Assembly (NCBI GenBank): GCA_013202895.1
Contig: JABMPR010000135.1
Location: forward strand, 1-34,086
Length of the DNA: 34,086 bases
Source of the DNA: a bacterium
GTDB lineage: Bacteria; Fidelibacterota; UBA8477; JABMPR01
Direction of reading: 5' to 3'
Within the stretch, counting starts at the first letter, position 1. Every line of letters starts with the position of its first letter. Made by a program: the position numbers and the translations under genes. Below, one piece after another: positions 1 through 34,086 of this stretch. Below the pieces are notes generated by a model that saw only the letters and a program-made list of their open reading frames with translations, ran no database searches and was not told the origin of the DNA.

Positions 1-621
1 ACTAAATCAGAGATTTCAACCTATACCCAGCCAGATGAATTCGAGCAATTTATTACTGAAACAGGGGTATTAATGATTGCACCCACAATTGGTACCATGC
101 ACGGTCCCAACAAGGGTAAACCGGGGACCAAGGTCAAGCTGAATATTGAACTTGCCCATGAATTATTGAAAATCGCAGATCGCATTCAACCTCAAACTAT
201 TTTTGTTGCCCACGGTGCCTCCACCCTTTATCCACAGGTAGTCGAGTATGCCATTGAACAAATTGAAAATCTGGGCACCGGGATGAATGAGAAATATGGA
301 CAGACCTGGAAAAACTTTGTGGGAACAGACTGGGAACAGATCCAAGGTCTCATTGGAGCAGGTTTTGCCAAAATCAATACAGATACTGAGAACCGTCAAA
401 CATTCCTCAGTGCCCTCCTGGGTGCGGTGAAAGAAAATGCGGCAAAGGTTGATATTCGCTGGTATGATAAGAAAACCACTGATGCATTGACGCAGAGCTA
501 TCTGGTAAAATTGATCATGGCAGGTGACTACGGTGTCTGGCATGAACCAAAGATCAATGTTGATAAATTTAAATTCGACCTGCATGATTCCCTGGCTGAT
601 TCACTTGAAAACGCCAAATAA
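1..621 (+). CDS. fba: Class II fructose-bisphosphate aldolase family protein, 3' part (5' end outside window)
   Basis: The frame is open from base 1, so this is the C-terminal ~206 residues of a longer protein. Class II aldolases are Zn-dependent cytoplasmic enzymes that interconvert fructose-1,6-bisphosphate with DHAP and glyceraldehyde-3-phosphate. Family landmarks seen are an IGTMHG segment (Zn-ligand His), a VAHGAS segment where the usual HGGSG phosphate/metal loop lies, and GFAKINTDTE, matching the conserved (K)(M/I)N(I/T)DT strand. The HGGSG to HGAST change and a spacer before the NTDT strand make it a divergent member. Position directly ahead of pgk and tpiA supports a glycolytic role. 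It could instead be a related ketose-bisphosphate (tagatose-type) aldolase, since the N-terminal half is not visible. Confidence 0.75.
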   Translation, partial: TKSEISTYTQPDEFEQFITETGVLMIAPTIGTMHGPNKGKPGTKVKLNIELAHELLKIADRIQPQTIFVAHGASTLYPQVVEYAIEQIENLGTGMNEKYGQTWKNFVGTDWEQIQGLIGAGFAKINTDTENRQTFLSALLGAVKENAAKVDIRWYDKKTTDALTQSYLVKLIMAGDYGVWHEPKINVDKFKFDLHDSLADSLENAK

Positions 622-644
622 CTCACTTTACTGGAAAGATTCAA

Positions 645-1847
645 TTGCCTAAACATGTGAAAGATCTCGCAGTAAAGGGTAAAAAAGTCTTCGTCAGAAC
701 AGACTATAATGTACCTCTGGATGCTGAAGGCCAGGTAAGCGACGATTTTCGTATTCGCGCATCGCTGCCCACAATTGAGCATCTCCTAAAAGAGGGCGCA
801 GCCGTAATTCTGGCTTCCCATCTGGGACGTCCAAAAGGTGTGGTGGTTCCCGAAATGAGTCTTGCTCCAGTTGCCCAAATTTTGGCCGAACTGGTTCATG
901 CAGATGTTCTATTTGCACCTGATTGTGTGGGAGATGAAGTTGTGGCATTGGCCGCTGATCTGGAGCCAGGACAAATTCTATTATTGGAAAACCTACGTTT
1001 TCATGCAGCTGAGACATCAAATGATCCTGATTTTTCCAGAGAGTTGTCAACCCTGGCAGATATTTATGTAAATGATGCCTTTGGTACCGCTCACCGAGCT
1101 CATGCTTCCAATGTTGGAATGGCAGCCCATTTCCAGGAGAAAGCCGCTGGATTTCTTCTCATGCAAGAAATCGATTTTCTGGTAAAGGCGATTGAGGCAC
1201 CTCGGCGACCATTTACGGTGGTCTTGGGTGGTTCAAAAGTCAGTGGGAAAATTGATCTTCTCAAGCGTCTGGCTGAGATTGCTGACAACATTCTTATTGG
1301 CGGCGGGATGGCATTTACCTTTCTAGCTGCACCTCCCTTGAACCACAATGTTGGTTCATCACTTGTGGAGGAAGACCGTCTAAAGTTCGCATCTGATGTG
1401 ATTGACTTATGTCTGAAAAAAGGTGTAAATCTGGTTCTGCCTTCAGATTGTATCGCAGGACGGGAGATAAGTGAGAATGCCGATAGTTTGGAACTACCGA
1501 TCAGAGCCTTGGAAGACGATCTAATGGGACTCGACATTGGTGGTCGCACCATTGAATCTTTCAAAAATATATTAGATATTTCAAAAACGGTCCTCTGGAA
1601 TGGACCCATGGGTGTTTTTGAAATGACGCCCTTTCAGGAAGGGACTTTAGCTGTTGCTCGGAAACTTCAAGAAATTACTAAAAATGGAGCAACGACCATT
1701 GTTGGTGGTGGCGATAGTGCTGCAGCTTTGAAGAAATTTAAGCTGGATGGTTGTGTCACACATACATCTACAGGTGGTGGGGCATCATTAGAATTATTAA
1801 GTGGTATAAGTTTACCCGCTTTTGAAGCTTTGAAAGGAACTAAATAA
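645..1847 (+). CDS. pgk: Phosphoglycerate kinase
   Basis: This is a cytoplasmic glycolytic enzyme transferring phosphate from 1,3-bisphosphoglycerate to ADP. The 400-residue length is normal. Conserved blocks are visible: VFVRTDYNVPLD near residue 15, SHLGRPKG near 60, the LLENLRFH block near 112, VLGGSKVSGK near 190, a WNGPMGVFE block near 320, and the C-terminal nucleotide-binding GGGDSAAA and STGGGASLE motifs. The start is TTG at 645 with GGAAAG upstream; no better start gives the conserved N terminus. It lies 23 bp after the aldolase gene and abuts tpiA, whose TTG follows the stop codon immediately, so the genes are co-transcribed. Confidence 0.97.
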   Translation: MPKHVKDLAVKGKKVFVRTDYNVPLDAEGQVSDDFRIRASLPTIEHLLKEGAAVILASHLGRPKGVVVPEMSLAPVAQILAELVHADVLFAPDCVGDEVVALAADLEPGQILLLENLRFHAAETSNDPDFSRELSTLADIYVNDAFGTAHRAHASNVGMAAHFQEKAAGFLLMQEIDFLVKAIEAPRRPFTVVLGGSKVSGKIDLLKRLAEIADNILIGGGMAFTFLAAPPLNHNVGSSLVEEDRLKFASDVIDLCLKKGVNLVLPSDCIAGREISENADSLELPIRALEDDLMGLDIGGRTIESFKNILDISKTVLWNGPMGVFEMTPFQEGTLAVARKLQEITKNGATTIVGGGDSAAALKKFKLDGCVTHTSTGGGASLELLSGISLPAFEALKGTK

Positions 1848-2501
1848 TTGAAAAGAAATATGATAGTCGCTGGTAATTGGAAGATGCATTTCGGTCCCAA
1901 GGAGGCCGCAGACTTCGCAGAATCATTACGTATTAATTTATTGGACACCCATGGGGTGTCGGTTATTTTATGCCCGCCATTTTTGGCATTGAAAACGGTT
2001 TTTGACGCAGTATATGGCAGTGAGCTTCAGGTCGGAGCCCAAAATATGCATTGGGAAGAATCTGGAGCGTTTACCGGTGAGATCACTGGAGCCATGATAC
2101 GTGAAACCGGAGCTGAGTATGTGATCCTGGGTCACTCTGAAAGACGCCATGTGTTTGGAGAGAGCGATGAATGGATTAATAAAAAAGTTCACAGGTCTTT
2201 GAAATCAGGTTTGATCCCAATATTTTGTGTTGGTGAACAAATTAATGAACGGGAAGCCAAAGAAACTGAAAAGGTGATCGCCAGACAACTCCGAGAAGGA
2301 CTTAAAAACCTTAGTGAAGCTGATATGGAAACGGTCATCATTGCTTATGAACCAGTTTGGGCAATCGGTACGGGTCACACAGCTACACCAGAACAGGCAA
2401 TAGCAGTTCACGCCTTTATTCGCAGCGCCCTGAAAACCCTGTTTAACGAAAACGTAGCTGAATCCACGTGGATTCTTTATGGTGGGAGTGTCAAACCTTA
2501 A
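1848..2501 (+). CDS. tpiA: Triosephosphate isomerase, truncated by an in-frame TAA
   Basis: TIM interconverts DHAP and glyceraldehyde-3-phosphate. The TTG start lies directly after the pgk stop. Catalytic residues are present: N10 and K12 in GNWKMH, H96 in GHSERR, E168 in YEPVW, followed by loop 6 (AIGTG). The frame stops at 2499-2501 after YGGSVKP (217 aa), but the same frame goes on to code for a standard TIM C terminus up to the TAG at 2613-2615. The full frame would be 255 residues, the usual size. The TAA sits where TIMs normally have Glu (KPEN), so one G-to-T change (GAA to TAA) explains it. The missing part includes the VGGAS phosphate-binding strand, so the 217-aa product is probably inactive unless read through. 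Confidence 0.9.
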   Translation: MKRNMIVAGNWKMHFGPKEAADFAESLRINLLDTHGVSVILCPPFLALKTVFDAVYGSELQVGAQNMHWEESGAFTGEITGAMIRETGAEYVILGHSERRHVFGESDEWINKKVHRSLKSGLIPIFCVGEQINEREAKETEKVIARQLREGLKNLSEADMETVIIAYEPVWAIGTGHTATPEQAIAVHAFIRSALKTLFNENVAESTWILYGGSVKP

Positions 2502-2615
2502 AACACTAAAGGATTATTGTCCGATAAGGACATTGATGGGGCTCTGGTCGGAGGAGCAAGCATGAAACTTGAATCCTTCAAAGGTATCATCGATGAAGCC
2601 GGAGCGATCGAGTAG
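2499..2615 (+). pseudogene. tpiA: In-frame continuation of tpiA beyond the internal TAA
   Basis: From the TAA at 2499 the original tpiA frame remains open for 37 codons to the TAG at 2613-2615. It encodes the expected last beta strand and helix: a DIDGALVGGAS block, then a MKLESF segment and IIDEAG. There is no independent ribosome-binding site or start, so this is the detached end of the preceding gene. The next gene, secG, begins 8 bp later with GGAG spacing that relies on this stop region. The sequence alone cannot tell a sequencing error from a real nonsense mutation or readthrough. Confidence 0.85.
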
Positions 2616-2623
2616 GAGAACTC

Positions 2624-3019
2624 ATGACATTTTTGTACATTTTACTGGTAATCATTTCCCTATCACTTATGCTGGTTATTCTTATGCAATCCAGTAAGGG
2701 TGGGGGTTTGGCAGGAACTTTTGGTGGAGGCAACACAGCCAGCGCACTATTTGGCGGTGTTGGTGCCGGAAATTTCCTTACAAAATTAACCTCAGGGCTT
2801 GCTATCGCCTTTATGGTGATCATTATTCTGATTGGCATTCTTAATAAGGGCGGTTCTTCCGATCGGAGTGATTTCCAAAAAGAACTCCAGGAAGAAATGT
2901 TTATCCCTGGAACCCAATTCGAAGCTGCAAGTCCAGCTGAATCAGGACCACCGGCCTCAGCAGGTGCTCCAGCAACCTTACCTGGAGAATCCGGGACAGA
3001 GACTTCCTCCGAAGAATAG
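2624..3019 (+). CDS. secG: Preprotein translocase subunit SecG
   Basis: SecG is the small SecYEG subunit that assists SecA-driven protein export across the inner membrane. The protein has two membrane segments (about residues 2-20 and 52-72) separated by the hallmark SecG loop: MQSSKGGGLAG at about 21-31, then FGGGNTASALFGG. A Pro/Ala/Glu-rich acidic tail of ~55 residues follows, which is common in SecG. The ATG at 2624 has a GGAG site six bases upstream. It is the last protein gene of the glycolytic operon and is followed six bases later by a tRNA gene. Confidence 0.95.
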   Translation: MTFLYILLVIISLSLMLVILMQSSKGGGLAGTFGGGNTASALFGGVGAGNFLTKLTSGLAIAFMVIIILIGILNKGGSSDRSDFQKELQEEMFIPGTQFEAASPAESGPPASAGAPATLPGESGTETSSEE

Positions 3020-3025
3020 ATTTTT

Positions 3026-3109
3026 GCCGAGGTGGTGGAACTGGTAGACACGCTGTCTTGAGGGGGCAGTGAGCTAACGCTTGTGCGGGTTCGAGTCCCG
3101 CTCTCGGCA
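3026..3109 (+). tRNA. tRNA-Leu (anticodon GAG)
   Basis: A class II tRNA folds cleanly. The acceptor arms are GCCGAGG (3026-3032) and TCTCGGC (3102-3108), with one terminal G-T wobble and discriminator A at 3109. A five-pair anticodon stem CTGTC/GGCAG encloses the loop TTGAGGG with anticodon GAG. A long variable arm follows, then a T arm GCGGG-TTCGAGT-CCCGC. CCA is not encoded; CAG follows the discriminator. The gene starts six bases after the secG stop and has no visible promoter of its own, so it is probably processed from the operon transcript. Confidence 0.95.
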
Positions 3110-3125
3110 CAGCGGATCCATTTTT

Positions 3126-3152
3126 AAAAGCGACGATTCAGTCGCTTTTTTT
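3126..3152 (+). terminator. Rho-independent terminator after tRNA-Leu
   Basis: A perfect 9-bp stem AAAAGCGAC / GTCGCTTTT (3126-3134 with 3141-3149) with loop GATTCA is followed by more T residues to 3152. It closes the aldolase-pgk-tpiA-secG-tRNA unit on the plus strand. Confidence 0.85.
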
Positions 3153-3249
3153 GAAGATTTTCGAATTGTTCAACAGTTAAAGACGGAATCCCCCCACCTG
3201 CAGATCATGGGTGAAAAATATCTGGCATGACTTGATTGTTCGGGTCTTG

Positions 3250-3918
3250 CTAGCGCTTGCGGATGTAAACGACTTTATGGTAGAAGCTAACAGCCTGTGC
3301 CTTAACACTGAAATCTGCGGCTCCACCCGCATGGCGGGTAAAGAATAGATTGTCATCAGAAAATTGAATCTTTCTGGAAATAACTCGCCCGTCTACCAGG
3401 CGCGCCACGACGTGGTCACCATTTTTCACACTGGCTGCCGGTGACATGATCATAACATCACCGTAACGGGTATATGGGTCAATCAGAGCATTCCGCTCCT
3501 CATCAATTATAATTGAGTATGCGAGAGGATCTTCAATATCGGGTATCCCCTTCAGAGCATGCACCGGTTTTTGGCTTATGCTTCCATTGCGTCGAAAAAA
3601 ATCTTTGCTGCCAGCCTGGGTCCAGGTATACACTTTGACGGTCTGTCTAATGTTTTGTAAGGGTATATACGGAACCAGGGTGTCCTGTCCCTCAGCCACC
3701 CAATCAACACTCAATCCAGAATCGGTTTTACTAATTTTGATCTGACGTCCAGCAAGTTGGGCCAGGTGTCGCAGACTGTTCTTCCGGGGAGTGGTTTTAC
3801 CCGTTCTCCAACGACTGATTGATGAGCTCTTAATGCCTGTAAGTTTGGCAACTTCATAGTCAGAAAGACCCAATTCATCGATGGTGTTTATTGCAAAATC
3901 GCGGAAATTGTTTTCCAT
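3250..3918 (-). CDS. XRE-family repressor with a degenerate S24/LexA-like domain
   Basis: This is a 222-residue DNA-binding regulator. Residues 10-60 form a Cro/CI-type helix-turn-helix (an LSDYEVAKLTGIKSSSISRW segment). Residues ~133-185 resemble the peptidase S24 fold of LexA/CI, with YGDVMIM and NGDHVVARLVDG matching LexA's DGDLLAVH and NGQVVVARIDD. Aligned to LexA, the catalytic Ser-Met position is A144-L145 and the Lys position is R182 (with K183 next), so RecA-stimulated self-cleavage looks lost. No phage genes surround it. The target is unknown; autoregulation from the upstream gap is possible. The HTH call is firm; the S24 assignment is good but by eye. Confidence 0.75.
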   Translation of the reverse strand: MENNFRDFAINTIDELGLSDYEVAKLTGIKSSSISRWRTGKTTPRKNSLRHLAQLAGRQIKISKTDSGLSVDWVAEGQDTLVPYIPLQNIRQTVKVYTWTQAGSKDFFRRNGSISQKPVHALKGIPDIEDPLAYSIIIDEERNALIDPYTRYGDVMIMSPAASVKNGDHVVARLVDGRVISRKIQFSDDNLFFTRHAGGAADFSVKAQAVSFYHKVVYIRKR

Positions 3919-3962
3919 GTTTTTAATCTAATGGAGCTCGTTAGTAATAAAAGTTTTGTTTA

Positions 3963-3970
3963 TTCATGAA
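3963..3970. promoter_or_regulatory. Palindrome upstream of the repressor gene, possible operator
   Basis: TTCATGAA is a perfect 8-bp palindrome, partly extended outward by mismatched symmetry. It lies 45 bp upstream of the repressor start and just past the stop of the neighbouring envelope-protein gene. Its position suits autoregulation, but 8-bp palindromes occur by chance in AT-rich DNA, so this is a weak call. Confidence 0.2.
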
Positions 3971-3987
3971 CATAAGATTTGAAAGGA

Positions 3988-4500
3988 TCAATACATAAAA
4001 ATATCAAATTCCTGTGGTTTACTAAATAAGTCATGGCAAACCAGAGTTTCAGTCTTCCCTTTTGAGTCTACATGATACAAATTGTACTCATTCCCCTTCC
4101 GCTGGGTATACAGGACAAATTCATCATCAGGGAAAAAAGCTGCATTGCTTGCGTCTAAACCCTGCTTTGTAAGCTGCCGTGGTGAACTAAGGGCAACATT
4201 TCCAGCGAAGACCTCCCATCCACTGGTTGCATAAGAGTACGCGGAATACAGGATCTGTAAGCCAGTACTTGATAAGTTAGGTGTGCTGCTGACACCAGCT
4301 GAGAAACTCAGCGAATTGATAAAATCACCTTCACCATCGAAATCGGTTAGCCATATATCATAATCCCAGCGCCCGGCGCCGTAATTTTGGAAATCATATG
4401 CAATCAGTACATCTTTATTCACTTCGTCATCATTCGAAAACAATGAACAATGGTTAATCACCATCGCTAAGATCAACAAGAAGGTAATTCTAATAGGCAT
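3988..4500 (-). CDS. Small secreted protein or lipoprotein with a TolB-like (PD40) beta-propeller blade
   Basis: The 170-residue product starts with a hydrophobic export signal (residues 1-17) ending in NHC, an imperfect lipobox. The body is rich in beta-propeller features: WDYDIWLTDFDGEG near residue 45, then FFPDDEFVLYTQRKG followed by YNLYHVDSKG. The latter matches the TolB/PD40 blade pattern (F-x-P-D-x-x-x-x-Y-T ... I/L-Y-x-x-D). Only about two blades are present, far fewer than a closed propeller needs, so it may be a truncated relative. It lies upstream of and in the same orientation as the repressor gene, 69 bp away. Confidence 0.6.
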   Translation of the reverse strand: MPIRITFLLILAMVINHCSLFSNDDEVNKDVLIAYDFQNYGAGRWDYDIWLTDFDGEGDFINSLSFSAGVSSTPNLSSTGLQILYSAYSYATSGWEVFAGNVALSSPRQLTKQGLDASNAAFFPDDEFVLYTQRKGNEYNLYHVDSKGKTETLVCHDLFSKPQEFDIFMY

Positions 4501-4673
4501 CTTTCTCGCTCTGATTCCAGAAATTATTCGGTTTAGATATCTAGATTCAAAATTTACTAAAGAGTAACATATAATGGAAAGATTATATTACATATTCTTA
4601 ACCTGATCTACCCCAATAAAATCAATGACAAACGCTTGGTGACCTTATATATTGCTCGCCACTTAATACCTCC

Positions 4674-4697
4674 ACCCCAAAATGGGATGGGGTTTTT
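4674..4697 (+). terminator. Possible terminator-like hairpin ahead of the TPR gene
   Basis: The six-pair stem ACCCCA / TGGGGT (4674-4679 with 4688-4693), an eight-base loop and a run of T to 4697 resemble a short intrinsic terminator. No plus-strand gene lies just upstream, so it may be a leader structure or a chance hairpin in the 278-bp gap at 4501-4778. Confidence 0.3.
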
Positions 4698-4778
4698 GGT
4701 CAAAGAGAAGGATGGTAGCTCAAGGAGCTGGCTGATGATGACTGTTGGACATATGATTTTTAGAAGGATGAATAACGC

Positions 4779-6017
4779 ATGAAAAAGCTCGCAATTGCAG
4801 CGATACTGTTAATATCAATTTTGGGACAACTAGTGGCTCAGTACCCCGAGGACCTGGTTGCTGATGCCCGTGAAGCCATTAAGAAATTTGACATCCAGGC
4901 TGCAGACCAGGCCTATAAAGAAGCCATGAAAGCTCCCGGCGTAGATGAAGATGCCTACAAGGAAATTCAAGCGGAATGGCAAATGTTGGAGAAGATCAAT
5001 ATCTTCCTGGCTGACGGTCGTCGGTCTCTTGAGCGTTCAGAATATGATGAATCTGTAAAGAAATATAGTGAAGCCATTGCACAGATGGATGCTTCGCCAC
5101 ATGATATATGGGGCAAGGTCAAAGGTGAGGCCTCTTACAGTAAGGGAATGGTTTATTACCGTCAGGAAAAACCTATTAAAGCAGCCGAAGAATTCAGGAA
5201 CTCAATGGCATATGATGTTGAAGAGTCAAAATTTGGCAAAGCCATTGAGATGGTTAGAAATAAGTATTATAGCGAAGGGCATAAATATTACAAACGTAAG
5301 GACTTTGTATCAGCCAAGAGTCAATACGAAATAGCAGTGGCTGTTGATCCCTCATTTGCCAGTGGCTTTTATCAACTCGCCCTCATCGCAAAAAAGGATG
5401 GCGATCTGAAGCTAGCCGAGAATTATTACCGGGATGCCGTTACCAGTGATCCTACTCACTATAAATCATGGTATGGACTTGGCACCCTGTACAGTGAAAT
5501 GGGAAATAATAGAAAAGCGATCGAGTCTTTGAAAATGTCCATTTCGATTAACGCCGCTTATGAAAAGGCTTATTACGTACTTGGAAAAGTATATGAAGGT
5601 CAAAAGAATGAGAAGCTCGCTATTGATAATCTAAAAAAAGCAGTTGATGTAAACGACAAATATACAAAAGCTTATGAGCTGTTAGCAAAAATTTACAATG
5701 ACCAGGAAAAGTTTGAGACGACGATCTCCCTCTTGAAAGGTTTGACAGGTGACGCTTCTTCGTTCAATACAGATTATCGTCTATCTCAAGCTTACAACGC
5801 CGTACAAAATTATTCAGCAGCCCTTACCTCCGCATCAAGCTCGCTGGTCAAGAAAAAGAACTGGGCACCGGCCCTAATTGAGAAGGGTGATGCCCTACTT
5901 GGCTTAGAACGGAATCGTGATGCGATCGCAGCTTATCGCCTTGCCTCTAAGGATGCTCGCTGGAAAAGTATGGCTGAATACCGCATCAACGAGCTCACTA
6001 ATTGGGAAGGTAAATAG
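4779..6017 (+). CDS. Secreted/periplasmic tetratricopeptide-repeat protein
   Basis: The 412-residue protein has an N-terminal signal peptide (residues 1-20; hydrophobic core AIAAILLISILG, cleavage likely after LVAQ). TPR units fill most of the remainder. Clear ones are at about 160-195 (AKSQYEIAVAVDPSFASG), 196-230 (AENYYRDAVTSDPTHYKSW), 230-265 (AIESLKMSISINAAYEKA), 266-300 and 300-335. TPRs mediate protein-protein contacts; the partner is not evident. The ATG has an AAGGATG site upstream. It is a single-gene unit closed by its own strong terminator. Confidence 0.85.
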   Translation: MKKLAIAAILLISILGQLVAQYPEDLVADAREAIKKFDIQAADQAYKEAMKAPGVDEDAYKEIQAEWQMLEKINIFLADGRRSLERSEYDESVKKYSEAIAQMDASPHDIWGKVKGEASYSKGMVYYRQEKPIKAAEEFRNSMAYDVEESKFGKAIEMVRNKYYSEGHKYYKRKDFVSAKSQYEIAVAVDPSFASGFYQLALIAKKDGDLKLAENYYRDAVTSDPTHYKSWYGLGTLYSEMGNNRKAIESLKMSISINAAYEKAYYVLGKVYEGQKNEKLAIDNLKKAVDVNDKYTKAYELLAKIYNDQEKFETTISLLKGLTGDASSFNTDYRLSQAYNAVQNYSAALTSASSSLVKKKNWAPALIEKGDALLGLERNRDAIAAYRLASKDARWKSMAEYRINELTNWEGK

Positions 6018-6044
6018 CGGCATATTTACCAGGAATATTTCTAT

Positions 6045-6074
6045 AAAAAGGCTGTCTTAGGGACAGCCTTTTTT
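6045..6074 (+). terminator. Rho-independent terminator of the TPR gene
   Basis: A perfect 12-bp stem AAAAAGGCTGTC (6045-6056) / GACAGCCTTTTT (6062-6073) with a five-base loop TTAGG runs into a T tract. It lies 28 bp after the TPR stop codon. Confidence 0.9.
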
Positions 6075-6213
6075 GTTAATATCAAGTTTTCAAAATATAC
6101 ACATTTTATTTTTATTTTGGTAAAACCAAGTTACGTCCCACTGAGACTTTTTAGGTGAACTGAAGTTAAGATTCCACTTTTCCCATTGCCACTGGGGAAT
6201 AAATTAAAGACTA

Positions 6214-6573
6214 ATGACAGTTAAAGGAATAGGCGCTGATATTGTTGAGGTGAGCCGCATTAAACGACTGCGAGAAACTTATGGAAGTCGTTTTTTGGGG
6301 AAGGTTTACACAAAAGGTGAGATAGCCTATTGTGAATCAAAAGAACACCCCGAGATTCACCTTGCTGGTCGCTTCGCAGCTAAAGAAGCGATTGCCAAGG
6401 CAGTCTATTTGAGTGGATATGATAAGCTAATCCCCCTATCCGATATCGAGATTCTTAATGACGATGAAGGCAGACCTCAGGTATCATTGTTGACCCAGAT
6501 TCGAGGCACCTGCATGGTCTCTATATCGCATGAACACTCAATGGCGATCGCTTTCGCGGTTCTGGAGTCCTGA
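6214..6573 (+). CDS. acpS: Holo-[acyl-carrier-protein] synthase
   Basis: AcpS transfers the 4'-phosphopantetheine arm from CoA to acyl carrier protein. The 119-residue length is typical. Signature motifs are GIGADIVEVSRI (Mg-binding Asp at position 9) and GRFAAKEAIAKA near residues 52-63 (Mg-binding Glu and CoA-binding region), plus SISHEHSMAIA near the C terminus. It opens the long plus-strand operon; its ribosome-binding site is weak. nnr follows four bases after the stop, a common acpS-nnr pairing. Confidence 0.95.
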   Translation: MTVKGIGADIVEVSRIKRLRETYGSRFLGKVYTKGEIAYCESKEHPEIHLAGRFAAKEAIAKAVYLSGYDKLIPLSDIEILNDDEGRPQVSLLTQIRGTCMVSISHEHSMAIAFAVLES

Positions 6574-6577
6574 TCTC

Positions 6578-8128
6578 ATGAGACCATTCCTCTCCGTCGC
6601 AGCCAATCGGGCTGTGGATGATTATGCCATCAATCACTGTGGCATACCAGGTGAAATTCTGATGAAAAATGCCGGGACTGCGGTTGTCAGTCAGATGGAT
6701 GCCAATGGTTATCTCCAGAATTCGCCCGAGGTGTTGATTATCACGGGAAAAGGTAACAACGGTGGTGATGGTTATGTCATCGCAGCAGAACTTATCCAAA
6801 GAGCCTTTAAGGTCTCATTGATTATGGTAGCCGAAGAAAAAAGCATTCAAGGGGATGCCCTGCGCCACTTTCAACGCTTAAGTGATCTTGATTTACATAT
6901 TAGTGAATGGAAGAATACCCTGGAGCAACAGCAAAGGATCCAGGCGGTAGACATCATCGTCGATGCTTTGTTTGGGACCGGTATCAGCGGAGAAATAAGA
7001 GAACCTTATACAGAGATCATTAACAATTGCAATCGCAGCCAAGCACATATCATTGCTGTCGATGTTCCCTCAGGTGTTAGTGGAAATAGGGGTGATGTCT
7101 TGGATCCATGTATAAAAGCTGATCTTACAGTGAGTATGGGTTATGGCAAACTGGGTTGTCTTTTTGAACCTGCTCGAAGTCATTGCGGGAAAGTAGTTAC
7201 GGTTGAAATTGGTTTCCCAGATGATTCATTAGAACATATCGATGAACCGGTACTTTCTGAGGTAACTGCTGAGGATTTCCCCTCATCTGCATTCACACGA
7301 TTAGCAGATGCACATAAATACTCATCTGGAAAGATTTTTATAATTGCCGGTTCTCCAGGATTTACCGGCGCGGCGATCCTGGCATCCACTGCCGCCCTGC
7401 GGTCCGGAGCTGGTTTAGTAAAATTGGCGCTTCCCGAGTCCCTGGGACACATTGGTGAAAATGAATCTTTGGAAACGATCATAGAGTATTTGCCTGAAAC
7501 ACAGGAGCAAAGTTTTTCACTCTCTGGCTATTCAGCCTTAAAAACAAGTTGCGATTGGGCTGATTCCGTTGTCATAGGACCCGGGATTGGCAGGCATCCA
7601 GAAACCCAAAATCTGGTCAGAAAGTTGATCGCAAATATTGAACGGCCTCTGGTTATTGATGCTGATGCTCTATTTGCTTTGACAGGCAACTTAGATATTT
7701 TAACAAAAAGGAAATCTCCAAGCATATTAACACCCCATCTTGGTGAATTTAAGCGCTTACTTGAAATGGATAATGGATATGCTCCCAACTGGGAGGATGG
7801 ACTAAAATTTGCCCGTGAATATGGCGTTTATTTGCTCCTTAAGGGCGCTCCTTCAATTCTCGCTTCGCCAAATGGAAGTATCAGTGTCAACTCATCAGGC
7901 TACTCTGGAATGGCTACAGCAGGGAGTGGGGATGTTCTCAGCGGGCTTATCGCATCGCTGTGGGGGCAATGGAACAAGCTCCCGGAAGTATTTCAGTTAG
8001 CTATATTTATCCACGGAAAAGCTGCTGAGCTGAACCGCCCGGATAAAGGCGTATTGGGTCTTATAGCAAGTGATATTGTAAATTCATTGCCGCTAGCCTT
8101 AAAGGATTACGGTGGCTTACCGACTTAA
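6578..8128 (+). CDS. nnr: Bifunctional NAD(P)H-hydrate epimerase / ADP-dependent NAD(P)H-hydrate dehydratase
   Basis: This enzyme repairs hydrated NADH/NADPH. The N-terminal YjeF_N domain (about 1-215) epimerises the S/R hydrates, and the C-terminal carbohydrate-kinase-like domain (about 235-510) dehydrates the S form using ADP. Motifs seen are GKGNNGGDG near residue 57, DVPSGV near 165, and AHKYSSGKIFIIAGS opening the dehydratase domain. GPGIGRHPE, LTPHLGEF and ATAGSGDVLSG (nucleotide/metal loop with catalytic Asp) follow. I choose the ATG at 6578 (516 aa), with GGAG ten bases upstream. An upstream in-frame ATG at 6530 would overlap acpS and adds non-conserved sequence. Confidence 0.95.
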   Translation: MRPFLSVAANRAVDDYAINHCGIPGEILMKNAGTAVVSQMDANGYLQNSPEVLIITGKGNNGGDGYVIAAELIQRAFKVSLIMVAEEKSIQGDALRHFQRLSDLDLHISEWKNTLEQQQRIQAVDIIVDALFGTGISGEIREPYTEIINNCNRSQAHIIAVDVPSGVSGNRGDVLDPCIKADLTVSMGYGKLGCLFEPARSHCGKVVTVEIGFPDDSLEHIDEPVLSEVTAEDFPSSAFTRLADAHKYSSGKIFIIAGSPGFTGAAILASTAALRSGAGLVKLALPESLGHIGENESLETIIEYLPETQEQSFSLSGYSALKTSCDWADSVVIGPGIGRHPETQNLVRKLIANIERPLVIDADALFALTGNLDILTKRKSPSILTPHLGEFKRLLEMDNGYAPNWEDGLKFAREYGVYLLLKGAPSILASPNGSISVNSSGYSGMATAGSGDVLSGLIASLWGQWNKLPEVFQLAIFIHGKAAELNRPDKGVLGLIASDIVNSLPLALKDYGGLPT

Positions 8129-8507
8129 ATATTTTGCTCCCGCTGTGCTATATGTAGCATTCATTCTAACGCTTTCCAGTCTCAATCAACGCCTGGTAAC
8201 CAATCTGTCCTGGGGGTTAAAGGATGTTCTGCTGCATTTTATAGAATACCACTTTTATGGTGTTACCTTGATCTGGGCTTTTCTAAGAGAGAAACCTCGG
8301 ATAGAATTAAAGCAGTCATACAGATTGGCGGTAAGTATGGGAGCGCTGACAGGTATTTTGGATGAAACTTACCAATATTTTGTGCCAAGCCGCTTTTCAT
8401 CAGTTGAAGATGTAGTTGCAGATGTATTTGGTGTTATCCTCTCATTAATTACTTTCTCCCTCCTAATGAAAATACCTAAATTGGAACAATTCAGAATAAA
8501 TGCTTAA
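8112..8507 (+). CDS. VanZ-like family membrane protein
   Basis: The 131-residue protein has about four membrane segments (approx. 7-24, 42-59, 75-91, 104-122). VanZ-family signatures are DVLLHFIEYHFYG near residue 38 and DETYQYFVPSRFSSVEDVVADVFG near residue 84, corresponding to the usual DE-x-x-Q-x-F-x-x-x-R...D-x-x-x-(N/D)-x-x-G. VanZ itself gives low-level teicoplanin resistance, but most such proteins are uncharacterised envelope proteins. The GTG start overlaps the end of nnr by 17 bp, and its own end overlaps recN by 8 bp, so it is translationally coupled on both sides. Confidence 0.8.
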   Translation: MAYRLKYFAPAVLYVAFILTLSSLNQRLVTNLSWGLKDVLLHFIEYHFYGVTLIWAFLREKPRIELKQSYRLAVSMGALTGILDETYQYFVPSRFSSVEDVVADVFGVILSLITFSLLMKIPKLEQFRINA

Positions 8508-10191
8508 AACACTGCATATTGAGAACTTCGCTATTGTGGATGAAGCTGATGTGAGTTTTGACAGAGGCTTGAATGTCATAACTGGTGAAACCGGTGTGGG
8601 AAAATCACTCCTCGTTGATGCACTAAGCATTGCTCTCGGCGAACGTGCCTTCAAAGATTTTATACGCGATGGGTTCCCCAATGCCGTGGTCAATGCTGTT
8701 TTTGAGGTAGATATTTCTGATTTAGCCAAACTCAAAGAGGCAGGTATAGAATCAACAATTATTACCATCAAACGTGAGATTAGACTTCAAGGTAGCTCAA
8801 AGGTCTGGATCAATGGTCAGACCAGAACAGTTCAAGAACTCAAAGCCCTGGGCGATCTACTTGTTGATCTGCATGGCCAGCATGAGCATCAATACCTCTT
8901 AAATGAAGAACACCATATTGATTTCCTGGACCAGTTTGCTGAAACAAGTGCACTCAAGCAGGATGTTGCTGCAAAACATCGAACCCTGGTCTCACTTATC
9001 CATGACTTAAAAGAACGAGAACGGGATGAATCCAGTAGAAATGAGCAGTTCCAACTCTACACTTTTCAACTGCAGGAGTTAAATGAAATTAATCCTTTGC
9101 CAAATGAATTGGATGACTTGGAAAAAGAACGACGGGTTCTGGAAAATGCTTTGACCATAAGCAGCCAGGCTTTGGCTTTGCTCCATGAGGCAAATGATGT
9201 AGATGGTTCAGCCATTCAACGCCTGAATAAAATCATCGGCCAATTAGAAGATTTAAGCAGCTATTCAGAAACAGCAGCTGCCTTTTTACCCGAAGCCATG
9301 GGGGCTCGCGTCTCACTCCAGAGTATCTCAGATTTTGCTTCCGATTATGAAAAGCAGGTCCGCTCGGATCCCCAGCGCCTTAGCCACGTAGAATCCAGAC
9401 TTAAAACCCTAAATCGCTTGTGCCAGAAATACAATCACAGCTATCCCGAGCTGCTGACGTATTGGGTGGAAATTCAAAGTCGAATTGCCAAACAGGATGA
9501 TCCTGATTGGAGTCGAGAAGAGCTTGTGCGTTCAATAGAATCCACTACCAGGGATTTCTCCCAATCCTGTGAACAACTCAGCAAAAATCGAATGGAAGAA
9601 GCTGGTATCCTATCCAAAGCAGTGATTAATAAATTGAGTTACCTGGGGATACCCCAGGCGCGATTTAAGATAGAGGTAGAACAAGAAGAGCAGGAAAATG
9701 GGCTAGTAAAATTAGCGGGGAAACAGATTCGGGCTGACGAGACTGGAATGGATAAGGTGACCTTCTGGATGCAGGCGAATCCAGGAGAACCATTGCGTCC
9801 GTTAGTCAGGATTGCATCTGGAGGCGAAATCAGCAGAATCATGCTGGCAATCAAATCATCCATGTCCGGGAAAGATGGAATCGGAACGGTAATTTTTGAT
9901 GAAATAGATATTGGCATTTCTGGTCGTATCGCGCGTGTTGTTGGAACTGAGCTTAAAGCACTAGGACGTCATCATCAACTCATTAGCATCACTCATTTAC
10001 CACAAATCGCCAGCCTTGCGGATAGCCATTTCCGAGTTGAAAAGCATTATGTAAATGATCGTACCGTTACACGAGTTAAGCGCCTCAACGAAGAGGAAAG
10101 AATAATGGAAATTGCCACCCTCATCAGCGATGGGGCTCCAGGCAATGCGACGAGAGAAGCAGCTAAAGAATTATTAAAACAAGAGGATTGA
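8500..10191 (+). CDS. recN: DNA repair protein RecN (SMC-like ATPase)
   Basis: RecN acts in recombinational repair of double-strand breaks. The 563-residue length is typical. Its N terminus LKTLHIENFAIVDE is near-universal in RecN. Walker A is GETGVGKS at residues 29-36 (usually GETGAGKS). Central coiled-coil segments span about 150-370 (a LDDLEKERRVLENAL stretch). The C-terminal ABC part has IASGGEISRIMLAIK (signature), VIFDEIDIGISGR (Walker B) and SITHLPQIAS (D/H-loop region). The ATG lies within the last codons of the VanZ-like gene. Confidence 0.97.
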   Translation: MLKTLHIENFAIVDEADVSFDRGLNVITGETGVGKSLLVDALSIALGERAFKDFIRDGFPNAVVNAVFEVDISDLAKLKEAGIESTIITIKREIRLQGSSKVWINGQTRTVQELKALGDLLVDLHGQHEHQYLLNEEHHIDFLDQFAETSALKQDVAAKHRTLVSLIHDLKERERDESSRNEQFQLYTFQLQELNEINPLPNELDDLEKERRVLENALTISSQALALLHEANDVDGSAIQRLNKIIGQLEDLSSYSETAAAFLPEAMGARVSLQSISDFASDYEKQVRSDPQRLSHVESRLKTLNRLCQKYNHSYPELLTYWVEIQSRIAKQDDPDWSREELVRSIESTTRDFSQSCEQLSKNRMEEAGILSKAVINKLSYLGIPQARFKIEVEQEEQENGLVKLAGKQIRADETGMDKVTFWMQANPGEPLRPLVRIASGGEISRIMLAIKSSMSGKDGIGTVIFDEIDIGISGRIARVVGTELKALGRHHQLISITHLPQIASLADSHFRVEKHYVNDRTVTRVKRLNEEERIMEIATLISDGAPGNATREAAKELLKQED

Positions 10192-10197
10192 TTCGAT

Positions 10198-10686
10198 ATG
10201 CAGATTAGGCTTATCATTATTTCAACAGCATTAATTCTGTTGATTTCTTGTACTTCAGAAAAACAAAAAATTGAACTAAGTGATCCTGGTTTTGGGGTTG
10301 TTGAAACCAGCATTGATGCCGGAAGCAAGGTGGTGAATCTCCCTGTGTTGATTAATACACAGGAAGAGATTAAAGGTATCCAGTTTACCATGACCTGGGA
10401 TGAGGAGGTCGCCAAAGTTGGAAAACCCCACCTCACAAAATTGAATTCCGGGTTTACAGTAAGCACGGGTGCGCCTGCCCGCGGTCAGATGAAGGTGTTG
10501 GTCTTTAGTATGGCCGGTGATGTCTTAAACACGCTTGAGCCTGAAATATTAAGCATTCCTATTACCATTATAGATCCTGCTGCAGCTGAATTTTCACTGA
10601 TCTTTGAAAATGCAATTTTTGCAGGCTCCAACGCCAAATCGTATGAAATCCCCGTAAGCCATGCTAACTTGAAAATCAACAGCTGA
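10198..10686 (+). CDS. Lipoprotein with a cohesin-like domain
   Basis: The 162-residue product has a lipoprotein signal: hydrophobic residues 5-17 and lipobox LISC with Cys18. Residues ~30-160 look like one cohesin/CBM-type beta-sandwich: [20 protein letters not shown] and WDEEVAKVG match the cohesin opening (x-V-P-V-x-I-x-x...I-x-G-x-Q-F-x-L-x-Y/W-D-x). The hydrophobic repeat ([18 protein letters not shown]) matches its later strands. Cohesins bind dockerins; outside cellulosomes such domains are cell-surface modules of unknown partner. It sits 6 bp after recN and 5 bp before ltaE. Confidence 0.65.
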
Positions 10687-10691
10687 TAAAC

Positions 10692-11711
10692 ATGATTGAT
10701 TTGCGCTCAGATACTGTAACTCGTCCAGTCCCGGGAATGCGCCGAGCTATGTATACAGCAGAAGTGGGCGATGATGTATACGGGGAAGATTTTCTGGTAA
10801 ACGAACTCCAGGAAAAAGTAGCCGGTTTGTTGGGTATGGAAGCTGGATTATTTGTCCCTTCTGGCACGATGAGCAATCAATTAGCCATTAGAAGCCATAC
10901 ACAACCCGGTGATGAACTTATCTGCGATTACAATTCTCATATCTTTAACTATGAGGGTGGAGCACCTGCCCTGCTTAGCGGTGTTCAACTCCATCCGCTG
11001 GACAGTGAACACGGGATTCTGAATCTGGAACAGATCAGCGCTGCACTGAGACCAAAAGACCATCACTTTGCTCAAACCAGTCTCATTGCTCTGGAAAACA
11101 CCCATAACCGTGCCGGTGGAGTGGTTTTTCCACTGCCCGTTATAGAAGAAATCTCAACTTTTGCTCATGAGCACAATATTCTCATGCATCTTGATGGGGC
11201 CAGATTGATGCATGCAGTGATAGCCAGCGGATTGGACCCGGCAGCCTATGGGGAGCAATTTGACTCAGTGAGTCTTTGCTTTTCCAAAGCTCTTGGTGCA
11301 CCAATTGGCTCAGTTCTGTCAGGGAGCACTACTTTTATTGATAAGGCACACCGATTTAGAAAAATCTTTGGTGGGGGCATGCGCCAGGTGGGTATTCTTG
11401 CAGCGGCATGTTTATATGCCCTGGAAAATCATGTGGAACGCCTGGCTGAAGACCACTATAGAGCAAAACAACTTGCCCTGACATGTCAGGCGCTGGGTGT
11501 TTTAGAACACGATCTGGCCTGGACCCAAACCAATATGGTAATCCTTGCTTTCCCAGACGGAGATGCAGCCAGATGGGAGTCCGAATTAAAAAAAGCCGGT
11601 TTGTTGGTTTCAGCTGTGAATGATCAGAGAATTCGGATGGTGACACATCTTGATTTTGATGATGATCAACTCAGGAACGCGAAAGAAATTTTGAAAAAAA
11701 CTATAGGCTAA
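10692..11711 (+). CDS. ltaE: Low-specificity L-threonine aldolase (PLP enzyme)
   Basis: This enzyme cleaves L-threonine/allo-threonine to glycine and acetaldehyde using pyridoxal phosphate. The 339-residue length fits. Motifs are [11 protein letters not shown] at the N terminus, VGDDVYGED at 25-33, [11 protein letters not shown] near 55-65, ALENTHN near 133, LHLDGAR-like HLDGARL with D168 and R171, and the PLP lysine K199 in [13 protein letters not shown]. It overlaps nothing but is packed 5 bp after the lipoprotein gene and 2 bp before trkA. Confidence 0.93.
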
Positions 11712-11713
11712 GC

Positions 11714-13066
11714 ATGAAGAAAAAAATCGTCATTGTGGGTGCAGGTAGCGTTGGATTTTATCTTGCGAAAACGCTGGCCGCTCTGGGAAATGATATCAGT
11801 ATCATCGATAATGATCCAGAGAAAGTCCTCAGGGCAAAACAGGAATTAGATGCGCTGGCAATTGAAGGAAATGGTGCTCAATCCAGTATCCTCGAGGAGG
11901 CTCAGGTCGAGTCCGCAGATCTATTCCTGGCAGTGACTCGTATAGATGAGATCAATATTGTTGCCTCAATGAAAGCATATAAAATGAATCCACAAGCTAA
12001 GATCCTGACGCGGGTGCGAAGTGGAGATTATCAGGAAAAAAATGCCCTTCTGGATCTGAAAGAATTGGGAATCGAAATGGTAATCAATCCGGAAGAGATT
12101 GCCGCCCGAGAAATCCAGCATCTGGTCCAGCATGCCACAGCTCAGGAAATCATGACCTATAGTCAGGACCGAGTATATATGGTTGCACTGACCCCAACCG
12201 ATACATGTGATATCATGCATAAATCACTGAGGGAATTGGGTAAACAATATGATGAACTTCCTTTTAGGACGGTTGCTATTGATCGGGAGGGAACGACAAT
12301 CATTCCCGGTGGAAACCATGTATTTCAACCCGGTGATAAAATTTTTGTGGTATGTTTAAAGGATGAGCTAAAAGAAATGTATCGTCTGTGTGGTTTCAGA
12401 CAAAAAAAAATGATTAAATCTGTGATGATTATGGGAGCTGGAAAATTAGGAAGGCTTGTGGCTGGCAAATTAAAAAATCAATTTAGTGTCCGTCTGGTTG
12501 ATCATCGTAAGGAAAAGCTCCTAAAAGCAGCCAAAGAACTTCCGGATGTGCTCATGCTACATGCAGATGGTCTGGACATCGATTTCCTTGAAAGCGAAGG
12601 GATAGGGGACTTTGGTGCATTGATTACCCTGACCGATGATGAAACCACCAATCTTTTTGCCGGTCTGATTGCCAAGAAAAAAGGAGTCCAAAAAGTTATC
12701 GTTCATATCAATTCACCAGACTATCTCCCACTGGTCAAGGGTCTGGGTATCAACTCTGTAGTAAGCAAAAATCTGTCAACAGTGGATGCTTTTATGCGCT
12801 ATGTAGTCAAGGGACGGGTCCATTCGGTGATGATGTTGGAAGGTATTGATACAGAGGTGATTGAATTGTCTCCGTCGCCCAATAGCAAGATTATCGGAAA
12901 ACCGCTGGCTGAGATCGATTTTCCCCCGGATGCAGTTGTTGGAGGTGTGATCCATCCAAATGGTGAGGAGATCGCAACTGGGAAGAGCATCATCAATTTA
13001 GGTGATCGCGCCATAGTTTTTGCCAGAGCATCCAGAGTGAGCGATGTTGAAGCACTATTCAACTAA
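11714..13066 (+). CDS. trkA: Trk system potassium uptake protein TrkA (NAD-binding regulatory subunit)
   Basis: This cytoplasmic gating subunit of the TrkH potassium channel is 450 residues long. It has two RCK units. The first has Rossmann motif GAGSVGFYLA (9-18) with IDNDPEK. The second begins near residue 235 with GAGKLGRLVAGKL. Each is followed by a TrkA-C domain, the last ending around IGKPLAEIDFPPDAVVG. The ATG follows ltaE by 2 bp, and the 3' end overlaps trkH by 23 bp, indicating tightly coupled expression of the two subunits. Confidence 0.95.
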   Translation: MKKKIVIVGAGSVGFYLAKTLAALGNDISIIDNDPEKVLRAKQELDALAIEGNGAQSSILEEAQVESADLFLAVTRIDEINIVASMKAYKMNPQAKILTRVRSGDYQEKNALLDLKELGIEMVINPEEIAAREIQHLVQHATAQEIMTYSQDRVYMVALTPTDTCDIMHKSLRELGKQYDELPFRTVAIDREGTTIIPGGNHVFQPGDKIFVVCLKDELKEMYRLCGFRQKKMIKSVMIMGAGKLGRLVAGKLKNQFSVRLVDHRKEKLLKAAKELPDVLMLHADGLDIDFLESEGIGDFGALITLTDDETTNLFAGLIAKKKGVQKVIVHINSPDYLPLVKGLGINSVVSKNLSTVDAFMRYVVKGRVHSVMMLEGIDTEVIELSPSPNSKIIGKPLAEIDFPPDAVVGGVIHPNGEEIATGKSIINLGDRAIVFARASRVSDVEALFN

Positions 13067-14537
13067 GCGTTTTAGTCTCCTGCCAACCCTAAATGTTTTG
13101 GCAGCGCTTACCCTGTTCATTGGGCTATCAATGGGCTTTTCGCTCTTAGTATCCCTGGCTTATGGGGATGGTGACGCGAAAGCATTGTTTGAATCCATGA
13201 TCATCACCCTGTCAATAGGTGGGATAAGCTATATTTTAACCAGGCATCCCCACGTGTTCACTCCACACCAGGTTTTCCTCAGTGTCAGTCTGAGTTGGGT
13301 GTCTGCATCCATCTTTGGCGCGCTGCCCATGTACCTGGCTACTGATATTTCCTATACTGACTGTTTCTTTGAAGCCATGTCCGGGTTTACAACGACTGGT
13401 GCCTCCATGCTTACTGATATAGAAAGTTTACCCCATGGTGTACTCTTTTGGAGAAGTTTTACCCATTGGTTGGGGGGAATGGGCATTATCGTTTTCACCG
13501 TAACCGTCACGCCCCTGGCGGGAAGAAGCGGCTCCCTCCTTTTTTCTGCAGAAGCACCAGGTCCTGTCAGTGATAAAATTACACCTCGTATCTCAGAAAC
13601 AGCCAAATTGTTGTATTATGTTTATGGAATCATTTCACTCGCTGAATTCATTTTATTGTGGGCGGGACCCATGGACTGGTTCGATTCAGCCTGCCATACG
13701 TTCGGGACCATGGCAACTGGAGGATTCTCAACTAAAAACGCATCAGTGGCACATTTTCAAAGTGCTTATGTTGACTGGGTTATCATCATATTCATGGTAC
13801 TGGCAGGGACCAATTTCTCCCTCCACTATTTTGGACTCCATGGTAAATTTATCAAATATTTAAAGAGCCGGGAGTGGCAATTCTGGATGGGTATTATGGG
13901 CATGGCTCTGTTATTGATGGCATTTGATTTATATCAATCCCCATTTTACGAGAGTAATACTGCCAGTGTCCAGGCACTCAAAGCTGAACCACTGCGGCAA
14001 ATCGTCTTCCAGGTCGTATCAATAATTACAACCACTGGTTTTGCCACTGCAGATTTTGAACAGTGGTCTTATTATGCCCAATACCTGTTGTTTGGTCTCA
14101 TGTTTGTAGGGGGTATGGCTGGCTCAACAGGTGGTGGAATCAAAGCCATACGAATTCTCCTGTTCACTAAGATGGCTATTACCGAGTTGCGCCGTATGAT
14201 CCACCCCAGAGCTTATCTTCCAATCAAGCTTCGGAATCAATTTGTAGATGATGATGCTATTCGTAATACGACCACCTTTTTACTGTTCTTTATGGTCATC
14301 TTTGTCGGATTTGGGTTTTTCCTCACCGCTTTTGGCCATGATCTCGTAACCAGTGCCACTGCTTCAGTTTCGATGCTCTGTAATATCGGTCCCGGACTGG
14401 GTGACGTGGGTCCTACCGATAATTACTCCTTTTTCAGCGATATTGAAAAGTGGTGTATGGCATTTGTCATGATGCTGGGTCGCCTGGAAGTCTTGACTGT
14501 CGTAGTCTTATTTAATCGTCATTTTTGGAGGTCTTGA
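13044..14537 (+). CDS. trkH: Trk-type potassium channel subunit TrkH
   Basis: This inner-membrane K+ translocating subunit has 497 residues and about ten or more membrane segments. The four pseudo-repeated selectivity-filter regions are recognisable: FTTTGASM near 113, TFGTMATGGFSTKN near 221, ITTTGFATADF near 330, and NIGPGLGDVGP near 450. GGMAGSTGGGIKAIRI near 355 is a TrkH hallmark. The start at 13044 lies within trkA, and the TGA stop shares one base with the ATG of the following crotonase gene. Confidence 0.95.
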   Translation: MLKHYSTKRFSLLPTLNVLAALTLFIGLSMGFSLLVSLAYGDGDAKALFESMIITLSIGGISYILTRHPHVFTPHQVFLSVSLSWVSASIFGALPMYLATDISYTDCFFEAMSGFTTTGASMLTDIESLPHGVLFWRSFTHWLGGMGIIVFTVTVTPLAGRSGSLLFSAEAPGPVSDKITPRISETAKLLYYVYGIISLAEFILLWAGPMDWFDSACHTFGTMATGGFSTKNASVAHFQSAYVDWVIIIFMVLAGTNFSLHYFGLHGKFIKYLKSREWQFWMGIMGMALLLMAFDLYQSPFYESNTASVQALKAEPLRQIVFQVVSIITTTGFATADFEQWSYYAQYLLFGLMFVGGMAGSTGGGIKAIRILLFTKMAITELRRMIHPRAYLPIKLRNQFVDDDAIRNTTTFLLFFMVIFVGFGFFLTAFGHDLVTSATASVSMLCNIGPGLGDVGPTDNYSFFSDIEKWCMAFVMMLGRLEVLTVVVLFNRHFWRS

Positions 14538-15313
14538 TGGATTTTGTCAATGTTGAGTTTAATGAGGGAATCGCGTGCATTACTATTGATAACCAGAAAA
14601 AATTAAATGCCCTGAACGCTCAAATCCTGGACGAATTAGAAAGCATATTTTTGGATATGGCAAAGAAGACCGATATCCGTGCAGTTATGATAACGGGGGC
14701 TGGTGAAAAGTCCTTTGCTGCCGGGGCTGATATTAGTCAATTCCCCTCATTAACACCTGAGGAAGCTTTTGCCTTTGCAAAACGTGGACAAGCTGTCTTT
14801 TCACTTATAGAATCAAGTCCAAAACCTGTGATAGCTGCGGTAAATGGTTTTGCTCTGGGCGGTGGGTGTGAACTTGCACTTGCCTGTCATCTCAGGTATG
14901 CGTCCGAAAATGCCATGTTTGGACAACCCGAGGTAAAACTTGGGGTTATTGCTGGATATGGTGGTACCCAGCGCCTCCCACGGCTCATAGGGAGCGGTCG
15001 GGCGCTGGATCTGTTATTATCAGGTCGAATGGTCACAGCAACCGAAGCGAAGCAAATGGGATTAGTAAATGATGTCTTCAGTCCATCCGAGCTACTGCCA
15101 AAAATTGAGGAGATAATCCAGGTCATTCTGGCTCAGGGATCTCAGGCCCAGGCATTTACCTTAAAAGCTGTTTACGAAGGAGCCGGCCGTCCTATTGCAC
15201 AGGGCTTGGAAGTTGAAGCCGCCGCATTTCGTGATGCCTTTAAAACCGAGGATAGAGTTGAAGGTGCTACAGCATTTTTAGAACACAGAGCCCCTGAATT
15301 CAAGAATCGCTAA
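14537..15313 (+). CDS. Enoyl-CoA hydratase/isomerase family protein (crotonase)
   Basis: This probably hydrates short-chain trans-2-enoyl-CoA in fatty or amino acid oxidation or a butyrate-type pathway. The 258-residue length is typical. Motifs are the oxyanion-hole segment SFAAGADISQF (59-69), VNGFALGGGCELALAC with E112, and FGQPEVKLGVIAGYGGTQRLPR with E132; both catalytic glutamates are present. The start I chose is the ATG at 14537, overlapping the trkH stop (TGATG) with GGAGG five bases upstream; an ATG at 14525 is possible but has no such site. Exact substrate cannot be fixed. Confidence 0.9.
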   Translation: MDFVNVEFNEGIACITIDNQKKLNALNAQILDELESIFLDMAKKTDIRAVMITGAGEKSFAAGADISQFPSLTPEEAFAFAKRGQAVFSLIESSPKPVIAAVNGFALGGGCELALACHLRYASENAMFGQPEVKLGVIAGYGGTQRLPRLIGSGRALDLLLSGRMVTATEAKQMGLVNDVFSPSELLPKIEEIIQVILAQGSQAQAFTLKAVYEGAGRPIAQGLEVEAAAFRDAFKTEDRVEGATAFLEHRAPEFKNR

Positions 15314-15332
15314 AGCAGAGCATTCCCTCACA

Positions 15333-16391
15333 TTGAGCCCAAATAAACGCAAATTTTGTTTATATGCCCAGGATCGCTTGCATCCCCTGGGAAGTAAGAC
15401 TGCCAACGGTCTTATTCTTTTTCGGACCGATGAGATTCAGGTCATTGTAGATCGCAGCAAAGCAGGTCAAACCGCCCAGGATGTATTAGGTTATGGTGGG
15501 GCCATACCCATTGTGGCAAGCATGGATGAAGCGCTGAATTATCAACCTGATACACTGGTCGTTGGTATAGCACCAATCGGTGGCGCTGTCAATGTTGCCT
15601 GGTTCCCTGATTTAAGAATTGCCCTCCAAAAGGGTATAGAAGTATGGGCAGGACTTCACCAATCCCTAGCAGAGTTCGATGAAATGCAGGAATTTCGAGA
15701 GCTGATCTGGGATGTTCGCCGATCTCCGACTGACTTGAAAATAGCTAGGGGTCATTGGAGAGAACGTAAATCAAAAGTAATCCTTACCATCGGATCTGAT
15801 GCCAATGTGGGGAAGATGACAACTGCATTGACGCTGCAGGGACATCTAAAAGATCTTGGACTGGATTCTATCTTTCTGGGGACCGGTCAAACCGGGATCA
15901 TGATATCAGGGCGTGGTGTGGCGGTGGATGCCGTTATTTCCGATTTTGTCAACGGTGCTGTCGAAGCTGAAATAGACAAAGTGGATGGTCAAACACCCCT
16001 GATCATTGTTGAGGGTCAGGGCGCCATAACTCATATGGGCTATAGCGGTGTTACCCTGGGTCTGATCCATGGATGCATGCCAGATGCCCTCATCCTTGCT
16101 CACCAACCTGGTCGACTTGTTGATGATTACGATCATCCACTCCCAGATATTCAAACTTTGATCAATCTTCACGAAGCACTCATCAGACCTTTCAAGCATA
16201 CTAAGGTTTTAGGGATCAATCTATACCCTAAAGATCTTAGCGAAGAGCAGAGCCAAAGCGTGTGTCAAAATATATATGAAGAAGTTAGGCTTCCGGTTGA
16301 GGACATGGTCAAGGCTCCCAAAAGAATTATCGCCGAGAATGTAGCCCGAAGCTTGTTTCCAGAACATCCAATGCAAATTAATGGGGAGTAA
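15333..16391 (+). CDS. dgcN: DUF1611 family P-loop protein, DgcN-like (D-glutamate N-acetyltransferase)
   Basis: The 352-residue protein has an N-terminal Rossmann-like half (GSKTANGLILFR, AGQTAQDVLGYGGAIPIV) and a C-terminal P-loop half with IGSDANVGKMTTALTL near residue 152 and IIVEGQGAITH near 225. That is the DUF1611 (PF07755) layout. Members of this family paired with an enolase-superfamily gene have been described as DgcN, which acetylates D-glutamate ahead of racemisation by DgcA. The adjacent gene is such an enolase-superfamily protein, so the role is inferred from family and context. The TTG start has only a weak ribosome-binding site; it lies 19 bp after the crotonase stop. Confidence 0.8.
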   Translation: MSPNKRKFCLYAQDRLHPLGSKTANGLILFRTDEIQVIVDRSKAGQTAQDVLGYGGAIPIVASMDEALNYQPDTLVVGIAPIGGAVNVAWFPDLRIALQKGIEVWAGLHQSLAEFDEMQEFRELIWDVRRSPTDLKIARGHWRERKSKVILTIGSDANVGKMTTALTLQGHLKDLGLDSIFLGTGQTGIMISGRGVAVDAVISDFVNGAVEAEIDKVDGQTPLIIVEGQGAITHMGYSGVTLGLIHGCMPDALILAHQPGRLVDDYDHPLPDIQTLINLHEALIRPFKHTKVLGINLYPKDLSEEQSQSVCQNIYEEVRLPVEDMVKAPKRIIAENVARSLFPEHPMQINGE

Positions 16392-16392
16392 G

Positions 16393-17412
16393 ATGTCATT
16401 ATCATTGAACTGGTCAGTCAAACGTTTAACCACCAAATTTGAATTCAAGATCGCTCGCAGCGCAGAGACCTACTACGATTCAGTTATTCTCGAGTTGTCC
16501 GATGGGACTCATACGGGTTTCGGTGAGTCGCTACCTAATAAACGATATGAGAACGGTGCTGATGCTGTGTGCGCCCTTCTAAACCAATTCAAGTCCAAAA
16601 TATTGGATCTTCCTGTGGCGGACTATGAGTCGAGACAGTCAGCCCTGGAAAATCTTTTCCCCACAAGTTTTTCCTTACAAGCTGCAGTTGACACGGCATT
16701 CTGGGATCTTCAAGGGCAGATTGCACAGAAACCGCTCTGGAAGCTATTTGGCGCACAGAAAAAAATGGTAACCTCTTCTTACACAATCGGCATCTCCGAT
16801 CTAAATATTATTCCAGAAAAGATCAGGGAAGCTACACCTTATTCATTACTCAAGATCAAGCTGGGTACAGATTATGATCACGATATTATTCGTGCTATCC
16901 GGGCTGAAACCGATAAAGTGCTACGGGTGGATGTTAACGAAGGCTGGAAAACGCTTGATGATGCCAAGCGTGGAGCGGAATGGTTGGCTGAGGAGAATGT
17001 AGAATTTCTGGAACAGCCAATGCCGGCTAATCAACTGGATGATATTGCCAAATTGTATGAATTTTCACCCCTTCCCCTGGTGGCGGATGAAAATTCTGTC
17101 CGCCCAGAAGACATTCCGGGGTTGGTTGGGGCCTATGATGGTATCAATATCAAGCTGATGAAATGCGGCGGGCTGACCAATGCTCGAAAAATGGTGGACC
17201 TGGCACAGCAATATAATTTTGATATTATGCTGGGTTGTATGCTTGAATCATCCGTGGGTATTTCAGCTATGGCACAGTTGGGCTCATTTGCCAAATGGCT
17301 AGATCTGGATGGAAATGTCCTTATATCAAATGATCCATTTATGGGTGTTAGAAACGAATCGGGAGAAATGATTTTATCAGAGAAACCGGGTCTGGGCATT
17401 GCTCCTCGTTAA
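16393..17412 (+). CDS. dgcA: Enolase-superfamily dipeptide epimerase / N-acetyl-D-glutamate racemase (DgcA-like)
   Basis: The 339-residue protein carries the muconate-lactonising subgroup catalytic set. KIK (K154, K156) is on one side and K254 in IKLMKCGG on the other. Metal ligands are D180 (RVDVNEGW), E207 (LEQPMP) and D232 (VADENS). LDLDG (D304, D306) is the pattern of dipeptide epimerases that bind the substrate amino group. It could epimerise L-Ala-D/L-Glu from peptidoglycan or racemise N-acetyl-D-Glu made by the upstream DgcN-like enzyme. The ATG at 16393 has GGGGAG upstream and starts 1 bp after the dgcN stop. Confidence 0.85.
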   Translation: MSLSLNWSVKRLTTKFEFKIARSAETYYDSVILELSDGTHTGFGESLPNKRYENGADAVCALLNQFKSKILDLPVADYESRQSALENLFPTSFSLQAAVDTAFWDLQGQIAQKPLWKLFGAQKKMVTSSYTIGISDLNIIPEKIREATPYSLLKIKLGTDYDHDIIRAIRAETDKVLRVDVNEGWKTLDDAKRGAEWLAEENVEFLEQPMPANQLDDIAKLYEFSPLPLVADENSVRPEDIPGLVGAYDGINIKLMKCGGLTNARKMVDLAQQYNFDIMLGCMLESSVGISAMAQLGSFAKWLDLDGNVLISNDPFMGVRNESGEMILSEKPGLGIAPR

Positions 17413-17458
17413 TGGAAAAATCCAATTCACAAAGATCAGATTCTGCAAGGAGATAGAT

Positions 17459-18973
17459 TTGAGAGCAAACACAAAGATCATTATTATCACTATTGTAGCC
17501 ATAATGGTAATTAACTGCAGTACCAACACTCCTTTTTCTACATCTGTTCCAAAACAGGAATTCAGACGCAGCTCACAGGAGCAGGCGGCATACATGATTG
17601 ATACACTTTTAAATCAAGCCCCGACTGATATGGGTTGGTGGGGTGTAAAAATCCAATATGCCAGATCTGGAGAAGTGATCTACGAGCGGAATTCTGCAAA
17701 ATTGTTCATGCCTGCTTCCAATATGAAAATGTACACAACTGCTGCAGCCCTTTGTCTTCTGAATCCGCAGTACCGTTATGAAACCGATTTTGTGACCAAT
17801 GGAAGCATTGATGAGGAGGGAATCCTTAATGGAGATCTGATGATCAAAGGCAGCGGGGACCCAAGCTGGTCTTGGCGTTTCTATGATGGAAATTACGACT
17901 CGGTTATGGTGCGTTTTGTTGATTCATTAAAGACCAGAGGTATTAGCGGGATCAATGGAAATATCATAGGTGATGACAATGTGTTTGATGATGTAGCCCT
18001 GGGTTATGGTTGGGCCTGGGACGATGAAGCCTATTATTATGCAGCCCAATTATCAGGTTTATCATATAGCGAAAACTATATCGATTATATACTTACACCT
18101 GATTCGGTGAATCTGGGGAGTCCGGTTATCATTGAACCACACCCCCGGACAACATACATGAATTTACGAAATGATCTCATTACAGTAAGCAGCGATAGCT
18201 CGACAGATTGGGATTATGGTCGTGAGCGTGAGACCAATAATGGATGGTTTGAAGGGGAATATCGAATACAGAGTGGTGAGGTGGAGGAAACCATAAGCAT
18301 TAATAATCCTACTCTATATACGGTGCACGTGCTCAAGGAGCGGTTGGAAGAGGCAGGCATCAATGTCAGTGGTGTACCAAAAGATGTCGATGATTTAGAG
18401 GATACCCTGAACTATGCGGCAACCCAAAAACTGTTTACCTATTATTCTCATCCTATGTCTGATATCATCTCAAAGGTGAACCGACCCAGCCAAAATTTCA
18501 TTGCCGAAACCCTTCAGAAAACATTAGGTGCTGAATTTGGAAAAGCTGGATCCTCCAAGCAGGGACGGAAGGTACAGATGGCTCTATACGATTCACTTGG
18601 TATGGATACTAAGAACCTGCAATTACGCGACGGTTCAGGCTTATCCAGACACAATCTGGTTTCTCCCAATACATCCACTTCACTCTTACAGATGATGTGG
18701 GATCATCCCTATCGCAGCTATTATATCGAATCTTTCCCACTCTCAGGTGTGACAGGGACCATTCGCAAACGTACCCTTGGTAGTAGTGCTGAAGGCAATG
18801 TCAGGGCCAAGACGGGTTACATTGGCTATGTCCGGTCATTAAGCGGCTATACTTGGACCCAGTCCGGGGAACCACTGATTTTCTCAATAATGGTGAATCA
18901 TTATACCATTCCAACCTGGCAAGTGAATAATATTCAGGATCGGATCGTAACCGTTCTTTCGGATATGGAGTAG
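17459..18973 (+). CDS. dacB: D-alanyl-D-alanine carboxypeptidase/endopeptidase, PBP4 (DacB) family lipoprotein
   Basis: This periplasmic peptidase S13 enzyme trims or cleaves peptidoglycan cross-links. The three penicillin-binding motifs are present: S-x-x-K as PASNMK (S87, K90), S-x-N as RPSQN near residue 345, and K-T-G as RAKTGYIG near 458. The TTG at 17459 has AAGGAG six bases upstream and gives 504 residues. The first 20 residues are an export signal ending VINC, a lipobox-like site with unusual Asn before Cys20. An upstream TTG at 17399 would overlap dgcA and prepend non-signal sequence. Its position after the dgcN-dgcA pair suggests peptidoglycan-peptide turnover. Confidence 0.9.
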   Translation: MRANTKIIIITIVAIMVINCSTNTPFSTSVPKQEFRRSSQEQAAYMIDTLLNQAPTDMGWWGVKIQYARSGEVIYERNSAKLFMPASNMKMYTTAAALCLLNPQYRYETDFVTNGSIDEEGILNGDLMIKGSGDPSWSWRFYDGNYDSVMVRFVDSLKTRGISGINGNIIGDDNVFDDVALGYGWAWDDEAYYYAAQLSGLSYSENYIDYILTPDSVNLGSPVIIEPHPRTTYMNLRNDLITVSSDSSTDWDYGRERETNNGWFEGEYRIQSGEVEETISINNPTLYTVHVLKERLEEAGINVSGVPKDVDDLEDTLNYAATQKLFTYYSHPMSDIISKVNRPSQNFIAETLQKTLGAEFGKAGSSKQGRKVQMALYDSLGMDTKNLQLRDGSGLSRHNLVSPNTSTSLLQMMWDHPYRSYYIESFPLSGVTGTIRKRTLGSSAEGNVRAKTGYIGYVRSLSGYTWTQSGEPLIFSIMVNHYTIPTWQVNNIQDRIVTVLSDME

Positions 18974-18976
18974 GCT

Positions 18977-19386
18977 ATGCGAGTAAAAAAATAAGTCATA
19001 TCGCTGTTGCGGGGAATGATGTCGACCAAAGCCGGATTCTGTATCAGGACATCCTGGGTCTTGATTTCAAGGGCTCAGAATTGGTTGAACGTGAAGGTGT
19101 GACAACCCATTTTTTTAATGTTAGCGAGTCTGCAATAGAAATCCTGGAGCCTTTATCAGAGGATACCTCCGTTGCAAAATTCTTATCCAAACGCGGTCCT
19201 GGTCTTCATCATCTGGCATTGGAAGTTGAAGGTTTGGACGAATATGTGCAGAAACTCAAAGCTGCTGGTATCACTCTGCTAAATGATGAGCCCCAACCAG
19301 GTGCACATGGGATGCGGATTGTTTTTATTCATCCGAAGTCTACCGGCGGAGTTCTGCTCGAATTGTGTGAGAAAATTAAAACTTGA
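18977..19386 (+). CDS. mce: Methylmalonyl-CoA epimerase (VOC family), apparent one-base frameshift near the start
   Basis: The protein interconverts (R)- and (S)-methylmalonyl-CoA in propionate metabolism. The main frame (no ATG/GTG/TTG until TTG 19081) reads KKISHIAVAGNDVDQS, then YQDILGLDF, GPGLHHLALEV and GVLLELCEK. The metal-ligand His (SHIAVA), His (LHHLA) and Glu (LLELC) are all in place. The natural ATG at 18977, 3 bp after the dacB stop with GGAG upstream, encodes MRVKK and then hits TAA because the A tract has seven As. With eight As it runs straight into KISHIAVA and gives 136 residues, the normal size. Starting at 19081 would lose the first metal ligand. The likely causes are an assembly indel, a real frameshift, or transcriptional slippage. 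Confidence 0.85.
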
Positions 19387-19453
19387 TGAAGTGCCATTCA
19401 CACGCGTCTTAATAGAGGGGGCTCCCTCAATACTTTTAAATCAAAATCGAGAT

Positions 19454-20497
19454 CTAATCAAATTTTGTTATAACGGTAACACCGACCCCTGTAAATCTAT
19501 CCATGTTAACTAACTCTGTTCGAGCATCTTCCAGAGTTATGGATTTACCAATCAGTTTTTGGGGTGAAAGTTTTCCATTTTGAATCATGGATAACATCTC
19601 TGGATACTTATGAGCCTGCATCCCATGACTACCGACAATCTCTAGTTCATTTGCTATAATTTTATCCATAGGAACAATAGGGTTCGAATGATCACCCAGC
19701 ATGAGGCCTACCTGGACATGCCGACCGCGTTTTCTCAAATTCGCTATGGAATTGAAACAGGTTTCGGTACTTCCCAAAGCATCCAGAGAAACATGAACAC
19801 CACCCTGAGTCAGATCGCGTATCTCCTCCACAACATCATCTGACCTGATTGCATTGACAGTTGCGCTTGCCCCAATCGAGCGGGCGAATTCAAGCTTATC
19901 ATCACCAATATCGATGGCTATCACTTTTGCACCCAAAGCGCTGGCGATCATAACGGCAGATAAGCCTACCCCTCCACAGCCATGAACAGCAACCCATTGT
20001 CCTTTAGCAACCTTTCCTTGTGCCACTATTGCTCTATAAGATGTAATAAATCGACAACCCAGACTTGCGGCTGTGACAAAATCGATTTCAGCAGGTAAAC
20101 TGACCAGATTCACATCAGCATAGTCCATAGCAACGTATTCAGCGAATGAACCCCAATGGCTGAAACCTGGCTGGAATTGCCTATCGCAGACCTGGTGATT
20201 TCCCGAAATACATTGAGGACATGTACCACAGCCACACACAAAAGGAAGTGTAACCCTGTCACCAGTGGTCCAGTTATGGACATCCTTGCCAGTGGCTTCA
20301 ACAATACCTGCCAGCTCATGACCGGGAACGTGGGGGAGAGTAATGTCAGGATCATGCCCCCTCCATCCATGCCAATCACTTCTGCACAAACCGGTCGCTT
20401 TCACACGAATGACAACCCCGCCATTGCTGGGAGTAGGATCAGGCACATTTTCAATGGCAAGCGGTTTGCCAAACTCCCTGTATATAGCTGCTCTCAT
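19454..20497 (-). CDS. Zinc-dependent alcohol dehydrogenase (MDR superfamily)
   Basis: The 347-residue NAD(P)-dependent enzyme contains catalytic Zn ligands C38 ([10 protein letters not shown]), H60-E61 (VPGHELAG) and C148 (SLGCRF). Structural-zinc cysteines lie in CGCGTCPQC and HQVC (residues 88-104). The Rossmann motif is GCGGVGLSA near 175 with IAIDIGDDK after it, suggesting NAD preference from the Asp. [11 protein letters not shown] and the GLM strand are typical of the family. The substrate is not predictable. GGGAG lies about ten bases upstream of the ATG. It is convergent with the long plus-strand operon and is followed upstream by rubrerythrin. Confidence 0.92.
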
Positions 20498-20559
20498 GGA
20501 TGTAACTCCCAGCTCAAACTATGACCAATTTCGGACCAATGGCCGTGGCAATCTTTTGC

Positions 20560-21138
20560 TTACCAATTTTCACCTAATAACTCAAAATAAGATTGAGGGT
20601 GTAAGCAGGCCGGACACACTTTGGGAGCTTGCTCCGCCTCGTGCAGGTATCCACAATTGATGCAACGCCAGACCACTTTACCATTTCGCTTAAATACCCT
20701 ACCTGCTTCAAGGTTTTCAGCAAGATCTTTGTAGCGCTTGCCATGCTGTTTTTCGGCGACAGCAATGGTTTCAAACGCTGAGGCAATTTGTTTAAATCCT
20801 TCTTCTCGAGCGATTTTTGCAAACTCAGGATACATTATGGTCCACTCGTACTCTTCTCCTGCCGCTGCAGCTTTCAGATTTTCCAGTGTCGTCCCAATTT
20901 TCCCGGCAGGGAAGGTCTCTGTAATTTCAAGATCCCCACCCTCAAGAAATTTAAAGAAGCGTTTGGCGTGTTCTTTCTCTTGATTTGCAGTTTCCGTAAA
21001 GATTTCGGCTATCTGCATCAGGCCCTGCTTTTTAGCAGCACTGGCAAAATAGGTATATCTATTTCTTGCTTGAGATTCGCCTGCAAACGCCACCAGCAGA
21101 TTTTTTTCAGTTTGACTTCCTTTGATACTCGTTGACAT
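20560..21138 (-). CDS. rbr: Rubrerythrin
   Basis: Rubrerythrin is a di-iron peroxidase that removes hydrogen peroxide in anaerobes and microaerophiles. The 192-residue protein has a ferritin-like four-helix domain with ligands E21 (FAGESQARNRY), E54 and H57 (NQEKEHAKRF), E95/E98 (AGEEYEW) and E129/H132 (VAEKQHGKRY). The C-terminal rubredoxin domain has its Fe(Cys)4 pairs at C159/C162 (CINCG) and C175/C178 (CPACLH). A GGAGG sits seven bases before the ATG. It suggests a life with at least transient low oxygen. Confidence 0.97.
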   Translation of the reverse strand: MSTSIKGSQTEKNLLVAFAGESQARNRYTYFASAAKKQGLMQIAEIFTETANQEKEHAKRFFKFLEGGDLEITETFPAGKIGTTLENLKAAAAGEEYEWTIMYPEFAKIAREEGFKQIASAFETIAVAEKQHGKRYKDLAENLEAGRVFKRNGKVVWRCINCGYLHEAEQAPKVCPACLHPQSYFELLGENW

Positions 21139-21161
21139 GTCATGTCCTCCATTGATATATA

Positions 21162-21189
21162 ATTATATTAAACAAAAAATTTAAGTAAA
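21162..21189 (-). promoter_or_regulatory. rbr: Candidate sigma-70-type promoter of rubrerythrin
   Basis: Read on the minus strand, TATAAT (21162-21167) is a perfect -10 box. TTTACT (21184-21189) lies 16 bases upstream as a four-of-six match to TTGACA. The -10 box is 23 bp ahead of the rubrerythrin ATG in an AT-rich gap, so the spacing is reasonable, but AT-rich sequence gives such matches by chance. Confidence 0.45.
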
Positions 21190-21245
21190 AGCATACCACT
21201 TTGCACTGCCAATATCAATAAAATGTGAATTCTAGATACCAGATT

Positions 21246-22454
21246 CTATTTTATTATCGCCATTTTCCAAAAAAGCAAACTGGTTTCAGTCTCCAGACGA
21301 ATCAGGTAAGTCCCTGAAGGTAATGTACGACCATCCTCATCGGTTCCATTCCAGGAAAAGCTATTTGGACCAGCCTCAAGGCTTGCGCTTAACAGATTCC
21401 GCACTTCACGACCCATGAGATCATAAATCCTAAGATCAACGTCTCCTGAGACAGGCAACATAAAATCAATATTTGTTCCCTGGTTGCTGGGATTTGGAAA
21501 GACAATTAACTCTGCAACTGGTCGAGTAGATGTCGGTTCGATTGCTACAAATTCATCAATCAATTCCATCATGGCTGTGCCGCTTGCATATTCAGTGGTG
21601 AATCCCAGTAGTTCACCAATGGTAGGAGCAACATCAGGTATCACCCGCGGAATATCTGACACTAGACCAGGATATATGTCTGGTCCTATGGCCAGGAGCT
21701 GGATATGGCGACATCCATCGCAATTATCTCCGTGACCGGAAAAATTATAGTCATGGCGACCATGATCATTGGTGACCAGCAATGTGGTTTTATCCTGGTA
21801 GTCAGGATTAGCCTGGATGGTTTCCCAGAGCTCCCCGACAATATTATCGGCAGTCACAATCGCTTGCAAATAGTCGTTCCAGATGCCTGAATGACCTGCA
21901 TGATCCACATCTGCCAGATACATGAGCAGAAAGTGTGGAGATTGAGATGCAATAATCTGTTCAGTTTCGTGCCATACATCTTGATCTGTTGATCCAACGC
22001 TATGATAAAGTGGCCAATAATCAGGACCAAATTCAGGATGGAAACTTGCCTTCCAGGGGCATAGAGCTTTTATGGTATAGACACAGTCAATGGCAGGTCT
22101 GGATAGTTGTCTACGATAGTATTCGAAAACCGTAGGCAGCTCAGTGTAATTATTGGGGGAGCCACCACAATCAGGATCTGAAAAGGAGTTGATGTCCGTC
22201 CAGGCTCCACACCATATGGCCGGAATAGCTCGACTGGTGTATGTGTATCCATCATTGCGGAAGTCACCTACGATTGCCCCCTGGTCAGCCATTTCGGCCA
22301 TTCTGGGGACATAATCATGGGCTTCATCCCCAAGACCCTCACTGTAGCGCAATCCATCCACTATCACCAGCACCACACGCTCAGTTTCATATGCATGGGT
22401 CAACTGAAATAAAAGAGTAACTATAAGCAGATACAAGATTGGCCTTACCCGCAT
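21246..22454 (-). CDS. Secreted alkaline-phosphatase-superfamily phosphodiesterase with C-terminal T9SS-type sorting domain
   Basis: The 402-residue protein has a signal peptide (1-21) and a type I phosphodiesterase/phosphopentomutase-like catalytic core. Metal-site motifs are VLVIVDGLRY (D33), the nucleophile region GYTYTSRAIP (T73 likely), YLADVDHAGH (D182/D184, H185, H188), TNDHGRH (D230, H231, H234), and the SGHGD and CRH segments. The last ~80 residues begin FPNPSNQGTNI and contain RIYDLMGREVRNL, a WNGTDEDGR segment, LPSGTYLIRLET and a final KMAIIK. That is the type A sorting/FlgD-like Ig domain of type IX secretion cargo. The substrate (nucleotide, phospholipid or phosphonate ester) is unknown. 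Confidence 0.85.
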   Translation of the reverse strand: MRVRPILYLLIVTLLFQLTHAYETERVVLVIVDGLRYSEGLGDEAHDYVPRMAEMADQGAIVGDFRNDGYTYTSRAIPAIWCGAWTDINSFSDPDCGGSPNNYTELPTVFEYYRRQLSRPAIDCVYTIKALCPWKASFHPEFGPDYWPLYHSVGSTDQDVWHETEQIIASQSPHFLLMYLADVDHAGHSGIWNDYLQAIVTADNIVGELWETIQANPDYQDKTTLLVTNDHGRHDYNFSGHGDNCDGCRHIQLLAIGPDIYPGLVSDIPRVIPDVAPTIGELLGFTTEYASGTAMMELIDEFVAIEPTSTRPVAELIVFPNPSNQGTNIDFMLPVSGDVDLRIYDLMGREVRNLLSASLEAGPNSFSWNGTDEDGRTLPSGTYLIRLETETSLLFWKMAIIK

Positions 22455-22567
22455 TCCAGCGGATTTGTCCTCCCGTGGAATATTATCTATTTCAATACTG
22501 ATCTCCTATTTCTAATTCAACTGGCTTTGATAAACTCGATAGCATCTTGAAAGTACCCCGCATGATT

Positions 22568-23461
22568 TTAGGGGATGATAATTTCAGCTAATACCGGCAT
22601 GTGATCTGAGGGGAAAAATCCGTCGAAGGTATCGGCAAGCGTCCCATGTCTTACAGCTTTTATTCCATCGGTAATAAAGATATAATCAATTTCCCGACCA
22701 TTGTTCTCCAGACTTGATAGATCAAATCCATTAAATGTAGCATTTGGACCATGATGCGGATAATAGGATACAGATTTTGTGTCAATCAACTTAACGCCAG
22801 CATTAGTTGCAGATTTTTCGCTCAGGATTTTATAGGGTGCTGAATCTGGCGTTGCATTGAAATCACCTGTCAGGACCGCATCAGTTTTACCTGCTATATT
22901 TTGAATATAATTCAATATTAATTTGGCACTTTCAACACGGGCAACCTTACCCAAATGATCGAAATGTGTGTTGAAAAAATAAAAGATTTTATTCGTCTTC
23001 AAGTCCTGAAATTTACCCCAGGTCACAATGCGGTTACAGGCTGCATCCCAGCCTTTCCCCGGGACACTGGGAGTTTCTGATAGCCAGAAGGTTGAATCCT
23101 CAAGCACGGTGAAGCGATCTTTCAAATAAAAGATCCCCATATACTCACCTTGTTCTAGACCATCATCGCGACCGATTCCAAACCATGAATATTCTGGTAA
23201 GCGATCTTCCAGATCATGAACTTGGTCTATTAGTGCTTCCTGCACACCGATGATATCTGCCTGATAAAATCGAATCATGCTAGCAGCCATATCTTTGCGG
23301 TGGGGCCAGGCATTCAGACTATCGGATGCCACGTTCAAGCGGATGTTGAAAGTCATGGTTCTAATGGGGTGATTCATATCCACATTTGATGAACAATAGG
23401 AAAGAATTGTACTAAATACAAAAATGAATATTAGCGCTATATTCTTCATATACGTTCTCAT
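22568..23461 (-). CDS. Endonuclease/exonuclease/phosphatase family lipoprotein
   Basis: The 297-residue protein has a hydrophobic export segment (7-20) and a lipobox-like LSYC (Cys23). The EEP fold is clear: TMTFNIRLN (N39), IIGVQEA (E75), NTHFDH (H166, D168), LTGDFNATP (D200, N202), REIDYIFI (D259) and FPSDHMPV (D286, H287). Secreted members cleave phosphodiesters in nucleic acids, sphingomyelin or inositol phosphates; several Bacteroidetes relatives of this size are surface proteins of unknown substrate. AGGGGA precedes the ATG at 23461. It lies 113 bp downstream of the phosphodiesterase gene's start in the same orientation, possibly a phosphorus-scavenging pair. Confidence 0.88.
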   Translation of the reverse strand: MRTYMKNIALIFIFVFSTILSYCSSNVDMNHPIRTMTFNIRLNVASDSLNAWPHRKDMAASMIRFYQADIIGVQEALIDQVHDLEDRLPEYSWFGIGRDDGLEQGEYMGIFYLKDRFTVLEDSTFWLSETPSVPGKGWDAACNRIVTWGKFQDLKTNKIFYFFNTHFDHLGKVARVESAKLILNYIQNIAGKTDAVLTGDFNATPDSAPYKILSEKSATNAGVKLIDTKSVSYYPHHGPNATFNGFDLSSLENNGREIDYIFITDGIKAVRHGTLADTFDGFFPSDHMPVLAEIIIP

Positions 23462-23838
23462 TGACTATCCCCTTTAAAATAACTCGTTACAAATTCTATG
23501 AAATTATTTGGAGATGAATCCATGCGTCCTCTATTGGTTTCCTTAGGGTCTTAAATATGGATTCCAAACTAGAGTAAATGGTGATGAATCCCTACAATAA
23601 AGACACAATTGAAAACTATTATCTCAGCTATGCAGCTGCTGTAAATCGAATTATATGTAGGGCAATAAAAATGAATAATCGTGTCAGGAATATCAAGATC
23701 ATGCTTGGTTGGGATGGGATAATATTGAATTAAAGTGTAGAATCCAATCATAATAATTAAAATAGTGCTTGACATAATACCAATAATAGTTAACATTAAT
23801 GCAAATAAAATGCTGACTTTAATTTATACGGAGTTTGA
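23462..23838. other. 377-bp divergent intergenic region
   Basis: This AT-rich gap lies between the minus-strand EEP gene and a plus-strand small gene, so promoters for both are expected here. The only open frame of note is 23569-23796 on the minus strand (75 codons). It is rich in Ile and would form two membrane segments, but it has no ribosome-binding site and no recognisable homology. I do not call it a gene. Confidence 0.5.
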
Positions 23839-24063
23839 ATGAGACCTGAAAATAAACAACACAGATTTACTCGAGTAGCAGAAAAACGCGTACAAAATGT
23901 GCTGGATAGCATTCGGAGATTATCACAATGTTCAAATCCCCGGATGTATGAATGGGATAGTGATCAATTGAAAAAAATATGGAGCGCCATTGATCAGGAG
24001 TATCAGAATTGCCAGGCGAGTTACAAAAATAGTAAACCTGATCTCTTTAAATTGTCAACATAG
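23839..24063 (+). CDS. Small conserved hypothetical protein (EKR..NVL..IR..SN family)
   Basis: The 74-residue basic, helical protein has the pattern HRFTRVAEKRVQNVLDSI, then LSQCSNPRMYEW and a KKIWSAIDQEY helix. I recognise this arrangement (RF-x-R-V-A-E-x-R-x-x-x-V/A-L...SN...Y-x-W/Y...I-F/W-x-x-I/L) as a small family scattered in bacteria and archaea, with no known function. A GGAG lies seven bases ahead of the ATG. It is probably co-transcribed with the next gene 22 bp downstream. The two stand alone among minus-strand neighbours, which may hint at recent acquisition. Confidence 0.7.
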   Translation: MRPENKQHRFTRVAEKRVQNVLDSIRRLSQCSNPRMYEWDSDQLKKIWSAIDQEYQNCQASYKNSKPDLFKLST

Positions 24064-24085
24064 TAAAAGCATAGGGAATTAAGCC

Positions 24086-24361
24086 ATGGAAATTTTTGAT
24101 TCGGTCCCATTTAGTTTTGGAGGAAAAGATTTCGACATCCGAATACTTTATGATGAAGCGAGCATAAACGTGCTTGCCTTTCTCAAGGGATACCCGGCAA
24201 ATGGTTACAGATATCAGGTCAAAATAAAAAAAGATTGCGATGTTCGTGCTGTGTTGGAAAAAACACCCGTACCTGAACTCATAGAAAAATGTAAAGAAGA
24301 TCTTATGGGAAATACGTGGGAGGCTTTGCGCGAGGCGATTCAGTCCAGTCGGTCCAATTAA
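24086..24361 (+). CDS. Small hypothetical protein
   Basis: The 91-residue soluble protein has no family I recognise. It looks like a compact alpha/beta domain: beta-rich residues 1-45 (FDIRILYDEASINVLAF, then GYRYQVKIKK) and a helical C terminus (VPELIEKCKEDL, then TWEALREAIQ). An AGGGA site lies about seven bases before the ATG. It follows the preceding small gene by 22 bp in the same orientation, suggesting a two-gene unit. It is not obviously a toxin-antitoxin pair: no known toxin motif or antitoxin DNA-binding fold is seen. Confidence 0.6.
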   Translation: MEIFDSVPFSFGGKDFDIRILYDEASINVLAFLKGYPANGYRYQVKIKKDCDVRAVLEKTPVPELIEKCKEDLMGNTWEALREAIQSSRSN

Positions 24362-24413
24362 TTCCTGGGGGGTGAGCGCATCTTTATTAAGGGGATGGGT
24401 TTCCCAAAGACAA

Positions 24414-25088
24414 TTATGATGACTGATCTTTTGGTGAATTTCTCTTGGCTTCGAATTCTTCTTTAACTTCCAATATTTTCAGTACGATTTCTGCTTCTGA
24501 AATTTCGCTACCCATCTTTTCGGAATTGTACAAAACTTTATATACTTTTAATGCAAGAACTGCCAGCTGGGTTGAGTTCCGCGGAATAGTCTTAGCCGGA
24601 AAAGCACTGTCATGGGTATGCAAAAATCTGGCTGTTTTCTGGCAGGCAACCAGTTGTTTGTGATCACTTTCTTCCGGGAACCTAAATTTCCAACGCTCAA
24701 TTTGATCAGAAATCAATCTCTTAGCATCATCATCTGCATCAATACCGGTCGCAGGAAATATGCGACAGTCATAACTGCGGCAGGTGAGTGGACGGTGATC
24801 ATAGATGGAGCATTTGTTTTGGATTAACATGGGACAGCGACCTTCTTCATCGAAACCCAAAACCATATTCCCTACAGCCAATCCTGGTGCCGGGAAGAGC
24901 AATTCTTTAGGAATTATGGAGAGTGTTTGAACTTCATCAGCTCTGACATGAATAAAATATGACGAGCTGCAACAAGCAAAACATTCACCGCAGGGTACCT
25001 CGGCTCCTGCATCACTCTTTTGCCCCTCCCTGAAATTTCTGAGCCAGGAGGAGAAATCACCTGCAGGCAAGTCATGCTTTTTGGTCAG
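24414..25088 (-). CDS. YkgJ-family cysteine cluster protein
   Basis: The protein of about 224 residues binds zinc or an Fe-S cluster through the CxxCxxCC motif (CGECFACC near residue 33), then CPML..NKCSIYDHRPLTCRSYDC near residue 90. This is the YkgJ/PF03692 layout, whose function is unclear although some are linked to oxidation or modification reactions. The first standard start is TTG at 25070, without a nearby ribosome-binding site. A CTG at 25088 has GGGGAG six bases upstream and extends the frame by TKKHD, so I favour it. It begins 17 bp after the stop of the methyltransferase gene and may be translationally coupled. Confidence 0.85.
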   Translation of the reverse strand: MTKKHDLPAGDFSSWLRNFREGQKSDAGAEVPCGECFACCSSSYFIHVRADEVQTLSIIPKELLFPAPGLAVGNMVLGFDEEGRCPMLIQNKCSIYDHRPLTCRSYDCRIFPATGIDADDDAKRLISDQIERWKFRFPEESDHKQLVACQKTARFLHTHDSAFPAKTIPRNSTQLAVLALKVYKVLYNSEKMGSEISEAEIVLKILEVKEEFEAKRNSPKDQSS

Positions 25089-25105
25089 TTTTTTCTCCCC
25101 ATATT

Positions 25106-26539
25106 TCAGCGCTTTTTGTATAAGAAAGCCTCACCCCGTTCAATCAATGCGTCATGGTCATCCGGTACCTGCATACTAGCCATAACATCAAGGACATGAT
25201 CTCGTAGTACATCACTGGCTCTGGGAGATCCTTGCGAGCGCCAATTGTCCAGTGAAAAGCCTTGCCAGACATGGCTGTGTTGCTCATGAATCTCGCGGTA
25301 CAGAGCGAGCGTCTGCTCTGACATTAGGAAACTACCTCCTGGACCAACTGCCTGGATATCATCTAAACCCATTGTTTCGGCATCGATGGAGAATCCACGA
25401 GAGAACTGGCGGATTTGACGGATCACCTCATTAGAGTATACCACTGTTGCTGGTGAAAATACCAGCGAATCGAAATTACCACCAACAAAAGGTGCCAGTC
25501 CTACTCTTCCCAGACTACTGGTTAAGTGATTCAGCCAAAGCGCGCCGCTAGCCAGGAGATCAGGTCCCCAACCGCTGCCACTCCCCGAAGTTCCACAATG
25601 CGGAATCCCATAATGAGCCATCATTTCTGCGCAGGCCAGATTGACCTGCATGGTTTGGGGAGTATAGGTAGAGATCATATTTTTCATCTCAAAAACAGAT
25701 GGCAGACTGCCCAGTATCGCCGGTGTGCCGGCCTTAACCAGCTGGGCAAATACCAGACCTGCCAGCAATTCGGCATTTAGCATAACCAATGTGGCACTGG
25801 CGGTGATGGGAGCTGTCGCTCCATACATTCCATAACTGGAAAATATGAACGGTAGATCGCGCTCTATGGTTGAAAACAGCTTATCAGTGGTGTCTTCATT
25901 TAACACCAATGGAGTAATCGGATTAAAGTAGGGGATAATGAAGGGCTTTGAGGAGAGATCGCCATTCAGATGCTCCAATAGTTCGAGCGTTTGTTCAAAC
26001 TGCGATGTCTCAGAGATTAAGAGCACAAGTGGTTTGGTCGTGTTAGCCACCATTTCCAACGCGGCGATAACTTCTCTATCATCACCAGAGTCATCCTGTA
26101 TAATTCCTGGAGTGGAAACCAAATCAAAGTTATCCAGAGTCTGCCCGAGTTGGCTTGCCAGGCCTACATGTTTTCTACTAAAATGTTTGATCTCATTTGA
26201 TTGAGGTTCTTCATACCAAATATTGGTCACCCCAATCCCGAAACGGGTCTCAGAAATTTGGTCATTTCCCAGACTGAAGACTTTTTGACCCCTGCGATTA
26301 TATATGTCAATGGATGAGGGTACTGTTTTCAAGGCTTGTTCTACAAACTCCGCCGGAATACGAATTATATTACCATTAGAAGAATTTCCCATCGCTTTTG
26401 TGAAAATTGATCTGGCATGTGGAGAATCAACTCGGATACCCGTTGTGGAAAGCACTTGAAGCGTGTTTGAATGGACCCGTTCAATTTGGTCCTGGGTCAA
26501 AAGAGATAATCGCGGTTGTACCTGCTGCGAGGTGTTCAT
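25106..26539 (-). CDS. MttB-superfamily (trimethylamine/glycine-betaine-type) methyltransferase, non-pyrrolysine
   Basis: The 477-residue protein resembles the corrinoid-dependent methyltransferases of the MttB superfamily. These move a methyl group from a quaternary or tertiary amine to a Co(I) corrinoid protein. Family features include the opening LSLLTQDQIERVHSNTLQVLSTTGIRVDS, split here only by description, and the RIPAEFVEQALKTVP segment. A central TIM-barrel stretch includes KPFIIPYFNPITPL, and a C-terminal half has CGTSGSGSG. No in-frame TAG occurs, so pyrrolysine is absent and it groups with non-Pyl homologues such as MtgB-like enzymes. No corrinoid protein or activase gene lies in the window. 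Confidence 0.85.
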   Translation of the reverse strand: MNTSQQVQPRLSLLTQDQIERVHSNTLQVLSTTGIRVDSPHARSIFTKAMGNSSNGNIIRIPAEFVEQALKTVPSSIDIYNRRGQKVFSLGNDQISETRFGIGVTNIWYEEPQSNEIKHFSRKHVGLASQLGQTLDNFDLVSTPGIIQDDSGDDREVIAALEMVANTTKPLVLLISETSQFEQTLELLEHLNGDLSSKPFIIPYFNPITPLVLNEDTTDKLFSTIERDLPFIFSSYGMYGATAPITASATLVMLNAELLAGLVFAQLVKAGTPAILGSLPSVFEMKNMISTYTPQTMQVNLACAEMMAHYGIPHCGTSGSGSGWGPDLLASGALWLNHLTSSLGRVGLAPFVGGNFDSLVFSPATVVYSNEVIRQIRQFSRGFSIDAETMGLDDIQAVGPGGSFLMSEQTLALYREIHEQHSHVWQGFSLDNWRSQGSPRASDVLRDHVLDVMASMQVPDDHDALIERGEAFLYKKR

Positions 26540-26547
26540 TTTGTTGG

Positions 26548-26922
26548 CTAACCGGGTGCTGGTGTGGGGTCATTGTCTGACCAGACCGCAAATTCATTCC
26601 CATTTGGATCGCAAAAGTGAAATCGTCTGCCACCAGGAAATGAATAGGTGGGTTTCAGGATGGATCCACCCACTTTTTCAATTGTTGATTGAGTCTGCTC
26701 CAAATTATCACTATAAAATACTGCCAGAGCACTACCTGCATCCGTTGATGCCGATTTCACAGACTTGAAAAATCCACCATCAATTCCTGCATTAGAAAAG
26801 GCAGTGTATTCGGGTCCAAAATCTTCAAACGACCATCCAAAAGCTGCTTCAAAAAATGTTTTGGTAGCTGCTAAATCTTTTGCAGGGAATTCAAGGTAAT
26901 TAATTTTTCCAGGTTCATTCAT
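26548..26922 (-). CDS. VOC (glyoxalase/bleomycin-resistance-like) family protein
   Basis: The 124-residue protein has the VOC paired beta-alpha-beta-beta-beta pattern: KINYLEFPAKDLAATKTFFEAAFGW at the start, a TAFSNAGIDGGFF strand, and the closing FHFCDPNGNEFAVWS. Such proteins are metal-dependent lyases, epimerases or binding proteins; this subgroup is usually annotated as glyoxalase-like without known substrate. I place the start at ATG 26922, eight bases after AGGA. The ATG at 26931 lies on top of the Shine-Dalgarno-like bases. It overlaps the end of the RibD-C-like gene by 8 bp, so the two are translationally coupled. Confidence 0.85.
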   Translation of the reverse strand: MNEPGKINYLEFPAKDLAATKTFFEAAFGWSFEDFGPEYTAFSNAGIDGGFFKSVKSASTDAGSALAVFYSDNLEQTQSTIEKVGGSILKPTYSFPGGRRFHFCDPNGNEFAVWSDNDPTPAPG

Positions 26923-27478
26923 GAGTGGCATCCTTTTCTATTACTTCATAGGTCAATTGCACAAATCCAAAGTCGTAATTTTTGGCTGCAATTTGTTTAA
27001 GAACTATAGCACTATTTATCTCTCCGAATAAGGGGATTCCAACTCCTAAAAGTACTGGAATAACTGTAATCGTTAGATCATTAATGAGTCCCGCTGCCAG
27101 GAATCGCTGTATGGTGATCCCGCCATCAATGTAAAGTCGTTTCTTCCCTTCAGAGGAGAGTCGCTTATATAGAATCTCTGGAGATTCTGATGAGTCTGAA
27201 ACAGTTTGAATCAACTCAGGAGGGATCTGAACTTTATTCCTGCTCAAAACAATTACCTGCTTGGATCCGTAGGGCCATTCAGCAAATGCCATTACTTGCT
27301 CGTAAGTTTTTTTCCCCATGATCAGAACATCAATGGAATCCATGAAAACCTGGAAGCCGCAATCCTCTCCATCTGGAACACTGGTATTGGCTGCATCAAG
27401 CCAATCCAACTCTCCGTTAGGTCCTGCAATGAATCCGTCGAGGCTGGTGGCGATAAATACGGAGGATTTAAGTTTCAT
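26915..27478 (-). CDS. Dihydrofolate reductase / RibD C-terminal domain family protein
   Basis: The 187-residue NAD(P)H-dependent reductase-fold protein has SSVFIATSLDGFIAGPNGELDWL at the N terminus, VLIMGKKTYEQV near 52, and KQVIVLSRN near 73. LYIDGGITIQRFLAAGLINDLTITVIPVLLGVGIPLFG near 117-153 is the classic RibD-C dinucleotide-binding region. Stand-alone members (YyaP/YjjA type) are widespread, and their substrate is unknown. It is the first gene of a two-gene unit with the VOC protein. Confidence 0.88.
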   Translation of the reverse strand: MKLKSSVFIATSLDGFIAGPNGELDWLDAANTSVPDGEDCGFQVFMDSIDVLIMGKKTYEQVMAFAEWPYGSKQVIVLSRNKVQIPPELIQTVSDSSESPEILYKRLSSEGKKRLYIDGGITIQRFLAAGLINDLTITVIPVLLGVGIPLFGEINSAIVLKQIAAKNYDFGFVQLTYEVIEKDATHE

Positions 27479-27566
27479 AGAAACTCCTGCCTTCTAGTAC
27501 GAAACGGATCGAGCCTGCAGAATAGCTTCCACTCCAATCTCTCAACTTCGAAAACTGAGATGCTAT

Positions 27567-28400
27567 TTAATCCTCTATCCAGACTCGAACATAGTCGATA
27601 AGGTAATAATCAGGGAAATAAACAAATTCAGGATCATTAGCCCACCAATCTCCTATAGCCCCTGGTGTGGTGGAAAGCTCACCTGTTAATTTTATATAAG
27701 CCGGGACCTGAGAAACGCCACCGGCACTACTTCTCCAGGTTTCGACACTATCAACAAAAAAGATGTATTCAGCGGAATTCCACTCCAATGTAAAGGTATG
27801 GAAACCATCTCGAATACCAGGCAGCTCCATATTTATACTCTCTGATCTATGGGCTGCTCCATAACCATCCCAGTGAAGCGCATGAAAGATTTTATTGGTC
27901 CACCCAAAACCTTCCATAATATCTATTTCAGTTCCATCCTGACCAGACCCATCCTCATTAAAGACAGTGGGGGACATCAGCCAGAAAGCCACCCACCAAC
28001 CAGCCTGTGAGGGCAACTTGACACGCGCCTCGAATCTTCCAAATGTTTGCTCAAATCTATTAATACTCCTCACCGCACCAGTCGAATAATCGTAGGCATC
28101 CCCATCAAAATTCAGATTGTCAATTCGGCGTGCTCGAATAGCCAGATTACCTTCTCCATCGAGATAAGAATCCTCTTTTAGCCACCAGCCATCAGGTCCA
28201 TTATCATTATTTTTGCGATTATACTCGGGCTGCTCCCATTTTGTGGAATCAACTGGACCATCTCCCTCAAATTCGTCTTGCCAGACAAGAGTCCAGCCAT
28301 CTACAAACTCGGGAGGATCATCCTTCTTATCATCAGGTTTATCACAAGCTAGGATGAGTAGGACCATCAATGTGACGCAGGTTGAATATTTGACGCTCAT
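27567..28400 (-). CDS. Glycoside hydrolase family 16 lipoprotein (beta-glucanase/laminarinase-like)
   Basis: This is a surface or periplasmic endo-beta-glucan hydrolase of 277 residues. The lipobox LILAC gives Cys19, followed by an Asp/Lys-rich linker and the GH16 jelly roll: WTLVWQDEFEG at 36, FGRFEARVKLPSQAGWWVAFWLMS at 120-143, and catalytic TEIDIMEGF with E158 (nucleophile), D160 and E163 (acid/base). FHTFTLEWNSAEYIFFVD and DYYLIDYVRVW close the fold. It begins 18 bp after the GH30 gene in the same orientation. The pair fits beta-1,3-glucan (laminarin) breakdown; agarase or carrageenase activity cannot be excluded by eye. Confidence 0.92.
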   Translation of the reverse strand: MSVKYSTCVTLMVLLILACDKPDDKKDDPPEFVDGWTLVWQDEFEGDGPVDSTKWEQPEYNRKNNDNGPDGWWLKEDSYLDGEGNLAIRARRIDNLNFDGDAYDYSTGAVRSINRFEQTFGRFEARVKLPSQAGWWVAFWLMSPTVFNEDGSGQDGTEIDIMEGFGWTNKIFHALHWDGYGAAHRSESINMELPGIRDGFHTFTLEWNSAEYIFFVDSVETWRSSAGGVSQVPAYIKLTGELSTTPGAIGDWWANDPEFVYFPDYYLIDYVRVWIED

Positions 28401-28418
28401 TTGTGAAGAACTGTCCAG

Positions 28419-29879
28419 CTAATACACCAGAGTCTGTATGGCATGGGCGGAAATGGTTTCCTCTACAGCGTCGGTGCCAATATACAATTTATAGCTTATA
28501 TCCTCATCGCTTTGATTCATAACAATAGTGGCAATCTTTCCATCAACATTCATAAATGATGTACTCAACAAATGACTTCTGCTACTGGCTGTGCTGATTC
28601 TTTTAGCGTTTGGACGGATAAACTTTGAGAAATGACCAATATAATAATAGGTCGGGGTATAGATTAATTCACCTGTCTGTGTATCCGCATGAATGGGGGC
28701 AAAACAGAAGTTTTTAACATGATTTGGACCACCCGTTTCATCTAGCAGAATGTTCCAATCAGTCCAGCCGACAGTTCCCCTGTTAAAGTCATTTATCATA
28801 GATTTTCCGTATAATTCAGCATTGGGCCAGAATTGATATTTATCCGCATCAAAACTGGATGCACAGCCCTCGGTGAATAACAATTTCTTGTCTGGATAAG
28901 ATTCGGTTACATTATCAAGATTATCGAACTTTTGTTCGCCTCCAGCCCAGTCTTCGTACCAGTGAAACCCAATGCCCCAAGCATATTTTGCTGCTTCTGG
29001 ATCTCCAAAGATGGTATGTGCTCTATCCGTGATCAAATCTCTGTTGTGATCCCAGACTACAATATTTTTATCTCCCAATCCTTCTCGCTCCATGATGGGT
29101 CCCAGATGATTTTTTAGAAAATCTCTCTCCTGAACTGCGGAATAGATACAGGATTCCCAGATCTGAGTGGCCATGGGCTCGTTCTGGATTGTGATGCCCC
29201 AGATGGGTATTCCCTCATTTTCATAGGCTTTTATAAATTTGGTGTAATACAAAGCCCAGGAATCATAGTACTCTGGTAAGAGATTCCCTCCATGTAACAT
29301 GTCTCCATTGCTTTTCATGTGGGGCGGTGGACTCCAGGGACTGGCGTACAAAGGAAGTTTTCCTCCGGCAGCCTGAATCGCTTTTTTGATCAAAGGGATG
29401 CGATATTGCTGATCGTGCTCAATACTAAATGTTTTCAGTGCTTTATCATCATCAGTGACATAGGTAAAGCTGGCACTACTGAAGTCACAGCTGTGAATGG
29501 ATGTTCTAGCAAGAGAGTAGCCAATTCCCAACTTTCTATCATAGTAAGCCTTTAAAAACTCATCCTGTTTATCAATCGGTAATTTTGCGAAAACTTCAGC
29601 GGATGCATCTGTGATTGCGCTCCCAATCCCCCAAAAAGTTTGGAATGATTTGTTGGGATTTACAAAAATTGAAACCTCATCCTCACGCGCTTGATCAGCT
29701 GGCTCGAAAACTCGTTCAGCAGTGGGTGAGAGTCGAAGCTCAGTGTTTTCAGCGGTGGTGTACACTTGGACCTGCTTGCCGTCAGTAGAAAATGCCTGAA
29801 TATCAGGCTGTTTTTGAGTAACTGGTGTGCAGCCAATCAGTAACAGATAAAACCCTAAAATCACCCCGACTTGCTTCAT
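28419..29879 (-). CDS. Glycoside hydrolase family 30 lipoprotein (beta-glucosidase / beta-1,6-glucanase-like)
   Basis: The 486-residue retaining hydrolase has lipobox LLIGC with Cys17. The (beta/alpha)8 core starts with FWGIGSAITDASAEVF near 82. Catalytic residues are E234 in GITIQNEP (acid/base) and E337 in LLFTEGC (nucleophile). LYASPWSPPPHMKSNGDMLHGG near 177 is typical of the family and contributes to the substrate pocket. A C-terminal beta-sandwich (about 410-486) follows. GH30 includes glucosylceramidases, beta-1,6-glucanases and xylanases. With the adjacent GH16 the most likely target is the beta-1,6 branches of laminarin, an inference from context. Confidence 0.92.
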   Translation of the reverse strand: MKQVGVILGFYLLLIGCTPVTQKQPDIQAFSTDGKQVQVYTTAENTELRLSPTAERVFEPADQAREDEVSIFVNPNKSFQTFWGIGSAITDASAEVFAKLPIDKQDEFLKAYYDRKLGIGYSLARTSIHSCDFSSASFTYVTDDDKALKTFSIEHDQQYRIPLIKKAIQAAGGKLPLYASPWSPPPHMKSNGDMLHGGNLLPEYYDSWALYYTKFIKAYENEGIPIWGITIQNEPMATQIWESCIYSAVQERDFLKNHLGPIMEREGLGDKNIVVWDHNRDLITDRAHTIFGDPEAAKYAWGIGFHWYEDWAGGEQKFDNLDNVTESYPDKKLLFTEGCASSFDADKYQFWPNAELYGKSMINDFNRGTVGWTDWNILLDETGGPNHVKNFCFAPIHADTQTGELIYTPTYYYIGHFSKFIRPNAKRISTASSRSHLLSTSFMNVDGKIATIVMNQSDEDISYKLYIGTDAVEETISAHAIQTLVY

Positions 29880-30202
29880 TTCTTTTGTACCCTTCTAATC
29901 CAAAAATTAATTATCCTGAACCCAATTAAACAATTGCCGCTTTTGCTACAAATTATTCAATTCTTTTTATTGCCATCAATATAGAATTTTGCCAGAGCAA
30001 ACAACGAATTTGTGAGAAGAATTGCTGAGCTAAATCGCTCAATAATCAGGATGCATTACATTACCAATTCAGGGATCGGTCCCTCAAAAAAAATCGATAA
30101 ATTGGAGAAGTTGAGACCCGGCAAAGCTTGAAAGTTCATTGTGAAAGTTGAAACCCTGAGTATAGATGTTGCTTATCGTAAACAATACGAAGCTGCCGCT
30201 TA
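29880..30202. other. 323-bp intergenic region upstream of the GH30 gene
   Basis: This gap is AT-rich near the GH30 start and should hold its promoter, though I could not pick a convincing -35/-10 pair. An AAGGG lies upstream of the GH30 ATG. A weak five-pair hairpin TGAGC-TAAATC-GCTCA sits at 30026-30041 with no T run. I see no reading frame or RNA gene here. Confidence 0.5.
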
Positions 30203-30766
30203 TCAGTCAGAAGAAATTTGAAAATAGTCCCGGTGGAAATAGAGGTATAGAACGAAGCCCCACCACCCGGCAACACTCATTAAAGCGGATAACTGCATGA
30301 CCCAGGAAATTGTGCCTTGACCCTCGGCGCCGAGAAGCTCAGCGTATTCACTCAGCGTACCTGTCGAACCCTGATTTGTTAAGAGATTCAGACCCCTCTC
30401 CATGGTGTAGAACACAGTCCCTCCCCATATAAACTGATATCCCCAGGGTTTAGCTACCCATAAACCAATCCCCATCCCCAGATAAACACCAGTGAAAATA
30501 AGATGGTAAATTACAGCTACGGGACCACTGTGAACCTCTCCGAATAGTGGAACGGCAGACGATATGCTCGAAATCTCAGCAAGTGCGGAAATGATAAAAA
30601 ACAGTCCAGCTGTACGAACGGTAAACCGTACTTTTTTTGAACCAGGTGCTGTTGAGTCTGATGTGGTCGCAGGGTGTAACCATTTTTCATTATCCTTGAA
30701 AGCATGACAGAAACGACAGACAATTGCATCATCCAGTATTTCCTCGGCACAGTACGGACATTTCAC
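30203..30766 (-). CDS. Zinc-ribbon integral membrane protein
   Basis: The 187-residue protein begins with a short zinc ribbon CPYCAEEILDDAIVCRFC (residues 3-20), the common double zinc-ribbon lead of membrane proteins. A linker and four hydrophobic segments follow at about 52-72, 84-104, 106-122 and 158-178. The zinc ribbon likely lies in the cytoplasm. I do not recognise a specific family beyond this architecture and do not assign a function. The start ATG at 30766 is followed directly by the zinc motif, which supports it. Confidence 0.75.
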   Translation of the reverse strand: MKCPYCAEEILDDAIVCRFCHAFKDNEKWLHPATTSDSTAPGSKKVRFTVRTAGLFFIISALAEISSISSAVPLFGEVHSGPVAVIYHLIFTGVYLGMGIGLWVAKPWGYQFIWGGTVFYTMERGLNLLTNQGSTGTLSEYAELLGAEGQGTISWVMQLSALMSVAGWWGFVLYLYFHRDYFQISSD

Positions 30767-30933
30767 AATATGCTCCTCATTTGTTCGACAAAGATAATCC
30801 CATTTTATAAGACTTCATTCTCAAAGATCAACTTATTTGAGTATGTGTGGCAGAAGCGTGGACTAGATCTTGAGAGTAGCTTTGGTAAAAGATTGGCCGA
30901 GGGAAGGGTAAACCTGTCAGAAATGATTCAGCT

Positions 30934-31338
30934 TTATTGCGGAACCTTCACGGTAGCTTCACCATCAATTACAATCACCCCCTGGCTGTTAACACAAAGT
31001 GTACGAAGTGTAACAATAGGTTTGTCCTCTCTAATTTTGAGAACTTCTACTGAGGCTGTAAGCTTGTCACCGATATATACAGGCGCAGAAAATCTGAGCG
31101 TCTGACCCAAATAGATACTTCCTTCTCCTGGAAGCTCAACACCTAGAAGACCTGAGAACAGGCTTGCCGCCAACATTCCATGTACAATTTTTTGTCCAAA
31201 AATGCTTGCCTCAGCATATTCCGAATCCAAATGAATGGGATTCTTATCCAGGGATATGCTTGAAAAATTAATTACGTCCTCATCAGTAAAGGCTTTGCTT
31301 ACAGAAACCATATCTCCGACTTTTAATTTTGACTTCAT
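30934..31338 (-). CDS. MaoC-like hot-dog-fold hydratase ((R)-enoyl-CoA hydratase type)
   Basis: The 134-residue protein has the MaoC/PhaJ hydratase-2 motif DKNPIHLDSEYAEAS (D31, H36 catalytic), then GQKIVHGMLAASL and a PVYIGDKLTASVEV strand. Such enzymes hydrate trans-2-enoyl-CoA to (R)-3-hydroxyacyl-CoA for polyhydroxyalkanoate or fatty acid metabolism. I take the ATG at 31338 because AGGA precedes it by six to seven bases and MKSKLKVGD matches the family N terminus; the frame is open to 31428 but that part is unlike MaoC. No CoA-pathway gene is adjacent. Confidence 0.88.
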   Translation of the reverse strand: MKSKLKVGDMVSVSKAFTDEDVINFSSISLDKNPIHLDSEYAEASIFGQKIVHGMLAASLFSGLLGVELPGEGSIYLGQTLRFSAPVYIGDKLTASVEVLKIREDKPIVTLRTLCVNSQGVIVIDGEATVKVPQ

Positions 31339-31348
31339 TTCATTCCTT

Positions 31349-31483
31349 TTAGATATGTGAATTTGGGATATTCTTACCACGCACGATAAGTCGAATTTCG
31401 GCATCCCTATATATGAAATAGACAGCAAAAATTATGAATATGAACGTGAAAAGGACGACTATTCTGTTTCTTGGTAACTTCAT
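31349..31483 (-). CDS. Possible 44-residue single-pass membrane peptide
   Basis: A short frame codes for an N-terminal positive patch MKLPRNRI, a single membrane segment (VVLFTFIFIIFAVYFIY, residues 9-25) and a charged tail with RDAEIRLIVRG. The charge pattern is that of an inner-membrane peptide with a cytoplasmic N terminus. Its stop overlaps the ribosome-binding site of the MaoC gene (TAAAAGGA), so it would be coupled to it. No Shine-Dalgarno is seen before its own ATG, and no homology is recognised, so it may be noise. Confidence 0.4.
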   Translation of the reverse strand: MKLPRNRIVVLFTFIFIIFAVYFIYRDAEIRLIVRGKNIPNSHI

Positions 31484-31565
31484 TATATCAAACACTTAAG
31501 ATGGCATAACACACTGCATTTGAAGCTCGCCAAGGCAGGCTAAGCCCTCATTAGCATGAATTAGT

Positions 31566-32108
31566 TCAGTCTTCCCGATTCTTTCCCCGATGCCAATCTG
31601 CCCAGAAAAAAGTCGTCTTTGCCATTTCTTCCACACCGGGAATACCTTCCTGGACTGCTTGTTTCTTTTTGAATTTTAACAAAATTATTATAGCTATTAC
31701 AAGTATGAGGAGGGCACTAAGCATAAGGGTTATTTGAAATTGCTTTTTTTTATACGCAGACATCAGTTGACTTTGTTTTGTCGAATCACTGATATGGATT
31801 GGAATAACACTCCGATTCAATATCTCGATCCTTTTGTCGTTAGAAAGCCCAACGAAATCATATTTTACAATGGTTGATTCTCTGGATACGATTAGGGTCT
31901 TTATCTCATGCAGTAATACAATTATTTCTGCCTTTTCATCGCTCAATGTCGAAATAGTAAGTCTATCATCCACAAGCCTTTCAAATTTACAATTATTGAT
32001 CACTTCATCTGAATCCAGTGTAATCTTCATAATGTGATCCGCTCTCAGGTTAGAATAGCAGATAATTACAATAAATAACAATGTCATGTGCAATCTTCTC
32101 CCAATCAT
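31566..32108 (-). CDS. Hypothetical membrane-anchored secreted protein
   Basis: The 180-residue protein, from the ATG at 32108 with GGAG six bases upstream, has an N-terminal hydrophobic signal (about 8-22: MTLLFIVIICYS). A beta-rich body follows with repeated short strands (IMKITLDSDEVI, RLTISTLSDEKAEIIVLLHEIKTLIV). A single membrane helix lies at about 127-145 (LMLSALLILVIAIIILL), then a basic patch KFKKK and a cytoplasmic tail. I do not recognise a family. An alternative start at 32126 adds MEMEKA only. Confidence 0.65.
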   Translation of the reverse strand: MIGRRLHMTLLFIVIICYSNLRADHIMKITLDSDEVINNCKFERLVDDRLTISTLSDEKAEIIVLLHEIKTLIVSRESTIVKYDFVGLSNDKRIEILNRSVIPIHISDSTKQSQLMSAYKKKQFQITLMLSALLILVIAIIILLKFKKKQAVQEGIPGVEEMAKTTFFWADWHRGKNRED

Positions 32109-32191
32109 GGCTTTCTCCATTTCCATGTTAGCGTCCCACGCTTGAACCCCTCAAAAGCATAGAGAGCGATTATTCTCTATCATCCCAGACC

Positions 32192-32719
32192 CTAAAAAGC
32201 GCCCCATTTTTGCTTGCCGGGGATGTAGTAGGAGGGACAAATAAACCGAAATATTTTTGCTATATTATGTGCCCGTTTAGCATTTTTTTCACCTTGCTCG
32301 AGCATTTTTTCAAGCTCTTTATCAAAGGTCTCAGAGAAATAACTTTCAGCAGCACGTTCTCGATCAACTTCGGTAGTAAACTGATCTCGAATCTGGCCCA
32401 ACTCACCTGCATCAAGCCAAATACCGCCGCAGTTAGCGCACTCATCAACTTCAACTTCTTGCTTTGCACTCATGAAATGCTTCATCATTATCTGATCTTC
32501 ACAATGAGGGCATGGACGTTGTTTACTATAGTCTACTGAAATCGCAGGATTCTTCTTTATTTGAAGCAGAATTTCTCCAGCGGCTTCATGTTTCTCGTCA
32601 ACCCGTTTCAGCTCATAGGGATCGAACCATAGCCCGCCACAGCCATTGGTGCATACATCAACTACTATATCTTCAACTTTCATTTGCTCTAAGCGATTGT
32701 CACATGCTGGACATTTCAT
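32192..32719 (-). CDS. Protein with two TFIIB-type zinc ribbons
   Basis: The 175-residue protein has two zf-TFIIB-like units: CPAC (3-6) with C-x-x-x-C-GGLWFDPYEL near 23-36, and CPHC near 70 with ECANCGGIWLDAGEL near 94-108. The repeated CGG-(L/I)-W-(F/L)-D-x-x-E-L is the signature of this zinc-finger family. A charged, Glu-rich helix at 115-150 follows, and the tail ends with a hydrophobic-aromatic stretch. The function of such proteins is unknown, and neighbours give no clue. Confidence 0.85.
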   Translation of the reverse strand: MKCPACDNRLEQMKVEDIVVDVCTNGCGGLWFDPYELKRVDEKHEAAGEILLQIKKNPAISVDYSKQRPCPHCEDQIMMKHFMSAKQEVEVDECANCGGIWLDAGELGQIRDQFTTEVDRERAAESYFSETFDKELEKMLEQGEKNAKRAHNIAKIFRFICPSYYIPGKQKWGAF

Positions 32720-32773
32720 TTAATACTCCTTTACCTTTAAATATAAAAAACTTGGACTGCTACTTATTGCCTG

Positions 32774-33472
32774 CTATTCGCTTGGTGTAATTACTAAATT
32801 CCTATAGTGCGCTAATGTTGAAGCGTGCAGCCACAGGGCAATTGCACCTGAGGATTCACCGTGTTTCAAATCATTTACAATTAGATTGGGTTGATCTGAA
32901 TCATGCAAATACAATTTTGCGGTAGAGCCAATAACTTCAATCTTCATCTGGGTCCAATTACCAGGCACAATATCTACATATGATTCATACATTTCTGGTG
33001 CTTCTTCTCGTAACCTGTACCAGGGATAATCAGGATGAGAAATATATTGAATTGAGTGATTCCGCTGCGCCTGGATCTTGGCTCGACCATTGGTGGGGCG
33101 CATGTAGAAGCATTCGTATTGACTGATATCAGTTCTATTTACTCGAAAAGCAATGCCCACAAAGCCACGGGCTTGAGCAATGGCTCCTGGTGCAGGCTCT
33201 CCGGCTATTTCAAGCTCAATAATTCCATTTGAAAAGGTAATATCAGGGATTATCACAAAGGTTTCTGGACCTCCTGATCCAGTCCCCTCTTTTTTAGCGG
33301 TGACGCGGAGTCCTGCTTTGTCTTGATGCTCAACCACGGTCCCTTTTACATTTACGAATTCAAGATCTTCAAGCGAATTGAGGGGAAAAGAATGACTTTT
33401 GTCGTTTGTTCCCTGACTTAGACCTGCTTGAGCTAAGCAGAGTATTATTAATAGTGTGGCTATTCGATTCAT
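32774..33472 (-). CDS. Secreted protein with a DUF1080/LamG-like (concanavalin-fold) domain
   Basis: The 232-residue product from ATG 33472 has a signal peptide (2-19: NRIATLLIILCLAQAGLSQ) and one jelly-roll domain. The FSNGIIELEIAGE strand, RGFVGIAFRVNRTDISQYECFYMRP, NWTQMKIEVIGSTAKLYL and SGAIALWLHASTLAHYRNLVI match the 3-keto-disaccharide hydrolase (DUF1080)/LamG pattern seen in sugar-active proteins. Catalytic residues cannot be assigned by eye. The frame is open to 33535, but that part codes for a VOC-like tail, not a signal, so I take the later ATG with GGGG upstream. Confidence 0.75.
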   Translation of the reverse strand: MNRIATLLIILCLAQAGLSQGTNDKSHSFPLNSLEDLEFVNVKGTVVEHQDKAGLRVTAKKEGTGSGGPETFVIIPDITFSNGIIELEIAGEPAPGAIAQARGFVGIAFRVNRTDISQYECFYMRPTNGRAKIQAQRNHSIQYISHPDYPWYRLREEAPEMYESYVDIVPGNWTQMKIEVIGSTAKLYLHDSDQPNLIVNDLKHGESSGAIALWLHASTLAHYRNLVITPSE

Positions 33473-33475
33473 CAT

Positions 33476-33571
33476 TTCCCCTTTCAATACATGTTGATCA
33501 ATAAGAATAGGATTTCCATCAGGATCTATGGCCATAATGCTAGCTGCTCCTGTAGAACTTGCGTCTGCCTT
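33476..33571 (-). pseudogene. Fragment of a VOC-family gene fused in frame ahead of the DUF1080-like gene
   Basis: The reading frame upstream of the DUF1080-like start codes for GAASIMAIDPDGNPILIDQH, then VLKGE and the MM of the next gene. DPDGNPILIDQH matches the C-terminal strand of VOC (glyoxalase-like) proteins. No VOC N terminus precedes it; upstream it runs into the C_GCAxxG gene in another frame. I read this as the remnant of a lost gene. The fragment is very short, so it may be coincidence. Confidence 0.4.
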
Positions 33572-34086
33572 TATGAGACTGCGGCTAATGTTTCAAGGAT
33601 CTTAGAACAACCACCATCGCGGATAAAGGCTGCGTGATCTTCAACACTCTCGAATTTTCGTCCGATGATATCCGCACATTCGAATTCATAATCGGAACTT
33701 ACCAGAAAGCTCTCGATCAAGTTATCGAAGCTCTCAGTAAAAGCCTTATCATTCCACAAGTTCTTGATGTCTGTTTCTTTTTGAAGTTTCATCGCCATGA
33801 GCCATATGGCTGTGCCCAGGGCACCACAGGCACCTCCGCACAAACCAATGCCACCAGCTAGCCCTGATGCCATCACCGTCTGTCTCTCTGTTGCCCCCAT
33901 TTTCTCTGCCAGCATTGCAGCACAGCTAACAGGCAAGGCGGGGGCTTCCACAGTCCCCCTATAAATTGCATCCTTTATATCCTCGAACGCAAGTGGTGCG
34001 AACCTGCCTGCCATGCGCATACAACCTATTGTCCCACCTTTCAGCAGGAAGAAGGTGATCATCTGCATCGTGGATGAGGACTTGTC
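33571..34086 (-). CDS. C_GCAxxG_C_C family redox protein, N terminus beyond the right edge
   Basis: The frame runs from the window edge at 34086 to the stop at 33571, about 171 residues visible. Key cysteines are GTIGCM, VSCAAML and the core CGGACGALG, which match the C_GCAxxG_C_C family (redox-active or metal-binding proteins of unclear function). GLAGGIG before the core is typical. The last part (FECADIIG, DGGCSKILE) contains the two final cysteines. The ATG at 34068 is possible, but the frame stays open to the edge, so the true start is not visible. Confidence 0.7.
   Translation of the reverse strand, partial: DKSSSTMQMITFFLLKGGTIGCMRMAGRFAPLAFEDIKDAIYRGTVEAPALPVSCAAMLAEKMGATERQTVMASGLAGGIGLCGGACGALGTAIWLMAMKLQKETDIKNLWNDKAFTESFDNLIESFLVSSDYEFECADIIGRKFESVEDHAAFIRDGGCSKILETLAAVS

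Follow-up and report, generated by a model that had tools for sequence, protein, structure and literature searches.

A one-base frame break at the start of a methylmalonyl-CoA epimerase gene, most probably due to faulty assembly or a random mutation

Background

Frame breaks comparable to the one described here for the methylmalonyl-CoA epimerase gene mce fall into two kinds, those ascribed to error or mutation and those that are, or may be, corrected during expression. Among the former, the GeneTack singleton frameshifted genes (PMC3711429) are likewise known from one genome each, validated by homology and Pfam, and interrupted by a single indel in an otherwise intact gene. They were assigned to sequencing error or recent indel, and the mce case differs from them in nothing essential, though its site happens to be a slippery heptamer. 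In the same source, unclustered frameshifts validated by BLASTp are expected to be sequencing errors and not genuine indels (Antonov et al. 2013, PMC3711429). Our search for literature on indel errors in metagenomes found none.

Among the corrected cases, the poly(A) frameshifts of Blochmannia and Buchnera (PMC3017870), which are possibly corrected by slippage, resemble mce in carrying a single A-tract indel in an intact conserved gene; however, those genomes have many A tracts of at least nine bases, whereas mce has a tract of seven in an assembly of 3.59 Mb and is known from its sequence alone. In tssM1 of Citrobacter rodentium (PMC4256274) an A run also lies beside a premature stop and extra As restore the long product, but there the run has eleven As and the correction is experimentally proven, while in mce seven As occupy codons 4-5. 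Programmed -1 frameshifting on A_AAA_AAA in magnesium chelatase genes (PMC3711429) and IS elements (PMC4066793) uses the same heptamer in the same phase as mce; these sites nevertheless belong to groups of related genes, whereas the mce site occurs in one assembly only and adjoins the start codon. Title-level literature searches combining epimerase with frameshift, and Marinimicrobia with frameshifting, returned respectively no report on recoding of mce among the matches listed and nothing related.

The mce start region

The window analysed here is an entire contig of 34,086 bases (C95) of a fragmented, metagenome-type assembly (3.59 Mb in 362 contigs, 87.7% complete). The preliminary description had placed an ATG preceded by GGAG three bases after dacB, with a reading of MRVKK and then a stop, and had noted that eight As in place of seven would join it to the epimerase start; the coordinates in Table 1 confirm the frame break, with the epimerase body one frame back. 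The dacB stop TAG (18971-18973) is followed by GCT (18974-18976) and directly by the ATG, and the two genes are probably translationally coupled.

Table 1. Features of the dacB-mce junction and of tpiA in the window
Feature	Coordinates	Strand	Remarks
tpiA, triosephosphate isomerase	1848..2615	+	in-frame TAA 2499-2501; frame runs on to TAG 2613-2615
dacB-type D-Ala-D-Ala carboxypeptidase (S13)	17399..18973	+	Pfam Peptidase_S13, 319.6 bits
GGAG, Shine-Dalgarno-like	18967..18970	+	within the end of dacB; 6 nt 5' of ATG, 14 nt 5' of the A7 heptamer; from sequence
Natural ATG start opening a short ORF in the 0 frame (MRVKK-stop)	18977..18994	+	ATG CGA GTA AAA AAA TAA
A7 tract, 0-frame A_AAA_AAA (-1 slippery heptamer)	18985..18991	+	TAA directly 3'; from sequence, motif per PMC4066793
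Methylmalonyl-CoA epimerase body, -1 frame, intact	18991..19386	+	131 aa plus stop; Pfam and PDB matches

The epimerase frame opens with ATA (ISHIAVA...) and contains no ATG, GTG or TTG ahead of a TTG at 19081, from which initiation would cost the first 30 residues, including a conserved His. This His is residue 3 of P0001, and query position 1 aligns with residue 10 of the structure 1jc4, which brings it to chain position 12 if the alignment is ungapped; His12 of 1jc4, close to the N terminus, is the first of the metal-binding His residues. The body scores 81 bits against Pfam Glyoxalase_4 (cut-off 27) and matches the methylmalonyl-CoA epimerases 3rmu, 6qh4, 6wf6 and 1jc4 of the PDB over its whole length. 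The peptide read across the rejoined start and epimerase frames would be MRVKKISHIAVA.

Comparison with other mce loci

An in-frame start lies at most 15 codons upstream in 82 of 83 mce loci, the window being the sole exception; the other 82 include some duplicates (contigs L031-L033 repeat L004, L006 and L009, and L062 and L063 are on one contig). Since all the other loci start in frame, the break in the window is not a chance feature of the reading. Eighteen genomes of the same genus were searched, of which three gave no mce match, and each of the 15 that did has its start in frame (12 ATG, 3 TTG). In these 15 genomes the start sits a few bases past the upstream gene, whose product ends in -ME or -MD before the stop, as that of dacB does in the window. 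The junction, in which the start signal falls within the final codons of the preceding gene, looks conserved in all 15. The mce match of a distant relative (G055) was flagged for an internal stop but proved on re-reading to be an intact ORF, and the viral contigs scanned for mce yielded no relative.

The preliminary description had raised conservation of the A tract among orthologues: the tract is not conserved in the 15 same-genus loci, whereas the junction is. A run of seven or eight As nevertheless occurs in frame at the same spot in eight other loci (L016, L021, L022, L029, L053, L057, L224 and L230), and the tract therefore stems from the lysine-rich start. One of them, L016 of genome G017, reads TTG CGA GTT AAA AAA ATA AGC, that is seven As in frame. 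It had been suggested that eight As were the original state; an eighth A does restore the frame, but given the GTT of L016, the sequence in the window can equally be derived by loss of an A from a run of eight or of the T from GTT, the two histories being equally short.

Private changes at invariant sites were used as the measure of constraint in place of dN/dS, as synonymous sites were saturated. Of 56 columns that do not vary among the other 15 species, the window departs at two (range 0 to 7 over the 16 species), and at both a same-family outgroup (L018) carries the residue of the window. The mce body is intact, with neither the further lesions nor the relaxed constraint expected of a pseudogene, and the gene is not decaying. 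It is present in a single copy in the genome, where its mutase partner has two matches, both free of stops.

A stop codon in tpiA and a census of lesions

A second lesion in a conserved gene of the window had also been reported, and it is real: tpiA carries an in-frame TAA. Nineteen tpiA loci of relatives were examined, two of which (L233 and L249) lack a readable site; in all 17 readable same-genus loci the corresponding codon is a sense codon (GAT in 8, GAC in 6, GAA in 2 and GAG in 1), and a single substitution turns GAA into TAA. A TIM barrel without its last 38 residues should be inactive, and tpiA is the only TIM-family match detected in the genome. Its truncation is consequently hard to accept as real, since a single-copy housekeeping gene would have lost its last 38 residues, and both lesions are explained more economically by consensus error. 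The suspicion of sequence error voiced in the preliminary description is thereby strengthened.

Lesions were counted by homology to the ORFs of relatives over 73.9 kb of homologue-covered sequence, made up of 18.4 kb of the window and 55.5 kb on five further contigs; the remaining 15 of the 20 contigs sampled from the genome had no homologue coverage and were uninformative. This census replaced a frameshift scan based on codon usage and the Viterbi algorithm, which was too weak and missed both lesions. With the other flags judged by eye, only tpiA and mce stood out in the 73.9 kb as lesions without a simpler reading, and no comparable unexplained lesion was found in the 55.5 kb outside the window. 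The contrast between two lesions in 18.4 kb and none in 55.5 kb is weak and suggestive only, as the lesions were the reason for choosing the window. Several of the flagged stops and missing starts, among them those at 6213, 13038 and 15279 of the window, at 12678 and 13466 of L089 and at 8046 and 17150 of L090, looked by eye like extended starts or shadow ORFs arising from the reference frames.

A further gene lacks a recognisable start in all three genomes of the genus in which it was seen (L092 at about 5755-6843 on the minus strand, L210 and L211), with no ATG, GTG or TTG near its beginning. By eye it resembles an M20-type peptidase; all three retain an in-frame ATT, and in each a nearby out-of-frame ATG runs into a stop after a short distance. 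The missing start is common to two relatives and is therefore not a private lesion; from the three sequences, a conserved non-standard start is possible.

In ORFs of at least 150 codons, a sample biased by the choice of ORFs for being open, 23 runs of at least seven As were counted. A_AAA_AAA occurred in frame 11 times in the sampled ORFs, against an expectation of 16.1 (sd 3.6) set by 100 synonymous shuffles; it is thus not enriched, and there is no sign of its general use in the genome.

Origin of the frame break

As none of the relatives examined shares it, the frame break most probably stems from faulty assembly or a random mutation, and not from a biological device. We regard a consensus error, or a rare variant captured in the assembly, as probable though well short of certain. 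On this account the consensus would be missing a base within codons 3-6 of mce, either from an error of base calling or assembly or from a rare variant; in the organism mce would start at ATG 18977, coupled to dacB by the GGAG in the end of dacB, and its product would be an ordinary methylmalonyl-CoA epimerase. The sequences show the break itself, an otherwise intact epimerase body, in-frame starts at every other locus examined and a further disabling change in single-copy tpiA on the same contig; we infer that the cells do not carry the break and that the gene is probably intact in the organism. It counts against this account that homopolymer frameshifts are not widespread in the sample, although the ORFs counted were chosen for being open. 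A genuine one-base deletion in the sampled population, recent and disabling, which would leave little or no product in an incipient pseudogene or a standing variant, seems unlikely. A-tracts have been named as possible indel hot spots (PMC4066793), and the intact body would fit a very recent event; against this, the gene is single copy, has an intact mutase partner and is kept in 15 of 18 same-genus genomes, and by this reasoning tpiA would also have to be a genuine pseudogene, an implausible state for a glycolytic enzyme with a single gene copy. Initiation within the epimerase frame from a non-standard codon, for instance the ATA at 18991, is very improbable. The peptidase-like gene without an ATG, GTG or TTG near its start in three of three genomes means that unusual starts may occur in the genus, but this ATA sits 20 nt from GGAG, and an ATG, GTG or TTG is found a few codons upstream in all 82 other loci.

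We consider it decidedly unlikely that a real deletion leaves the gene working at a reduced level, with full-length epimerase made either through a -1 slip on A_AAA_AAA before the TAA or through occasional addition of an A by RNA polymerase. The heptamer is in exact register with the 0 frame, the stop follows directly, and a -1 slip yields MRVKK-ISHIAVA in the conserved frame; this fit is weak evidence, however, because losing any A from a run of eight makes the same heptamer. In E. coli, 10% frameshifting was obtained with an A_AAA_AAA cassette taken from a magnesium chelatase cluster (PMC3711429), and the motif is rated above 0.10% without stimulators (PMC4066793); on these efficiencies, some full-length enzyme would be likely if the deletion were real. 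The lack of decay in the epimerase body is a further point in its favour, as may be the GGAG at 14 nt upstream of the heptamer, a candidate stimulator that is, however, the start signal of mce itself. On the other side, the frameshift site occurs in none of the 82 other loci (0/15 in the genus), and no stable downstream structure was found in a folding comparison with shuffles that covered structures other than pseudoknots (z 0.44 and 1.31). The preliminary description had proposed that transcriptional slippage could restore the frame in vivo. In a large share of genomes, selection against slippage typically becomes evident at nine As, although this varies by organism (PMC1088944), and a tract of seven is below the nine typical of transcriptional slippage; given also that the tract is not conserved and that seven or eight As stand in frame at this spot in eight other loci, this route is possible but unsupported. 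If the gene is rescued at all, ribosomal -1 frameshifting would fit the sequence better than slippage of RNA polymerase. It is improbable that a real, private frameshift at codons 4-5 places mce under recoding, with the slipping minority of ribosomes arriving from dacB giving a low dose set by translation.

Implications for annotation and assembly

If the deletion were true and rescued, mce would represent start-proximal corrective frameshifting in an uncultured phylum. Under the favoured reading, a consensus error or a rare variant, the two lesions call for caution, as both mce and tpiA would be left out or shortened when this genome is annotated automatically, and such an annotation would suggest a broken methylmalonyl-CoA route and broken glycolysis, which is probably false for the organism. 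Elsewhere in the assembly, two contigs of the same bin overlap at 79% DNA identity (C257:1-616 of G000 with L096:1-616), which suggests a paralogue or contamination from a related species.
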